DNA of 64,000 nt, taken from Actinomycetospora lutea. Lineage in GTDB: Bacteria > Actinomycetota > Actinomycetes > Mycobacteriales > Pseudonocardiaceae. The stretch lies in contig NZ_JAQZAL010000016.1 of the NCBI RefSeq assembly GCF_028737205.1, positions 62,001-126,000 of the forward strand. Reading direction: 5' to 3'. A program made the translations under genes and the position numbers. How positions within the stretch are numbered: position 1 is the stretch's first letter; each line of letters starts with the position of its first letter. This document shows positions 1 through 64,000 of this stretch, in pieces. The notes below the pieces were generated by a model. It searched no databases. It had not been told where the DNA came from and saw nothing but the letters and a program-made list of their open reading frames with translations.

Positions 1-278
1 ATCTTCATCATCACGAGCTCGCGCTGCACCGACGTCGCCGGCTCCAGCTCCACGATCTTGATGACGTGGACGAGCTTGTTGAGCTGCTTGGTGACCTGCT
101 CGAGGGGGAAGTCGTCGACCGTCACGCAGATCGTCATGCGCGAGATCCCCTCCTCCTCGGTGGGCCCCACGGCGAGCGACTGGATGTTGTAACCGCGCCG
201 GGAGAACAGCCCCGAGATGCGGGCGAGCACGCCGGGCTTGTCCTCGACGAGGACCGAGAGGGTGTGCGTGGTGGTCAT
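1..278 (-). CDS. ilvN: Acetolactate synthase small (regulatory) subunit, partial
   Basis: This is the regulatory subunit of acetohydroxyacid synthase. It binds the catalytic IlvB subunit and gives valine feedback inhibition. The visible N-terminal 92 or so residues begin [20 protein letters not shown] and continue with an [12 protein letters not shown] stretch, which is the ACT-domain ligand-binding region of the family. The C-terminal part lies beyond the left edge. The ATG at 278 overlaps the ilvB stop codon by 4 bp (ATGA), so the two subunits are translationally coupled and share the attenuated ilvB promoter. Confidence 0.96.
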
Positions 279-2218
279 GCGGGCACCTCGTCGGATCCGC
301 CCGCTTCGGGGTCGTCGAACAGGGGACGGATGTCGCGGGCGGCCATGATCTGGTCGTTGCCCGTGCCGGCGGCGACCATCGGCCAGACCTGCGCGTCGGC
401 GCCGACGGTGAAGTCGATGACGACCGGGCGGTCGTCGATCGCCATGGCCTGCGCGATGACGCGGTCGACGTCGTCCTTCGACTCGCAGCGCAGCCCCTCG
501 CAGCCGAGCGCCTGGGCGAGCAGCACGAAGTCGGGCACGCGGTGCTTGTGCGTGCCGAGCTCGGTGTTCGAGTAGCGCTCGTCGTAGAACAGGGTCTGCC
601 ATTGGCGGACCATGCCGAGGTTGCCGTTGTTGATGACCGCGACCTTGATCGGGATGCCCTCGATCGCGCAGGTCGCGAGCTCCTGGTTGGTCATCTGGAA
701 GCAGCCGTCGCCGTCGATGCACCACACCGTGGTGTCCGGGCAGCCGACCTTGGCCCCCATCGCGGCGGGCACGCCGTAGCCCATGGTCCCGGCGCCGCCG
801 GAGTTGAGCCACGTGCGCGGCTTCTCGTAGCGGATGAACTGCGCGGCCCACATCTGGTGCTGGCCCACGCCGGCCGAGTAGATCGCGTCCGGGCCCGCGA
901 TGGCCCCGATCCGCTCGATGACGTACTCGGGCGAGAGCGTGCCGTCGGCCGGGTCGTCGTACCCGAGCGGGAACGTCTGGCGCCAGCGCTCGAGCTGGTC
1001 CCACCAGGGCAGGAGCCGCTCGGCGCGGGCCTCGCGGCCGCCGTCGTCGGCGGTGCGCAGCGCCGCCGTCAGCTCGGTGATGACCTCGCGGGCGTCGCCC
1101 ACGATCGGCACGTCCGCGACGCGGTTCTTGCCGATCTCGGCGGGATCGACGTCGGCGTGGACGACCTTCGCCTCGGGGGCGAACGTCGACAGGTCACCGG
1201 TGACGCGGTCGTCGAACCGCGTCCCGAGGGCGATCAGCAGATCCGCCTTCTGCATCGCGGCGACGGCGGCGACCGTCCCGTGCATGCCCGGCATCCCCAG
1301 GTTCTGGCGGTGGCCGTCGGGGAAGGCGCCGCGGGCCATGAGGGTGGTGACCACGGGCGCGCCGGTCTCGTCGGCGAGGTCCGCGAGCTCGGTGGAGGCC
1401 TCGGCCTTGATCACACCGCCGCCGACGTAGAGGACGGGACGACGCGCCTCGCCGATCAGGCGGGCGGCCTCCCGGATCTGCTTGCTGTGCGGCCGGGTGG
1501 TCGGCCGGTAGCCGGGCAGCCGGGTCTCGACCGGCCAGCTGAAGGTGGTCTGGGCCTGCAGGACGTCCTTGGGCAGGTCGACCAGGACCGGACCCGGACG
1601 CCCGCTCGCCGCGATGTGGAACGCCTCGGCGATCGCGCGCGGGATGTCCGCCGGGTCGGTGACCAGCATGTTGTGCTTGGTGATCGGCATCGTGATGCCG
1701 CAGATGTCGGCTTCCTGGAACGCGTCGGTCCCGATGAGCTTGCGGCCCACCTGCCCGGTGATCGCGACGACGGGCACCGAGTCGAGCATCGCGTCCGCGA
1801 GCGGGGTGACGAGGTTCGTCGCCCCGGGCCCGGACGTCGCGATGCACACCCCGACCCGCCCCGTGGCCTGGGCGTAGCCGGTGGCCGCGTGGCCGGCGCC
1901 CTGCTCGTGGCGCACGAGGACGTGGCGCACGAGCCGGGAGTCGAAGAGGGGGTCGTACGCGGGGAGGATCGCGCCGCCCGGGATGCCGAAGACGACGTCG
2001 CAGCCGACGGCCTCGAGCGAGCGCACCAGCGACTGCGCGCCGGTGGCCGGGGACGGGTCGACGTGCGTGGGACGGGTCGCGTCCTGCTGCACGGGAGCCT
2101 GCAGGTTGGTGTCCTGCTGCTCGCTGGGCGCACCGGTCCGCGGGGCGGGACGCCGGGTCTCGGCGCCGTTCGCGGCCGGACCCGTGGTGCCGGGGGGCGC
2201 CGGTCTGGCTGTGGTCAT
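275..2218 (-). CDS. ilvB: Acetolactate synthase large (catalytic) subunit
   Basis: The enzyme condenses two pyruvates, or pyruvate with 2-oxobutyrate, in the first common step of Val/Leu/Ile synthesis, using thiamine diphosphate and FAD. The product is 647 aa. It has a Pro/Thr/Gln-rich extension of about 55 residues, then the ThDP glutamate motif [10 protein letters not shown] and, near the C-terminus, the ThDP-Mg motif [11 protein letters not shown] with [12 protein letters not shown]. The reading frame stays open 20 codons further upstream, but ATG 2218 ([10 protein letters not shown]) fits the family and leaves the attenuator outside the coding region. It is followed by ilvN with a 4-bp overlap. 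Transcription is probably controlled by the leader peptide and terminator upstream. Confidence 0.96.
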
Positions 2219-2265
2219 CGGGTGGTCCACCTCGGTGGGTCGATCCGGATCAGGGGCCGAACATG

Positions 2266-2298
2266 AAAAAGCCCCCACCGCCTGGAGGCGGGGAGGGC
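2266..2298 (-). terminator. ilvB attenuator: intrinsic terminator hairpin with T-run
   Basis: On the minus strand a GC-rich stem pairs 2298-2287 with 2282-2271. Its inner part CCGCC/GGCGG is perfect, the outer part has one bulge or wobble, and the loop is TCCA. It is followed at once by TTTTT (2270-2266). The hairpin ends 48 bp before the ilvB ATG and follows the leader peptide, the arrangement expected of a transcription attenuator. It is one of the few hairpins in this GC-rich window with a true T-run. Confidence 0.85.
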
Positions 2299-2299
2299 A

Positions 2300-2362
2300 G
2301 GCGCGTCAGCAGGGTTCTCGCGGCGGGCGCAGGTGAAGCGACCCGTCAGGCGCTGACGCGCC
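2300..2362 (-). promoter_or_regulatory. Long-range pairing in the ilvB leader RNA
   Basis: GGCGCGTCAGC (minus strand, 2362-2352) is perfectly complementary to GCTGACGCGCC (2310-2300). The first arm covers the last codons of the leader peptide. The second arm abuts the terminator stem. A ribosome stalled on the Ile/Leu/Val codons, or one that has reached the stop codon, would affect this pairing differently. The pairing is seen in the sequence; its role as pause or anti-terminator stem is inferred. Confidence 0.6.
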
Positions 2363-2393
2363 CCGGGATTACGAGAATTCGCCGCTGGATCAC
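2346..2393 (-). CDS. ilvB leader peptide, Ile/Leu/Val-rich, 15 aa
   Basis: A short reading frame begins with GTG and reads VIQRRILVIPGRVSA before TGA. The run ILVI plus further Ile and Val codons makes it a sensor of charged branched-chain tRNAs, as in other actinobacterial ilvB leaders. There is no Shine-Dalgarno sequence. Instead a TACTCT -10 hexamer ends 8 nt before the GTG, so the mRNA probably starts at or next to this codon and is translated leaderless. It lies 128 bp upstream of the ilvB ATG and just before the terminator hairpin. Confidence 0.8.
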   Translation of the reverse strand: MIQRRILVIPGRVSA

Positions 2394-2400
2394 GGCGACG

Positions 2401-2430
2401 AGAGTAGGTGGCCGGTCTGGACGGCGTCAA
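2401..2430 (-). promoter_or_regulatory. Promoter of the ilvB leader (-35 TTGACG, -10 TACTCT)
   Basis: On the minus strand TTGACG (2430-2425) and TACTCT (2406-2401) are separated by 18 nt, a near-consensus primary sigma-factor promoter. The predicted start site is close to the leader-peptide GTG at 2393. The promoter lies between ilvB and the divergent PH-protein gene starting at 2458. Confidence 0.75.
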
Positions 2431-2457
2431 ACCGGGTCGCACTGGCACCATCGCAGG

Positions 2458-3078
2458 GTGACGAGCGAGCAGACGGCCGACGGCCCGGCGCCCACGGCGA
2501 CCGGGCCCGCGACGTTCCGGCCGGTGCCACTGGTGGCGCTGGTCGCCGTGGGGTTCGTGGTCATCGGCCTGTCGCCCATCGCGTTCCAGGGCGGCGCCTG
2601 GTTCCTGCTGTTCCTGCTCCCGCTCCTGCCGGCCTGGTGGCTCGTACGCACGCGCACGATCGTCGACGGGACGGCCCTGCGGGTGCTGCTCGCGTGGGGC
2701 TCGCGCCGGGTGCCGTGGGACGACGTCGTGACGCTGCGGGTCGCCGAGCGGGGCTGGGTGCGCGCGGTCGGCCGCGACGAGGGCGAGGTGGCGCTGGTCG
2801 GCGTGCGCCCCCGCGACCTCGGCCGCGTCGCCGCCGCCAGCGAGGGGCGGATCGACATGCCGACCCCGGACGAGGTCGCCGCGGTGCGCGAGCACCAGCG
2901 CGAGCTCGAGGCCACCCGGATGCGGATCGCCCGTCTGCGCGACCGGCAGGCCGCGGGGTCGGAGGAGGCCACGGGGTCGGAGAAGGCCACGGGGTCGGAG
3001 GAGTCACCCGAGCCGACCGAGCCGGGCACCGACGCGGGCACCGAGTCGACCGCCGGGAACGACGAGCGCCGGGCGTAA
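2458..3078 (+). CDS. PH-domain membrane protein (Cfp6-like)
   Basis: The 206-aa product has two hydrophobic segments near the N-terminus (about residues 24-60), then a bacterial PH-like domain with the pattern TRTIVDGTALRVLLAWGSRR and VPWDDVVTLRV. The C-terminal tail is acidic and repetitive (GSEEATGSEKATGSEE), probably disordered. A PH-domain protein next to ilvB is conserved in actinobacteria (cfp6/Rv3004 in M. tuberculosis). The function is unknown. The start is GTG 2458. The upstream open frame would run through the ilvB leader and attenuator and is unlikely to be translated. Confidence 0.75.
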   Translation: MTSEQTADGPAPTATGPATFRPVPLVALVAVGFVVIGLSPIAFQGGAWFLLFLLPLLPAWWLVRTRTIVDGTALRVLLAWGSRRVPWDDVVTLRVAERGWVRAVGRDEGEVALVGVRPRDLGRVAAASEGRIDMPTPDEVAAVREHQRELEATRMRIARLRDRQAAGSEEATGSEKATGSEESPEPTEPGTDAGTESTAGNDERRA

Positions 3079-3123
3079 CCTCGCCGGTGGTCCACTCCTG
3101 ATCACCTTCCTGCGAGGTCACCC

Positions 3124-4965
3124 GTGCCGCCGCTGCGCTCACGCGTCACCACCCAGGGCCGCAACGCCGCCGGGGCCCGCGCCCTCTGGCGGGCCACCGG
3201 CCTCACCGACTCCGACTTCGGCAAGCCGCTCGTCGCGATCGCCAACTCCTACACGCAGTTCGTGCCCGGCCACGTGCACCTCAAGGAGCTGGGCGAGCTC
3301 GTCGCGGGCGCCGTGCGGGAGGCCGGCGGGATCGCGCGGGAGTTCCACACCATCGCCGTGGACGACGGCATCGCGATGGGCCACGGCGGGATGCTGCACT
3401 CGCTGCCGTCGCGCGAGGTGATCGCCGACGCCGTGGAGCACATGGTCCAGGGCCACGCGGTCGACGCGCTGGTGTGCATCTCGAACTGCGACAAGATCAC
3501 CCCGGGGATGCTCAACGCCGCGATGCGGCTGGACATCCCGACGGTGTTCGTGTCCGGCGGGCCCATGGAGGCCGGCAAGGCCGTGGTCGTCGACGGCGTC
3601 GCACAGGCGCCCACCGACCTCATCACCGCGATCTCTGCGTCGGCGTCCTCGCAGGTCAGCGACGACGGGCTCACCGAGGTCGAGCGCTCGGCGTGCCCGA
3701 CCTGCGGGTCGTGCTCGGGCATGTTCACCGCCAACTCGATGAACTGCCTCACCGAGGCCCTCGGCCTCTCGCTGCCCGGCAACGGCTCGACGCTGGCCAC
3801 GCACGCCGCGCGCCGGCAGCTGTTCCTCGACGCCGGTCGCACGGTCGTCGAGCTCGCCCGCCGCTGGTACGCCGAGGACGACGCGTCCGTCCTGCCCCGC
3901 AACGTCGCGAGCAAGCACGCGTTCGAGAACGCGATGGCGCTCGACGTCGCCATGGGCGGCTCGACCAACACCGTCCTGCACATCCTCGCCGCCGCCCACG
4001 AGGCCGGGCTGGACTTCACGCTCGCCGACATCGACGCGGTCAGCCGGCGGGTCCCGTGCGTGTCCAAGGTCGCGCCGAACTCCAGCCACCACATGGAGGA
4101 CGTGCACCGCGCCGGCGGCATCCCCGCGATCCTCGGCGAGCTCGACCGCGCCGGGCTGCTGCACCGCGACGTGCACGCGGTCCACGCGCCGTCGCTGCCG
4201 GAGTGGCTGGGCACCTGGGACATCCGCGGCGGCTCGCCGTCGGCGCAGGCCGTCGAGCTCTTCCACGCCGCGCCCGGCGGGGTGCGCACGGTGGAGCCGT
4301 TCTCGACGACGAACCGCTGGTCCTCGCTCGATGAGGACGGCGTCAGCGGTGTCATCAGGGACGTCGAGCACGCGTTCTCCGCCGACGGCGGGCTCGCCGT
4401 GCTGACCGGCAACCTCTCCCCCGACGGCGCCGTGATCAAGAGCGCCGGGCTGCCCGAGGACGGGCGGTACTTCCGCGGGCCCGCCCGCGTGGTGGAGTCC
4501 CAGGAGGAGGCCGTCTCGATCATCCTCGGCAAGCAGGTGCAGCCGGGCGACGTGATCGTCGTGCGCTACGAGGGCCCGGCCGGCGGCCCGGGGATGCAGG
4601 AGATGCTGCACCCGACGGCGTTCCTCAAGGGCGCCGGCCTCGGCGCGGTGTGCGCGCTGGTCACCGACGGCCGGTTCTCGGGGGGCTCGAGCGGCATCTC
4701 GGTCGGCCACGTCTCCCCCGAGGCCGCCGCGGGCGGCGCGATCGGGCTGGTGCAGGACGGCGACGAGATCCTCCTCGACGTCGACAGCCGCCGGATCGAG
4801 CTGCTCGTCGACGACGACGTGCTCGCCGAGCGCCGCGCCAAGATGGACGCCTCGGAGCGCCCGTGGCAGCCCGCCGTCGAGCGCAACCGCCACCTCACCA
4901 GCGCGCTGCGCGCCTACGCGGCGCTCGTCACCTCGGGGGCGACGGGCGCGGTCCGCTCGGTCTAG
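3124..4965 (+). CDS. ilvD: Dihydroxy-acid dehydratase
   Basis: IlvD dehydrates 2,3-dihydroxyisovalerate and its methyl homologue to 2-oxo acids, the third step of Val/Ile synthesis, using an Fe-S cluster. The product is 613 aa, full length. Cluster ligands lie in [12 protein letters not shown] and [19 protein letters not shown], and the C-terminal domain has [21 protein letters not shown]. The start is GTG, with a weak GAGGT ribosome-binding site. TAACCT at the end of the preceding gene (3077-3082) could be its -10 box. Its place beside ilvBN makes this a branched-chain amino acid block. Confidence 0.96.
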
Positions 4966-4971
4966 GTCGGG

Positions 4972-5502
4972 CTAGCTCCGCAGCGCCCGGACGGCGCGCG
5001 GGGTCGTCCCGCCCAGCATGACGACCCCCGCGCCGACGCCGGCGACGAACGCCGCGACCGGCGCCGACGCCGCGCCGCCCAGCACACCGATCACGCCCCC
5101 GGCGAGGGCGATCACCGACAGCACGGCGCCGAGCACGGCGAACGGGCGGGCGCCGACGTGCCACCAGCGCGCCAGCGCGAGGAAGTGCACGCCCACGACG
5201 AGCACCACCCAGGGCACCAAGAGCTGGGGCGCGAGCCGGCCGAGCACCGCCGTGCCCCCGAACAGCGCCACCACCTCGATCGCGACGATCAGCCGGTAGG
5301 AGCGCGTCAGCGGGAACATCCCGCCGCTGCCCGTCCCGCGGCGGCGGCGCAGGAACGCGGCGACGACCACCGCCGCGCACGCCAGGGCCACCAGCGCGGC
5401 GACGAGGTGCCACACCGGCCCGAGCAGCCCCGCGTTCAGCACGACGAAGAGCGTCCCGAAGAACGCGCCGACCAGGTCGCCGACGTCGAGCGGGCGCGTC
5501 AC
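4972..5502 (-). CDS. Multi-spanning membrane protein of unknown function
   Basis: The 176-aa product has about five hydrophobic helices: residues near 10-30, 32-50, 72-90, 95-112 and 125-165. A short basic loop RRRRGTGSGG lies after the second. No enzyme motif or transporter signature is visible. The gene is convergent with ilvD, with 6 bp between stop codons. The family is not recognised. Confidence 0.65.
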   Translation of the reverse strand: MTRPLDVGDLVGAFFGTLFVVLNAGLLGPVWHLVAALVALACAAVVVAAFLRRRRGTGSGGMFPLTRSYRLIVAIEVVALFGGTAVLGRLAPQLLVPWVVLVVGVHFLALARWWHVGARPFAVLGAVLSVIALAGGVIGVLGGAASAPVAAFVAGVGAGVVMLGGTTPRAVRALRS

Positions 5503-5518
5503 GCGACCGGACGCTACG

Positions 5519-5701
5519 TCAGGACGCCGGGTCGCGCCGGGACGCGGCGCGCAGGGCGTCCGCGATCCGGCGGCACTCGTCGCGCGTGAGGACGGCGGTG
5601 TGCCGCCCCACGGCCATCACGGCGAACGGGTCGCCGTCCTCGACCTGCACCGACACGATCTCCTCGCCCGCACCCGTGCTCACGGTCGTCCACGCGGTCA
5701 T
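5519..5701 (-). CDS. Small hypothetical protein, 60 aa
   Basis: The short product starts MTAWTTVSTGAGEEIVSVQ, continues with a beta-rich stretch including DGDPFAVMAVGRHTAVLT, and ends in a helix, DECRRIADALRAASRR. ATG 5701 has a GGAG ribosome-binding site 7-8 nt upstream (minus strand GGAGTGGGCG). The frame is open further upstream, but only there is a start with a ribosome-binding site seen. The fold resembles small actinobacterial orphan proteins, but no family can be named. Confidence 0.55.
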   Translation of the reverse strand: MTAWTTVSTGAGEEIVSVQVEDGDPFAVMAVGRHTAVLTRDECRRIADALRAASRRDPAS

Positions 5702-5763
5702 CGCCCACTCCACTCTCGACGTCGTCCACGTCGGGATGCGTGGGCGCTGCACCCTTTCTACAT

Positions 5764-5785
5764 ACTTGCGTGTTAGCTGGCAAGT
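5764..5785. promoter_or_regulatory. Inverted repeat ACTTGC-N10-GCAAGT, candidate operator
   Basis: A perfect 6-bp inverted repeat (5764-5769 and 5780-5785) with a 10-bp spacer lies 63 bp upstream of the small gene starting at 5701 and beyond the 3' end of the hydroxyacid dehydrogenase gene. This stretch is AT-richer than its surroundings, which suits a promoter. The regulator is unknown. Confidence 0.4.
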
Positions 5786-5796
5786 AACTGTCGTCG

Positions 5797-6726
5797 TCAG
5801 TACCCGTTGAGCACGAGGTTCGGCGGGTCCTCCCCGCGCGCGACGGCCGCGAGCTGGGCGTGCACGACGCGGTAGGCGCGATCGAGGTGGCCGGGGACGC
5901 TGCCGCCGACGTGCGGGGTGATCAGCAGCTGCGGTGCCGACCAGAGCGGGTGGTCGGCGGGCAGGGGCTCGGGGTCGACGACGTCGATCGCCGCGCGCAG
6001 GCGCTCGGTGCGCAGCTCGGCGAGCAGGGCGTCGGTGTCCACCACCGGCCCCCGCGCGGCGTTGACCAGCAGCGCACCGTCGGGCATCGCGGCCAGGAAG
6101 GCGGCGTCCACGAGCCCGCGCGTCTCGTCGGTGAGGGGAACGAGGAGCACGACGACGTCGTGGTCGGGAAGCAGGTCGGGCAGCTCGGACGTCGCGTGCA
6201 CGCCGTCGCGGGCCCGGCGCCCGACCCGCGTGATCGACGCGACGTCGAAGGTCTCCATCCGGCGGGCGGTCTGCTCGGCGAGGTCGCCCGCGCCCACGAG
6301 CAGCACGCGCTTGCCGGTGAGGGTGTCGGTGATGTGCTGGTCCCAGCGGCCCTCGTCCTGGGCCCGCACGAACGGGGGGATCTCGCGCAGCACGGCGAGG
6401 GTGGTCGCGAGCACCCACTCCGCGGTAACGCCACCGTGCGCGCCCTGGCAGTCCGAGAGCTGCACCCCCTCGGGCAGCCGGCCCACCCACATCTCCGCGC
6501 CGGCCGAGAGCAGCTGGACCAGGCGCAGCGCCGGGCAGCGCTCCACCAGCTTCAGCGCCTCGGTGGTGGCCAGGAAGCCGGGGATGAGGACGGCGGCGCG
6601 CTGCGCGGCGGCGGGCAGCTCGTCGGCCTGCTCGTCGTAGCGGACGAGCTCGAGCCCGTCGATGTCGGCGAGAGCGGCCTCGCCCTCGACGTGGGGCACG
6701 AGGACGGTCACGGGTTCGGTGCTCAC
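5797..6726 (-). CDS. D-isomer-specific 2-hydroxyacid dehydrogenase family protein
   Basis: The 309-aa product belongs to the family of NAD(P)-dependent 2-hydroxyacid dehydrogenases. The catalytic Arg is in NAARGPVVDTDALL, the Glu in VVDPEPLPADHPLW and the His in LLITPHVGGSVPGHL. The nucleotide loop reads VLLVGAGDLAEQTARR, so the third Gly of GxGxxG is replaced by Ala, which is unusual. The substrate is unknown. It is divergent from the lipoprotein gene at 6793. A second, different family member lies at 17143-18084. Confidence 0.85.
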   Translation of the reverse strand: MSTEPVTVLVPHVEGEAALADIDGLELVRYDEQADELPAAAQRAAVLIPGFLATTEALKLVERCPALRLVQLLSAGAEMWVGRLPEGVQLSDCQGAHGGVTAEWVLATTLAVLREIPPFVRAQDEGRWDQHITDTLTGKRVLLVGAGDLAEQTARRMETFDVASITRVGRRARDGVHATSELPDLLPDHDVVVLLVPLTDETRGLVDAAFLAAMPDGALLVNAARGPVVDTDALLAELRTERLRAAIDVVDPEPLPADHPLWSAPQLLITPHVGGSVPGHLDRAYRVVHAQLAAVARGEDPPNLVLNGY

Positions 6727-6778
6727 GGTCCGCGGACGCTAGTCCACCCGTCTCACGGCCGGCAGAGACGTCGGCGCC

Positions 6779-6784
6779 TACTGT
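6779..6784 (+). promoter_or_regulatory. -10 box TACTGT for a near-leaderless transcript
   Basis: TACTGT ends 8 nt before the GTG at 6793. No Shine-Dalgarno sequence precedes that GTG, so transcription probably starts at the start codon. No clear -35 box is visible. Confidence 0.5.
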
Positions 6785-6792
6785 GTCCACCC

Positions 6793-7971
6793 GTGCCGGG
6801 ATCCCTGTGGCGAGCGAGGCGGATCTCCCTCCTCGCCGCCCTGCTGACGCTCGGGGCGCTGCTGGCCGGGTGCGCCCAGTTCCCGGACGCCGGTCAGCAG
6901 CCCTGGCGCGAGCGCCCGGACCTCGGCGCCGAGCGCGCCCCGCAGCCGCAGCTGCCCGAGACCGGCGAGCCCACGCCCGCGCCGAACTCCGGCCCGCCCT
7001 CGACCCCGCCGCCGTGCGTCGACCCCGACCCGCAGGTGGTCGCCACCTGCCTCGCCCCGCTGTCGGCGATCGTCACCCTGCCCGGCGGCGCGGCCGCGCT
7101 GGTCGCCGAGCGCACCACCGGGCGCATCGTGCGCGTGGCGCCCGACGAGGAGCCCGAGACGGTGGCGACGGTCCCGGTGACCGCGACCGGCGACGGCGGG
7201 CTAACGAGCATCGCGCTCTCCCCCAGCTACGCCGAGGACCAGCTCGTCTACGCCTACGCCACCACCGCCGGCGGCAACGCGGTCATGCGCGTCGCGCCCG
7301 GCGACGTCCCGAAGACCGTGCTCGGCGGTATCCCGAGCGGGCCGTCGGGCAACAGCGGCGCGGTCGGCGTCGAGCCCGACGGCACGCTGCTCGTGGCCAC
7401 CGGCGACGGCGGCGACCGGGCCGCGGCGACCTCGCCCACCTCGCTCGCGGGCAAGCTCCTGCGCATCGACCCGTTCGGCCGGCCGGCCCGCGGCACGCCG
7501 AACCCCACCTCGCCGGTCGTCGGCAGCGGCCTGCACGCCCCGGGTGACGTCTGCGCCGACCCCGCCACGGGCGTGAGCTGGGTGACCGACCAGGCCGGAC
7601 CGCGCGACGTCCTGCTCGCCGTGCGGCCCGGTGAGGCGCCGGGCGCGGACGCCGCGACCTCGCCGGCCTGGACGTGGCCCGACCGCCCCGGCGTCGCCGG
7701 GTGCGCCGCGCTGCCGGGCACGCTCGTCGTCGGCCTGGAGGGCTCGAGCGCGATGTTCGTCCTGCGCCCGACGCCGCAGGGCTCGTTCGTCGGGACCCCG
7801 CAGGCCGTCCTCGCCGGCGCCTACGGGCGCATCACCGGCACGGACGTCGCCTCCGACGGCCTCATCTGGTTCACGACGGCCAACAAGGGCGGCGGCGGGC
7901 CCGTGACGCCGACCGACGACCGCGTCGTGCGCATCCGGCCCCCGTCGGGCGGGGCGAGCGGGGCCGACTAG
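6793..7971 (+). CDS. LppZ-like lipoprotein with PQQ-dependent sugar dehydrogenase-type beta-propeller
   Basis: The 392-aa exported lipoprotein has a signal peptide with lipobox LLAGC at about residues 21-25, a Pro-rich linker (residues 35-75), then a beta-propeller typical of glucose/sorbosone dehydrogenases, including GLTSIALSPSYAEDQLVYAY, GGIPSGPSGNSGAVGVEPDG and GKLLRIDPFGRP. It should sit on the outer face of the cytoplasmic membrane. Position near ilvB and gatB matches lppZ (Rv3006). Whether it oxidises sugars is unproven. The start is GTG 6793, set by the lipobox distance and the -10 box just upstream. Confidence 0.85.
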   Translation: MPGSLWRARRISLLAALLTLGALLAGCAQFPDAGQQPWRERPDLGAERAPQPQLPETGEPTPAPNSGPPSTPPPCVDPDPQVVATCLAPLSAIVTLPGGAAALVAERTTGRIVRVAPDEEPETVATVPVTATGDGGLTSIALSPSYAEDQLVYAYATTAGGNAVMRVAPGDVPKTVLGGIPSGPSGNSGAVGVEPDGTLLVATGDGGDRAAATSPTSLAGKLLRIDPFGRPARGTPNPTSPVVGSGLHAPGDVCADPATGVSWVTDQAGPRDVLLAVRPGEAPGADAATSPAWTWPDRPGVAGCAALPGTLVVGLEGSSAMFVLRPTPQGSFVGTPQAVLAGAYGRITGTDVASDGLIWFTTANKGGGGPVTPTDDRVVRIRPPSGGASGAD

Positions 7972-8001
7972 CGGGCGACCGCCGCTCCTGCCCCGGACGC
8001 A

Positions 8002-8049
8002 CCACGGCCCCGCTCCCCCACGTCGCAGTGGGGAGGAACGGGGCCGTGG
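8002..8049. terminator. Strong hairpin between convergent genes
   Basis: CCACGGCCCCG (8002-8012) pairs perfectly with CGGGGCCGTGG (8039-8049). The inner CTCCCCCAC pairs with GTGGGGAG. It lies between the stop of the lipoprotein gene (7971) and the stop of the convergent secreted-protein gene (8086). It has no T-run, so it is a hairpin-type, probably bidirectional terminator. Confidence 0.65.
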
Positions 8050-8085
8050 GCTCGCCCGGTCTGGGGAGCGGACCAGGCGACGAGG

Positions 8086-8592
8086 TCAGTCGTCGCTGTC
8101 GGCGCCGCCGAAGGACAGGACGCTCGAGCCCTGCGCGGCGGCCTCGTCGAGCTGCGCGGCGCCGGCGCCCGTCGCGTCGTGGACCTGCCCGGAGACCTCG
8201 GAGACCTGACCGGCGATCTCGCGCTCGGTGTCGGTGGCCTGGCTGCCCACCGGAATCCCCGCGGCGTTGGCGTTGGTCTGCAGGTCCGAGGTGGCCGCCG
8301 AGGCGATGTCGCTCGTGGCGTGCTCCACGGCGGAGACCTCGCCGCCGACGAGCTCCTCGCCACCCTTCACCGTCGTCGGGACGTCGGTCTCGGGCAGCTC
8401 CTGCGCACCCTCGGCCAGCTCCGTCACGTGGCTCGTGACGGTCTGCTCGGTGTTGTCGAAGGTGGGCGCCTCGGCGGCGAAAGCGAAGGACGCGGTGCCG
8501 CCGGTCAGCGCGAGCGCAGCGGCCGCGGTGAGCGCGCCCCGGCCGGCGACCTTGCCGACCGTGCTGGTCTGGCGGGCACTGTGTGCACCCAT
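8086..8592 (-). CDS. Secreted protein of unknown function
   Basis: The 168-aa product has a signal peptide: basic N-terminus, hydrophobic core GALTAAAALALTGGTASFAF, then cleavage near AFA-AE. The mature part is Ser/Thr/Ala/Gly-rich and acidic, with amphipathic helices such as TVTSHVTELAEG and EIAGQVSEVSGQVHDAT. The single short hydrophobic end SSVLSFGG is not a convincing membrane anchor. GGAGG lies 7 nt before ATG 8592. It resembles small actinobacterial exported proteins, but no family can be named. Confidence 0.65.
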   Translation of the reverse strand: MGAHSARQTSTVGKVAGRGALTAAAALALTGGTASFAFAAEAPTFDNTEQTVTSHVTELAEGAQELPETDVPTTVKGGEELVGGEVSAVEHATSDIASAATSDLQTNANAAGIPVGSQATDTEREIAGQVSEVSGQVHDATGAGAAQLDEAAAQGSSVLSFGGADSDD

Positions 8593-8693
8593 TCGGAACC
8601 CTCCAGTACTTCGTGTGGCGTCGGGGGATAGGACCGGACGATGGCACGCTGTGACGCCCGGTCAAGAAGCCGCTACACGCTGCTCCCTGAATC

Positions 8694-8718
8694 CCCCAAC
8701 GGAGGGATCCCGTTGGGG
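8694..8718 (-). terminator. Hairpin downstream of gatB
   Basis: CCCCAACGG (8694-8702) and CCGTTGGGG (8710-8718) form a perfect 9-bp stem with a 7-nt loop, 48 bp beyond the gatB stop codon and upstream of the secreted-protein gene. No T-run follows. It probably ends the gatCAB transcript. Confidence 0.5.
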
Positions 8719-8766
8719 TTACGGTCGGATCACGAAAAACATGATCCAGATCTTTCGCGGCCGGAC

Positions 8767-10275
8767 CTACCGGCAGCGCTCCAGCACCAGCTCCTGCACG
8801 CGAGCGGCGTCCGCCTGGCCGCGCGTGGCCTTCATCACGGCACCGACGATCGCGCCCGCGGCCTTGGTCTTGCCCGCGCGGATCTTCTCGGCGATGCCGG
8901 GCTGGGCCGCGAGCGCCTCGTCGACCGCGGTGGTCAGCGCGCTCTCGTCGCTGACGACCGCGAGGCCCCGGCCGGCCACGACCTCGTCGGGCTCGCCCTC
9001 GCCGGCCAGCACGCCGTCGACGACCTGGCGGGCCAGCTTGTTGGTCAGCGTGCCCTCGGCGACCAGCGCCACCACGCGGGCGACCTGCGGCGGCGTGATC
9101 GCGAGCTCCGGGAGCGTGACGCCGGCGGCGTTGGCCTGCTGGGCGAGGTAGGACACCCACCAGGAGCGGGCGGCCTCGGGCGGCGCGCCGGCGTCGACGG
9201 TGTCGGCGACGAGGTCGAGCGCGTCGGCGTTGACCAGGTCGCGCAGCTCCTCGTCGGACAGGCCCCACTCGGCCTGGATGCGCGCCCGGCGCTCCCAGGG
9301 CCGCTCGGGCAGGCCCGCGCGCAGCGTCTCGACCCACTCGCGCGACGGCTCCAGCGGCGGGAGGTCGGGCTCGGGGAAGAAGCGGTAGTCGGCGAAGGTC
9401 TCCTTCGGCCGGCCCGCCGAGGTCGTCCCGGACTGCTCGTCGAAGTGCCGGGTCTCCTGGGTGACGGTGCCCCCGCAGAGCAGGACGCCGGCGTGGCGGC
9501 CCATCTCGTAGCGCACCGCGCGCTCCACCGAGCGCAGCGAGTTGACGTTCTTCGTCTCGGTGCGCGTGCCGAACGCGTCGGTGCCCTTCGGCTTGAGCGA
9601 CACGTTGGCGTCGCAGCGCATCGAGCCCTGGTCCATGCGCACGTCGGAGACGCCGAGCCCGCGCAGGACGTCGCGCAGCGCGGTGACGTAGGCGCGGGCG
9701 ACCTCGGGGGCGCGCACGCCGGCCCCGACGATCGGCTTGGTGACGATCTCGATGAGCGGCACGCCGGCGCGGTTGTAGTCGAGCAGGGAGTGGTCGGCGC
9801 CGTGGATGCGCCCGGTGGCCCCGCCGATGTGCAGGGACTTGCCGGTGTCCTCCTCCATGTGCGCGCGCTCGATCTCCACGCGCCACGTGGTGCCGTCGTC
9901 CAGCGGCACGTCGAGGTACCCGTCGAAGACGATCGGGTCCTCGTACTGGGAGATCTGGAAGTTCTTCGGCATGTCCGGGTAGAAGTAGTTCTTCCGGGCG
10001 AAGCCGGAGCGCTCCCGCACCCGGCAGTTCAGCGCCAGCCCGATCCTGATCGCCGACTCGACCGCCGTGCCGTTGAGCCGTGGCAGCGAGCCGGGCAGGC
10101 CGAGGCAGACCGGGCAGATGTTCGTGTTGGGCTCGGCGCCGAACGCGTTGGCGCAGCCGCAGAACATCTTGGTCGCGGTGTTGAGCTCCACGTGCACCTC
10201 GAGCCCCATGACGGGGTCGAAGCGCTCGCAGACCTCCTCGACGGTGTACGGAGCGGCGTCGATGGTGGCGGTCAT
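8767..10275 (-). CDS. gatB: Asp-tRNA(Asn)/Glu-tRNA(Gln) amidotransferase subunit B
   Basis: GatB holds the kinase/transamidation site and the tRNA-binding tail of GatCAB, which turns misacylated Glu-tRNA(Gln) or Asp-tRNA(Asn) into the amide form. The 502-aa product has the family start [20 protein letters not shown], the Cys pair in [26 protein letters not shown] and a C-terminal YqeY-like helical tail. ATG 10275 overlaps the gatA stop by 4 bp and has GGAGG upstream. The longer open frame upstream is the gatA region read out of frame. Confidence 0.96.
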
Positions 10276-11795
10276 CGGGTCGCCTCCAGGGCGCGGAGCT
10301 CGGGGATGCGGGGGCCGGCGCCCGGGCCGCGGGCGACCTCGTAGGCGGCGGCCACCCGGTAGGCACGGTCGTCGGCCAGCGCCGGGGCCATGATCTGCAG
10401 GCCGACGGGCAGCCCGTCGTCGGCGGACAGACCGCACGGCACCGAGAGCGCGGCGTTCCCGGCGAGGTTCGACGGGATCGTGCAGAGGTCGGCGAGGTAC
10501 ATCGCCAGCGGGTCGTCCGCGCGCTCGCCGATGGCGAACGCGGTGGTGGGCGTCGTCGGCGAGATCAGCACGTCACAGGTCGCGAACGCGGCGGTGAAGT
10601 CGCGAACGATCAGCGTGCGGGCCTTCTGCGCCTTGCCGTACAGCGCGTCGTAGGACCCCGCGGACAGGGCGTGCGTGCCGATCATGATGCGGCGCTTGAC
10701 CTCGGCGCCGAACCCCGCCTCGCGGGTGAGCGACATGACCTCGTCGGCGGCGTGCTCGCCGTCGTCGCCGACGCGCAGGCCGTAGCGCATGGCGTCGAAG
10801 CGGGCGAGGTTGCTCGACGCCTCGCTGGGCGCGATGAGGTAGTACGCCGGCAGCGCGTAGCCGAACGAGGGACACGAGACCTCGACGACCTCGGCGCCCA
10901 GCTCGCCGAGGGTCCGCACCGCGTCGGTGAAGGCCCCGAGCACGCCGGGCTGGTAGCCCTCGCCGGAGAACTCGGTGACCACGCCGATGCGCACGCCGGC
11001 GAGGTCGCCGCGGGCGCCGGCCTGGGCGGCCTCGACCACGGGCGGCAGGGGCGCGCTCACCGAGGTCTGGTCGTTCCGGTCCTGCCCGCCGATGACCTCG
11101 TGCAGCAGCGCGGCGTCGAGCACCGAGCGGGCGCAGGGGCCGATCTGGTCGAGCGACGACGAGAACGCGATGAGCCCGTACCGCGAGACCGTGCCGTAGG
11201 TCGGCTTGACGCCCACGGTGCCGGTGACGGCCCCGGGCTGGCGGATCGAGCCGCCGGTGTCCGAGCCGAGCGCCAGCGGCGACTCGCCTGCGGCGACCGC
11301 CGACGACGACCCGCCGCCGGACCCGCCGGGGATGCGTGTGAGGTCCCACGGGTTGCGGCTGGGACCGAACGCCGAGTTCTCGGTGGAGCTGCCCATCGCG
11401 AACTCGTCGAGGTTCGTCTTGCCCAGCGGCACCAGGCCCGCGGCGCGCAGCCGGGCCACGACCGTCGCGTCGTAGGGCGGCCGCCAGCCCTCGAGGATGC
11501 GCGAGGCCGCCGTCGTGGGCATGTCGGTGGTGGTCAGGTTGTCCTTGAGCGCGATCGGCACCCCGGCCAGCGGCGACGCGGGCGCGCCGCCGGCGACGGC
11601 GCGGTCGGCGGCCTCGGCCGCGGCCAGCGCGCCCTCGGCGTCGAGGTGCAGGAACGCGTGCACGCCGCTCTCGGCGGGGCCGTCCACGGCCTCGATGCGC
11701 TCGAGGTGCGCGCGGGTGACCTCCACCGACGACACCTCGCGGGCGTGGATCCGGCGCGCGAGCTCCGCGGCGTCGAGGGAGACCAGCTCGTTCAC
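10272..11795 (-). CDS. gatA: Asp-tRNA(Asn)/Glu-tRNA(Gln) amidotransferase subunit A
   Basis: GatA is the amidase-signature glutaminase that supplies ammonia to GatB. The 507-aa product contains the catalytic Lys in [16 protein letters not shown], the Gly/Ser stretch [15 protein letters not shown] and the Ser-cisSer motif [11 protein letters not shown]. Full length. The gene overlaps gatC upstream and gatB downstream by 4 bp each, so the order is gatC-gatA-gatB in one tightly coupled operon. Confidence 0.97.
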
Positions 11796-12088
11796 AGCTC
11801 CTCCCCCAGGATCCGCGGCACGCGGAAGCGGCCCTCCTCGGCGGCGGGGGCCTCGGCGAGCGCCACGTCACGACGCAACGACGGTTCCGTGGTGTCCGGA
11901 CGCAGCACGTTCGTCTGCGGGACGACCTGCGCGGTCGGGGGGACGTCGTCGGGGATCTCACCGACCCGGGAGACGGTGTCGACGATCGCGTCGATCTGTC
12001 CCGAGAACATGTCCAGCTCGGCGTCGGAGACGGCGAGCCGGGCCAGGCGGGCGAGGTGGGCGACGTCGTCGCGGGTGATGTCGGACAT
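11792..12088 (-). CDS. gatC: Asp-tRNA(Asn)/Glu-tRNA(Gln) amidotransferase subunit C
   Basis: GatC is the small subunit that clasps GatA and GatB. The 98-aa product has the family pattern [19 protein letters not shown] near the N-terminus and ends [14 protein letters not shown] 12088 follows a GGAGGG ribosome-binding site. The frame is open for another 90 codons upstream, but family length and the ribosome-binding site fix this start. First gene of the gatCAB operon. Confidence 0.95.
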
Positions 12089-12171
12089 GTCCCTCCGGGG
12101 TCGTGCGCGGTCGTCCCGGGCCGAGCGGCGCGTCGCAGCGTCGTCGCTGGATCCTCCGGGCGCGAACACCC

Positions 12172-12177
12172 AGTCTA
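12172..12177 (-). promoter_or_regulatory. Candidate -10 box (TAGACT) of the gatCAB promoter
   Basis: The 310-bp gap between gatC and the divergent ACT gene (12089-12398) holds TAGACT on the minus strand, preceded at 17 nt by GGAAAC. No other gene was found in this gap. An open frame covers it on both strands, but without ribosome-binding sites or recognisable protein. Confidence 0.4.
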
Positions 12178-12398
12178 GGACCGGCCCCGACGGGGTTTCC
12201 GGCGGTCGTGCCTGATCAATCCTCGCCTGCTCGGGGGTGCTCCTGCGAGGATGCGCCGGTCCCGTCGGCGGGGTCCCACGGCGGGCGCCCGGGGCGTGAC
12301 GCCGCCCGGCGGCGAGCGGGTCGACCACACGGCCCGCACCGCGAGAGCCACCCGGAGCCACCCGGAGCCGCCGGGAGTCCCGGGAGTCGAGGAGGGCC

Positions 12399-13058
12399 GT
12401 GACCTACCTGCTGCGCGTGGTGCTGCCGGATCGTCCGGGCACGCTCGGGGCGCTCGCGTCCGCCCTCGGGGCCGAGGGGGCGGACATCCTGTCCGTCGAC
12501 GTCGTCGAGCGCGGCGGGGGCTCGGCGGTGGACGACCTCGTCGTCGACATGCCCAGCTCCCGGCTGCCCGACGTGCTCATCACCGCCGCGGAGGCGGTCG
12601 ACGGGGTGGTGGTCGAGTCGGTGCGCCCGTTCGCCGGTGCCCTGGACACCACCCGCGAGCTGGAGCTCGTCGAGACGATCGCCGCCCGCCCCGAGGAGGG
12701 GCTGATCCGGCTCGCGGAGGGCGTCCCGCGTCTGTTCCGCTCAGCCTGGGCGCTGATCACCGAGAACACCGGCGAGGGCACGCGCGTGCGCCGCGTCGCC
12801 TCGAGCGCGGCGGCCCCGGAGACCGAGGCCGCCGAGCTGCCCTGGCTGCCGCTGAGCAAGGCGACGGTGCTCGACCCGGACGCCGGCCACACGGTCCCCG
12901 ACGCCTGGACCGCCCTCGACACCGAGCTCGCCGCCGCGCCGCTCGGACGCCCGGAACGCGCCGTCGTCGTCGGCCGGCCGGGCGGACCGGCCTTCCGCCC
13001 CTCCGAGCTCGCCCGCCTCTCGCACCTCGCCGGGATCGTCGCGACGATCACCGGCTGA
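12399..13058 (+). CDS. ACT-domain amino-acid-binding protein
   Basis: The 219-aa product starts with a clear ACT domain, [22 protein letters not shown] and [12 protein letters not shown] (residues 1-75), followed by a C-terminal domain of unknown fold. It probably senses an amino acid. An ACT protein divergent from gatC and near ligA matches the place of Rv3013 in M. tuberculosis. The start is GTG 12399, after a strong GAGGAGGG ribosome-binding site. The ligand and target are unknown. Confidence 0.82.
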
Positions 13059-13147
13059 CGCGCCGGCCCGCCCGGTCGCGGGCAGCTCGCTCGCGTACCG
13101 ACCCACGAACAGCGCAAGGTGAGCGCGCGAGTGCGGACCGGGATTCG

Positions 13148-13963
13148 TCAGCGGCGGTGCTCGGCGCGCGACCCGGGCCACCGGCCGGACGACCGCAGAC
13201 CGCCGCGCGATCCGTTGCGGCGCCGCTCGTAGCGCCCGCCGACGTCGTGGCCCAGCGCGTAGCGCACGAGCTCCTCGTTGCCCGTCGCGAGCCAGGTGCC
13301 GTCGGGACCCTTGAGGGTGTCCTCGAAGCCGATGCGGGTGTCGAGGTTGTTGCGCTTGGCGTACTCGAGCACGGGCCAGGCGCCCGCCTCCTCGCCGTGC
13401 AGCAGCACCGGCGCCGGCACCGGCCCGAGGGCCTTGAGGATGCGCACGGCCTCGGCGACCGCGGTGTCCGGGTCGGTGACGGTGACCTCGGCGAGCACCC
13501 GCACGGTGCCCCGGGGCAGGCCGGCCTGCTTGAGCTGCACGGCGTCGCCGGTGGTCCACACGCCGAGCTCGACACCGATGTCGACCGCGTCGAGCGCGGC
13601 GCACACGCGCTGCCAGCCCCGCTCGTGGACGTTCACCGACGCGACGTCGGGGCGCGCGTGGCGGGGCAGGCGGCCCCACTGCCCGATGATCTCGGTGCGC
13701 TTCAGCGGGTCCGGCTCGACCCAGCGGGCCGTCGTGACCCCGATCTCCATCTCCGGGGCCTCGCGGCGGATGGCGTCGACGACCGTGCCGATGACGCGCG
13801 GGTCGAGGCTCTCCTGACCGTCACGGTCGCGCGGGTGGACGTGCAGGCTCTGGACGCCGAGCAGGGCCACGGCGCGGGCGTCGCGGGCGAGGTGGCGCGG
13901 GCTCATCGGCACCGCCGGGTACACGTCGGCGGGTCGGGCACCGTTGGGGCAGCACTGCAGCAC
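13148..13963 (-). CDS. BKACE-family (DUF849) beta-keto acid cleavage enzyme
   Basis: The family condenses a beta-keto acid with acetyl-CoA and splits it to acetoacetate and a CoA ester. The 271-aa product starts VLQCCPNGARPADVYPAVP and carries the Zn-binding pair in LHVHPRDRDG and the acidic residue in RIGFEDTLKGPDG. GTG 13963 has AGGGGAGGA 7 nt upstream and fits the family start. An ATG at 14044 would add 27 residues without homology. The C-terminal 25 residues are Arg/Gly-rich. The substrate is unknown, and the gene stands alone next to ligA. Confidence 0.82.
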   Translation of the reverse strand: MLQCCPNGARPADVYPAVPMSPRHLARDARAVALLGVQSLHVHPRDRDGQESLDPRVIGTVVDAIRREAPEMEIGVTTARWVEPDPLKRTEIIGQWGRLPRHARPDVASVNVHERGWQRVCAALDAVDIGVELGVWTTGDAVQLKQAGLPRGTVRVLAEVTVTDPDTAVAEAVRILKALGPVPAPVLLHGEEAGAWPVLEYAKRNNLDTRIGFEDTLKGPDGTWLATGNEELVRYALGHDVGGRYERRRNGSRGGLRSSGRWPGSRAEHRR

Positions 13964-14157
13964 CGCGGTGTCCTCCCCTCTCGCGACCCGTGGCCCGCCC
14001 GGACCGGGGGTGTCCAGCTTCGACGCTGCCGACGGTGAGGGCAACGCCCAGCCGTCGACGTCGGGAAACCCACCTCGATGCCACTCGGACGGACGCAGGC
14101 TTCGTCACCCGACGGTGCGAGTCTGCCCGACGGGTCGGGAGGGCTGCAGGCCGCGGG

Positions 14158-17038
<2,881 letters not shown>

Positions 17039-17142
17039 GGCGGCCTCACCGACGTCCGTGTCGTGTACGGAGAGTACGCGCACTGGGCCGTCGGTGGACT
17101 GGTCGTTCCGGCGGAACGGCGTTGGGTGCCCGCCGCGGTGAC

Positions 17143-18084
17143 TCACCGTCCGAGGTGGCGCTCCACGGAGGCGACGAAGCCGGTCGCGATGCCGGCGTAG
17201 GAGGTCTCGGTGACGCCGCCGACGTGCGGGGTCACGGCGACGTTCTCGGCCAGTAGCGGGTCGTCGGTGTCGATCGGCTCGACCCAGGTGACGTCCAGCC
17301 CGGCGCCGGCGAGCCGCCCGGTCCGCAGGGCGGCGAGCAGGGCGTCCTTGTCGACGATCCCGCCGCGGGCGACGTTGACGACGTGGCCGCCGGGGCGCAG
17401 GGCCTCGAGCGCGGCGGTGCCGACGATGCCGCGCGTCCCGGGGGTCAGCGGGCAGGCCACGACGAGGTCGTCGCAGCGGGCCAGGGCGGCGAGCAGGTCG
17501 TCGGCGCGGTGGTAGTGGGCGTCGTCGAGGAGCTCCGCGGCCCGCGGCGTCTCGGCGCGCGGGCGGCGCCCGATCCCGACGGGCTCGGCGGCGAAGGCCC
17601 GCAGGCGCACGATCACCTCGGCGCCGATGTCGCCGACGCCGAGCACGCCGACGGTGCGCCCGGCGAGCGTCCGTCCGGACGGCTCGCCCACCAGGCTCGT
17701 CGCGACGTTCGCCCGGGCCTCCTCGAAGCGGCGCAGCAGCGCGAGCAGGTGGAGCAGGGCGACCTCGGCGACCGCGACGGCGTTGCCCGACTCGGCGCCC
17801 GAGACGTTGTCCACCGGCAGGCCGCGCGCGGCGGCGGCGTCGAGATCGACCCCGGAGAGCCCGACGCCGAACTGCTGGATCATGCGCGGCGCCGTGGCGT
17901 CCATCAGCGCGCCCGAGATCGTGCTGCCCATCGGGCACAGGACGTCGACGCGCTCGAGACCGCCGGCGGGCACCTCGACCGGCATGTCGAGGATCTCCAC
18001 ACCGGTCCACCCGGCCGCCTCGAACGCCGTCTCCAGGGCTCCGCGCAGGGCGGCGAACCCGCCGCCCACCAGTCCGATCCGCAC
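17143..18084 (-). CDS. D-isomer-specific 2-hydroxyacid dehydrogenase
   Basis: The 313-aa product is a NAD(P)-dependent hydroxyacid dehydrogenase. The nucleotide motif is VGVLGVGDIGAEV, the catalytic Arg is in NVARGGIVDKDALL, the Glu in TWVEPIDTDDPLL and the His in VTPHVGGVTETSY. The N-terminus (MRIGLVGGGFAAL) is a second Rossmann-like half, as in the family. The substrate is not known. The MetE-like gene upstream ends 23 bp before it, so the pair may form an operon. Confidence 0.87.
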   Translation of the reverse strand: MRIGLVGGGFAALRGALETAFEAAGWTGVEILDMPVEVPAGGLERVDVLCPMGSTISGALMDATAPRMIQQFGVGLSGVDLDAAAARGLPVDNVSGAESGNAVAVAEVALLHLLALLRRFEEARANVATSLVGEPSGRTLAGRTVGVLGVGDIGAEVIVRLRAFAAEPVGIGRRPRAETPRAAELLDDAHYHRADDLLAALARCDDLVVACPLTPGTRGIVGTAALEALRPGGHVVNVARGGIVDKDALLAALRTGRLAGAGLDVTWVEPIDTDDPLLAENVAVTPHVGGVTETSYAGIATGFVASVERHLGR

Positions 18085-18107
18085 GCTCCTATCGGATCAC
18101 CGGGGTG

Positions 18108-19181
18108 TCACCAGTGCTCCGGCGGGTCGGCGAAGGCGCGGGCCAGCTCCACGGTCGTGCCCGTCGCCCGCCGCGCCCACGCGGGGCTCGCGCCGGCGAG
18201 CCCGCAGGTCGGGGTGACGACGGCGCGGTCGGCGAGGCGGGCGCGGTCGAAGCCGAGGCGGTCGGCGAGGTCGAGGGCCGGCTGGGCGAGGGGCTGGAGC
18301 TCGGGCTCCGTCGCGGGGTCGGTCGACGGGACGGCGCCGAGCCAGAGCTCGGTGCCCGCCTCCCAGAGCTCGCCGAGGGCGTCGAGCACCTCCTTCGGCG
18401 CGTCCGCACCCCCGAGCGCGAGGAGGTCGACGGCCACCGCGTCCGGGCTGGTCGCGCCGATGAGCGCGAGGGGCGGCGTGGGGTGGCAGCAGTGCACGGC
18501 GACGGCCGCGGCGCCGGCCCCGCGCGCGGCCCGGACGGTCTGCTCGAGGAGCGCCCGGGCGTCGGCACCCGGGACCGCGCCGACCGTCCCGTAGCCCGAG
18601 GGCGTCGTCAGCGAGCCGGCCAGCACGGCGGGCAGGGTCGGCTCGTCGATCTGCACGACGACGGGCGCCTCGGTGCGCCGGGCGAGCTCGGCGACGTGGG
18701 TGCGCAGACCCTCGCCGAGGCTGGCGGCGAACTCGGCGAGCGCTCCGCGGTCGGTGAGCACCCGGTGCCCCGAACGCAGCTCGATCCCCGCGGCGAGCGT
18801 CCACGGGCCCGCGACCTGGCACTTCACCGCCGGCGGGTGCGCGCCCGCCTCCCCCAGCGCCTCGTCGATCGCGTCGATGTCGCGGGCGAGCAGCTCCTCG
18901 GCGCGCCGGTGCTCCCCGCCGGGGCGGCGCGCCACGCGGTAGCCCGACGGCCACACCTCGACGGCGAGGTCGACGAGCAGCGCCGCGGTGCGCCCGACCA
19001 TGTCGGCGCCGGCCCCGCGCGCCGGCAGCTCGGGCACGTACGGGAGCCCGGGCACCTCGCCGACGATCGTGCGCGCGGCCTCGCGGACGTCGGTGCCGGG
19101 CCACGACCCGAGCCCCGTGGCCCGGTCGCCGGGCTGCGGCTCGCGGACCTCCGCTCCCACCGACGCGCTCGTCTCGCTCAC
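18108..19181 (-). CDS. Short MetE-like (cobalamin-independent methionine synthase-type) protein
   Basis: The 357-aa product matches only the catalytic C-terminal barrel of MetE (usual length about 750 aa). The zinc-ligand pattern is kept: His-x-Cys in VAVHCCHP and a distal Cys in TPTCGLAGASPAW. It may methylate homocysteine or another thiol from a methyl-corrinoid or similar donor. GTG 19181 begins VSETSASVGAEV. Position near ligA matches Rv3015c. The open frame extends 93 codons further upstream across a repeat-rich intergenic region and is not counted. Confidence 0.8.
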   Translation of the reverse strand: MSETSASVGAEVREPQPGDRATGLGSWPGTDVREAARTIVGEVPGLPYVPELPARGAGADMVGRTAALLVDLAVEVWPSGYRVARRPGGEHRRAEELLARDIDAIDEALGEAGAHPPAVKCQVAGPWTLAAGIELRSGHRVLTDRGALAEFAASLGEGLRTHVAELARRTEAPVVVQIDEPTLPAVLAGSLTTPSGYGTVGAVPGADARALLEQTVRAARGAGAAAVAVHCCHPTPPLALIGATSPDAVAVDLLALGGADAPKEVLDALGELWEAGTELWLGAVPSTDPATEPELQPLAQPALDLADRLGFDRARLADRAVVTPTCGLAGASPAWARRATGTTVELARAFADPPEHW

Positions 19182-19230
19182 CCCGCCAGGATCCACGGGC
19201 GGGGCGGGGTGGGCGCCGCGGGGGTTCCGG

Positions 19231-19247
19231 GCGAAGGGCACCTTCGC
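19231..19247. repeat. GCGAAGG/CCTTCGC palindrome
   Basis: GCGAAGG (19231-19237) and CCTTCGC (19241-19247) form a 7-bp stem with a 3-nt loop, followed by TCG. Related GAGCGAAGG palindromes occur three times at 43249-43508, where the same neighbouring 60-bp element is also present. Lies in the 202-bp gap 19182-19383. Confidence 0.6.
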
Positions 19248-19304
19248 TCGAAGAGACGGGCGAGGGGCGCCCTTGGCCGGAACGCTTGCCCGCCGCGTCG
19301 CGGA

Positions 19305-19364
19305 GATCACGAGCACTCCATCGCCCTCGCGAGGCCGCCGGACGCGCACCAGGTGCTCGTGATC
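19305..19364. repeat. 60-bp inverted-repeat element, copy A
   Basis: Perfect 12-bp arms GATCACGAGCAC (19305-19316) and GTGCTCGTGATC (19353-19364) enclose 36 nt containing CCATC, CCTCG, CCGCCGG and GCGCACCA. It starts 20 bp after the stop of the ArsR gene, so it may end that transcript. A second copy with the same 36-nt spacing lies at 43376-43441. Confidence 0.75.
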
Positions 19365-19383
19365 AGCGCGACCGGGGGCGGCG

Positions 19384-20157
19384 TCAACCCCGGGCCGGGG
19401 CGAGGTCGACGGCGGGCGGCGGCCAGCCCACGCCGAGGCGGTCGGCGAGCCCGGCGACACCGTCGTCGGTGACCTTCAGCGCGCGGTGCCCGGTCGACGC
19501 GCGCACCCAGCCGTCGGCGTCGAACCGGTCGAGCAGCGCCGCGGCCAGCGGGCCGGAGAGGTGGTGGCGCTGCTCGGTCCAGTCGACGCAGCACCGCACG
19601 GCGTGCAGCCCGTCCGGCACGCGCACCCCGAGGCCGACGAGCCCCGTCCGGCCCGCCTCGGTGAGGCGGTAGGCGCCGTCCTCGGCGACGTAGCCGGGCA
19701 GCTGGTGGGCCCGCCGCGCGGTGGGGTCCGGGGTGCCGTCGGAGCCGGAGATCCAGCCGCGCTCGCGCAGCGCGTCGGTGACGGCGACGCCGAGGCGGCC
19801 GGCGAGGTGGTCGTAGCAGCGCCGCGCCATCCGCAGCGCGTGCGCGCGCGTGCCCTCGCGCAGCGAGCGGACCGGGCGCGCCGGCGCGACCCGGCCGAGC
19901 ACCTCGACCAGCCGGGCGACCTCGGGACCGGCGAGGCGGTAGTAGCGGTAGCGCCCGGTCGCGACGACCTCGGTGAGCCCGCGCTCGGTGAGCCGCCCCA
20001 GGTGCCCGCTCGCGGTGGACGGGGCGACGCCCGCCTCGGAGGCCAGCGTGCTCGCCGGCAGCGCGCGGCCGTCCGCGAGCGCGAGCAGCATGCGGCAGCG
20101 GGCGCGGTCGGCGAGCAGCTCGCCCACCGCGGCCATGTCGACGTCGCCGGTCTCCAT
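19384..20157 (-). CDS. ArsR-family HTH regulator with C-terminal extension
   Basis: The 257-aa product has an N-terminal winged HTH (GELLADRARCRMLLALADGR, ASTLASEAGVAPSTASGHLG, RYRYYRLAG), residues 8-85, then about 170 residues with a second helical and winged region (YVAEDGAYRLTEAGRTGL). The extension is longer than metal-sensing ArsR proteins and has one Cys pair (VRCCVDW). It is divergent from the gene at 20220 with a 62-bp gap, so it probably controls that gene and itself. The ligand is unknown. Confidence 0.8.
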   Translation of the reverse strand: METGDVDMAAVGELLADRARCRMLLALADGRALPASTLASEAGVAPSTASGHLGRLTERGLTEVVATGRYRYYRLAGPEVARLVEVLGRVAPARPVRSLREGTRAHALRMARRCYDHLAGRLGVAVTDALRERGWISGSDGTPDPTARRAHQLPGYVAEDGAYRLTEAGRTGLVGLGVRVPDGLHAVRCCVDWTEQRHHLSGPLAAALLDRFDADGWVRASTGHRALKVTDDGVAGLADRLGVGWPPPAVDLAPARG

Positions 20158-20219
20158 GACCGAGACGGTAGGAGCGCGACGCTGCGGTGTGCGCCGAATC
20201 GTCGAGCGGCGCTGGCAGC

Positions 20220-21077
20220 ATGGGCGGGGTGGAGGTGCTGGCGAGCGAGGTGTGGCGCGCGCGGGCCGCGGCACACGCCGAGTGCGCCGACGCGCTGACC
20301 GCCGGGCACCGGGCGCGCAGGGCGCGCGGCGAGGCGCACCCCGTCGAGGACTTCCTCTACACCTACTACCCGACCCGCCCGAGCCGGCTGCGGCGCTGGC
20401 ACCCCGGCGCCCGGGTGGTCCTGGAGGACGCCGACGAGCGCGCCGCCTGGCGCCACTACCTGCGCGCCGGGGACGGCGTCCGCGTCGACCACGAGACGCT
20501 GAGCAGGGAGCGCGGGGCCACGGTCGCCTTCGTGGACGGCCTCCTGCGCGCCACCGCGGACCGGCCCGCCCAGCTCGGCTGCTTCGGGCTGCACGAGTGG
20601 GCGATGGTCTACCGCGACCGGGACACCCGCCACCCCGTGCCCCTGCGCCTCGGGGCGGCCGGCACCGACGCGGTCGTCGAGTCGCACCGCATCCGCTGCT
20701 CGCACTTCGACGCCTACCGGTTCTTCACCGACGCCGCCGCGCCCCGCAACACCGTCACGCCCACCCGCGCCCGCCAGGTCGAGCTCGAACAGCCCGGGTG
20801 CCTGCACGCCGGGATGGACCTCTACAAGTGGGCGGACAAGCTCGGGCCGCTCGTGCCCGGCGAGCTGCTGCTGGACACCTTCGCGCTCGCCCACGACATC
20901 CGGGTGCTCGACATGCGCGCGTCGCCCTACGATCTCGCCGACCTCGGCTACCCCCCGGTGCGCATCGAGACCGCCGAGGGCAAGGCCGCCTACGCCGCCG
21001 CCCAGCAGCGCTTCGCCGAGCGCGGCGCGGACCTGCGCGAACGGCTCCTGACGGTGCTCTCAGAGCTCCGGGCGTGA
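20220..21077 (+). CDS. Protein of a family annotated as 3-methyladenine DNA glycosylase
   Basis: The 285-aa product belongs to a family widespread in actinobacteria, recognised by EAHPVEDFLYTYYPTRPSRLRRWHPG-type N-termini, LGCFGLHEWAMVYR and CSHFDAYRFFT. Databases commonly label it 3-methyladenine DNA glycosylase, but I see no HhH-GPD or Tag-type catalytic motif, so that activity should be doubted. ATG 20220 is preferred over an in-frame ATG at 20187. It is divergent from an ArsR regulator, and its 3' end overlaps the convergent transporter gene by 18 bp. Confidence 0.6.
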   Translation: MGGVEVLASEVWRARAAAHAECADALTAGHRARRARGEAHPVEDFLYTYYPTRPSRLRRWHPGARVVLEDADERAAWRHYLRAGDGVRVDHETLSRERGATVAFVDGLLRATADRPAQLGCFGLHEWAMVYRDRDTRHPVPLRLGAAGTDAVVESHRIRCSHFDAYRFFTDAAAPRNTVTPTRARQVELEQPGCLHAGMDLYKWADKLGPLVPGELLLDTFALAHDIRVLDMRASPYDLADLGYPPVRIETAEGKAAYAAAQQRFAERGADLRERLLTVLSELRA

Positions 21078-21923
21078 CGTCCGCACCGCCCCGATGCTCG
21101 CCGCGACGACCATCGCGATCGCCAGCGCCGAGACCACGGTGACCTCCTGGCCGAGCACGACGAACCCGGCCGTCGCGGCGATCGCGGGCGCGAGGCTCAT
21201 CAGCACCGAGAACGTCGAGGTCGGCATCCGGCGCAGCGCGAGCAGCTCGAGGCTGTAGGGCACGAGCGAGGACAGCAGCGCCACGGCGAAGCCCCACCCG
21301 AGCACGAGGGGGTCGACCATCGCCGCGCCGCCCGCCACCGCGCCGAACGGGACGGTGAGCACCGCGCCGACGGTCATCGCGAGCGCCAGGCCGTCGAGGC
21401 GCTCGAAGCGTCCGCCGGCGTGGCGGGAGGCGAGGATGTAGGCCGCCCACATCGCCGCGGCGCCCAGCGCGAACAGCGCGCCGGTCAGCGTCAGCCCGGT
21501 CAGGCCCGCGCGGCCGAGCAGCGCCACCCCGGCGAGCGCGAGCCCCGCCCACACCCAGCGCGACGCCCGGCGTGACGCGACCACCGAGAGCACGAGCGGG
21601 CCGAGCACCTCGAGCGTCACCGCGGCGCCCAGCGGGATCCGCGCGATCGCCTCGTAGATCAGCGAGTTCATGCCCGCCAGCGCGACGCCGAAGCCCACGA
21701 CGGCCGCCCAGTCGCGTCGCCCGAGACGCCGGACCCGCGGCCGGCAGACCGCCAGCAGCACCAGCGCCGCGAACGCCAGCCGCAGCGACACCGCGCCGAC
21801 GGGGCCGACCCGCGCGAACAGCCCGGTGGCCGCGGTGGCGCCGAACTGCACGGAGAACTGGCCGACGAGGACCATGACCACCGCGTCCGCGCGGCTCCGC
21901 GTCGGCGCGCGCACTCCGGTCAC
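21060..21923 (-). CDS. EamA/RhtA-type drug/metabolite transporter
   Basis: The 287-aa inner-membrane protein has about ten helices in two EamA repeats (residues 15-140 and 150-280). Motifs such as GVALAGMNSLIYEAIARIPLG and LVPYSLELLALRRMPTSTFS match RhtA-like exporters of threonine/homoserine and related metabolites. The substrate is inferred from family only. The last 18 bp overlap the convergent gene. Confidence 0.85.
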   Translation of the reverse strand: MTGVRAPTRSRADAVVMVLVGQFSVQFGATAATGLFARVGPVGAVSLRLAFAALVLLAVCRPRVRRLGRRDWAAVVGFGVALAGMNSLIYEAIARIPLGAAVTLEVLGPLVLSVVASRRASRWVWAGLALAGVALLGRAGLTGLTLTGALFALGAAAMWAAYILASRHAGGRFERLDGLALAMTVGAVLTVPFGAVAGGAAMVDPLVLGWGFAVALLSSLVPYSLELLALRRMPTSTFSVLMSLAPAIAATAGFVVLGQEVTVVSALAIAMVVAASIGAVRTSRPEL

Positions 21924-21980
21924 GCCCCGACGCTGTCACGGCAGGTCACGGAGCGCAGCGGAGCTGGCCCATCGACGCGG

Positions 21981-22340
21981 TCAGCCGGCGCGCAGATGCC
22001 CCGGGGGTGGGTGCTCGACACCGCCGGCGAGCCACGCGCAGAGGTCGTCGACGTCCGCGGGCTCGTGCAGCGGACCGGCGACGACGGCGGGGCCGGTGGG
22101 GGTGCGCGTGTGGTCGCACGGCTGGACGAGCACCAGCGCGCCGGCCCCGTGGGGTGCGGTGCCCTGCCCGCACGCCGATGTCGTCAGGCACGGCGCGCTC
22201 ACCAGCACGCCGTGCGGGCACCGCCGGACGGTGCCGCGCAGCGCCTCGCTGACGTCCTCGCGCCCGATCGCGGGACGCTGGTGGTGCGGGCAGGTCGCGG
22301 TGCCGCAGTAGACGGCGGTGAAGCCGACCGTGTCGGTCAT
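21981..22340 (-). CDS. Small Cys/His-rich thioredoxin-like [2Fe-2S] ferredoxin-type protein
   Basis: The 119-aa product has Cys and His spread as [32 protein letters not shown] and [13 protein letters not shown]. Overall shape recalls the thioredoxin-like 2Fe-2S proteins found beside CobW genes in actinobacteria, but spacing is not canonical, so metal or cluster binding is inferred. Its ATG overlaps the CobW-like stop by 4 bp, placing it last in a probable zinc-controlled operon. Confidence 0.6.
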
Positions 22341-23617
22341 CGCTCGCCCTCCCTCCGGGTCGAGGCGCCGTCGAGGTCGAGGCCGCCGGGCAGGTCGTCG
22401 CACGGGTCGGCGTGCCGGTGCTCGAACGGATCGGGGAACCGGCGCCACGCCGCCTGCCCGCGCGCGAGCTCGGCGTCGGTGAGCAGGGCGGCGTCGAGCG
22501 CCTCGACGATCCCGGCCGGATCGGCGTCGTGGACGAGCACCACGAGCTGCTGCTCGCGGTCGCCGAAGCGGTCGTCCCACCGCAGGGCCGCGGCGGCGCG
22601 GCGCTCGTCGTCGACGTCGGCCCAGGAGCCGCCGGCCGCGAGCCACGTCCCCGCGACCCCGATCTGCAGGGCGCCGCCCGCGGACTCGAGCCACAGCACG
22701 TGCTCGGGCTGCGAGGCCACCCACACCCGCCCGCGGGCCCGGATCGTGCCGTGCAGCAGCACGTCGACCGCGGCGTGCAGGCGCTCGGGGTGGAACGGGC
22801 GGCGGTGCCCGACGTGCAGCAGCGAGACGCCGGCGTCGCACGCCAGGGGCGGCTGGCCCCGCAGCAGGGGCGCGTGCGCGTCCTCGGGGACGCCGCGGCG
22901 CGCGTCGGGACCGAGGTCCGCGAGCCGGGCGACGACGTCCGCGCCCAGCTCGGCCGCGATCTCCGGCGCACCGCCGGGCGGGTCGGCGACGGTGAGGCGC
23001 GCCGCCCGCGGGGCGAGGCGGTCGAGGACGGCATCGAGGCGCACGCGGTCCCAGGGCGTCGCGCAGCGCCCGGCGACCACGAGCACGTCGGCGAACTCGG
23101 CCTGCGCCACGACCACCTGCGCGACGCTGCGCTCGTCGTCCCCGGTCAGCCCGAGACCCCGCTCCACCAGCGTGTGGTCGCCGCCCGCGTCCTCGAGCCA
23201 GGTCTCCGCGTCGATCACCCCGACGACACCGCGCAGCGCCAGCACGTCGGTGACCGGGCCGTCGGCGCCCTCGGGCACCAGGGTGTGCAGGGCCCCGGCC
23301 GCCGCATCGGGCTCCATGCCCGGGTCGAGCAGCAGGACGACGTGCCGCACGGCGGGTTCACGGGCCAGGCGCAGCAGCAGCGGCAGCAGGTCCTCGCGCA
23401 GCGTGCAGGCCACGCAGCCGTGCGCGAGCTCGAGCACCGTGTCGGCCGCGCCCTCGTCGTCGACCACCCGCCGGTGCACGACGCCCTCGCCCAGTCCCCG
23501 CAGGTCGTGGGCGACGAGCACTCCTCCCGCCGGCCGTACCGCGGCCGCCACCGCCGCTGCGGCGGCCCGGTCGGCACCGCACACCAGCGTCAGTCCGGTC
23601 TCCGGACCCTCGGGCAT
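22337..23617 (-). CDS. CobW-like (COG0523) putative zinc metallochaperone, degenerate P-loop
   Basis: The 426-aa product follows the COG0523 plan: GTPase-like N-domain with [18 protein letters not shown] (the CxCC metal motif here is CVACT) and a C-terminal CobW_C domain ([20 protein letters not shown]). The Walker A position reads [18 protein letters not shown] and lacks GxxGxGKT, so ordinary GTP binding is doubtful. It ends with a His/Asp-rich segment, [14 protein letters not shown] 23617 has GGGAG upstream. It is divergent from rpmG across a Zur-like box, which fits a role under zinc limitation. Confidence 0.82.
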
Positions 23618-23643
23618 AGCGCTCCCTTCGATCGCGTTACCGT

Positions 23644-23658
23644 GAACGATAATCATTC
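23644..23658. promoter_or_regulatory. Zur/Fur-type palindrome
   Basis: GAACGATAATCATTC is a 15-bp near-perfect palindrome inside TGAGAATGATTATCGTTCA (minus strand), close to the actinobacterial Zur consensus. It lies between the CobW-like gene (start 23617) and rpmG (start 23677), so one box can repress both. Confidence 0.8.
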
Positions 23659-23676
23659 TCAACAAGGAGGGGAAGC

Positions 23677-23841
23677 ATGGCTCGCAACGACGTCCGCCCG
23701 ATCATCAAGCTGCGCTCGACCGCCGGGACCGGCACGACCTACGTGACCCGCAAGAACCGCCGCAACGACCCCGACCGGATGGTGCTGCGCAAGTACGACG
23801 CGCGCGTCGGTCGCCACGTGGACTTCCGCGAGGAGCGGTGA
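23677..23841 (+). CDS. rpmG: Ribosomal protein L33, zinc-free (Cys-minus) form
   Basis: The 54-aa product starts [20 protein letters not shown] and keeps the L33 core [14 protein letters not shown]. It has no Cys at all, whereas the usual L33 carries two CxxC pairs for zinc. Such paralogues replace the zinc form when zinc is scarce, which frees ribosomal zinc. AAGGAGGGG precedes ATG 23677. The Zur-like palindrome ends 18 bp upstream of the ATG. Confidence 0.93.
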
Positions 23842-23865
23842 GCCGGGCGCCCCGCCCGGGTCGGG

Positions 23866-24156
23866 TCAGGCCCGGTCGGGCGGGGTGTCGGTGACCCTCA
23901 GGAGCAGGGCGACGAACGCGTCCGCGTGGAGCCGCCCGCCGCGCCGCGGCACCTCGCCCCGGCGCTCGTCGTCGGCGACGAGCTCGCCGGCCACGCGGTC
24001 GAGGGCCCGCATCAGCGGGTCGGCGAGGTCGGGCGGCACCTCGCCGAGCAGCTCGAGGGAGCCGTCGTCCCGCCGCTGGGTGGACAGGTGCGCGAGCGCC
24101 CTGCGCAGCACCCGGCGCGGCTCGCCGGCCACCAGGTCGTCGTCGGCGGCGCTCAT
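23866..24156 (-). CDS. Small hypothetical protein, DUF222-like segment
   Basis: The 96-aa product contains RRALAHLSTQRR, DGSLELLGEVPPDLADPLMR and LHADAFVALLLRV, an order that recalls the middle of DUF222/HNH (13E12-type) proteins, but it is much shorter and has no HNH nuclease. It overlaps the PadR stop by 4 bp and is probably co-expressed with it. It could be a remnant of a larger protein or an independent small family. Confidence 0.5.
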   Translation of the reverse strand: MSAADDDLVAGEPRRVLRRALAHLSTQRRDDGSLELLGEVPPDLADPLMRALDRVAGELVADDERRGEVPRRGGRLHADAFVALLLRVTDTPPDRA

Positions 24157-24698
24157 GCGGACTCCTCCTCGGCCACCTCGTCCAGCAGCGCCGACCAGAA
24201 CCGCAGCGCGGCGTGCTCCATCTCCAGGCCGAGACGCAGGGTGATCATGCGCTTGGCGACGGCGTCGAGGTCGGCGTACCGGGTCCGCATGTCCTCGTAG
24301 ACCGCGATCCGCTCGCGGTGCGCGGCCACCTGCTCGCGGGCCAGCCGCGCGACGTCGCCCTGCTCGCCGACCTCGTTGAAGAACAGCTTGAGCTCGGCGA
24401 TGTCGCGCATCTGGAAGTGCTCGGGCGTCGGTTCGGCGAGCCAGGCCCGCAGCTCGGCCAGACCCTCGTCGGTGAGCCGGTAGGTCCGCCGGCGCCGGCC
24501 CTCGACCTCCGTCTCGGCCTCGAGCAGGCCGAGCTCGACCAGCCGCTGCGGCTCGGAGTAGAGCTGCGCGTGCGGGAAGTGCCAGAAGTAGCCGATGGAG
24601 CGCCCGACGGCCCGCTTGAGGTCGTACGACGTGGAGGGTCCGCGCAGCGCGATGGTCCCGAGCACGACGTAGGAGGTCGGGGAGAGCCGGTCGGCCAC
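24153..24698 (-). CDS. PadR-family transcriptional regulator
   Basis: The 181-aa product has a winged HTH (SPTSYVVLGTIALRGPSTSY, WHFPHAQLYSEPQRLVELGL, RRRRTYRLTDEGLAELRAWL) and a helical dimerisation domain. PadR proteins repress genes for phenolic acids, efflux and others. The start is chosen at GTG 24698 because TACGCT ends 8 nt before it; ATG 24743 would add 15 residues. It diverges from the CoA-ligase/molybdenum-hydroxylase operon and may control it, though phenolic ligands are only a guess. Confidence 0.8.
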   Translation of the reverse strand: MADRLSPTSYVVLGTIALRGPSTSYDLKRAVGRSIGYFWHFPHAQLYSEPQRLVELGLLEAETEVEGRRRRTYRLTDEGLAELRAWLAEPTPEHFQMRDIAELKLFFNEVGEQGDVARLAREQVAAHRERIAVYEDMRTRYADLDAVAKRMITLRLGLEMEHAALRFWSALLDEVAEEESA

Positions 24699-24739
24699 GA
24701 CCACGGAGCGTACCGATCCTTGCCGCCTCGCGGTACGTC

Positions 24740-24766
24740 CCATACGGTCCGAAACAGACGGTGTGG
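24740..24766. promoter_or_regulatory. Imperfect inverted repeat, candidate PadR operator
   Basis: CCATACGGTC (24740-24749) and GACGGTGTGG (24757-24766) match as an inverted repeat with two mismatches and a 7-bp spacer. It lies between PadR and the divergent operon, 30 bp before the CoA-ligase ATG. Function is inferred from position. Confidence 0.4.
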
Positions 24767-24795
24767 GGCGGAGCACGATCAGGAGGCGGCGGCCG

Positions 24796-26331
24796 ATGGA
24801 TCTGGCGACGGTCTGGGCGTGGGCGGTCGAGCGCTATCCGGGGCGGCGCGCGGTCGGCGGCCCGCACCCCCTGACCTTCGCCGAGTGGGACGCCCGCACC
24901 GCCCGCCTGGCCCACGCCCTGCTCGGGCTCGGCGTGCGCCGTGGCGACCGCGTCGCGCTCGTCCTGCACGGCGGGGAGCCCGCGGCGTCGCTGCACCTCG
25001 CGGCCCAGCGGCTCGGGGCCGTCGCGACGCCGCTGTCCCCGCGCTTCGGCACACCCGAGCTCGCGCACTGCCTCGCCGACGCCGCCCCGGCGCTCGTCGT
25101 CAGCGAGCGCGCGACCGAGGAGGCGACGGCCACGGCGCTGCGCGAGGAGCGCGTCCGGCCGGTCGCGCACCTCGAGCTCGAGCAGGTCGAGCGCCTGGCC
25201 CGCGAGCAGCCCGACACCGCGCCGTCCGACCTGCCGACCGCGGACGACGTCAGCGTCATGCTCTACACCTCGGGCACCACGGGCCGGCCCAAGGGCGTGC
25301 CGCGCAGCCACCGCGCCGAGCACGCCGCGGCCGTCGCGCACCTCGTGCAGACCGGCGGGCGCCCCGGCGACGTCGTGCTCGGCGTGATGCCGCTGTTCCA
25401 CACCATGGGCGTGCGGACCCTGCTCGCCACGATCGTCGCCGGCGGGACGTGGGTGCCCCAGGCCCGGTTCGACGCCGCCGAGGCCGCCGAGCTCATCGCC
25501 AGCGAGCGGGTCACGTCGCTCTACCTCGTGCCGACGATGTACTGGTCGCTGCTGCGCGAGGCCGAGCCCGCCGCGCTCGCCGGGGTGCGCCGGCTCGCCT
25601 ACGCGGGCGCGCCGATGGCGCCGGCGCTGGCCGAGCGGCTGGTCGACGCCGTGGCCCCGGAGGCGTTCGTCAACCACTTCGGCTCGACCGAGATCTACAC
25701 GTTCACGATCGGCCCGGACGTGGCGGCGAAGCCGGGCTGCGCGGGCCGGGCCGGGATGTTCAGCCGGGTGCGGCTCGTCGACCCCTCCCCCGGCGCGGGT
25801 CCCGACGACGAGGTGGCCCCCGGGGAGCAGGGGCAGGTCGCGGTGTCGATGGCGAGCCCCGAGGCGTTCTCCGGCTACTGGCTGCGGCCCGACGCGACCG
25901 CGAAGGCCGTCCGCGGCGGCTGGTACTTCACCGGCGACCTCGCGGTGGCCGACGACGAGGGCGACCTGTGGGTGTCCGGGCGGGTCGACGACATGATCAA
26001 CAGCGGCGGCGAGAACGTCTACCCCGACGAGATCGAGGCCGAGCTGGTGCGCTGCCCGGCGGTCGCCGACGTGGTCGTCGTCGGGCTGCCCGACGAGCGA
26101 TGGGGGCAGGCGGTGACGGCGTTCGTGGTGCCCGCCGCCGGCGTGGTCCCCGCGGACGCCGTCGTGGCGGCCGACGCCTGGGGCCGCGAGACGCTCCCGT
26201 CGCTGCGCCGCCCCAAGCGCGTCATCGCGGTCGACGCCGTGCCGCGCTCCGCGGTCGGCAAGACGCTGCGCCGGGTGCTCGTCGGCGGCGACTACACCGC
26301 GCTCGCCGACACCGCCGGAGCCCTGCGGTGA
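24796..26331 (+). CDS. AMP-dependent acyl/aryl-CoA synthetase
   Basis: The 511-aa enzyme activates a carboxylic acid with ATP and CoA. Core motifs are MLYTSGTTGRPKG (P-loop), NHFGSTEIYTFT, WYFTGDLAV and VDDMINSGGENVYPDEIE, with the C-terminal Lys in RSAVGKTLRR. The start ATG 24796 follows AGGAGG. It is the first gene of an operon with a molybdenum hydroxylase and a hydratase, so it probably makes the CoA ester that the following enzymes use. The acid is unknown; an aromatic or heteroaromatic acid is a guess. Its stop overlaps the next GTG by 4 bp. Confidence 0.88.
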   Translation: MDLATVWAWAVERYPGRRAVGGPHPLTFAEWDARTARLAHALLGLGVRRGDRVALVLHGGEPAASLHLAAQRLGAVATPLSPRFGTPELAHCLADAAPALVVSERATEEATATALREERVRPVAHLELEQVERLAREQPDTAPSDLPTADDVSVMLYTSGTTGRPKGVPRSHRAEHAAAVAHLVQTGGRPGDVVLGVMPLFHTMGVRTLLATIVAGGTWVPQARFDAAEAAELIASERVTSLYLVPTMYWSLLREAEPAALAGVRRLAYAGAPMAPALAERLVDAVAPEAFVNHFGSTEIYTFTIGPDVAAKPGCAGRAGMFSRVRLVDPSPGAGPDDEVAPGEQGQVAVSMASPEAFSGYWLRPDATAKAVRGGWYFTGDLAVADDEGDLWVSGRVDDMINSGGENVYPDEIEAELVRCPAVADVVVVGLPDERWGQAVTAFVVPAAGVVPADAVVAADAWGRETLPSLRRPKRVIAVDAVPRSAVGKTLRRVLVGGDYTALADTAGALR

Positions 26332-28709
26332 CCGGCCCGCCCGCCCGCGACGAGGACGCGGCGCTCGTGGCCGGCGCCGGGCGCTTCGTCGACGACCTCG
26401 ACCCGCTGCCCGGCACGCTCGTCGCGGCGATCGTGCGCAGCCCGCACCCGCACGCGCGCCTCCGGTCGGTGGACCTGTCCGCGGCCCGCGCCCACCCCGG
26501 CGTCGTGGCGGTGATCGGGCCGGACGAGGTGCGCGCGGCCGTGCGGCCGTTCCCGCTCTCGACCTCCACGCCGATGCCCTACCTGCCCGCGGCGGTCGAC
26601 GTGGCGCGCTACGTCGGCGAGCCCGTCGCGGTCGTCGTGGCGAGCGACCGCTACGTCGCCGAGGACGCGGGCGAGCTCGTCGAGGTCGACTACGAACCCC
26701 TCGACGTCGTCGTCGACACCCGGACGGCGTTGGAGCCCGCGGCGGTCCTGCTGCACCCGGAGGCGGGCACGAACGTCGCCACCGACCGGTCGTTCTCGTT
26801 CGGGCCGGTCGACGCGGCGTTCGAGCGGGCCGCGCACGTCGTGCACGGCGAGTACACGTTCCCGCGCTACTCGTCGGTGCCGATGGAGTGCTACGGGGTG
26901 GTGGCGCAGTGGACCGACGGCGCCGACGGGCCGGCCGTCGAGTGCTGGGCCAACTTCCACGGGCCGTTCACGATGGTGCCGGTCGCGGCGGGCGCGCTGG
27001 GTGTCCCGGTGTCGCGGTTCCGCCTGCACGTGCCCGCCGACATCGGCGGCAGCTTCGGCATCAAGTCCGGCATCTACCCCTACGTGGTGCTCATGGCGCT
27101 GGCCTCGCGGCACGCCGGGCGGCCGGTGCGCTGGACCGAGGACCGCGTCGAGCACCTGCTCGCGAGCTCGTCGGGCGCGGGGCGGGCGATGGGGTTCTCG
27201 GCGGCGGTGTCGGGCGACGGTGTGGTCGAGGCGCTGCGGGTGGACCTCGTCGACGACGTCGGCGCCTACCTGCGCCCGCCGGAGCCGAGCACGCTCTACC
27301 GCTGCTTCGGCAACATCACCGGCGCCTACGACGTGCCGGCCGTCGCGCTCCGCGCCCGCGCCGTCGTCACCAACCGCGCACCGACCGGGCTCAACCGGGG
27401 CTTCGGCGGGCAGCAGCTGTACTTCGGGCTCGAGCGGCTGATGGACGCCGTCGCCGCGCGCACCGGGCTCGACGTCGCCGAGGTGCGCCGCCGCAACCTC
27501 GTGCGCTCGTTCCCGCACCGCACCCCGACCGGCGGGCTCTACGACTCCGGCGACTACCGCGGGGCCCTGGACCTGCTGCTCGCGAAGGGCGGCCACGACG
27601 AGCTGCGCGCGCGCCAGGAGGCCGCGCGGGCCGAGGGCGCGTACTACGGGGTCGGGCTGGCGCTGGTCGTCGACCCGTCGGGCACCAACATCGGCTACGT
27701 CGGCCTGGCGACCCCGGCTTCGGAGCGCAGGCCCGGGCGGGACAAGTCCGGCTCGACCGAGATCGTGCGCGCGTCGGTGGACCTGCAGGGCGTGGTGACG
27801 GTGCTGCTCGGCTCCGTCCCGCAGGGCCAGGGGCACGCGACGGTGGCGCGCCGGGTGGCGGCGGACCGGCTGGGGCTGCCGGTCGAGCAGGTGCGCGTGG
27901 TGGTCGACATGGACACCGCGTCGACACCGTGGACGGTGACGTCGGGCAGCTACTCGTCACGCTTCGCCCCGCTGGTGACCAGCGCGGTGGTCGCCGCGGT
28001 GGACCGGCTGGCGGAGACGGTGCGGGCGGGCGCGTCCGTGCTGCTGGGGGTCTCCCCCGAGGGGCTGGAGCTGGCCGACGGCAGCGTCCGCGATCCGGTG
28101 TCGGGCCGGGAGTGCGCGTTCCGGCACGCGGCCGGGGTCGTGCACTGGGACCCGGGCGCGCTGCCCGCCGGGGCGCCCGCGCGGCTGGCCACCGAGGGTG
28201 AGTTCGTGCCGCCCGAGGCGGTCGCGGCCACCGCCGAGGACCGGATCAACTCCTCGCTCTGCTACGGCTTCGTCGCCGAGATGGTCGGGGTGCGCATCGA
28301 CCCGGACACGCTCGTGGTCACCCTCGACCGCGTCGCGACGGTGCACGACGCGGGCACGGTGCTCGACCCGGTGCTGCTCGAGGGGCAGGTGCTCGGGGCG
28401 CTCGTGCACGGGCTCGGCGGCGCGGCGTACGAGGAGTTCCGCTACTCCCCCGCCGGCCAGCCGACATCGGCGACGTTCCTCGACTACCTCTGCCCCACGA
28501 GCGCCGAGACCGCGTTCGACCTGGTCTCCGACCACGTGGTGTCGCCGTCGCCGCTCACCCCGCTCGGCGCCAAGGGGTGCGGCGAAGGCAGCTCGATGAG
28601 CCTGCCCGTCGCCTACGCCAACGCGGTCGCCGACGCCCTGGCCCCCGCCGGCGTCGTGATCGACTCCCTGCCCCTGCACGGCTCCGTCCTCCACGACCTC
28701 CTCATGTGA
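26328..28709 (+). CDS. Molybdenum hydroxylase large subunit (xanthine dehydrogenase family)
   Basis: The 793-aa subunit binds the molybdenum cofactor. Visible family motifs are DIGGSFGIKSGIYPY, NRGFGGQQLYFGLERLMD, SVPQGQGHATV and the catalytic Glu in LGAKGCGEGSSMSLP. The residues around the active-site loop are NRGFGG, not AYxCSFR, so this is not form I CO dehydrogenase. It would hydroxylate a C-H bond of a heterocycle or CoA ester. The FAD and Fe-S subunits follow after a hydratase gene. GTG start, 4-bp overlap with the ligase. Confidence 0.88.
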   Translation: MTGPPARDEDAALVAGAGRFVDDLDPLPGTLVAAIVRSPHPHARLRSVDLSAARAHPGVVAVIGPDEVRAAVRPFPLSTSTPMPYLPAAVDVARYVGEPVAVVVASDRYVAEDAGELVEVDYEPLDVVVDTRTALEPAAVLLHPEAGTNVATDRSFSFGPVDAAFERAAHVVHGEYTFPRYSSVPMECYGVVAQWTDGADGPAVECWANFHGPFTMVPVAAGALGVPVSRFRLHVPADIGGSFGIKSGIYPYVVLMALASRHAGRPVRWTEDRVEHLLASSSGAGRAMGFSAAVSGDGVVEALRVDLVDDVGAYLRPPEPSTLYRCFGNITGAYDVPAVALRARAVVTNRAPTGLNRGFGGQQLYFGLERLMDAVAARTGLDVAEVRRRNLVRSFPHRTPTGGLYDSGDYRGALDLLLAKGGHDELRARQEAARAEGAYYGVGLALVVDPSGTNIGYVGLATPASERRPGRDKSGSTEIVRASVDLQGVVTVLLGSVPQGQGHATVARRVAADRLGLPVEQVRVVVDMDTASTPWTVTSGSYSSRFAPLVTSAVVAAVDRLAETVRAGASVLLGVSPEGLELADGSVRDPVSGRECAFRHAAGVVHWDPGALPAGAPARLATEGEFVPPEAVAATAEDRINSSLCYGFVAEMVGVRIDPDTLVVTLDRVATVHDAGTVLDPVLLEGQVLGALVHGLGGAAYEEFRYSPAGQPTSATFLDYLCPTSAETAFDLVSDHVVSPSPLTPLGAKGCGEGSSMSLPVAYANAVADALAPAGVVIDSLPLHGSVLHDLLM

Positions 28710-28746
28710 GCGAAATTCCCGGCTATAGCCGTGAATTTCGCTCACA
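28705..28746. terminator. Perfect 14-bp hairpin overlapping the large-subunit stop codon
   Basis: TGTGAGCGAAATTC (28705-28718) and GAATTTCGCTCACA (28733-28746) are perfect arms. The loop contains the palindrome GGCTATAGCC (28721-28730). The stop TGA (28707-28709) lies within the left arm. It could end or slow transcription, protect the upstream mRNA, or be an operator. It is notably AT-rich for this genome. Confidence 0.6.
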
Positions 28747-28767
28747 TACCGACGACGAAGGGTTCCC

Positions 28768-29547
28768 ATGGCACTGACCGGTGGCGAGGTCCGGCTCGAG
28801 CGCTCGCACGGGGGGCGCGTCGCGGACGTGACGCTGTCGCACGGGCGCTACACGGTGATCACGTGGGAGATGCGCCGGCTCATGGCCGAACGCTTCGCCG
28901 AGATCGACCGCGACCCGGACGTCCAGGTCGTCGTCATCCGCTCCGACGGCGAGCACTTCTCCTCGGGCGGCGACATCGCCGGGTTCATGGAGGTCGACCC
29001 GATCGACTTCACCGACCTCGGCCACGACGTCACCGCGCCCTCGCGCAGCCCCAAGCCGGTGATCGTCGCCGTCGACGGCTACGCCTTCGGTGTCGGCCTC
29101 GAGCTGGTGCTGTCCTGCGACATCCGGCTGGCCACCGAGCGCAGCCGCTTCGCGCTGCCCGAGATGAACCTCGGCATGATCCCGGGCTCCGGCGGCACCC
29201 AGCGCCTCGCGCGCCTGATCGGGCTCTCGCGCGCCAAGCACCACGTGATGACCGCCCGCCGGATGACGGGGCAGGAGGCCGCCGACTGGGGTGTCGTCGC
29301 GGAGCTGCACCCCGACCGCGCGGCCCTCGACGCGGCCACCGAAACCCTGGTCACGAGGATGCTCGGGTTCTCGCCGCTCGCCCTGCGCGCCGCCAAGGAG
29401 GTGCTCGACCGCGGTGTCGACGCGCCCCTGTACTCGGGGATCGAGCTCGAGCGGAAGGCCTACGCCATGCTGCGCTCGAGCCACGACTTCGCCGAGGGCG
29501 TCGCGGCGTTCGGCGAGAAGCGCACGCCGTCGTTCACGGGCCGGTGA
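28768..29547 (+). CDS. Enoyl-CoA hydratase/isomerase family protein
   Basis: The 259-aa crotonase-fold protein has the oxyanion-hole motif HFSSGGDIAGF and both catalytic-type Glu residues, in GVGLELVLSCDIR and FALPEMNLGMIPG. It acts on a CoA ester. It lies inside the molybdenum-hydroxylase operon, which supports a CoA-linked pathway. GAAGGG precedes ATG 28768. The last 8 residues (RTPSFTGR) fit the family's C-terminus. Confidence 0.9.
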   Translation: MALTGGEVRLERSHGGRVADVTLSHGRYTVITWEMRRLMAERFAEIDRDPDVQVVVIRSDGEHFSSGGDIAGFMEVDPIDFTDLGHDVTAPSRSPKPVIVAVDGYAFGVGLELVLSCDIRLATERSRFALPEMNLGMIPGSGGTQRLARLIGLSRAKHHVMTARRMTGQEAADWGVVAELHPDRAALDAATETLVTRMLGFSPLALRAAKEVLDRGVDAPLYSGIELERKAYAMLRSSHDFAEGVAAFGEKRTPSFTGR

Positions 29548-29554
29548 GCCGCCC

Positions 29555-30385
29555 GTGAAGGCCGCACCGTTCGCCTACTGCCGCCCGGACACCGTGGACG
29601 AGGCGGCGGACGTGCTCGCCGCCGGCGACGCGAAGGTGCTCGCCGGCGGCCAGTCGCTGGTGCCCGTGCTCGCGATGCGCCTGGGCCGCCCGGGCACGCT
29701 GGTGGACATCACCCGGCTGCCGGAGCTGGACACGGTGGCCGTCGCCGACGGGGAGCTGCACGTCGGCGCGGCCGTGCGCCAGCGACGCGTGGAGCGGTCC
29801 CCCGAGGTCGCGGCGGTGCCCCTGATCGGGCGCGCGATGCCCTTCGTCGGGCACCGCGAGCTGCGCAGCCGCGGCACCGTGTGCGGCAGCCTCGCGCACG
29901 CCGACCCGGCCGCCGAGCTGCCCGCGGTCGCCGCCTGCCTGGGGGCGTCGGTGGTGGTCCGGGGCCCGCGCGGGGAGCGGGTCGTGCCGGCGCGGGAATG
30001 GGTCACGGGCGCCATGACGACGGCGCTCGGCCCCGACGAGCTCGTCACCGGCGTGCGCTTCCCGGTGGCCGCCGACGGCGAGGGCTTCGGGTTCGCCGAG
30101 ATCGCCCGCCGGCACGGCGACTTCGCGCTGGCCGGGGTCGCGGTGCGCGTCCGGGGCGACCAGGCCGTGCTCGCCGCGTTCGGGGTGTCCGACCGGCCCG
30201 TGGTCCGCGAGCTCACGGTGACCGACCCGACCGAGGCCGGCCTGCGCCCCGTCACCGAGGCGCTGGCCGCCGAGGTCGTCGACACCGACGGCGACGCCCA
30301 CGGCTCGCGCGGCTACCGCGCCCGCCTGCTGGGCGTCCTCGCCGCGCGGGAGCTGGCGCGCGCACACCGGGAGGCCCACGCATGA
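29555..30385 (+). CDS. Molybdenum hydroxylase FAD subunit (CoxM-like)
   Basis: The 276-aa subunit carries FAD between the Fe-S subunit and the external acceptor. The FAD motifs are VLAGGQSLVPVLAMRL and RGTVCGSLAHADPAAELPA, followed by a CO_deh_flav_C domain. GTG 29555 lies 8 bp after the hydratase stop. The TGA overlaps the next ATG (ATGA), so it is coupled to the Fe-S subunit gene. Confidence 0.9.
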   Translation: MKAAPFAYCRPDTVDEAADVLAAGDAKVLAGGQSLVPVLAMRLGRPGTLVDITRLPELDTVAVADGELHVGAAVRQRRVERSPEVAAVPLIGRAMPFVGHRELRSRGTVCGSLAHADPAAELPAVAACLGASVVVRGPRGERVVPAREWVTGAMTTALGPDELVTGVRFPVAADGEGFGFAEIARRHGDFALAGVAVRVRGDQAVLAAFGVSDRPVVRELTVTDPTEAGLRPVTEALAAEVVDTDGDAHGSRGYRARLLGVLAARELARAHREAHA

Positions 30386-31536
30386 GGGTGGAGCCCGACG
30401 CCACGGTCGACGTGGCGATGACCGTCAACGGGCGCGCGGTGACGGTCGCCGTCTCCCCGCGCACCACGCTCTCCGACGTCCTGCGCGACCGCCTCGGGCT
30501 CACCGGCACCCACGTCGGCTGCGAGCACGGCGTCTGCGGGATGTGCACGGTGCTGCTCGACGGCGAGGCCGTGCGCGCCTGCCTGCTGTTCGCCGTGCAG
30601 TGCGAGGGCGCCGCGCTGACCACGGTCGAGGGGCTCGGCAGCGCCGCCGACCAGCACCCCCTGCAGCAGGCGTTCGCCCACCACCACGGGCTGCAGTGCG
30701 GCTTCTGCACGCCCGGGATGCTGATGAGCGCCTACGACCTGCTCGCCGGCGGCACCTACGCGCCGGAGTCGCTGCCCGAGGACATGTCGGGCGTGCTGTG
30801 CCGCTGCACCGGCTACCGCGGGATCCTCGCCGCCGTCGCCGACGTGGCCCGCGAGCACCCCGACGGCGTCCCCCCACCCCGCGCCGCCGTGCCGCCCGCG
30901 CTGGTCGGGCGCTCGGGCGGTGTCAGCGTGGCCGCCCCGCCGACGTCAGACGTCAGGAAGGCCCCCAGCTCGATCACGGTGCCCTCGGGCCCGCCCACGG
31001 TCACGGTCGACGTCCGCCGCGCGCTGTCCGCGCCCGTCGGCGAGGTGTGGGCCGTGCTGTCGGACCCCGCGCGCCTCGTGGCCTGCCTGCCCGGCGCGGA
31101 GATGACCGAGGACCTCGGCGACGACCGCTACCGCGGGCGCGCCGTCGTCGCGCTCGGGCCGGTGTCCCTGCGCTTCGAGGGCCTCGCCCAGGTCGCGGAC
31201 CGGGACGCCACGACCCACCGGATGCGCGTGCTCGCCCAGGGCGCCGACCGCGGCGGGTCGAGCACGCAGGCCGTGATCCGCCTCGCCGCCGACGCCGCGG
31301 CGGACGGGGGCACGACCCTGCGGGCCGACGCCGACGTGCACCTCTCCGGACGCGTCGCCCAGTTCGGCCGGGCGCTGGCCGGCGACGTGTCGCGGCGCCT
31401 GTTCGAGCGGTTCGCGGAGGCCGTCGACGAGGCGGCGCGGACCGGCGGGGCCCCGACGACGCGGACGAGCCCGCTGCGACTCGCCCTCGGCGCCCTGCTG
31501 GCCCGCGTGCGGCGGCTCCTTCAGCGGCCCCGGTAG
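30382..31536 (+). CDS. 2Fe-2S subunit of molybdenum hydroxylase fused to a CoxG-like SRPBCC domain
   Basis: The 384-aa product is twice the usual small-subunit size. Residues 1-165 carry a plant-type 2Fe-2S cluster (GCEHGVCGMCTVLLDG) and a helical 2Fe-2S domain (CGFCTPGMLM, CRCTGYRG). A linker of about 45 residues follows, then residues 210-365 form a CoxG/SRPBCC domain (ALSAPVGEVWAVLSDPARLV, CLPGAEMTEDLGDDRYRGR). CoxG proteins are normally separate and take part in cofactor maturation or membrane attachment. The end is basic (RVRRLLQRPR). The 3' end overlaps the convergent hydratase gene by 16 bp. Confidence 0.88.
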   Translation: MRVEPDATVDVAMTVNGRAVTVAVSPRTTLSDVLRDRLGLTGTHVGCEHGVCGMCTVLLDGEAVRACLLFAVQCEGAALTTVEGLGSAADQHPLQQAFAHHHGLQCGFCTPGMLMSAYDLLAGGTYAPESLPEDMSGVLCRCTGYRGILAAVADVAREHPDGVPPPRAAVPPALVGRSGGVSVAAPPTSDVRKAPSSITVPSGPPTVTVDVRRALSAPVGEVWAVLSDPARLVACLPGAEMTEDLGDDRYRGRAVVALGPVSLRFEGLAQVADRDATTHRMRVLAQGADRGGSSTQAVIRLAADAAADGGTTLRADADVHLSGRVAQFGRALAGDVSRRLFERFAEAVDEAARTGGAPTTRTSPLRLALGALLARVRRLLQRPR

Positions 31537-32306
31537 CGCGGCGCGCGCTTCTCGGCGAAGGCGGCCGGGCCCTCGAGCGCGTCGTCGGTGCGCATCACCC
31601 GCAGGAACGCCTCGTGCTCGCGGGCCATCGCCTCGGCGTGCTCCAGGCCCAGCCCGTCCAGCACGCGCGCCCGCGCCTCGCGGACCGCGAGCGGGCCCCG
31701 GTCGGCGATGCCCCGAGCGAGACCCACGGCCACGTCGAGCAGCTCCGGCAGCGGGACCACCCGGTTCACCAGCCCCGTGCGGTACGCCTCGGCGGCGTCG
31801 ATCGGCTCGCCGGACAGGATCATCTCCATCGCCAGCCCGAGCGGCACCGCGCGCGGCAGCCGGACGGTCCCGCCGGCCCCGGGGATGATCGCCCACTTGG
31901 TCTCGGCGAGCCCGAAGGTCGCGTTCGGCGAGCAGAGGCGGATGTCGCACGCGAGCGCCATCTCCAGCCCGCCGGCCAGGGCGTGCCCGTTGACCGCGGC
32001 GATCAGCGGCTTGGCGCGCTCGACGGCGGTGAAGCCCCCGAAGTTCCAGGGCACGTCCTCGCCGGCGCGCACCCGGTCGCGGTAGGCGGGGATGAGGCGC
32101 TTGAGGTCGGCGCCCGCGGAGAACGTCGTCTCCCCCGCGCCGGTCAGGACGGCGACGAGCTGCTCGTCGGACGCCTCGAACGCCGCGACCGCCGCCCCGA
32201 GCGCCTCCTGGTGCTCGGGGTCGAGCGCGTTGCGCGCGTCCGGCCGGTCGATGGTCAGCACCGCCACCCGGGGGTCGGCGGGATCGGACTCCACACGGAT
32301 CGCCAC
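31521..32306 (-). CDS. Enoyl-CoA hydratase/isomerase family protein
   Basis: The 261-aa crotonase-fold protein shows ETTFSAGADLKRLIP, GLEMALACDIR and GLAETKWAIIPGAGGTVRL, with both catalytic-type Glu residues. It is on the opposite strand to the operon and convergent with it. It differs clearly from the operon hydratase at 28768. It may belong with the LacI regulator gene upstream, 57 bp away on the same strand. The substrate is not known. Confidence 0.88.
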   Translation of the reverse strand: MAIRVESDPADPRVAVLTIDRPDARNALDPEHQEALGAAVAAFEASDEQLVAVLTGAGETTFSAGADLKRLIPAYRDRVRAGEDVPWNFGGFTAVERAKPLIAAVNGHALAGGLEMALACDIRLCSPNATFGLAETKWAIIPGAGGTVRLPRAVPLGLAMEMILSGEPIDAAEAYRTGLVNRVVPLPELLDVAVGLARGIADRGPLAVREARARVLDGLGLEHAEAMAREHEAFLRVMRTDDALEGPAAFAEKRAPRYRGR

Positions 32307-32363
32307 GGCGACATCATGGCGCCCGGGCGGGCCGCCATCCGCGCACGTGGGCGCGGGGCGCGC

Positions 32364-33452
32364 TCACGGTGTCCGCGCCCCCGGCCGGCGCGACTCGGGC
32401 ATGGCCGAGCGCGGGCAGCCGCAGCTCGTGCCGATGCGCAGGGTGTGGGGCACGGTCTCGGTCATCGCGCCGCCGCCGCGGCCGTCGATGCGCCGGATGA
32501 GCTGTTCCACCGCGGCCTGCGCCATGAGGCGCCGGGACAGGGTGACGGTCGTGAGCTCGGCCAGCATCGAGGCACCGGGGAAGACGCCGTCGATGCCGGT
32601 GACGGCGACGTCGTCGGGCACCCGCAGGTCGTGCTCGCGCAGCGTCCCGATGACCCCGGAGGCGATGGCGTCGGACCCGCACGCGATCGCGCGCGGAACG
32701 TCGTCGGCGTCGATGAGGTGCTGCGCGACCCGCCGCCCGCCCTCGCCGTTGAGGAAGGCGATGAAACGCCGGTGGGCGGGCAGCGGGACCCCGAGCTCGG
32801 CGGCGGTGGCGACGAACGTCCGGGCCCGCTCCGCCGACGACGACGAGCTCCGGGTGCCGGTGATGATCGCGAGATCGGTGTACCCGTGGCCCAGCAGGTG
32901 GCCGAGGACGTCCCGCGAGAGCGCCGGCTCGTCCACGCCGATGAAGTCGGCCCGCAGCCCCGGGATCCGGCGGCTCACCTGCACGAACGGCATCTCGGCG
33001 CGGCGCAGCAGGCGGATGGCGTCGCCGTCGTCGGTGTGGAGCGAGGTCAGGACCATCCCGTCCACCCGGCGGGCGATCATCGTCCGGACCACCGTGTCCA
33101 GCGTCGGCGAGCTCTCCTGGGTGTGGGCGACGAAGACCTCGTAGCCCTGGGCGCGGGCGATGTCGATCGTCCCGGCCGAGAACTCGGAGTAGAACGGGTT
33201 GCTGATGTCGGTGAGGACCAGCCCGAGCACCCGGGAGGGCTCCGGCTCGAGCGCCCGCTCGTAGCGGTCGAGCGGGTGCCCGAGCTCGGCCGCGGTCGCG
33301 AGCACCCGGGCCCGCATCTCCGCGGAGACCCCGGGCTTGCCGTTGAGCGCGTAGGAGACGGTCGCCGCGGACACCCCGGTCCGGCGGGCGACCTCGGCCG
33401 CCGACACGCGCAGCGCGCGGATGCCCGAGCGCGGGCGTGTGTCGCCGGTCAC
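32364..33452 (-). CDS. LacI-family transcriptional regulator
   Basis: The 362-aa product has an N-terminal LacI HTH (VSAAEVARRTGVSAATVSYAL and NGKPGVSAEMRARV) and a periplasmic-binding-like ligand domain (GLVLTDISNPFYSEF, SDAIASGVIGTLREHD). The C-terminus has CGCPRS, not typical. GTG 33452 is chosen because it precedes the HTH by about 18 residues. The open frame upstream has no homology. It may control the hydratase or the divergent second molybdenum-hydroxylase operon. Confidence 0.87.
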   Translation of the reverse strand: MTGDTRPRSGIRALRVSAAEVARRTGVSAATVSYALNGKPGVSAEMRARVLATAAELGHPLDRYERALEPEPSRVLGLVLTDISNPFYSEFSAGTIDIARAQGYEVFVAHTQESSPTLDTVVRTMIARRVDGMVLTSLHTDDGDAIRLLRRAEMPFVQVSRRIPGLRADFIGVDEPALSRDVLGHLLGHGYTDLAIITGTRSSSSSAERARTFVATAAELGVPLPAHRRFIAFLNGEGGRRVAQHLIDADDVPRAIACGSDAIASGVIGTLREHDLRVPDDVAVTGIDGVFPGASMLAELTTVTLSRRLMAQAAVEQLIRRIDGRGGGAMTETVPHTLRIGTSCGCPRSAMPESRRPGARTP

Positions 33453-33624
33453 CCGCCCCAGCCTGCCGTCAGAACCCCACGGCGTCACGACCCTTCGGCC
33501 GCGGACCGCGGGCCTCGCCGGGCGTGGCGGTCCCGAGACCGAGGCGTGATGATCACCTTCCGCGTCAAGACTGGCCGGCGCAACGAGCAGGGCCATTCGG
33601 ACGCCGTGGGGCGAACCGTCCCAA

Positions 33625-33640
33625 CTTAACGTTGCTTAAG
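33625..33640. promoter_or_regulatory. Inverted repeat CTTAA-N6-TTAAG, candidate LacI operator
   Basis: CTTAA (33625-33629) and TTAAG (33636-33640) flank a centre including AACGTT, a small palindrome with the central CG common in LacI-type operators. It is in the 340-bp gap 33453-33792 between the LacI gene and the second operon. No gene was found in that gap. Confidence 0.4.
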
Positions 33641-33670
33641 CCCGCGGTGAGCGGCCAACATCGATGGCGG

Positions 33671-33686
33671 TGTGACCTGAGGCACA
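33671..33686. promoter_or_regulatory. Crp/GlxR-type site TGTGA-N6-GCACA
   Basis: TGTGACCTGAGGCACA matches the Crp-family consensus TGTGA-N6-TCACA in nine of ten fixed positions. It lies 107 bp upstream of the second operon's first ATG. cAMP-Crp/GlxR control of a catabolic operon would be natural. Not tested. Confidence 0.45.
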
Positions 33687-33792
33687 CCTCGCGGTCCGAG
33701 CCGCCGGCACCGAATCCGCCACCCCGCCGGCCTCCCCTCCACGACCCGCCCGCCGCGGCGACGGTCGAGCACACCAGCACCCGGAGGTGCCC

Positions 33793-34695
33793 ATGAAGCC
33801 TGCGCCGTTCGAGTACGCGGCACCACGGGAGCTGGACGAGGCCCTCGACGTCCTCGGCGAGCACGGCGACGACGCCCGGGTGCTGGCGGGCGGGCAGAGC
33901 CTCGTCCGGATGATGAACGCCCGCCAGGTCAGCCCGGCCGTCGTGGTCGACATCAACCGCGTGCGGGGGCTGGACTCGCTGGGTGTGACCGGCGACAACG
34001 GGTCGTCCACGCTGCGCCTGGGCGCCACGGTCCGCCAGCGCACGAGCGAGCTGTCCGGGGAGGTCGCCGCCCACGCCCCGCTGCTCGCCGAGGCCGGCGC
34101 GCACGTCGCCCACGCGCCGGTGCGCGCCCGCGGCACGGTCGTCGGCAGCGTCGCGTTCGCCGACCCGTCCGCCGAGCTCCCGACCGCCCTGCTCGCGCTG
34201 GACGGTCTGGTCAAGGTCCGCAGCCGCGCCGCCGAGCGCACCGTCGCCGCCGACGACTTCTTCACCGGCCCCTTCGCCACGTCGCTCGCGCCCGACGAGA
34301 TGGTGGTCGGGGTCGAGGTGCCCGTCACGGCCGGCCGGACCGGGAGCGCCTTCGTCGAGCTCACCCGTCGTCACGGCGACCTGCCCGTCTGCGGGGCCGC
34401 CGTGGTCGTCGGCGTGGACGATGACGGCCGGGTCGCCCACGCGCGGGTCGCGCTCTGCGGCGCCGACCAGCGCCCCGCCCGCCTCCCGGCCGTGGAGACC
34501 GCGGTCGTCGGCGCCGACGACCCCGCCGCGTTCACCGAGGCCGCGGCGCGCGCCGCCGACGGCCTGGACCCGATCCCGAGCTGCCACGGCTCCGCCGACT
34601 TCCGCCGCCACCTCGCGCGCGTGCTCACCGCCCGCGCCCTGCGCACCGCCCTCGCGCGGGCGACCTCGCCGAAGGAGACGACCGATGCCCGATGA
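33793..34695 (+). CDS. Molybdenum hydroxylase FAD subunit, second operon
   Basis: The 300-aa CoxM-like subunit has VLAGGQSLVRMMNARQ and RGTVVGSVAFADPSAELPTAL as FAD motifs and a CO_deh_flav_C domain. GGAGG precedes ATG 33793; a GTG two codons upstream is in frame. It opens the second operon (FAD, Fe-S, large subunit, hydrolase). Its 3' end overlaps the Fe-S subunit gene by 11 bp. Confidence 0.9.
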   Translation: MKPAPFEYAAPRELDEALDVLGEHGDDARVLAGGQSLVRMMNARQVSPAVVVDINRVRGLDSLGVTGDNGSSTLRLGATVRQRTSELSGEVAAHAPLLAEAGAHVAHAPVRARGTVVGSVAFADPSAELPTALLALDGLVKVRSRAAERTVAADDFFTGPFATSLAPDEMVVGVEVPVTAGRTGSAFVELTRRHGDLPVCGAAVVVGVDDDGRVAHARVALCGADQRPARLPAVETAVVGADDPAAFTEAAARAADGLDPIPSCHGSADFRRHLARVLTARALRTALARATSPKETTDAR

Positions 34696-35227
34696 GGTCC
34701 GCGTCCGGATCACGGTCAACGGCACCCGCCACGACCTCCGCACCGAGCCACGCACCCTGCTGGCCGATCTGCTCCGCAACGACCTGGCCCTCCCGGGCAC
34801 GCACCTGGGGTGCGAGCAGGGCGTGTGCGGCGCGTGCACGGTGCTGGTCGACGACGTCGCGACCCGGTCCTGCCTGGTCTTCGCCGCCCAGCTCGACGGC
34901 GCGTCGGTCCGCACCGTGGAGTCGCTGGCCGGGGCCGACGGCACGCTGCACCCGATCCAGCGGGCCTTCACCGAGGAGCACGGCCTGCAGTGCGGCTTCT
35001 GCACCCCCGGGATGCTCATGGGCGCCTGCGAGCTGCTCGAACGCGTCCCCGAGCCCCGGCGCGAGGACGTCGAGGAGGCGCTGGGCGGCAACCTGTGCCG
35101 CTGCACCGGCTACCAGAACATCGTGCGCTCGGTGTGCGCGGCCGGACGGTTGATGGCCGGGCAGGCCAGCGACGGGCAGACCAGCGACGGGCAGACCAGC
35201 GACGAGCAGAGCGGGGTCCGCGCATGA
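34685..35227 (+). CDS. Molybdenum hydroxylase 2Fe-2S subunit, second operon
   Basis: The 180-aa subunit carries two 2Fe-2S clusters: GCEQGVCGACTVLVDD in the plant-type domain, and CGFCTPGMLMGAC with CRCTGYQN in the helical domain. It is of normal length, unlike the fused homologue of the first operon. The tail GQASDGQTSDGQTSDEQ comes from three 15-bp tandem repeats in the DNA. ATGA overlap with the large-subunit gene. Confidence 0.9.
   Translation: MPDEVRVRITVNGTRHDLRTEPRTLLADLLRNDLALPGTHLGCEQGVCGACTVLVDDVATRSCLVFAAQLDGASVRTVESLAGADGTLHPIQRAFTEEHGLQCGFCTPGMLMGACELLERVPEPRREDVEEALGGNLCRCTGYQNIVRSVCAAGRLMAGQASDGQTSDGQTSDEQSGVRA
35159..35203 (+). repeat. Three tandem 15-bp repeats at the 3' end of the Fe-S subunit gene
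   Basis: The unit GGGCAGACCAGCGAC occurs at 35159-35173 (one base different), 35174-35188 and 35189-35203, followed by a partial copy. Each adds five residues (GQTSD) without changing frame, so copy number may vary between strains. Confidence 0.85.
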
Positions 35228-37647
35228 GCACCGTCGAACGGCCCGCCGCCGAGACCCGCCGCTGGGTGGGGCAGAGCGTCGCGCGCAAGGAGGACCCGAA
35301 GCTGCTGACCGGGCGGGCCGGGTTCATCGGCGACGTCGTCCTGCCCGGCATGCTGCACGGCGCGGTCCTGCGCAGCCCGCACGCCCACGCGAGGATCGTC
35401 TCGATCGACACGTCGGAGGCCGAGGCGCTGCCCGGCGTGGTCGTGGTGCTGACCGGCGCGACGGCCGCCGAGCTCGTCGACCCGATGCCGGCCTTCTGCG
35501 CCGAACCGGTCGAGCAGCGCGCGATCGCGGTCGACCGCGTGCGCTTCCCCGGCGAGGCCGTCGCCGCCGTCGCGGCCACCGACCGCTACATCGCCGAGGA
35601 CGCCTGCGCGCGGATCCGCGTGGAGTACGAGGTCCTGCCCGCCCTCGTCGATCCGGTGGCGGCGATGGACCCGTCGGCGACGCGGGTGCACGAGACGCTG
35701 GACTCCAACGTCGTCTTCCACCGCACCCTCGACTGGGGCGACGTGGACGCCGACCTGGCCCGCGCGCACACGATCGTGCGCTCGAGCGCGCGGTGGCACC
35801 GGATGGGGGCCCACCCCATCGAGACGGCCGGCGCGGTGGCGTCCTGGGACCCGTTCAGCCAGTCGATGACGATGTGGTCGAACAGCAACTTCATCAACTT
35901 CCTGCCCTGGGCGTTCGCCGGGATCCTGCGGGTGTCGACGAACCGGCTGCGCATGATCCCGTGCACGGTCGGCGGCAGCTTCGGCAGCAAGCACCTGATC
36001 ACCAAGGTCGTTTCGATCACCGGGGCGCTCAGCAAGGCGTGCGGCCGCCCCGTCCAGTACCTCGAGGACCGCGCCGACAACGTCGCGGCCAACGACAACG
36101 TCGGCTGCGACCGGATCTACGACGCCGAGCTCGCCCTCGCCGAGGACGGCGAGATGCTCGGCCTCGTCCTGCGGATCATCGACGACTACGGCGCCTACTT
36201 CCAGTTCGCGCACGGCCAGCACGGCAACGCGGTGGCCCAGCCCGTCGGCCCCTACCGGATCGGCAGCCTGCGCTACGACGTCTCCTGCGTGCTGACCAAC
36301 AAGGTCCAGCAGGGCTTCTTCCGCGGCGCCGGCGCCGACCCGGGCAACTTCATCCTCGAGCGCCTCGTCGACAAGGCCGCCCTGGAGATGGGCATCGACC
36401 GCGTCGAGCTGCGCCGGCGGAACTTCATCCGGCCCGACCAGTTCCCGTACAAGATCCCGACGGGGAACATCTACGACAGCGGCGACTACGAGGCCGTCCT
36501 CGACCGTGCGCTCGAGATCGCCGGGCTCGACCGGTGGCGCGCCGAGCAGGAGCGGCTGCGCGCCGAGGGCCGCTACCTCGGCATCGGCCTGGCGAGCTGC
36601 CAGGAGCGCTCGGGCTACAACGCCTCGGAGTGGTGGTCCTTCTACGACGAGCCGCCGCTCCCGGCGACGAGCACGCCGGAGAGCTGCAAGATCGACGTCG
36701 ACGCCATGGGCGGCGTCCGCGCCACGATCGGCTGCCCGCTGTGGGGCAACAGCCCCGAGACCGTCGTGGGCCAGGTCGTCGCCGAGGAGTTCGGCATCGA
36801 CCCGTCCGCCGTCTCGGTCGTCTACGCCGACTCCACGATCGGCGCGATCTCGGCCGGCCCCGGCGGCAGCCGCGTCACGATCATGCTGTCGGGCGCGACC
36901 CGGGGCGCCGCGCGGACCGTCAAGGACAAGATGATCCGGGTCGCGGCGAGCGCCATGGAGATGGACCCCGAGGACGTCGAGTGCGTCGACGGCGTCTTCC
37001 GCGCGAAGGGCGCGCCGGGGACGTCGATGACGATGGCCGAGGTCGGGATGAAGGCCCACCTGTTCCACGACGGCACCGACGAGGCCGAGAGCAGCGGGCT
37101 GGTCGCGGTGTACACCTACGACCACCCGTACTTCACGCCACCCTCGGCCGACCGCAGCGACCTGGGCGCCTTCTACCCGATGGTCTCCCATGCCTGCCAC
37201 ATCCCGATCGTCGAGGTCGATCCCGAGACCGGTGAGGTGACGCTGCGCGCCTACTACGTCGTCAACGACTGCGGCACCGTGATGAACCCGGCGCTGGTCG
37301 AGGGCCAGGTCGTGGGCGGCATCGTCCAGGGCATCGGCGCGGCGCTGATGGAGGAGTACAGCTACGGCGCGACCGACGGGGCGCTGGAGACCCCGACGTT
37401 CCGGGAGTACCTGCTGCCGAGCATGCACGAGGTCCCCGAGATCGTGCTCGAGCACCTGGAGACGCCCTCGCCGTTCACCACCTACGGCGTCAAGGGCGTC
37501 GGGGAGGGCGGCCGGCTGGTGGCGCCGACGGCGATCGCCAGCGCCGTCGACGACGCGCTGCGTCCCCTCGGGGTGTGGGTGGACGAGCTGCCCATGACGC
37601 CCGAGCGCGTGGTCGGCATGATCGCCGACGCGCAGCGGCGCCCATGA
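35224..37647 (+). CDS. Molybdenum hydroxylase large subunit, second operon
   Basis: The 807-aa subunit binds the molybdenum cofactor. Visible motifs: RSPHAHARI, TVGGSFGSKHLITK, FFRGAGADPGNFILERLVD and the catalytic Glu in YGVKGVGEGGRLVAP. The loop is RGAG, not the CO dehydrogenase AYxCSFR. It differs greatly from the large subunit at 26328, so the two operons do not look like a recent duplication. The substrate is unknown. The stop overlaps the next ATG. Confidence 0.9.
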   Translation: MSTVERPAAETRRWVGQSVARKEDPKLLTGRAGFIGDVVLPGMLHGAVLRSPHAHARIVSIDTSEAEALPGVVVVLTGATAAELVDPMPAFCAEPVEQRAIAVDRVRFPGEAVAAVAATDRYIAEDACARIRVEYEVLPALVDPVAAMDPSATRVHETLDSNVVFHRTLDWGDVDADLARAHTIVRSSARWHRMGAHPIETAGAVASWDPFSQSMTMWSNSNFINFLPWAFAGILRVSTNRLRMIPCTVGGSFGSKHLITKVVSITGALSKACGRPVQYLEDRADNVAANDNVGCDRIYDAELALAEDGEMLGLVLRIIDDYGAYFQFAHGQHGNAVAQPVGPYRIGSLRYDVSCVLTNKVQQGFFRGAGADPGNFILERLVDKAALEMGIDRVELRRRNFIRPDQFPYKIPTGNIYDSGDYEAVLDRALEIAGLDRWRAEQERLRAEGRYLGIGLASCQERSGYNASEWWSFYDEPPLPATSTPESCKIDVDAMGGVRATIGCPLWGNSPETVVGQVVAEEFGIDPSAVSVVYADSTIGAISAGPGGSRVTIMLSGATRGAARTVKDKMIRVAASAMEMDPEDVECVDGVFRAKGAPGTSMTMAEVGMKAHLFHDGTDEAESSGLVAVYTYDHPYFTPPSADRSDLGAFYPMVSHACHIPIVEVDPETGEVTLRAYYVVNDCGTVMNPALVEGQVVGGIVQGIGAALMEEYSYGATDGALETPTFREYLLPSMHEVPEIVLEHLETPSPFTTYGVKGVGEGGRLVAPTAIASAVDDALRPLGVWVDELPMTPERVVGMIADAQRRP

Positions 37648-38537
37648 CGGCGGTCGACCCGGAACGCGGGCCGGCGGCCTTCCGCCGCCCGGAGGAGATC
37701 CTCGCCGCGCTGGCGCTGCCCACGCGCGGCGAGGTCTTCTCGCTGGCCGTGCCGCGGTTCACCGACATGCCGCTGTTCGGCGCGCACCCGCCGTTCCGGG
37801 TGAGCATGGCGCGCACGCCGGGCGGGCTGCGCGCCGAGGGCGCCCAGCCGTGGGGGCCGCGCAACGGCGTCGGCTACGGGTACATGGCCGAGCTGCTGAG
37901 CGCGACGTCGCACAGCGGCGCCCACGTCGACGCGCTGGCCCACGTCACGATCGGCGACGACGACCACTGGTACGGCGGGGGCAACCCGCGCGAGCACCTC
38001 GGCGACAGCGGGCCGCGGCACGGCGACGCCTCGAAGCTGCCGCCGTTCGTCTCCCGCGGCGTCCTGATCGACGTGCCGGGCCACCGCGGGGTCGACGCCC
38101 TGCCGCGGTCGTCGGTGGTGGACGCCGACGAGCTGGCGGCCGTCGCGGCGCACCAGGGCGTCGAGGTGCGGGCCGGGGACGTCGTCCTCATCCGCACCGG
38201 CTACCTCGGGCACTGGCCGGACACCGAGGCGATGAGCCGCCACGCGACCGCCGGCCCCGACCTGTCCGCCGCGCGCTGGCTGCTCGACCGCGGGGTCGTC
38301 GCGGCCGGCAGCGACACCGAGACCTTCGAGGTCCAGCCGCCCCCCGACTACGGCGACCCGGAGAATCCGCAGCCGGTGCACAGCCTGCTGCTCATCGAGC
38401 ACGCGATCTATCTCTTCGAGTCCATCTACCTCGAGGAGCTCGCCCGCGCCGGGACGTACGAGTTCCTCTTCGTCGCGCTGCCCCTGAAGATCCACGGAGC
38501 GACGGGCTCGATGCTGGACCCGGTCGCGATCGTCTGA
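37644..38537 (+). CDS. Cyclase-family (kynurenine formamidase-like) metal-dependent hydrolase
   Basis: The 297-aa product is of the PF04199 cyclase family. The metal-binding motif HxGxHxD is present in SATSHSGAHVDALAHV. Other typical segments are RGVLIDVPGHRG and VVLIRTGYLGHW. The family opens amide or lactone rings. Following a molybdenum hydroxylase by a 4-bp overlap suggests hydroxylation of a ring and then hydrolytic opening. That order is an inference. Confidence 0.85.
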   Translation: MTAVDPERGPAAFRRPEEILAALALPTRGEVFSLAVPRFTDMPLFGAHPPFRVSMARTPGGLRAEGAQPWGPRNGVGYGYMAELLSATSHSGAHVDALAHVTIGDDDHWYGGGNPREHLGDSGPRHGDASKLPPFVSRGVLIDVPGHRGVDALPRSSVVDADELAAVAAHQGVEVRAGDVVLIRTGYLGHWPDTEAMSRHATAGPDLSAARWLLDRGVVAAGSDTETFEVQPPPDYGDPENPQPVHSLLLIEHAIYLFESIYLEELARAGTYEFLFVALPLKIHGATGSMLDPVAIV

Positions 38538-38545
38538 CGGGTCGC

Positions 38546-38902
38546 TCAGCGCCGCGCGAGGCGGCGCGCGGCACCCGGCGAGGACGGGGCGAGGCCGTAG
38601 TGCTCGAACACGGCCGGCTCGTCCTCGGCGGCGAGCTCACCGTCGGTGTCGATCGACGGGGCCTGCTTGGCGAGGTCCTTCGCGACGGTGACCCGCACGT
38701 GGTCGGGCGCGACCGTCGCCCCGGCCAGCGGTACGAACGCCAGGCGCCGGCGCCCCACGAAGCCCACGACGACGGTGGCGAAGGCCGGCTCGTCGGTGAC
38801 GGTGTCGACGTAGACCGCCTCGAGCGTGCCGATCTTCCCGTCGGCGGGGTCGACGACGGCCTTGCCCTGCCAGTCGCGGATGTTCTCCGCCTCGAAGCGC
38901 AT
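38546..38902 (-). CDS. PRC-barrel domain protein
   Basis: The 118-aa product begins MRFEAENIRDWQGKAVVDPA, continues GKIGTLEAVYVDTVTDEPAF and VGFVGRRRLAFVPLAGATV, the pattern of a PRC-barrel. An acidic then basic C-terminal tail follows. Actinobacterial proteins like this are often stress-linked, but the job is unknown. It is convergent with the hydrolase gene, 8 bp apart. Confidence 0.8.
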   Translation of the reverse strand: MRFEAENIRDWQGKAVVDPADGKIGTLEAVYVDTVTDEPAFATVVVGFVGRRRLAFVPLAGATVAPDHVRVTVAKDLAKQAPSIDTDGELAAEDEPAVFEHYGLAPSSPGAARRLARR

Positions 38903-38913
38903 GGGCTCCGAGG

Positions 38914-39369
38914 TTAGCGCCGCAGCCCCGACAGGACGCGGACCGCGAGCGCCTCGGTGATCCCGAGCCGCGGCGTGTTCTCCCGCGCGCGCTCGGCGAT
39001 CCGCCGTGGCGAGAGACCCATGTCGGCGTAGAGCCGGATGACCTTCTCCTGGGCGGGCGTCCAGGAGGGCGTCACGGGTCGCGGCGGCCGCCGCGGCCCG
39101 CGGCGCTGGGCCGGCACCCGGGGGACGTCCACGGGGTCGGTGCCGAGACCGGTGTCCTTCCGGTCGAACTCGCCGGCGGCGGCGCGGCGGGCGATCTCGT
39201 CGGGCTCGGCGACGCGGAAGGCGTCGCCGCTCTTGTTGACGGCCACGGCGGTGACCGTCGGGCCCCGGCGGTACTCCGCCTGGCAGGCCGGCGCGGTGCA
39301 GTAGGTGTATCCCAGCTCGGCGCGCTCCGCGGGGATCCCGCGGCCGCACCCGATGCAGTCGGTGCTCAT
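38914..39369 (-). CDS. Zinc-finger-like and HTH-containing protein of unknown function
   Basis: The 151-aa product has an N-terminal Cys4 cluster (MSTDCIGCGRGIP and YCTAPACQAEYRR), a variable centre, and a C-terminal helix-turn-helix-like segment (WTPAQEKVIRLYADMGLSPR RIAERA, split here) resembling sigma-region-4 or LuxR-type folds. It may be a DNA-binding protein. TAGAAT lies 10 nt before ATG 39369, without a clear ribosome-binding site. Confidence 0.6.
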   Translation of the reverse strand: MSTDCIGCGRGIPAERAELGYTYCTAPACQAEYRRGPTVTAVAVNKSGDAFRVAEPDEIARRAAAGEFDRKDTGLGTDPVDVPRVPAQRRGPRRPPRPVTPSWTPAQEKVIRLYADMGLSPRRIAERARENTPRLGITEALAVRVLSGLRR

Positions 39370-39379
39370 GCTCACGCCG

Positions 39380-39385
39380 ATTCTA
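39380..39385 (-). promoter_or_regulatory. -10 box TAGAAT upstream of the zinc-finger/HTH gene
   Basis: On the minus strand TAGAAT ends 10 nt before ATG 39369, so the mRNA would have only a few untranslated bases. No clear -35 element is seen. Confidence 0.45.
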
Positions 39386-39428
39386 CTCCCCGCGCTATAC
39401 GCATCGCGGTGCCGCGAGGGGGCTCGAC

Positions 39429-39455
39429 GGCCCCGGGGACACGTGCCCCGGGGCC
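39429..39455 (-). terminator. Perfect 10-bp hairpin downstream of mnmA
   Basis: GGCCCCGGGG (39429-39438) and CCCCGGGGCC (39446-39455) with a 7-nt loop, 2 bp beyond the mnmA stop codon. No T-run. It probably terminates the iscS-mnmA transcript. Confidence 0.7.
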
Positions 39456-39457
39456 GC

Positions 39458-40543
39458 TCAGCGGGAGGTCGACGCGATGGTCGCACTGCCGAGCACGACG
39501 TCGCCGGCGTCGTCCGGGCGGTAGAACACCACTGCCTGACCGGGCGCGACACCGCGCAGCGGCTCGTCGAGGGTCACGTCGACGCCGGCGTCCGTCACGG
39601 CGACCGACGCCCGGGCCAGGCCGCCGTGGGCGCGGACCTGGACGACGCAGCCGGTCGGCGGCTCGGCCAGCCACACCGGGTCGGTGGCGTGCAGCGACGT
39701 GACGTCGAGCTCCTCGACCGGCCCGACGCGCACCGTGCGGCTCACCGGCTCGAGACCCAGCACGTAGCGGGGGCGCCCGTCGGCGGCCGGGCGGCCGATG
39801 CCGAGCCCGTGGCGCTGGCCGACGGTGAAGTCGTGGACGCCGCGGTGATGGCCGACGACCTCCCCGTCCGGGGCGACCATCTCCCCCGGCGCCTCCCCGA
39901 TCCGCTCGGCGAGGAACCCGCGGGTGTCGCCGGAGGGGATGAAGCAGATGTCGTGGCTGTCGGGCTTCTCGGCCACGACGAGCCCGCGCCGCGCGGCCTC
40001 GGCGCGCACCTCGGTCTTCGGGCTCGCGCCGAGCGGGAAGAGCGCGCCGGCGAGCTGGTCGGGACGCAGGACGCCGAGGACGTAGGACTGGTCCTTGTCG
40101 GGGTCGGCGGCCCGGCGCAGGACCGGGTGGGCGGGATCGTCGGCGCTGACGGAGAGCCGCGCGTAGTGCCCCGTCCCCACGGCGTCGAAGCCCAGCGCCC
40201 GCGCGCGCTCCAGCACCGCGGTGAACTTGATCTTCTCGTTGCACCGCAGGCAGGGGTTGGGCGTGCGGCCCGCGGCGTACTCGGCGACGAACGGCTCGAC
40301 GACGTCGTCGCGGAACCGGGCCGCCATGTCCCAGACGTAGAACGGGATGTCGAGGACGTCGGCGCAGCGCCGGGCGTCGCGGGAGTCCTCGACCGAGCAG
40401 CAGCCGCGGGCGCCCTCGCGCATCGTCGCGGGCTTCGCCGACAGCGCGAGGTGCACGCCGGTGACGTCGTGCCCCGCGTCGCGCAGCCGTGCCGCGGCGA
40501 CGGCGGAGTCGACGCCGCCGCTCATGGCGGCCAAGATCCTCAT
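39458..40543 (-). CDS. mnmA: tRNA 2-thiouridine(34) synthase MnmA
   Basis: MnmA thiolates U34 of Lys, Glu and Gln tRNAs with sulfur from a cysteine desulfurase. The 361-aa product has the PP-loop [14 protein letters not shown], the catalytic Cys pair in [15 protein letters not shown] and [15 protein letters not shown], and the C-terminal beta-barrel. ATG 40543 ([10 protein letters not shown]) is used; a GTG two codons upstream is in frame. iscS lies 24 bp upstream on the same strand and supplies sulfur. Confidence 0.96.
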
Positions 40544-40567
40544 GGGCACAGCACCCTCATGACGGGT

Positions 40568-41755
40568 TCACGACCGCGCCAGCGCGTCCCCGGCCCGTCG
40601 CGCGCGCTCGACGACGGGGCCGATCGCCTCGACCACCGCGTCCACGTCGGCGGCCGTGGAGTTGTGGCCGAGGGAGAAGCGCAGCGAGCCGCGCGCAAGG
40701 TCCTCGTCGAGGCCCATCGCGAGCAGGACGTGGCTGGGGCGGGCGACGCCGGCGGTGCACGCCGAGCCGGTGGAGCACTCGATGCCCCGGGCGTCGAGCA
40801 GCATCAGCAGGCTGTCGCCCTCGCAGCCGGGGAAGGACAGGTGCGCGTTGCCGGGCAGGCGCTCGCCGGGCCGGTCGAGCGGCACCCCGTTGAGCCGGGC
40901 GTCGGGCACCTCGGCCAGGACGCGGGCGACGAGGTCGTCGCGCAGGGCCGTCAGCGTCGTCCGGCGGCGCTCGACGTCGGCGACCGCGGCGCGCACGGCG
41001 GTCGCGAGGCTCATGGTGCCGGGCACGTCGAGGGTCCCGGAGCGGACGTCGCGCTCCTGGCCGCCGCCGTGCAGCAGGGGCGTGCACGCGGTGTCGCGAC
41101 GCAGCAGCAGGGCCCCGACCCCGACCGGGCCGCCGAGCTTGTGCCCGGTCAGCGAGAGCGCGTCGACGCCGCTGGCGGCGAAGTCGACGGGCACCGCGCC
41201 GACGGCCTGCACGGCGTCGGTGTGGATCGGCACCCCGGCGGCGTGCGCGACCTCGGCCAGCGCCGCGACCTCGTTGACGGTGCCGACCTCGTTGTTGGCC
41301 CACATGACGCTGACGACGGCGACCTCGTCACCGTGGTCGGCGAGCAGGGCCCTCAGCGCCGCGGGGTCCGCGCGGCCCTGTGCGTCGACCGGCAGGACGT
41401 CGAGGTCCGCGCCCTCGTGCTCGGCGAGCCACTCGCCGGCGTCGAGGACGGCGTGGTGCTCGGCGGCGGACACCACGACGCGCGTGCGCCGCGGGTCGGC
41501 GGCCCGCCGCGACCAGTACAGGCCCTTGAGCGCGAGGTTGTCGGCCTCGGTGCCCCCGGTCGCCAGGACGACCTCGGAGGGCAGCGCGCCCACGGCCTGC
41601 GCGATCGTCTCGCGGGACTCCTCGACCGCGCGCCGCGCCCGCCGACCCGCCGTGTGCAGCGACGACGCATTGCCGACGCGCCCGAGCGCCTCGGTCAGGG
41701 TGGCCGCCGCCTCCGGCAGCATCGGCGTGGTCGCCGCGTGGTCGAGGTAGGTCAT
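40568..41755 (-). CDS. iscS: Cysteine desulfurase (NifS/IscS family)
   Basis: The PLP enzyme takes sulfur from cysteine for tRNA thiolation and Fe-S clusters. The 395-aa product starts [15 protein letters not shown], has the His motif [10 protein letters not shown], the PLP Lys in [11 protein letters not shown] and the catalytic Cys in [16 protein letters not shown]. It is paired with mnmA. TACGCT lies 9 nt before ATG 41755, suggesting a short or leaderless mRNA. The frame is open upstream, but no homology is seen there. Confidence 0.95.
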
Positions 41756-41764
41756 CGACCGGCC

Positions 41765-41770
41765 AGCGTA
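41765..41770 (-). promoter_or_regulatory. -10 box TACGCT of the iscS-mnmA operon
   Basis: The hexamer ends 9 nt before the iscS ATG on the minus strand. No Shine-Dalgarno sequence is seen in between. The opposite side of this 202-bp gap holds TAGCGT (41916-41921), a possible -10 box for the P450. Confidence 0.45.
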
Positions 41771-41957
41771 ATCCCCTCGTGCACCGCCGGTCTCCCCCGC
41801 CGCCCCGCGGCGAGGGAACGTGTCGCGGCGGAGGAGCGGCGGGGCCCCTCGCTCCGGAGGGTCGTCACCTCCGAGGTCCGCGGGCCACGCCGTGGTCATG
41901 CGGCCCCGCGGGCACTAGCGTCGCGGCCGGTCACGCCCGCCCGGCGCCGGAGGTCGC

Positions 41958-43247
41958 ATGACGCGAGACGTGAGCGACGAGACACCGGACGACCGGGCGG
42001 CCGGCTCCGGGACGGCGGGGTACTGGGCGCCGGGGTGTCCCGCCGGCGCGCACGACGACGCCGAGCACCGGCGTGACCACTTCGACCCGCTGTCGGAGAC
42101 GCTCACGCGCGGCCGCTACGTGCGCATCGCCGGGGAGATGGCGCGGCGGTGCCCGGTGACGCGGACCGACGGGTTCGGCGAGGGCATCTGGACCGTCTCG
42201 GGCTACGCCGAACTGCAGGAGCTGCACCGGCAGGAGGACGCCGCCTTCTCCGCGTTCCCGGTGCTGCTCCAGCACTTCGGCAACACGCGCCCGATGATCC
42301 CGATGGAGTCCGACCCGCCGCTGCACCGGCAGTACAAGCAGATCATCGCCCCGCTGTTGTCGCGGTCGGTGCAGGCGGACAAGGAGCCCGCCTACCGCGC
42401 GATCGCCCGCGAGCTCATCGACCGCTTCGTCGAGCGCGGGCGCTGCGAGGTGTTCGGCGAGCTGTGCAACCCGATGACCGCGCACGCGCTCATGGACGCC
42501 CTCGGGGTGCCCGGCCCCGACCGCGGGCGGCTCGCCGACCTCGCCGTCGCGCTGGTCCGGGGCCGCGCCGAGGGCGGGAACCAGGCCGACGAGATCTACG
42601 CGTACTTCACCGACCTCGCCGCGGCCAAGCGCCGGGAGCCCGCCGACGACCTCGTCACCGCGCTGACCACCGCCACGGTCGACGGGCGCCCGCTCACCGA
42701 GGAGGAGATCCTCGACTACTGCGTGATCCTGCTGCCGGCGGGCTTCGAGACCACGGCGAGCTCGATGAGCTTCGTGGTCCTGCTGCTCGCCGAGCACCCC
42801 GACCTCCAGGACGAGCTGCGCCGCGCCCCCGAGCGCATCCCCGACGCCCTCGAGGAGCTCATGCGCCTCGCGACGCCGACGCGCTCGCACACGCGTACCG
42901 TGCTGGCCGACACCGAGATCGGCGGCCGGCGGATGCGCGCCGGCGAGCGCGTCTACCTCAACTGGGCGGGCGCCAACCACGACCCGCGCACCTTCGACCG
43001 GCCCGGGGAGCTCGACATCGACCGGCGCCCCAACCGGCACATGGCCTACGGCTTCGGGCCGCACCTGTGCGTGGGGATGCACATGGCGCGTGCCGAGCTC
43101 AAGGTCGCCGTCGAGGAGATCCTGGAGGCGATGGACGACATCGCGGTCGAGGACCCGGCGGCCGTCGTGGAGGAGATCGGCACGACCTGGGCGCTGACCC
43201 ACCTCCCGCTGACGTTCACGCCGCGCCGCCGAGGTCCGGCCCACTGA
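41958..43247 (+). CDS. Cytochrome P450
   Basis: The 429-aa soluble bacterial P450 has the I-helix motif LLPAGFETTASS, the ExxR motif in LEELMRLATP, and the heme-binding loop AYGFGPHLCVGMHMAR with the Cys ligand at about residue 371. No ferredoxin or reductase gene is adjacent, so electrons must come from elsewhere. GGAGG precedes ATG 41958. The substrate is unknown. It sits between iscS and etfA, where the backbone has no P450, so it is likely an insertion. Confidence 0.93.
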   Translation: MTRDVSDETPDDRAAGSGTAGYWAPGCPAGAHDDAEHRRDHFDPLSETLTRGRYVRIAGEMARRCPVTRTDGFGEGIWTVSGYAELQELHRQEDAAFSAFPVLLQHFGNTRPMIPMESDPPLHRQYKQIIAPLLSRSVQADKEPAYRAIARELIDRFVERGRCEVFGELCNPMTAHALMDALGVPGPDRGRLADLAVALVRGRAEGGNQADEIYAYFTDLAAAKRREPADDLVTALTTATVDGRPLTEEEILDYCVILLPAGFETTASSMSFVVLLLAEHPDLQDELRRAPERIPDALEELMRLATPTRSHTRTVLADTEIGGRRMRAGERVYLNWAGANHDPRTFDRPGELDIDRRPNRHMAYGFGPHLCVGMHMARAELKVAVEEILEAMDDIAVEDPAAVVEEIGTTWALTHLPLTFTPRRRGPAH

Positions 43248-43248
43248 T

Positions 43249-43275
43249 CCCGAGCGAAGGGCCCCGTCGCTCGGG
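43249..43275 (+). terminator. Hairpin just after the P450 stop
   Basis: CCCGAGCGA (43249-43257) pairs perfectly with TCGCTCGGG (43267-43275); the loop is AGGGCCCCG. It begins 2 bp after the stop codon. It shares the GAGCGAAGGG core with the palindromes at 43459-43508 and 19231. Confidence 0.65.
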
Positions 43276-43375
43276 CCGCCCGCCAGGCCGTCCGAGATCA
43301 GCAGGTCGATCGGCACCTCGACGCGCTGCCTCGCGGGGCCTTTCGACCTGGTGATCTCCGCAGCACCCGCGCGCC

Positions 43376-43441
43376 GGAGATCAGGAGCACCCCATCCACC
43401 TCGGCGGCACCGCCGCGGCGCACCACGTGCTCCTGATCTCC
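43376..43441. repeat. 66-bp inverted-repeat element, copy B
   Basis: Perfect 15-bp arms GGAGATCAGGAGCAC (43376-43390) and GTGCTCCTGATCTCC (43427-43441) enclose 36 nt sharing CCATC, CCTCG, GCCGC and GCGCACCA with copy A at 19305. The arm difference C/G to G/C is matched on both sides, so base pairing is conserved. It lies between the convergent P450 and etfA genes. Confidence 0.8.
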
Positions 43442-43458
43442 GCATCGCGCCCCGGTGA

Positions 43459-43508
43459 CGAGCGAAGGACCCCCTCGCTCGAACCGGTCGAGCGAAGGGG
43501 CCCTTCGG
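43459..43508. repeat. Two GAGCGAAGG palindromes downstream of etfA
   Basis: CGAGCGA (43459-43465) pairs with TCGCTCG (43475-43481), and CGAAGGG (43493-43499) pairs with CCCTTCG (43501-43507). Related to the P450 hairpin at 43249 and to 19231. The second is 20 bp from the etfA stop and may serve as its terminator. Confidence 0.6.
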
Positions 43509-43527
43509 TCAGCAAGGCCGGGCGCGC

Positions 43528-44487
43528 CTACGAGCTGCGCTTCGCGACCTCCTCGGAGAGCTGCGGGCTGATCGAGAACAGGTCACCCACGACACCGAAG
43601 TCGGCGATCTCGAAGATCGGGGCCTCGGGGTCCTTGTTCACCGCGACGATCGTCTTCGAGGTCTGCATGCCGGCGCGGTGCTGGATCGCGCCGGAGATGC
43701 CGAGCGCGATGTAGAGCTGCGGCGACACCGTCTTGCCGGTCTGCCCCACCTGGAACTGGTTGGGGTAGTAGCCGGAGTCGACCGCGGCGCGCGAGGCGCC
43801 GACGGCGGCGTGCAGCGAGTCGGCGAGGGTCTCGACGACGTTGAAGTTCTCCGCCGAGCCGACGCCGCGGCCACCGGCGACGACGACGTTCGCCTCGGTG
43901 AGCTCGGGGCGGTCGCCGCCCACGATCGGGGCGCGGTTGGACACCTTGCCCGACGTCGCCTCGTCGATCGCCGGGAGGTCGATGTTCTCCTGCGTGCCGG
44001 CGCCGGCCTGCTCCTCGATCTCGATGGAGCCGGCGCGCCACGAGATCACCGCGGTGTCGGTGGTCGCGCGGGACTGCACGGTGAAGGCGCCACCGAAGAT
44101 CGAGTGGGTGCCCTCGCGCTGGCCGTCGATCTCGACGAGGTCGTTGAGCCAGCCGGAGTTGGTGCGCACGGCCAGGCGGCCGGCGACCTCGCGGCCGTCG
44201 GCGCCCGCCGCGATCAGCACGGCCGGCGGGGAGACCCGCTCGACCAGCGCGGCGAGCGCGTCGACCTGCGGGGTCGAGAGGTAGTTCACGGCGTCGTCGG
44301 ACTCGGCGACGTAGACCTTCTCCGCACCGTGCGCCGCGAGGCCCTCGGCGAGCTTCGCCGCGGTGCCCGGCGTGCCGACGACGACGGCCGACGGCTCGCC
44401 CAGGCGGCGGGCGGCCGTGAGCATCTCGTAGGTGTTCTTCTTGATCTCCCCGTCGACGTGGTCGACGAGGACCAGGACCTCAGCCAT
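43528..44487 (-). CDS. etfA: Electron transfer flavoprotein alpha subunit
   Basis: EtfA binds FAD and, with EtfB, passes electrons from acyl-CoA dehydrogenases to the membrane quinone reductase. The 319-aa product ends with the FAD domain [20 protein letters not shown] and [18 protein letters not shown], typical of the family. It lies 27 bp downstream of etfB, one operon. Confidence 0.96.
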
Positions 44488-44514
44488 GGGTTCTCCTCTT
44501 CGTGTCGGGGGTGA

Positions 44515-45297
44515 TCAGATGAGCTTCTGGCCCACGAGGAACTCGGCGATCTTCGCGCCGCCGTCGCCCTCGTCCTCGACCTTCTGGCCGCCGGACTTGG
44601 GCGGGCGCGGGGCGAACGAGTCGACCTGCGAGAGCGAGCCCGCGAGGCCGACCTCGCTGGCGTCGAGGCCGAGGTCGGCGATGCCGATGGCGCTCACCGG
44701 CTTCTTCTTCGCGGCCATGATCCCCTTGAACGAGGGGTAGCGCGGCTCGTTGATCTTCTCGCCGACGCTCACGACGGCGGGCAGCGCCGAGGTGACGTCG
44801 CACGTGCCCTCGTCGGTCTCGCGCTTCACGCTCGCGGTGCCGTTCTCGACGGTCAGCGCGTTGGCGTGGGTCAGCGACGGCCAGCCGAGGACCTCGCCGA
44901 GCATGGCGGCCATGGCGCCGCTGCGGCCGTCGGTGGCCTCGTTGCCGGCGAGCACCAGGTCGACGTCGCCGACGGTGCCGATCGCCTTGGCGAGCACCTT
45001 GGCGGTGGTCACGGCGTCCGAGCCGTGCAGCGCCTCGTCGTTGACGTGGACGGCCTTGTCCGCGCCCATCGAGAGGGCCTTGCGGATGGCGTCGGTGGCG
45101 CGGTCGGGGCCGACGGTGAGCACCGTGACCTCGGCGTCGCCCGACTCCTTGATCTTGAGCGCCTCCTCGACGGCGCGCTCGTTGATCTCGTCGAGCACCG
45201 CGTCGGAGGACGCGCGGTCGAGCGTCTTGTCGGCGTCGGAGAGGGTGCGCTCCGACCAGGTGTCCGGCACCTGCTTGATCAGCACGACGATGTTCAT
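44515..45297 (-). CDS. etfB: Electron transfer flavoprotein beta subunit
   Basis: The 260-aa product begins MNIVVLIKQVPDTWSERTL, contains LVLAGNEATDGRSGAMAAML and the recognition-loop type segment AVVSVGEKINEPRYPSFKGIM, all typical of EtfB. AGGAGG precedes ATG 45297. Operator-like TAC-N6-GTA repeats lie 48-76 bp upstream, implying control by a regulator, perhaps tuned to acyl-CoA supply. That link is inferred. Confidence 0.96.
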   Translation of the reverse strand: MNIVVLIKQVPDTWSERTLSDADKTLDRASSDAVLDEINERAVEEALKIKESGDAEVTVLTVGPDRATDAIRKALSMGADKAVHVNDEALHGSDAVTTAKVLAKAIGTVGDVDLVLAGNEATDGRSGAMAAMLGEVLGWPSLTHANALTVENGTASVKRETDEGTCDVTSALPAVVSVGEKINEPRYPSFKGIMAAKKKPVSAIGIADLGLDASEVGLAGSLSQVDSFAPRPPKSGGQKVEDEGDGGAKIAEFLVGQKLI

Positions 45298-45344
45298 GGG
45301 CCTTCTGCGACCTCCTGTGCTCGCATCCGTCCCGGAGGACGTTG

Positions 45345-45373
45345 TTACCGCTCAGTAAGGTACCGATGGGTAA
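45345..45373. promoter_or_regulatory. Operator-like pair upstream of etfB
   Basis: TTACCGCTCAGTAA (45345-45358) and GTACCGATGGGTAA (45360-45373) are two copies of a 14-bp NTAC-N6-GTAN inverted repeat with centres 15 bp apart. They overlap the region where the etfB promoter must lie. TetR-family regulators often bind such sites. Confidence 0.6.
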
Positions 45374-45438
45374 CTTACCTTCTGTCCTGACTCTCCCACG
45401 CCCCGTGCCCGGTGGCAGCGTGGCGTATGCCTCTCTTG

Positions 45439-45477
45439 TTACTCATCAGTAGGGTGTAGACCCCTACTCAGCGGTAA
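45439..45477. promoter_or_regulatory. Second operator-like pair, upstream of the small gene
   Basis: TTACTCATCAGTAG (45439-45452) and CTACTCAGCGGTAA (45464-45477) have the same 14-bp form as the pair at 45345, centres 25 bp apart. They lie just upstream of the -10 box at 45502. Confidence 0.55.
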
Positions 45478-45501
45478 CTCCGTGGCGCCCGATTCGGGCG
45501 A

Positions 45502-45507
45502 TAACCT
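45502..45507 (+). promoter_or_regulatory. -10 box TAACCT for the small gene
   Basis: TAACCT ends 6 nt before an in-frame ATG at 45514, so transcription probably starts there. Translation may start leaderless at that ATG or from GTG 45556. Confidence 0.5.
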
Positions 45508-45555
45508 GGGGGTATGAGGGGTGGACAGCCCACCCCGCCGCACCAGGGAGTCGTC

Positions 45556-45726
45556 GTGCCCGGTCTGTTCTCGAAGATCCAGGAGTTCCTGCGCAGCCCG
45601 CAGGGCAAGAAGTACACCGACCAGGCCAAGCGCTACGCGCAGGACCCGAAGAACCGCCAGAAGGCGCAGGACGCACTGAACAAGTTCCGCGGCAAGGGCG
45701 GCGGGCAGGGCGGCGGCCACCACTAG
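45556..45726 (+). CDS. Small basic protein, 56 aa, unknown function
   Basis: The product VPGLFSKIQEFLRSPQGKKY continues as a Lys/Arg/Gln-rich amphipathic helix (TDQAKRYAQDPKNRQKAQDA) and ends in GKGGGQGGGHH. Similar short SPQGKK-type proteins occur in actinobacteria without a known job. GTG 45556 has GGGAG 5 nt upstream; an in-frame ATG 45514 directly after a -10 box would give 70 aa. It is divergent from etfB and shares its operator-rich region. Confidence 0.65.
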   Translation: MPGLFSKIQEFLRSPQGKKYTDQAKRYAQDPKNRQKAQDALNKFRGKGGGQGGGHH

Positions 45727-45729
45727 GCG

Positions 45730-47157
45730 CTAGGAGCGCTGCCCCGCCGCCGGCGCGCGGCGGGGCAGCCTCGCCGCGCCGATGACCGCGACGAGGCAGA
45801 AGCCGAGCGTCCACCAGAACGTGTCGGCGAACGCCAGGGCGATCCCCGGCTCGCCCAGCGGGGCGCGCGCCGCGAGCCGGCTCTGCAGGATCACGGCGAG
45901 CACCGCTGTGCCGACCGACCCGCCGAGCGTGTTGAGCAGGTTGAGCGCGCTCGCCGCCCGTGGCAGCTGGGCGTGCGGCATCGACGAGTACACGAGGCTC
46001 ATCACCGGCGCGCCGATCATGCCCAGCCCCAGGCCCCGCACGAGCATCGAGGCCACGATGAGCGGCTCGGGCGGCACGCTGCCCAGCTGCGTGAACAGCA
46101 CGGTGCCCAGGGCGATCAGCCCGATCCCGGTGAGCACCAGGGTGCGCGGCGCGACCCTGTCCACCGTGCGGTTGGTGACGACCGAGCCGAGCGCGGCGCC
46201 GACGCCCTGCGGGGCGAGAAGGAGGCCGGCCGCGAACGGGGTCAGCCCGCGCCCGATCTGGAAGTACAGCGGCAGCAGGAACATCGCGCCGTAGACCGAG
46301 GCGCCCAGCACGATCAGCGCGGCCGCCGCCGCCCCGAACGGCGGCCGGGTGAACAGCCGCAGGTCGATCAGCGGCACCCCGCGGGTGCGCAGCGCGTGCA
46401 CGGCGTAGAGCGCGAGCATCACCACGCCGACGAGGCCGACGAGCACCGGGGCGGAGGTCAGCGGCCGGCCGTTGCCGAGCTCGGTGAGCCCGAGGACGAG
46501 CACCGCGAGTCCCGGCGGGAGCAGCGCGGCCCCCAGCACGTCGAACGTCGTGCCCGCCGCGGCGGGCGGGTTGGGCGCCACGAACTTCCACGCCAGCAGG
46601 GCGGCGACGAGGCCGATCGGGAGGTTGACCCAGAAGAGCCAGGTCCAGTCGGCCACCGCGAGGATCGACCCGCCGATCACCGGCCCGAACACCGGCGAGA
46701 GCAGCGGGATGACGCCGACGATGCTGATGACGCGCCCGATGCGCTTCGGGCCGGCCGCCCGCGCGACCAGGGCCTGACCGACCGGCGGGAGCAGCCCGCC
46801 GCCGAGTCCCTGGATCACCCGGAACACGATCAGGCTCGCCGTCGACCAGGCCAGCGCGCACAGCAGGGACCCGGCGAGGAACAGGACCACCGCGCCGATC
46901 CAGGTCCGGCGCCCGCCGAACCGGTCGACGATCCAGCCGGACGAGGGCACGGCCAGGGTCACGGCCAGCAGGTACGCCGTCGTCACCCACTGGATCTCGG
47001 TGACCGACGCCCCGAACTCCCGGGCCAGGGTGTCGATGCCGACGTTCACGATCGTCGCGTCGAGCGTCGCCATGAACGTGCCGAGCACCAGCACGAACGC
47101 GGTGCGCAGCAGCGGGCCGTCGATCTCGGTCGGCGGCTCGGTGTCGGACGCGGTCAC
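45730..47157 (-). CDS. MFS transporter, DHA2 (EmrB/QacA) family, possible siderophore exporter
   Basis: The 475-aa product has about 14 transmembrane helices. Motifs include LGTFMATLDATIVNVGIDTL in helix 1, SSGWIVDRFGGRRTW (MFS motif A) and GPVIGGSILAVADWTWLFWV (motif C type). It is a proton-driven exporter. It shares an iron-box-like intergenic region with the siderophore-interacting protein, so export of the siderophore made here is a reasonable inference. GTG start at 47157. Confidence 0.85.
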   Translation of the reverse strand: MTASDTEPPTEIDGPLLRTAFVLVLGTFMATLDATIVNVGIDTLAREFGASVTEIQWVTTAYLLAVTLAVPSSGWIVDRFGGRRTWIGAVVLFLAGSLLCALAWSTASLIVFRVIQGLGGGLLPPVGQALVARAAGPKRIGRVISIVGVIPLLSPVFGPVIGGSILAVADWTWLFWVNLPIGLVAALLAWKFVAPNPPAAAGTTFDVLGAALLPPGLAVLVLGLTELGNGRPLTSAPVLVGLVGVVMLALYAVHALRTRGVPLIDLRLFTRPPFGAAAAALIVLGASVYGAMFLLPLYFQIGRGLTPFAAGLLLAPQGVGAALGSVVTNRTVDRVAPRTLVLTGIGLIALGTVLFTQLGSVPPEPLIVASMLVRGLGLGMIGAPVMSLVYSSMPHAQLPRAASALNLLNTLGGSVGTAVLAVILQSRLAARAPLGEPGIALAFADTFWWTLGFCLVAVIGAARLPRRAPAAGQRS

Positions 47158-47182
47158 GGGTCCTCCGGGTCTCGGGGCACTC

Positions 47183-47201
47183 TAAGGGTTGCCTAACAAC
47201 C
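47183..47201. promoter_or_regulatory. Iron-box-like inverted repeat (IdeR/DmdR type)
   Basis: TAAGGGTTGCCTAACAACC contains GGTTG-N5-CAACC and about 11 of 19 positions of the IdeR/DtxR consensus by eye. It lies between the divergent MFS and SIP genes. Confidence 0.5.
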
Positions 47202-47258
47202 GGGCGTCGGGCTGTGGCAGGGTCGGCGCTGATCGATCCGACCGAGGAGGAGCTGCCC

Positions 47259-48167
47259 ATGGACCGGGACCGACCCCGGGAGCGCGTCGCGGAGGCCCGG
47301 CGGGGCGAGGGGGGCGCCAAGGTGCCCTACCCGATCCGCATCCGCCGCCTCGAGGTCACCGGGACGCGCCGGGTCGGTCCGGCGATGCTGCGCCTGACCC
47401 TGGGCGGGCCCGAGCTCGCGGGCTTCGAGAGCCACAGCGTCGTCGACGAGCACGTGAAGCTGGTCTTCCCCGACCCCGACGGCGGGCTGCGGGTGCCCGA
47501 GCAGAACGGCCTCATGCTCTCCTGGCCGAAGCCGATGCCGCCGACCCGTGACTACACGGTGCGCCGCCACGACCCGGTCGCCGGCGAGCTCGACCTGGAC
47601 GTCGTGCTGCACCCCGGCGGGCTCGCCGCGGGGTGGGCGTCGCGCGTCGGGCCCGGCGAGCCGGTGTGGGTCGCCGGGCCGCCCGCGGGCCTGGCCGTGC
47701 CCGAGCACTACGACCGCTACCTGCTCGCCGGCGACACGACCGCGCTGCCGGCGATCGCGCGCTGGGTCGAGAACATGCCCCGGTCGGCGCGCGGGTGGGT
47801 GTTCGTCGAGGTCGCCGACGCCACCGAGGAGGTCGACCTCGGCGCGCCCGCGGGCGTCGCGGTGACCTGGCTGCACCGCGACGGGGTCGCGGCGGGGCGC
47901 AGCGACGTGCTGGCACGCGCGGTGTTCGCCGTCGCCGTGCCCCCCGGCGAGTCGGTGTACGTGTGGATCGCCGGCGAGGCCGGGTCGATCAAGCCGCTGC
48001 GGCGCTGGGTGCGCGACGACCTGCGCCTCGCGCGGTCCGACGTGTCGATCACCGGGTACTGGAAGCTCGGCCTGTCGATGTTCGACGAGGACCACAACCC
48101 CGGTGACGGGGAGGCTCACGGCCACGGGCACGGGCACGACGAGGAGCCCGCGGCCGTCCCGCACTGA
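47259..48167 (+). CDS. Siderophore-interacting protein (FAD-dependent ferric-siderophore reductase)
   Basis: The 302-aa product is of the SIP/ViuB family, which reduces Fe(III) from imported siderophores in the cytoplasm. The FAD motif RDYTVRRHDP is present, with HPGGLAAGWASRVGPGE and VWIAGEAGSIKPLRRWV. The C-terminus is His-rich (GHGHGHDEE), unusual, perhaps metal-binding. GAGGAGGAG precedes ATG 47259. The convergent NRPS gene ends 4 bp away. Confidence 0.92.
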   Translation: MDRDRPRERVAEARRGEGGAKVPYPIRIRRLEVTGTRRVGPAMLRLTLGGPELAGFESHSVVDEHVKLVFPDPDGGLRVPEQNGLMLSWPKPMPPTRDYTVRRHDPVAGELDLDVVLHPGGLAAGWASRVGPGEPVWVAGPPAGLAVPEHYDRYLLAGDTTALPAIARWVENMPRSARGWVFVEVADATEEVDLGAPAGVAVTWLHRDGVAAGRSDVLARAVFAVAVPPGESVYVWIAGEAGSIKPLRRWVRDDLRLARSDVSITGYWKLGLSMFDEDHNPGDGEAHGHGHGHDEEPAAVPH

Positions 48168-48171
48168 CCGC

Positions 48172-51100
48172 TCACGCCAGCGCCCGCGCGACGACCGGCC
48201 CGATCGCGGCCCAGCCCCGCGGCGCCACTATCGCCGCGTGGTCGCCCTCGACGTGGTGCGCGACGATGCGCTCGGCGCCGACCAGCTCCCGCCAGGCCGC
48301 GGCCAGCTGCGCGCCGTCCCCCTCGGCACCCTGCGCGGCCGCGAACAGGGTGAGGACCCCGTCGTACCGCGGCGCGTGCGAGGCGCTCCGGATCGCGACC
48401 GTCTGCTCGACCGCGGCCCGCACGGTCTCGACGAGCTCCGGCGCCTCCTGGGCGGCCCCGGGCGGCAGGGCCGCGCGCAGCTCCGCCTCGACGGCGTCGG
48501 CGTCCGGACCCCGACCGTCCGCGCGCTCGGCGGCCAGCGGGCCGGAGTCGATCAGCCCGGTGAACGCGACCTCCTCCCCCGCCGCGACGAGCTGCGCGGC
48601 GAGCGCGTGCACGACGTTGCCGCCGAACGAGTAGCCCAGCAGGTGGTACGGCCCCGCGGGCTGGATCCCGCGGATCGTGCCCAGGTACTCCGCCGCGAGC
48701 TCGTCGATCGTCGGGGCGGTGACCGCCGCCCCGTCCAGCGAGGGCAGCTGCAGCCCGATCACCGGGCGGTCGGCGGGCAGCTCGCGCACGAGCCCGGTGA
48801 ACACCGTCGCGAACCCGCCGGCGGGGTGCACGCAGAACAGCGGGGCGGCGGTGCCCGCGCGGCGCAGCGGCAGCACGTGGGAGCGCGGGAGGTCCAGCGC
48901 GGCGGGACGGTCGTCGCCCGGCGGGCCGACCGTCGCGCGCGCCGCGATCCCGGCGACGGTGCCGCCCTCGAGCACGTCGCGCACCGACAGCTCGACTCCG
49001 CGGCGCCGGGCCCGCGAGACCAGGGCGAGCGAGACGATGCTGTCGCCGCCGACGTCGACGAACTCGTCGTCGAGCTCGACGGCGTCGTTCTCCAGCACCT
49101 CGCGCAGCACGCCCAGCAGCACCGACTCGGCGGGCGTGCTCGGCGCCCGCGACGGCGTCGCGCCGTGCTCGGGGGCCGGCAGCGCGCCGCGGTCGAGCTT
49201 CCCGCTCGGCCCCAGCGGCAGGCGGTCGAGCGCCACGAGCGCGGTGGGCACCATCGCGGTCGGCAGCACGGCCGCGAGGTCCGCGCGCAGCGCCGCGGGG
49301 TCGATCTGCGCCCCGTCGACGGGGACGACATAGCCGACGAGGCGGTCGTCGCGAATGTCGACGACCCCCGCGCGCACGGCGGGATGGCGGGCCAGGGCGG
49401 CCTCGATCTCGGCGGGCTCGATGCGCACGCCGCGGACCTTCACCTGGTCGTCGGTGCGACCCAGGTAGACGAGCTGGCCGTCGGCGCGCCGGCGCACGCG
49501 GTCGCCGGTGCGGTACATCCGCTCGCCGGGCGGGCCGAAGGGGTCGGCGACGAAGGCGCCGGCGGTCTGGCCGGGCAGGCCGAGGTAGCCGCGCGCCAGG
49601 CCGGGCCCGGCGAGGTAGAGCTCGCCGACCATGTCGATGCCGACCGGCCGCAGCCCGCTGCCGAGCACGTAGGCGCGCACGTCCGGATCGGGCCGCCCGA
49701 TCGGCAGCGTGCCCTCGTCGGTGTCCAGGGCCGGCTCGGCGGGGTCGTAGCGCCAGGTCACCGCGTTGATCGTGACCTCGGTCGGGCCGTAGGCGTTGAA
49801 CAGCGCCCGCCGCCCGTCGCCCCAGCGACGCGCCAGCGCGGGGTCGAGCCGCTCGGCGCCGACGACCATGAAGACGTCCGGGTCGACCTGCGCGTCGGCG
49901 GGCATCGCGGCGAGGAACGACGGGAGCAGGTTGAGGCCGGTCACCCGGTGCTCGGCGGCGTAGTCGAGCAGTTCGGGACCGGGCAGCCGCACCTCCTCGG
50001 GCGCGATGACCGACGTCCCGCCCGAGAGCAGGGGCAGCATCATCTGCCAGACCGCGACGTCGAAGCCGGTCGACGCGAAGTGCAGGTAGCGCTCCTCCCC
50101 GACGCCGACGACGTCCTCCTGCAGCGCGACCAGGCCCGGGAAGCCGCTGTGGCTCACCGCGACGCCCTTCGGCCGGCCCGTGGTGCCCGAGGTGTAGATG
50201 ACGTAGGCCAGCGCGTCCGCGGTCAGGCCGCGGCGGGCGTCGACGGGGTCCGTGTCCTCGTGGGGGCCCGGCCCCTCGAGCAGCTCCGGGTCGTCGAGGC
50301 GCAGCACGGGGACGTCGTCGGCGACGGGCAGCCCGGCGTGCACGGCGGCGGTGGTCACGGCCGCGACGGCGTGCGCGTCGCCGACCATGTACTCGAGGCG
50401 CTCGCGGGGGTGGTCGGGGTCCATCGGCACGTAGACCGCGCCGGCCTTGAAGATCCCGAACACGGCCACGACCATCTCCACGTCGCGGCGCAGCAGCACC
50501 GCGACGGGCTGCTCGGGCCGCACGCCGCGGGCGAGCAGGGCGTGCGCGAGACGGTCGGCGCGCCGGTCGAGCTCGGCGTAGGTCAGCACACGGTCGCGGC
50601 ACTCCACCGCGGCCTGGTCGGGCCGGCGGCGGACCTGGGCGGCGAACTCCTCGAGGCAGCCGGCGCGCACGCGGTGGCGCGCGACGTGCTCGGTCCCGGC
50701 CGCCAGCACCGCGGCCTCCTGCTCCGGCTCGAGCAGGCGCAGCCGCGACACCGCCCGGTCGGGGTGGTCGACCATGTCGCGCAGCAGGGTGCGCAGCCGC
50801 TCGCCGATGTCGCGCACGGCGGCGTCGTCGAACGCCGAGGGCTGGTAGCCGAAGCGCAGGACGATGCGCTGCTCGGGCAGCACCACGATGTTCAGCGGGT
50901 AGTGGGTGCCGTCGTCGGTGTCCACGCCGTCCAGCTGCACGCCCGGCGCCAGCGTGACGCCGGTGCGCGCCGACATCGGCAGGTTCTCGGTGACGACCAG
51001 GGTGTCGAACAGGTCGCCCACCCCGACCGCCCGCTGCACCTCGGCGAGCCCGGCGTGGTGGTGGTCGGTCATGGCGACCGACTGCTCGTGCATGGCCGCG

Positions 51101-54100
51101 AGCACCTGCTCGGCGGTGTCGCGGTCGCGGTGGGTCAGGCGCACGACGACGGTGTTGCCGAGCTGGCCGATCATCGTCTCGATGCCGTCGACCTGCCCGG
51201 AGCGCCCCGAGACCGGGGTACCGAACAGCACGTCGTGGCGGCCGGTGAGCCGCGCGAGCAGCAGGCCCCAGGCGGTCTGCACGACCGTGGCCAGCGTGAT
51301 CCCGCGCGCCCGGGCGAAGGCCCGCACGTCGTCGCTGAGCGCGCCGTCGAGCTCGAGCTGCCGGCGCGCGGGCCGCTCCAGGCCCGCGTTCCTCGCGGCG
51401 GGCGCGAGCCGTGTGCCCTCGTCGATGCCGGCCAGCTGCCGGCGCCACGCCGCGAGCGACGCGGCGCGGTCCTGGCGGGCGAGCCAGCGCAGGTAGTCGG
51501 TGACCGGGGCCGGGACGGGCGCCGGGGTGCCGCCACCGAGCTCGTCGTAGATCGCGAACAGCGTCCGGCACACCAGCGGCATCGACCAGCCGTCGAGCAG
51601 CGCGTGGTGGTTGGTGATCACGAGCCGGTGGTCCGCGGCGCCGAGCGTGAGCAGGACGAAGCGGATCAGCGGCGGGCGGGCCGGGTGCCAGGGGCGGTCC
51701 ATCTCGGCGCGCGCCGCGGCGGCGACGGCCTGCTCGGCGTCGTCGCGGCCGGCCACGTCGACGTGTGCCCAGCCGAGCTCCACCTCCTCGGGCACGACCT
51801 GCACGACCTCGCCGGTGGCGGCGGTGGTCAGGGCGCTGCGCAGGGCGGGGCTGCGGCGCAGGAGCTCGGCGGCGGCGGCCTCGAGGCGCGCCGGGTCGAT
51901 CTCACCGGTGAGGTGGTGCACGCCCTGCACGAGGTAGACCTCGGCGTCGGTGTCCTGCCGGGCGAGGCTGTGCACGGTGAGCCCGGCCTGCAGCGCCGTC
52001 GCCGGGAGGGCCTCGCGGATCGGGCCGTCGAAGTCGACGGCGGCCGGGTCGACGGTGACGTCCGGGAGCGCCTCGTGCTCCGTGCTGCGCCGCGCCAGCG
52101 TCGCCAGCGACGCCAGGTCCGGCGCCGCGAGCAGCTCGCGCGGGCGCAGCTCGAGCCCGTGCGCGCGCAGCCGCGAGCACACGGCGATCGCGGTGATGCT
52201 GTCGCCGCCGAGCCCCACGAAGTCGTCCTCCACCGCGACCCGCTCGAGGTCCAGGACGTCGGCGAGGACGCTGGCGAGCGCCTTCTCCGACGGGGTCTCC
52301 GCAGCGCGGCCGGAGCGGGCGCCGGCCGACGCCGGGAGCGCGCGGCGGTCGAGCTTCCCGCTGGTCGTGGTGGGCAGCTCGTCGAGCACCACCACCGCGG
52401 AGGGCACCATGTGCTCGGGCACCCGGGCGGCGAGGGCGCGCCGGACCCCGTCGGGCGTCACGGAGCCCACCTCGGGGCCGACCACGTAGCCGACCAGCTG
52501 CGGGCGGCCGGTGTCGGTGCGGACCAGGGCGGCCGCCGCGCGCACCCCGGGCAGGTCGGCGAGCTGCCCCTCGACCTCGCCGATCTCGATGCGATAGCCG
52601 CGGATCTTGACCTGGCCGTCGCCGCGGCCGAGGTAGTCGAGCCCGCGGCCCGGGACCCAGCGGGCGAGGTCGCCCGTGCGGTACATGCGCTCGCCGGGCG
52701 CGCCGTAGGGGTCGGCGAGGAACCGCTCGGCGGTCGTGCCCGGGTGGCCCAGGTAGCCCCGCGCCAGGTGCGGGCCGGCGAGGTAGAGCTCGCCGACCGC
52801 GCCGTGCGGCACGGGCTGGAGGGCGACGTCGAGCAGGTACACCCGCGTGCCGGGCAGCCCGGTCCCGATGGTCGGGACGCCGGGCGTGAGCGGGGCGGCG
52901 GTGGCGTCGACGGAGGCCTCGGTCGGCCCGTAGACGTTGCGCGCGGGCACGCCGGCGTCGACGACGCGCGCCCACAGCGCGGGCGGGGTGGCCTCGCCGC
53001 CGAGGATCAGCAGCGCCGGCGGGTGCGCGCCGGTGAGCAGGCCCGAGTCGATCAGCTGCGTCGCCATCGAGGGCGTCGTGTCCACGACGTCGATCCCGTC
53101 GGCGCCGAAGGTCGCGAGCAGCTCCTCGGCGTCCCTGGTGAGGTCGGCGTCGTAGAGGTGCAGCTCGTGGCCGTGGAGCAGCCAGAGCAGCTGGTCGATC
53201 GAGGCGTCGAAGGCGAACGAGTAGGTGTGCGCGACGCGCAGGACACCGCGGCCGGCCAGCTCGGGCGCCGTCGCCGGGTGGTGCGCCAGCAGCCCGGACA
53301 GGCCCCCGGCGCGCACGAGCACGCCCTTGGGCCGGCCGGTCGAGCCGGAGGTGTAGATGACGTAGGCGAGCCGCTCGGGGGCGAGCGAGCGGTCGGCGGG
53401 CGGCGTCGCGGGGTGGGCGTCCGCCTCGGCGCGCAGCGCGTCGACGTCGACGGCCGCCTCGAGGGCCGATCCCGTGGCGACGACCAGCGCGGGCCGCGCG
53501 TCGGCGATCAGCTCGCGCAACCGCGCGGTGGGGTGCGCGAGGTCCAGCGGCAGGTAGGCGGCGCCGGCGTCGAGCGCCGCGAGGAGGGTGACGACGAGGT
53601 CGACCGAGCGCGGCAGGGCGACGGCCACCACGTCGTCGGTGCCGATCCCGCGCGCCCGCAGGGCCCGCGCGGTGCGGTGCACCCGGGCCGCCAGCTCGGC
53701 GGCGGTGAGCCGCTCGGCGCCGCAGACCAGGGCGGTGCGGTCCCCCCGCTCGGCGAGGCGGTCGATCGCCGTCGTCACGTCGTCGGGCGCCCCCGCCGCC
53801 GGGCCGGTCCAGTCCGCCAGCAGCTGCGCGCGCTCGTCGGCGCTGGTCAGCGCGACCGCGCCGACCGCCGGCGCCGCGGGCGCGGTCAGCGCGTCGACCA
53901 CCCGCAGCAGCGAGTGCGCGCGCCACTCGACGCCGCGCTGGTCGGTGAGGCGGTCGTCGACCTCGAAGCCGAGGCGCAGCCCGCCGTCGGCGGTGGGCGT
54001 CGCGGTGAGCTCGTAGTCCTGGGGCGGGCCGCCGGCGACGTTGCGCATGACGCCGGTGGAGCCCGCGAAGTCGATCGTGTAGTCGAAGGCCTTGAGGTTG

Positions 54101-55176
54101 ATCCCGCCCAGCAGCATCCCGCCGAGCCCGGGAACGCCCAGCTCGCGGGGCAGGTCGGCGCCCCGGAAGCGCTGGTGGGAGCGCATCTCCTTCATCCGCT
54201 CGGCCACCCGCGCGCTCAGCGCGTCGAGCCCGTCGTCGCCGCGCACCTCCACGCGCAGCGGCAGCAGGTTGACCGCCATCGCCGGCGTGCGCAGGGCGGC
54301 CTTGCCGACGCGGCACATCAGGGGCATGCCGATCACCACGTCGGACTCGCCGTGCGCCCGGTGCAGGAAGGCGGCGAAGCAGGCGATGAGGACGTCCGCC
54401 CAGGTCGTCGCCGAGCGCTCGCCCGCCGCCTTGAGTCGCGCGACGGTCGCGGGCGGGACGACGACGGACGCCGCCACCGTGGCCTGCGGGGCACCGGACG
54501 CGGTGCGCGCGGCGCCGGTGGGCTCGGGCAGCGGGGTGAGGCGGTCGCGCCAGTAGGCCCGGTCGCGCTCGAAGCGCTCGCCCGCGCGGTACTCCTGGTC
54601 GGCCGTGACGAGGTCGGCGATCGCCCCGAACCCGGGCGCGGGCGGCTCGGTGCCGCGGACCAGCGCGGTGTAGTGGGCGGCGGCCCGCCGGGCCATCATC
54701 GCGGCGGAGTAGCCGTCGATGATCACGTGGTGGTAGAGCTGCACCCACCAGACCGCACGGTCGGAGAGACGCAGCAGCGTCTGGCTGTCCAGGCGGCGGT
54801 CGACCAGGCCCCGGCAGGCCTCGGCGGCCCGCGTGCGGATGGCGGCCACCGCGGCGTGCGCGGCCGCGACGGGGTCGGCCTCCGCGCGCAGGTCGACGAC
54901 CTCGGGTGGCGCCGGCGGCTCGTCGGTCAGCGTCTGGCGCGGCCCGTCCGGGGTGTCGTGGAAGCGCAGGTGCAGGGTCTCGGCCTCGTCGGCGGTGCGC
55001 CGCACCGACTCGGCGAGCGCGCCCACGTCGAGCGTCCGCTCGCCGTCGATCTCGACCACGTCGCCGACGAGGTAGTGCGGCGAGTCCGGCTCCAGCCACT
55101 GCGCGTTCCAGATGCCGAGCTGCGCGCCGGTCAGCTCCAGCAGCTCGGTCCGTGGGGCCTGAACAGCGGTGCTCAA
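48172..55176 (-). CDS. Dimodular non-ribosomal peptide synthetase, C-A-T-C-A-T-TE
   Basis: The 2334-aa enzyme has the same domain order as DhbF. C1: YHHVIIDGYS (about residue 149). A1: YVIYTSGSTGRPKG (608). T1: LGGDSITA (990). C2: NHHALLDGWS (1192). A2: YVIYTSGTTGRPKG (1662). T2: VGGDSIVS (2045). TE: GYSFGGN (2179). C1 at the N-terminus fits capture of an aryl group (2,3-DHB) from a separate carrier protein. No epimerisation or cyclisation domain is seen. The start is TTG 55176, supported by GGGAGGA 4 nt upstream. An iron-box palindrome lies 18 bp further upstream. Confidence 0.95.
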   Translation of the reverse strand: MSTAVQAPRTELLELTGAQLGIWNAQWLEPDSPHYLVGDVVEIDGERTLDVGALAESVRRTADEAETLHLRFHDTPDGPRQTLTDEPPAPPEVVDLRAEADPVAAAHAAVAAIRTRAAEACRGLVDRRLDSQTLLRLSDRAVWWVQLYHHVIIDGYSAAMMARRAAAHYTALVRGTEPPAPGFGAIADLVTADQEYRAGERFERDRAYWRDRLTPLPEPTGAARTASGAPQATVAASVVVPPATVARLKAAGERSATTWADVLIACFAAFLHRAHGESDVVIGMPLMCRVGKAALRTPAMAVNLLPLRVEVRGDDGLDALSARVAERMKEMRSHQRFRGADLPRELGVPGLGGMLLGGINLKAFDYTIDFAGSTGVMRNVAGGPPQDYELTATPTADGGLRLGFEVDDRLTDQRGVEWRAHSLLRVVDALTAPAAPAVGAVALTSADERAQLLADWTGPAAGAPDDVTTAIDRLAERGDRTALVCGAERLTAAELAARVHRTARALRARGIGTDDVVAVALPRSVDLVVTLLAALDAGAAYLPLDLAHPTARLRELIADARPALVVATGSALEAAVDVDALRAEADAHPATPPADRSLAPERLAYVIYTSGSTGRPKGVLVRAGGLSGLLAHHPATAPELAGRGVLRVAHTYSFAFDASIDQLLWLLHGHELHLYDADLTRDAEELLATFGADGIDVVDTTPSMATQLIDSGLLTGAHPPALLILGGEATPPALWARVVDAGVPARNVYGPTEASVDATAAPLTPGVPTIGTGLPGTRVYLLDVALQPVPHGAVGELYLAGPHLARGYLGHPGTTAERFLADPYGAPGERMYRTGDLARWVPGRGLDYLGRGDGQVKIRGYRIEIGEVEGQLADLPGVRAAAALVRTDTGRPQLVGYVVGPEVGSVTPDGVRRALAARVPEHMVPSAVVVLDELPTTTSGKLDRRALPASAGARSGRAAETPSEKALASVLADVLDLERVAVEDDFVGLGGDSITAIAVCSRLRAHGLELRPRELLAAPDLASLATLARRSTEHEALPDVTVDPAAVDFDGPIREALPATALQAGLTVHSLARQDTDAEVYLVQGVHHLTGEIDPARLEAAAAELLRRSPALRSALTTAATGEVVQVVPEEVELGWAHVDVAGRDDAEQAVAAAARAEMDRPWHPARPPLIRFVLLTLGAADHRLVITNHHALLDGWSMPLVCRTLFAIYDELGGGTPAPVPAPVTDYLRWLARQDRAASLAAWRRQLAGIDEGTRLAPAARNAGLERPARRQLELDGALSDDVRAFARARGITLATVVQTAWGLLLARLTGRHDVLFGTPVSGRSGQVDGIETMIGQLGNTVVVRLTHRDRDTAEQVLAAMHEQSVAMTDHHHAGLAEVQRAVGVGDLFDTLVVTENLPMSARTGVTLAPGVQLDGVDTDDGTHYPLNIVVLPEQRIVLRFGYQPSAFDDAAVRDIGERLRTLLRDMVDHPDRAVSRLRLLEPEQEAAVLAAGTEHVARHRVRAGCLEEFAAQVRRRPDQAAVECRDRVLTYAELDRRADRLAHALLARGVRPEQPVAVLLRRDVEMVVAVFGIFKAGAVYVPMDPDHPRERLEYMVGDAHAVAAVTTAAVHAGLPVADDVPVLRLDDPELLEGPGPHEDTDPVDARRGLTADALAYVIYTSGTTGRPKGVAVSHSGFPGLVALQEDVVGVGEERYLHFASTGFDVAVWQMMLPLLSGGTSVIAPEEVRLPGPELLDYAAEHRVTGLNLLPSFLAAMPADAQVDPDVFMVVGAERLDPALARRWGDGRRALFNAYGPTEVTINAVTWRYDPAEPALDTDEGTLPIGRPDPDVRAYVLGSGLRPVGIDMVGELYLAGPGLARGYLGLPGQTAGAFVADPFGPPGERMYRTGDRVRRRADGQLVYLGRTDDQVKVRGVRIEPAEIEAALARHPAVRAGVVDIRDDRLVGYVVPVDGAQIDPAALRADLAAVLPTAMVPTALVALDRLPLGPSGKLDRGALPAPEHGATPSRAPSTPAESVLLGVLREVLENDAVELDDEFVDVGGDSIVSLALVSRARRRGVELSVRDVLEGGTVAGIAARATVGPPGDDRPAALDLPRSHVLPLRRAGTAAPLFCVHPAGGFATVFTGLVRELPADRPVIGLQLPSLDGAAVTAPTIDELAAEYLGTIRGIQPAGPYHLLGYSFGGNVVHALAAQLVAAGEEVAFTGLIDSGPLAAERADGRGPDADAVEAELRAALPPGAAQEAPELVETVRAAVEQTVAIRSASHAPRYDGVLTLFAAAQGAEGDGAQLAAAWRELVGAERIVAHHVEGDHAAIVAPRGWAAIGPVVARALA

Positions 55177-55193
55177 CGCGTCCTCCCGGGATG

Positions 55194-55209
55194 GTTAGGC
55201 ATGCCTAAC
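55194..55209. promoter_or_regulatory. Iron-box palindrome upstream of the NRPS gene
   Basis: GTTAGGCATGCCTAAC is a perfect 16-bp palindrome similar to DtxR/IdeR/DmdR sites (TTAGG...CCTAA). It lies 18 bp from the NRPS start and in the shared region with the substrate-binding protein gene. Confidence 0.75.
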
Positions 55210-55313
55210 TCACCATTCCGGGCACGCCCCACGCAAGCGCGTCCGTCCGTTGTCCGGGTCACTCCGGGTGTCGACCTCGCCACGCCGGGCGATCTCCCGG
55301 CTGGTGCGGTGAT

Positions 55314-55331
55314 GCAAGCCTGTCCTAACCT
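55314..55331. promoter_or_regulatory. Iron-box-like half site and -10 of the uptake operon
   Basis: GCAAGCCTGTCCTAACCT reads AGGTTAGGACAGGCTTGC on the other strand, with a good TTAGG half and a weaker second half. It ends in TAACCT (55326-55331), a likely -10 box for the operon starting at 55387. Confidence 0.5.
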
Positions 55332-55386
55332 CCGGGCCGACACGCCACGCACCCGACCCTCGTCGGGTGGACGAGAGGGAGGACCC

Positions 55387-56409
55387 GTGGGCCCTGTGGG
55401 CAGCGCTGTGGGCAGGGACGCCGCGGCCGTCCGACGACCGACGCTGCGGGCCCTGCTCGCCGGCCTGGCGGCGCTGCTGGTGCTGGCCGGCTGCGGCGGT
55501 GGCGGCGAGTCGGGCGGGGGCGGCGGGGGCGGCGCGACCCGCACCGTCGAGTCCGAGCGCGGCCCCGTGCAGGTCCCGGTGGCCCCGCAGCGGATCGCCG
55601 TGCTCTCGGGCGGGCTCGCGGGCGACCTGTTCACCCTCCAGGCCCCGGTCGTGGCGGCCGACCCCCGCGTGCTGGGCGTGAAGAACGACGCCTCCGGCTT
55701 CCCGCCCAGCTGGTCCGGCCAGGCCCAGCAGCAGGGCACGCAGCGGCTCGCGAGCGAGGGCGCCGGCCTGTCCATCGAGCAGGTCGCCGCCGCCCGGCCC
55801 GACCTCATCATCGGCGGCGGCCAGGGCTTCACCGCCGCGCAGGCCGCGAACGCCTACCCGCAGCTGCAGCAGATCGCCCCGACGGTGCTGCTGCCCGCCT
55901 TCACGCAGTGGCAGGACCAGCTGACGCGCATCGCCGACGTCGTCGGGCGCTCGGACCGCGTCCCCGGCCTGATGCAGGCCTACCAGGACCGGGCCGCCCA
56001 GGTCCGCGGCGCGCTGCGCGTGCCGCCGCAGCCGACGGTGTTCCTCTACAAGGCCCGCGACGGCAAGTCCTACGTGATCACGCCGACCGCCGCGCTGCCC
56101 GCGATCGCCCGCGATCTCGGCTTCACGCCCGACGACGTCCTCACCAAGGCGAACAACCCGCCGCTGTTCGGCACCGGCGACTCGTTCGAGGTCAGCCCGG
56201 AGCTGCTGCCGCGGGTGGCCGACGCCCCGACCGCCGTCTACGTCCCGATCGGTACGCAGCCGCTCGCGGAGATCCAGGCCGACCCGGTGTACGCCCGGCT
56301 TCCCGCCTTCAGCAGCGGGCAGGTCGACGAGGTGCCCTCCACGAGCTTCCGCCCGGACTACCAGGGCGCGATGAGCACGCTCGACACGTTCGCGACCCAG
56401 TTCCGCTGA
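55387..56409 (+). CDS. Ferric-siderophore ABC transporter substrate-binding lipoprotein
   Basis: The 340-aa product has a lipoprotein signal (LLAGLAALLVLAGCGGGG, lipobox LAGC), a Gly-rich linker, then a FecB/FepB-type binding fold (VPVAPQRIAVLSGG, RPDLIIGGGQGFTAAQ). It binds the iron-loaded siderophore outside the membrane. GTG 55387 is preceded by AGGGAGGA. First gene of an operon with formyltransferase, two permeases and ATPase. Confidence 0.92.
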   Translation: MGPVGSAVGRDAAAVRRPTLRALLAGLAALLVLAGCGGGGESGGGGGGGATRTVESERGPVQVPVAPQRIAVLSGGLAGDLFTLQAPVVAADPRVLGVKNDASGFPPSWSGQAQQQGTQRLASEGAGLSIEQVAAARPDLIIGGGQGFTAAQAANAYPQLQQIAPTVLLPAFTQWQDQLTRIADVVGRSDRVPGLMQAYQDRAAQVRGALRVPPQPTVFLYKARDGKSYVITPTAALPAIARDLGFTPDDVLTKANNPPLFGTGDSFEVSPELLPRVADAPTAVYVPIGTQPLAEIQADPVYARLPAFSSGQVDEVPSTSFRPDYQGAMSTLDTFATQFR

Positions 56410-56426
56410 GCCCGAGGAGCGCCCCC

Positions 56427-57365
56427 GTGCGGATCGTCCTGTTCGGCTACCAGAAGTGGGGCGCGCGGCTGCTCGCCGCGCTGCTCGAGTCCCGCCACGA
56501 GGTGGTGCTGACCGTCAGCCACCCCGAGGAGGGCGAGTGGGCGCCCGCGATCTTCGAGGAGTCGATGGGCGACCTGGCCCGCGAGCACGGCATCCCCGTC
56601 GTCTACCGCGAGAAGGCCGTCGACGACGAGCTCGTCAAGACGATCGAGGGCTCCGGCGCCGAGATCGGGCTGGCCTGCAACTGGCGGACGTGGATCAGCC
56701 CCGCGGTGTTCTCGGCGCCGGCCCGCGGCACCGTGAACACCCACGACTCGCTGCTGCCGAAGTACGCCGGCTTCTCCCCGCTGAACTGGGCCCTGATCAA
56801 CGGGGAGAGCCAGGTCGGGATCACCGCGCACTGGATGGACGCCGACCTCGACCGCGGCGACATCATCACCCAGCGCACGGTGCCGGTGACGCCGACCGAC
56901 ACCACCGAGGACCTGTTCCACCGCACCGTCGAGCTGTTCGGGCCGCTCTCGCTCGACGCGTTCGACCGCATCGAGCACGGCCCGCACGACTGGCTGCGCC
57001 AGGACCCGGAGCACGCGTCGTTCTTCCACAAGCGCGCCGACCCCGACAACCGGATCCACTGGGACCGGTCGGCGCGGGACCTCGTCAACCTCGTCCGCGC
57101 CCAGACCGGGCCCTACCCGAACGCCTGGTGCCTGCACGAGGGCCGGCGGCTGCGGGTGCTCGAGGCGTCGGTGTCGGCGCAGAAGGCCGGCGGCACGCAC
57201 GGGCGGGTGTTCGCGCGCGAGGGCCGCGGCGTGATCGTCGTCGCCGGCCCCGAGTCGTGGCGCGGCGGGCAGCACGGCCTGGTGCTGCAGCGGGTCCTCG
57301 ACGCCGACGGCACCGAGCACGTCGCCGGCGACTATTTCCGGCGGATGGGCGACTACCTCGAATGA
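56427..57365 (+). CDS. Formyltransferase, probably N5-hydroxyornithine-type
   Basis: The 312-aa product is a methionyl-tRNA formyltransferase-like enzyme using 10-formyl-tetrahydrofolate. The N/H/D active-site pattern is visible in NTHDSLLPKYAGFSPLNWAL and DADLDRGDII. In siderophore clusters such as coelichelin and rhodochelin, such enzymes formylate N5-hydroxyornithine to make a hydroxamate. Being between uptake genes supports that role. The partner N-monooxygenase is not in the window. The stop overlaps the permease ATG by 4 bp. GAGGAG precedes GTG 56427. Confidence 0.85.
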   Translation: MRIVLFGYQKWGARLLAALLESRHEVVLTVSHPEEGEWAPAIFEESMGDLAREHGIPVVYREKAVDDELVKTIEGSGAEIGLACNWRTWISPAVFSAPARGTVNTHDSLLPKYAGFSPLNWALINGESQVGITAHWMDADLDRGDIITQRTVPVTPTDTTEDLFHRTVELFGPLSLDAFDRIEHGPHDWLRQDPEHASFFHKRADPDNRIHWDRSARDLVNLVRAQTGPYPNAWCLHEGRRLRVLEASVSAQKAGGTHGRVFAREGRGVIVVAGPESWRGGQHGLVLQRVLDADGTEHVAGDYFRRMGDYLE

Positions 57366-58411
57366 CCGCCGCGACCGCCCCCTCCGAGGAGGACCGCAGG
57401 TCCCCACCCCTGTTCACCGGGCCCGCCCGCGTGGCGGGCCTGGTGGTGGCGGCGGTCCTGCTGGTCGTGGCGGTCCTGCTGTCGCTGGCGGTGGGGGCGC
57501 TGCCGGTGTCCCCGCTCCAGGTCGTGACGGCGTTCACCGACTATTCCGGCACCGACGCGCACGTCGCGGTCCGCGAGCTGCGGCTCCCCCGCACGCTGAT
57601 CGGGATCGCGGTCGGCGCCGCGCTCGCCGCGGCGGGGACGGTGATCCAGGGCGTCACCCGCAACCCGCTCGCCGACCCCGGCATCCTCGGCATCGAGGCC
57701 GGGGCGGCGTTCGCGGTGGTGACGGCGATCTACGTCCTGGGCATCTCCACGGTGGGCGGCTACTCCTGGTTCGCGCTGGCCGGCGCGGCCGTCGCCGCCG
57801 TCGTCGTGTACGCGCTCGGGGCCTCGGGGCGGGCGGCCTCGAGCCCGGTGACGCTCGCGCTCGCGGGCGCCGCGGTGGCCGCGCTGCTCATCGCGCTGAC
57901 CTCGGCCCTCGCGCTGCTGGACTCCGGCACCCTCGACGCGTTCCGGTTCTGGGTGGTCGGCTCGCTCGCCGGGCGCGACCTCGCGATGCTGGCCGGCGCG
58001 GCCCCGTTCCTCGGCGTGGGCCTGCTGTTCGCGCTCGCGTCCGGGCGCGCGCTCAACGCGCTGGCGCTCGGCGAGGACGTGGCCCGCTCGCTGGGCCAGC
58101 GGGTCGCGCTGAACCGGGTGCTCGCGGCGCTCGCGGTCGTCGGCTGCGCCGGCGGGGCCGTGGCCATCGCCGGCCCGATCGGCTTCGTCGGGCTGGTCGT
58201 CCCGCACGCCGCCCGGGCGCTCGTCGGCCCGGACTACCGGTGGCTGCTGCCCTCCGCGATGCTGCTCGGCCCGATCCTGCTGCTGGTCGCCGACGTGCTC
58301 GGCCGCGTCCTCGTGTCGCCGGGCGAGCTGCAGGTCGGGATCGTCATGGCCGTGATCGGCGCGCCGGTGTTCATCTGGCTCGTGCGCCGGGGACGGCTGG
58401 TGGCGCTGTGA
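57362..58411 (+). CDS. Ferric-siderophore ABC transporter permease (FecCD family, FepD-like)
   Basis: The 349-aa permease has nine or ten helices and the family motifs LRLPRTLIGIAVGAALAAAG, RNPLADPGILGIEAGAA and AGPIGFVGLVVPHAARALVG. It pairs with the next gene to form the membrane channel. ATG 57362 overlaps the formyltransferase stop, and its own stop overlaps the next GTG. Confidence 0.94.
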   Translation: MTAATAPSEEDRRSPPLFTGPARVAGLVVAAVLLVVAVLLSLAVGALPVSPLQVVTAFTDYSGTDAHVAVRELRLPRTLIGIAVGAALAAAGTVIQGVTRNPLADPGILGIEAGAAFAVVTAIYVLGISTVGGYSWFALAGAAVAAVVVYALGASGRAASSPVTLALAGAAVAALLIALTSALALLDSGTLDAFRFWVVGSLAGRDLAMLAGAAPFLGVGLLFALASGRALNALALGEDVARSLGQRVALNRVLAALAVVGCAGGAVAIAGPIGFVGLVVPHAARALVGPDYRWLLPSAMLLGPILLLVADVLGRVLVSPGELQVGIVMAVIGAPVFIWLVRRGRLVAL

Positions 58412-59475
58412 GCGCTCCGCCCACCGGCGCGCCGACCCGCCCGCGCCGCGTCCCCGTCCGGACCTCGGGGTTCTCGCGGCTGCTCGACCTGCGCCTGCTC
58501 GCGGTGTGCGCCGGCGCGCTCGTCGTCGGGGTGGTCGCGGCCGCGCTGTCGGTGAGCCTCGGGGAGTTCCCGATCCCGCTGGGCGACGTCGCCGCCACCC
58601 TCGTCGGGCAGGGCACGCGCAGCGACGAGTTCATCATCGTGGGGCTCCGGCTGCCGCGGGCGCTGGTCGGGCTGGGCTGCGGGACGGCGCTCGGCATCTC
58701 GGGGCTGGTGTTCCAGACGCTGGTGCGCAACCCGCTGGCGGCGCCGGACATCATCGGCGTCACCGGCGGCGCGAGCCTCACGGGTGTCGCGATCCTCATC
58801 CTCGGCGCGCCGGCCGCGCTGCTGCCCGTCGGCGCGTTCGTCGGCGCCGTCGCGTCGGCGACGCTGGTGTACGCGCTGGCCTGGCGCGGCGGGCTCTCGC
58901 CGTACCGCCTGGTGCTGATCGGCATCGCGCTGGCCGCGGCGTTCTCGGCCGGCACGTCGTACCTGCTGGTCGTGGGCGAGCTGATCGACGTGCAGCGCGC
59001 CGCGGTGTGGCTCGTCGGCAGCCTCAACGGCGTGACGTGGGAGGAGTTCTGGCCGCTGCTGGTCGGGCTCGTGCTCCTGCTGCCCGCGACGGCCCTCCTC
59101 GCGCGGGGCCTGGACGCGCTGGCGCTGGGCGAGGAGTCCGCCGTGGCGCTCGGCATCCGCGTGCAGCGCGCCCGTCTCGGGCTCGTGGTCGTGGCCGCGG
59201 CGCTCGCGGCGTTCGCCGTGGCCGCGGCCGGGCCGATCGGGTTCGTCGCGTTCATCGCCCCGCACATCGCCCGGCGCCTGTCCGGGCTGACCGGAGCCGC
59301 CGCGCTCCCCGCGGCCGCGCTCGTCGGGGGCGTGCTGGTGATGGTCTGCGACCTCGTCGCCCGGCTCGTCCTGGCCCCGATCGAGCTGCCGGTCGGCACC
59401 GTGACCGCCGTCGTCGGCGCGCCCTTCTTCCTGTACCTGCTCCACCGCGCGAACCGTCCCGTGGGAGGGGGCTGA
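58408..59475 (+). CDS. Ferric-siderophore ABC transporter permease (FecCD family, FepG-like)
   Basis: The 355-aa permease has LRLPRALVGLGCGTALGISG, RNPLAAPDIIGVTGGASLTG and AGPIGFVAFIAPHIARRLSG, typical of the second FecCD subunit. The first 35 residues are basic and cytoplasmic. GTG start with 4-bp overlap. The ATPase gene follows after 3 bp. Confidence 0.94.
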   Translation: MSAPPTGAPTRPRRVPVRTSGFSRLLDLRLLAVCAGALVVGVVAAALSVSLGEFPIPLGDVAATLVGQGTRSDEFIIVGLRLPRALVGLGCGTALGISGLVFQTLVRNPLAAPDIIGVTGGASLTGVAILILGAPAALLPVGAFVGAVASATLVYALAWRGGLSPYRLVLIGIALAAAFSAGTSYLLVVGELIDVQRAAVWLVGSLNGVTWEEFWPLLVGLVLLLPATALLARGLDALALGEESAVALGIRVQRARLGLVVVAAALAAFAVAAAGPIGFVAFIAPHIARRLSGLTGAAALPAAALVGGVLVMVCDLVARLVLAPIELPVGTVTAVVGAPFFLYLLHRANRPVGGG

Positions 59476-59478
59476 CCC

Positions 59479-60582
59479 GTGAGCCTGCACGCCCGTGACC
59501 TGACCCTGGGCTACGGCGGGGACCCGGTCGTCGCCGACCTCTCCCTCGCGCTGCCCGCGGGCGAGATCACGGCGATCGTCGGCGCCAACGCCTGCGGCAA
59601 GTCGACGCTGCTGCGCGGGCTCGCCCGCCTGCTCGCTCCCCGGTCCGGGGCGGTGCTGCTCGACGGGACCGAGCTCGCGAAGCTCGGCACCCGCGAGGTC
59701 GCCCGGCGCCTCGGCCTGCTGCCGCAGTCGCCCGCGGCACCCGAGGGGCTGACCGTGGAGGACCTCGTCGCCCGCGGCCGCTACCCGCACCAGTCCTGGC
59801 TGCAGCAGTTCTCCCGCGACGACCAGGACCACATCGAGTGGGCCCTCGAGGTCACCGACACGGTCGGGCTGCGCCGCCGCGCGCTCGACCAGCTGTCCGG
59901 CGGTCAGCGCCAGCGGGCCTGGATTGCGATGGCCCTGGCCCAGGACACCGAGATCCTGCTGCTCGACGAGCCCACCACGTTCCTCGACATGGCCCACCAG
60001 GTCGAGGTGCTCGACCTGCTCGCCGACCTCAACCGCGAGCAGGGCCGCACCGTCGTCATGGTGCTGCACGACCTCAACCAGGCCTGCCGCTACGCCGACC
60101 ACCTGGTCGCCATGCACCGGGGGCGCATCCACGTGCAGGGCCCGCCCGCCGAGGTCGTCGACGCGGAGATGGTCAAGGCCGTCTTCGGGCTCGACGTGCG
60201 GATCGTCGCCGACCCCGAGGAGCACACGCCCCTGTGCGTGCCCGCGCGGCGGCGCCGCCGGCGCTCGGAGGCGGCGGTCGGCGAGCACGATCCCTCGCCC
60301 CGGACCCGACCTGACCAGCCCCCTGCACCGACGGAAGGACCAGCCATGGCGGCAGTGATCCTCGATCGCGACCGGCTCCGGGCCGACATCGCGGCGGCCC
60401 TCGGCGAGGCGCCCGAGGACGTCGGCGACGACGACGACCTCATGGATCTCGGCCTCGACTCGATCCGGCTCATGAGCCTCGTCGAGCAGTGGCGCGCCGA
60501 GACCGGCTCCGAGATCGGCTTCGTCGACCTCGCCGAGGAACCCACTGTCGCGGCCTGGAGCCGCCTGTTCAACGGAGCGTGA
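59479..60582 (+). CDS. Siderophore ABC transporter ATPase read in frame with an acyl/aryl carrier domain
   Basis: The 367-aa frame has an FepC/FecE-type ATPase (residues 1-255): Walker [10 protein letters not shown], signature [18 protein letters not shown], Walker [13 protein letters not shown] and the switch His in VLHDLNQ. No stop codon follows. An Arg-rich then Pro-rich linker of about 35 residues leads into a phosphopantetheine carrier domain (290-367) with [15 protein letters not shown]. Ribosomes starting at GTG 59479 should make the fusion. An internal ribosome-binding site and ATG (60346) may also give the carrier alone. One base shift would bring a TGA into frame in the linker. Confidence 0.88.
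60346..60582 (+). other. Carrier protein (ArCP/PCP) with own internal start
   Basis: ATG 60346 is preceded by GGAAGGA (60333-60339) at good spacing and would give a 78-aa free carrier, [20 protein letters not shown] and so on, with the 4'-phosphopantetheine Ser in GLDSIRLM. The isochorismatase in this locus lacks the carrier domain that EntB has, so this is the likely carrier for 2,3-DHB that feeds the NRPS. It is in frame with the ATPase. Confidence 0.75.
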
Positions 60583-60586
60583 CCCG

Positions 60587-60841
60587 ATGCCCAATCCGTT
60601 CGACGACAGCGACGGCCGCTTCCTCGTGCTCGTGAACGACGAGGGCCAGCACAGCCTCTGGCCCGTCTTCGCCGAGGTCCCGGCGGGGTGGACGGTGGTG
60701 CTGGGCGCCGAGGCCCCGGGCGGCGGGACGGACGGCGAGCCGGGCGTCGACCGTGCCGCCGCGCTCGCCTACGTGGAGCAGCACTGGACCGACATGCGTC
60801 CCCGCAGCCTCGTGGAGAGCATGGAGCGCGCGGGGCGCTGA
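60587..60841 (+). CDS. MbtH-like protein
   Basis: MbtH proteins bind adenylation domains and are often needed for their activity. The 84-aa product has the signature [20 protein letters not shown] and [17 protein letters not shown]. It is slightly longer than usual because of a Gly/Glu-rich insert. ATG 60587 lies 4 bp after the carrier stop. Last gene of the uptake/carrier operon. Confidence 0.94.
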
Positions 60842-60861
60842 CCCCTGACGCGGCGGTTACC

Positions 60862-60896
60862 GGCTGGTATCGCTCGCCTGGCGAGGGATACCAGCC
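60862..60896 (+). terminator. Hairpin after the MbtH gene
   Basis: GGCTGGTATC (60862-60871) and GATACCAGCC (60887-60896) are perfect arms; the inner CTCGC/GCGAG extends the stem. It starts 20 bp after the stop. No T-run. Confidence 0.65.
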
Positions 60897-60960
60897 AGTA
60901 GCGCTCGGGGCGGGGGTCGTGGCCCTGGCGGCATTGCCGTGGCGTCGCGCCGGGGCTCGT

Positions 60961-60974
60961 GGAGATCACGAGCA
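60961..60974. repeat. Partial copy of the inverted-repeat element
   Basis: GGAGATCACGAGCA equals the first 14 bases of copy A's flank and left arm (from 19303). The rest of the element is missing. The match ends 11 bp before the recognisable end of the NRPS remnant. Confidence 0.5.
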
Positions 60975-60984
60975 TCACGCGCCC

Positions 60985-61250
60985 CGTAGAGCGTCGCGAC
61001 CCGGCGGGCGATCAGCGAGGAGCCGTACGCGTCCGTCACCACCTGCTGGTAGCGGTGGAACCAGACGTGGTGCCCTCGTCGAGGCGCAGCAGGGCGGGGG
61101 AGGACCGCGGGCCCTCGTGCAGTTCCGAGGGGGCCCTGGGCCTCCTCGATCCACGTGTGCGCCGCCGGTGGTGTGGATCGGGGTGGCGGGGTCGAGGTGG
61201 TGGGCGAACCAGATGCCCTCCTGCGCCCCGGTGAGGGGCAGGTCGGTCAC
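60985..61250 (-). pseudogene. Remnant of an NRPS condensation domain, frameshifted
   Basis: From GTG 61250 the minus strand reads [20 protein letters not shown], a clear C-domain N-terminus. The homology then changes frame (ALLRLDEGT in another frame, then [17 protein letters not shown] and SSLIARRVATLYG in a third). The HHxxxDG active site has become YQQVVTDAYG, and the spacing is too short, so about 50 or more residues are deleted. It overlaps the isochorismatase stop by 4 bp, as if an NRPS gene once followed in the operon. The sequence beyond 60985 shows no homology. Confidence 0.8.
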
Positions 61251-61918
61251 GCCGGTGCGCGGCGGGCGACGCGGTCGAACGCTCCGAGCACGCCGGCGGT
61301 CGGGAGCACGACCCCGCAGCGCTGCGCGGTCCACGTCAGGGCCTGCTCGTGGTGGTCGCGGGAGAAGTCGGCGACCGCGTCGGCCACGAGGAACGGCTGC
61401 ACGTCGCGCATGAACGCCTCGACGGCGGTGACCATGCACCCGATGTGCGCGTAGATCCCGGTGATCAGCAGCTGGTCACGGCCCGCGTCGGCGAGCAGGT
61501 CGTGCAGCGAGCTGCGCTGGAAGGCGCTGTAGCGCCACTTGGTCAGGACCTCGTCGCCGGCCGCGGGCGCGAGCTCGTCGACGATCGACACGACCCCGGG
61601 GTCCTCGAGGTAGGCGGCAGCCGGCCCACGTCCCCAGAAGTCGTCGAGCAGGCCGCGGTCGGCGGGCGGCTGCTCGCCGGGCTGCGCGGTGTAGACGACC
61701 GGGACGCCCAGCGACCGGGCCCGGGCGGTCAGCGTGGCGATGTTCGCGACGCAGACGCTCACCGGCTCCTCGTCCCGCGCGAACGGGGCGAGGAAGTAGC
61801 GCTGCATGTCGTGGACGAGCAGGACCGCGCGCTCGGGGTCGGGCGACCAGTCGGGGCGGCTGGCCGGCAGCTCGTCCGCGTGCGGCATCGGGTAGGGCGC
61901 GATCGACGGGATGCTCAC
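61247..61918 (-). CDS. Isochorismatase (2,3-dihydro-2,3-dihydroxybenzoate synthase), without carrier domain
   Basis: The enzyme cleaves isochorismate to 2,3-dihydro-DHB and pyruvate. The 223-aa product matches the EntB/DhbB N-terminal domain: [15 protein letters not shown] (Asp), [12 protein letters not shown] (Lys), [19 protein letters not shown]. The C-terminal carrier domain of EntB is missing. GTG 61918 overlaps the ligase stop by 4 bp. Confidence 0.94.
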
Positions 61919-63669
61919 GGGTGGGTCTCCTCTGCCTGCTCGGCCTGGCTCGACGTGGCGCGCGCGGCGAGCGCGGTCCGCAGCGCCCGGCGGCTGGTCT
62001 TGCCCACCCCGGTGACGGGGAAGGCGTCGACGACCTCCACGGTGTCCGGCACCTTGTAGGCGGCCACCCCGCGCTCGCGCACGAAGCGGCGCAGGGCGTT
62101 CGGGCGCGGCGCGTCCCGGTCGGGCACCGGGATGACGTAGGCGTGGGTGCACTCGCCCAGGAACTCGTCCGGGACGCCGACGATCGCCGCGTCGACGACG
62201 TCGGGGTGGGCGAGCAGGTGGTTCTCGACCTCCTCCGCGGCGATCTTCTCGCCGCCCCGGTTGATCTGTTCCTTGACCCGGCCGGTGACGACGATGTCGC
62301 CGCGCTCGGTGATCCGGACCAGGTCGCCGGTGCGGTAGAAGCCGTCGGCGGTGAACGCCTCGGCGTTTTGCTCCGCGGCGCGGTAGTAGCCGCGGATCGT
62401 GTAGGGCCCGCGGGTGAGCAGGGCCCCGACCTCGCCGCGGGGCACCTCGCGCTCGTCGGGGTCCGCGGGGTCGACCACCCGGATCTCGTCGTCCGGCGAG
62501 ATCGGACTGCCCTGGGTCTCCTCGACGACGTCGTCGGGGTCGTCGTCGCGGGTGTAGTTGACGAGGCCCTCGGCCATGCCGAACACCTGCTGCAGGCGCG
62601 CCCCCAGCGCCGCCGGGATGCGGCGGGCGAGCTCGGCGGCGCACTTGGCCCCGCCGACCTGCAGCATCGCGAGGCTGGAGAGGTCCCTCGTCGACGACGA
62701 GGCCGCCTGCACCCACGCCGCCGCCAGCGGCGGGACCACGGCGGCCAGCGTGACCCGTTCCGCCTCGATCAGCGCGAAGCAGGTGTCGGCGTCGGGTGCG
62801 GGCGCGAGCACCGAGGTCCCGCCGGCGTGGACCACGCCCAGCAGGCCCGGCGAGCTCATCGTGAAGTTGTGGGCGGCCGGCAGGGCCGCGAGGTACACGG
62901 TGTCGCGCGACAGGCCGCAGATCTCCGCGCTGGCCCGGACGCTGTAGAGGTAGTCGTCGTGGGTGCGCGGGATCAGCTTGGGCAGCCCCGTCGTGCCGCC
63001 CGAGAGCTGCAGGAACGCGACCGACGACGGATCGGCGTCGTCGCCGGGCAGCACGTCGGGCGGGGTGCGGCGCAGCGAGGCGAGCGTGACGGCACGGTCG
63101 GGGAGCTCGCCGCCGCCCGCGACCACCACGTGGCGCACGCTCGGCACCGCGGCGGCCACCTCGGCGGCCGCCGCCGCGTGGTCGAACCGGTCGTGCCGGG
63201 CCACCGTGACGATCGCGACCGCCTCGGCGTGCTCGGCGAAGTAGCGGATCTCGCTGCCGCGGTGGGCGGGCAGCGCGAACACGGGCAGCGCGCCGAGCCG
63301 GAACAGCGCGAAGACCGTCTCCAGGTACTCGGGGACGTTCGGGAGCCACACCACGACCCGGTCGCCGGGTGCCACCCCGCGCTCGGCGAGGCCGGCGGCC
63401 AGGCCGCGGGCGCGCGCGTCGAGCTCGGCGTAGGTCCAGCGCTGCGCGCCCGACGGGCCGGTGCCGACGACGGCCGTGCGGTCGCCGTGGTCGGCGACGG
63501 CACGGTCGAGCAGCGCCGGGAAGGTCTGCCCTGTCCAGTACCCCGCCGCGCGGTAGCGCTCGGCGAACGCGGCCGGGTAGGGCACGACGTCCTCGGCGAG
63601 CGACCCGCTCACGGTGCTGGTCGGTGCCAGCTCCCCTATCGCCGTGCTCCCGTGAACGCTCCGTGTCAC
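61915..63669 (-). CDS. 2,3-dihydroxybenzoate-AMP ligase (EntE/DhbE-type)
   Basis: The enzyme activates 2,3-DHB as its adenylate and loads it on a carrier. The 584-aa product has [20 protein letters not shown] with [14 protein letters not shown] (aryl-acid type His), [22 protein letters not shown] and [18 protein letters not shown]. The family's usual length is 540, so a short N-terminal extension is present. GTG 63669 overlaps the isochorismate synthase stop. A Met-free N-terminus leaves the exact start open. Confidence 0.94.
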
Positions 63670-64000
63670 GGTGTCGCCTCCAGGCCCAGCGCCGCGAGCA
63701 GCGTGCGGAACTTGGCGGCGGTCTCGGCGAGCTCGGCCTCCGGCCGCGAGCCCTCGACGACGCCCGCCCCCGCGTAGACGCGCACCGCGCGACCGGCGAC
63801 CTCGGCGCAGCGGATGGTCACCGCCCACTCCCCGTCCCCGGCGGCGTCGCACCACCCGACCAGGCCCGTGTAGAAGCCGCGCGGGAACTCCTCGAGCTCC
63901 TCGATCGCCGCGCGCGCGGCGTCGGTCGGCTCGCCGCACACCGCGGGCGTCGGGTGCAGCGCCTCGGCGAGCTGCAGCGAGGTCGGCGCGGGGTCGCGCA
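63666..64000 (-). CDS. Isochorismate synthase, C-terminal part
   Basis: The final 111 residues of a chorismate-utilising enzyme are visible, including [50 protein letters not shown] and [10 protein letters not shown], typical of EntC/DhbC. It converts chorismate to isochorismate as the first DHB step. The start lies beyond the right edge. It is the first visible gene of the DHB operon (synthase, ligase, isochorismatase). Confidence 0.93.

Follow-up and report, generated by a model that had tools for sequence, protein, structure and literature searches.

In GC-rich genomes, a frame that stays open from one gene into the next is weak evidence of a fusion. A locus of this kind lies in the 64,000-nucleotide stretch of Actinomycetospora lutea DNA analysed here (the window; contig NZ_JAQZAL010000016.1, positions 62,001 to 126,000), where the ATPase gene of a siderophore importer and the gene of an aryl carrier protein share one frame. 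Does this organism tether its carrier to an import ATPase, or are two separate genes joined on paper only? Annotation by the longest frame would give a single 367-aa protein here and hide a carrier needed by the siderophore pathway. A false fusion can be tested for cheaply, by seeking the C-terminus and stop of a relative in the neighbouring frame.

The open frame and its siderophore gene cluster

The frame comprises 367 codons without an internal stop, from GTG at 59479 to TGA at 60580–60582 on the forward strand. In profile searches, residues 19–167 matched PF00005 and residues 298–363 matched PF00550. An ATG at 60346, in the same frame, is the start of a 78-aa carrier and is preceded, at a spacing of 6 nt, by the ribosome-binding-site-like GGAAGGA; a purine-rich stretch occupies the equivalent position in the nearest relative. 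The first-pass annotation of this DNA had described the open 367-aa frame, identified its halves as a FepC-type ATPase and an aryl/peptidyl carrier and pointed to the internal ribosome-binding site and start codon, and all of this is borne out. The features of the locus are as follows.

48172..55176 (−): two-module NRPS (C, A and T domains, two of each, and a single TE domain; domain search)
58240..59475 (+): FecCD-type permease of the importer, next to the ATPase (PF01032)
59479..60314 (+): FepC/FecE-type ABC ATPase (PF00005; end taken from the relatives' stop and the remnant stop)
60250..60345 (+): apparent linker, consisting of the ATPase end and the spacer before the carrier (codon composition)
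60312..60314 (+): remnant of the ancestral ATPase stop (TGA), out of frame (C-terminus match to the nearest relative)
60333..60339 (+): ribosome-binding-site-like GGAAGGA
60346..60582 (+): free-standing aryl carrier protein, 78 aa (PF00550, 55.4 bits)
60587..60841 (+): MbtH-like protein (PF03621)
61247..61888 (−): isochorismatase without a carrier domain (PF00857 only)
61915..63642 (−): AMP-dependent ligase (PF00501 and PF13193)

The ATPase scores 106 bits against PF00005 and resembles the FepC/FecE-type iron-siderophore ATPases both in its FecCD permease neighbour and in its best NCBIfam matches, NF008409 and NF007606, which span residues 1–260 and nearly the whole profiles. Unlike those ATPases, it falls below the curated cut-offs (324 bits against 375 for NF008409 and 314 against 497 for NF007606); with both equivalog cut-offs missed, the siderophore substrate is not assignable from the models. 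The carrier contains a GLDSIR motif whose serine, at 60460–60462, is the attachment serine of the PP-binding domain, and GLDSIRLM is invariant in all nine aligned carriers (the window and eight congeners; alignment A1, built from 9 of the 13 places of the genus search with L040–L043 left out).

The gene neighbours suggest an aromatic substrate for this carrier. The AMP-dependent ligase is probably the aryl-AMP ligase that loads it, a role assigned from the adjacent isochorismatase. As the isochorismatase of the cluster has no carrier domain, the free carrier would supply the ArCP function to the NRPS. The arrangement differs from that of EntB-type isochorismatase–aryl carrier proteins, which have a carrier domain of the same kind: here the isochorismatase and the carrier are encoded by two genes, one on each strand. 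In the kineochelin cluster, an actinomycete siderophore system, the aryl carrier is likewise encoded separately from the initiating NRPS, as the ArCP-TE didomain protein KinT; KinT includes a thioesterase, whereas the carrier of the window stands alone (PMC13238742).

Two further observations concern the surroundings of these genes. A formyltransferase-like frame lies within the importer operon at 56457–57365 (+), with NF005414 as its best match (166.6 bits against a cut-off of 316). This putative enzyme might formylate a hydroxyornithine residue of the siderophore. To the left of the cluster, electron-transfer flavoprotein subunit genes (44515–45297 and 43528–44487, −) stand beside a class-V aminotransferase gene (40568–41899, −).

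The junction in relatives and the displaced stop

The genome of the window measures 6.5 Mb in 106 contigs, and its closest records are Actinomycetospora species. We searched 61 genomes and obtained loci for 30 matches; all three of ATPase, carrier and MbtH were matched at 11 of these, one being the window's own, and the junction comparison used the 11 of the 30 loci with a carrier match. The ATPase stops before the carrier in all ten congeners with the same ATPase–carrier–MbtH order, at a TGA or TAG after 271–284 codons, and the carrier lies in frame 0 relative to the ATPase in three of them, in +1 in three and in +2 in four. Within the genus, a carrier match was found in 12 of 18 genomes, namely that of the window, the ten congeners and G015, whose carrier (L042) is 48% identical and has no ATPase match within its 3.2-kb locus; it was absent from the other six, one of them only 59% complete.

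The nearest relative, A. succinea DSM 45775 (NZ_SNYO01000001.1; L002 and L044, taken as a single record), agrees with the window in gene order, in an ATPase 95% identical over 256 aa, in a carrier 96% identical and in the 31 nt between the ATPase stop and the carrier ATG, and differs in that its ATPase has an in-frame TGA and its carrier lies in frame +1. Compared with it, the ATPase of the window is conserved in the frame as sequenced up to about residue 264 (60270). Frame +2 of the window at 60291–60314 reads SLAPDPT followed by a stop, and the A. succinea ATPase ends in HEPLAPDPS followed by a stop. The match is short, with six of eight positions identical when PLAPDPS and its stop are set against it, and dinucleotide shuffling of the linker did as well in 5 of 5000 cases. 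The displaced TGA at 60312–60314 and the carrier ATG are separated by exactly 31 nt, as in A. succinea, and all seven sense codons of the remnant C-terminus have G or C at the third position. L003 and L004, also near relatives, lack the remnant; their ATPase tails are shorter and different (PTVT and a stop).

In DNA alignments, the junction of the window is a net 19 nt shorter than that of A. succinea ahead of the stop. Two MAFFT settings resolved this difference as one gap of 18 nt plus one of 1 nt, another setting left a single 19-nt gap and a pairwise aligner split it further; because gap placement varies with gap cost, the protein-level match in frame +2 was used instead. A 14-nt insertion was also considered as an account of the junction and dropped. 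The simplest account would combine one harmless in-frame length change with one single-nucleotide difference that hides the stop. The ATPase and carrier frames thus appear to be joined because a 1-nt length difference near 60288–60296 displaces the ancestral stop, and this difference is likely to be either a sequencing error or a very recent deletion.

The first-pass annotation had noted that one base could matter between 60280 and 60345, which fits the displaced stop found one frame over. Its central idea, a single protein joining the import ATPase to the biosynthetic carrier, is unsupported, in view of the stop between the genes in ten of ten congeners and of the out-of-frame ancestral stop. 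It had suggested looking for the same architecture in relatives, where a stop between the two would speak against fusion; the architecture was found in none of the ten congeners, and the stop in every one.

The stop in all ten congeners, the remnant stop, the 31-nt spacing and the internal start signals are features of the DNA itself. On these grounds we hold it very probable that the locus consists of two ordinary neighbouring siderophore-cluster genes whose frame is joined only by a 1-nt length difference displacing the ancestral stop, even though the sequence as given stays open across the junction. The first gene would encode the ATPase of a ferric-siderophore importer and the second a free aryl carrier, translated from its own ribosome-binding site and the ATG at 60346. 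The aryl-AMP ligase would load an aromatic acid onto this carrier, which would pass it on to the NRPS; the free 78-aa protein would then be the working form. Taken as a biological fusion, the 367-aa frame most likely reflects either an error or an accident of very recent date; neither of the two proteins is in itself out of the ordinary.

Open junctions, fused carriers and the alternatives

An open ATPase–carrier junction is hardly more than chance in this DNA. When all three frames were read at the 11 loci, 7 of the 33 lacked a stop at the junction. In 4 of the 10 relatives, the frame of the carrier also extends back without a stop into the ATPase gene, yet out of frame with the ATPase. The composition of the linker also differs from that of its surroundings. 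In 60250–60345, 8 of 32 codons end in A or T, compared with 37 of 804 in four coding stretches that flank it (P = 7.8e-5); in 60295–60345 the count is 7 of 17 (P = 5.6e-6, for a split picked post hoc). Third-position GC is about 0.95 in flanking coding DNA, whereas the linker reaches 0.75 and its second part 0.588. Judged by third-position GC, no coding constraint on the linker was found in the fused frame, and the homology sits in the other frame.

Fused carriers do occur elsewhere, with another partner. The carrier part was searched at fused-protein length against 5.8 billion proteins by shared short exact words, a method by which distant relatives may be missed; it gave 206 candidates and eight matches, all eight with PF00857 and PF00550 and none with the ATPase–carrier architecture. 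The carrier alone gave 43 matches among 46 candidates, the best being a 78-aa free protein with one residue changed (99% identical). For this closest record (P0130), whose contigs are short (the longest has 2549 bases), the separate gene call suggests that its ATPase has a stop. A scan of a one-genome-per-species collection covered 85 relatives, of which 80 were kept, and none of the 80 loci has an ATPase-fused carrier. In 13, an ATPase was matched on the carrier's strand no more than 800 nt ahead of it, always with a stop; ten of these are the Actinomycetospora species already counted and three are distant (32–33% identity). Isochorismatase-fused carriers account for 27 of the 80 loci, and 40 belong to a class in which free carriers and long frames are mixed. 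In the family, 297 of 390 genomes matched the carrier model at E 0.001, a count that may include NRPS carrier domains. Among 19 further family loci drawn from these 297, none has an ATPase match beside the carrier, and an isochorismatase was matched directly ahead of the carrier in 16. When the whole 367-aa protein was searched, the 120 matches listed, from 8000 candidates scored, were 532–602 aa long, with no PF00550 seen among the domains listed; this search speaks neither for nor against a fusion. Literature listings on ABC–carrier fusion, adjacent-gene fusion, Actinomycetospora siderophores and rhodochelin-like clusters contributed nothing to the interpretation.

Within the two-gene reading, the nature of the 1-nt difference can be taken in two ways. 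We give an even chance to its being real and recent, in which case a 367-aa chimera would be made alongside an internally started free carrier, and the chimera would be without selected function. Those other frames of the cluster that were checked, the 2334-aa NRPS among them, are intact, and the sequence bears no mark of error. Nothing speaks directly against this reading; the third positions of the remnant are all still G or C, so the change, if real, would be very recent. The proposal of two products from one frame, also made in the first-pass annotation, would be literally true only in this case, and then as an accident. Somewhat short of even is the chance that the difference arose as an error in sequencing or assembly and that the organism has no fusion at all. 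A single-nucleotide length difference in GC-rich DNA is consistent with such an error, as is the agreement of the stop, the spacing and the C-terminus with A. succinea in other respects.

A real deletion could have a further consequence. The strain might make a 367-aa ATPase with a tethered phosphopantetheinylated carrier in addition to the free one, and so possess a newborn, strain-specific fusion linking import and assembly; we regard this as improbable. A selected functional fusion, with the aryl carrier tethered to the ATPase of the importer, has only the open frame and the common pathway in its favour and is rejected as highly implausible, since the architecture is absent from the ten congeners, the eight proteins at fused length, the 80 loci and the 19 further family loci, the linker lacks a coding signature in the fused frame and the remnant stop is still visible in the neighbouring one.

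Candidate iron boxes at the junction

Two-gene organization at this junction is accompanied in some congeners by a candidate regulatory site. Iron boxes were scored against the DtxR/IdeR consensus given in PMC1382209. In all seven outlying congeners (L005, L006, L014, L016, L017, L022 and L024), the ATPase–carrier junction holds a site 3–5 mismatches from the consensus, matched by 0 of 200 shuffles for each junction. The best junction sites in the window's subclade have 11 mismatches in L001, 12 in L002, 8 in L003 and 9 in L004, and were equalled by 184, 200, 6 and 47 of 200 shuffles, respectively; L003 may retain a faint trace of an iron box. The carrier and MbtH genes are thus probably a separate iron-regulated unit in the outlying species, and within the subclade of the window they are probably carried along by the importer operon, the carrier–MbtH unit there seeming to have lost its own iron-regulated promoter.

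Within the window, no iron box was found at up to three mismatches, and a search at up to six gave three overlapping or nearby places in 55190–55328. The palindrome TTAGGCATGCCTAA at 55190–55213, six mismatches from the consensus, sits immediately ahead of both the NRPS start (55176, −) and the importer genes that diverge from it.
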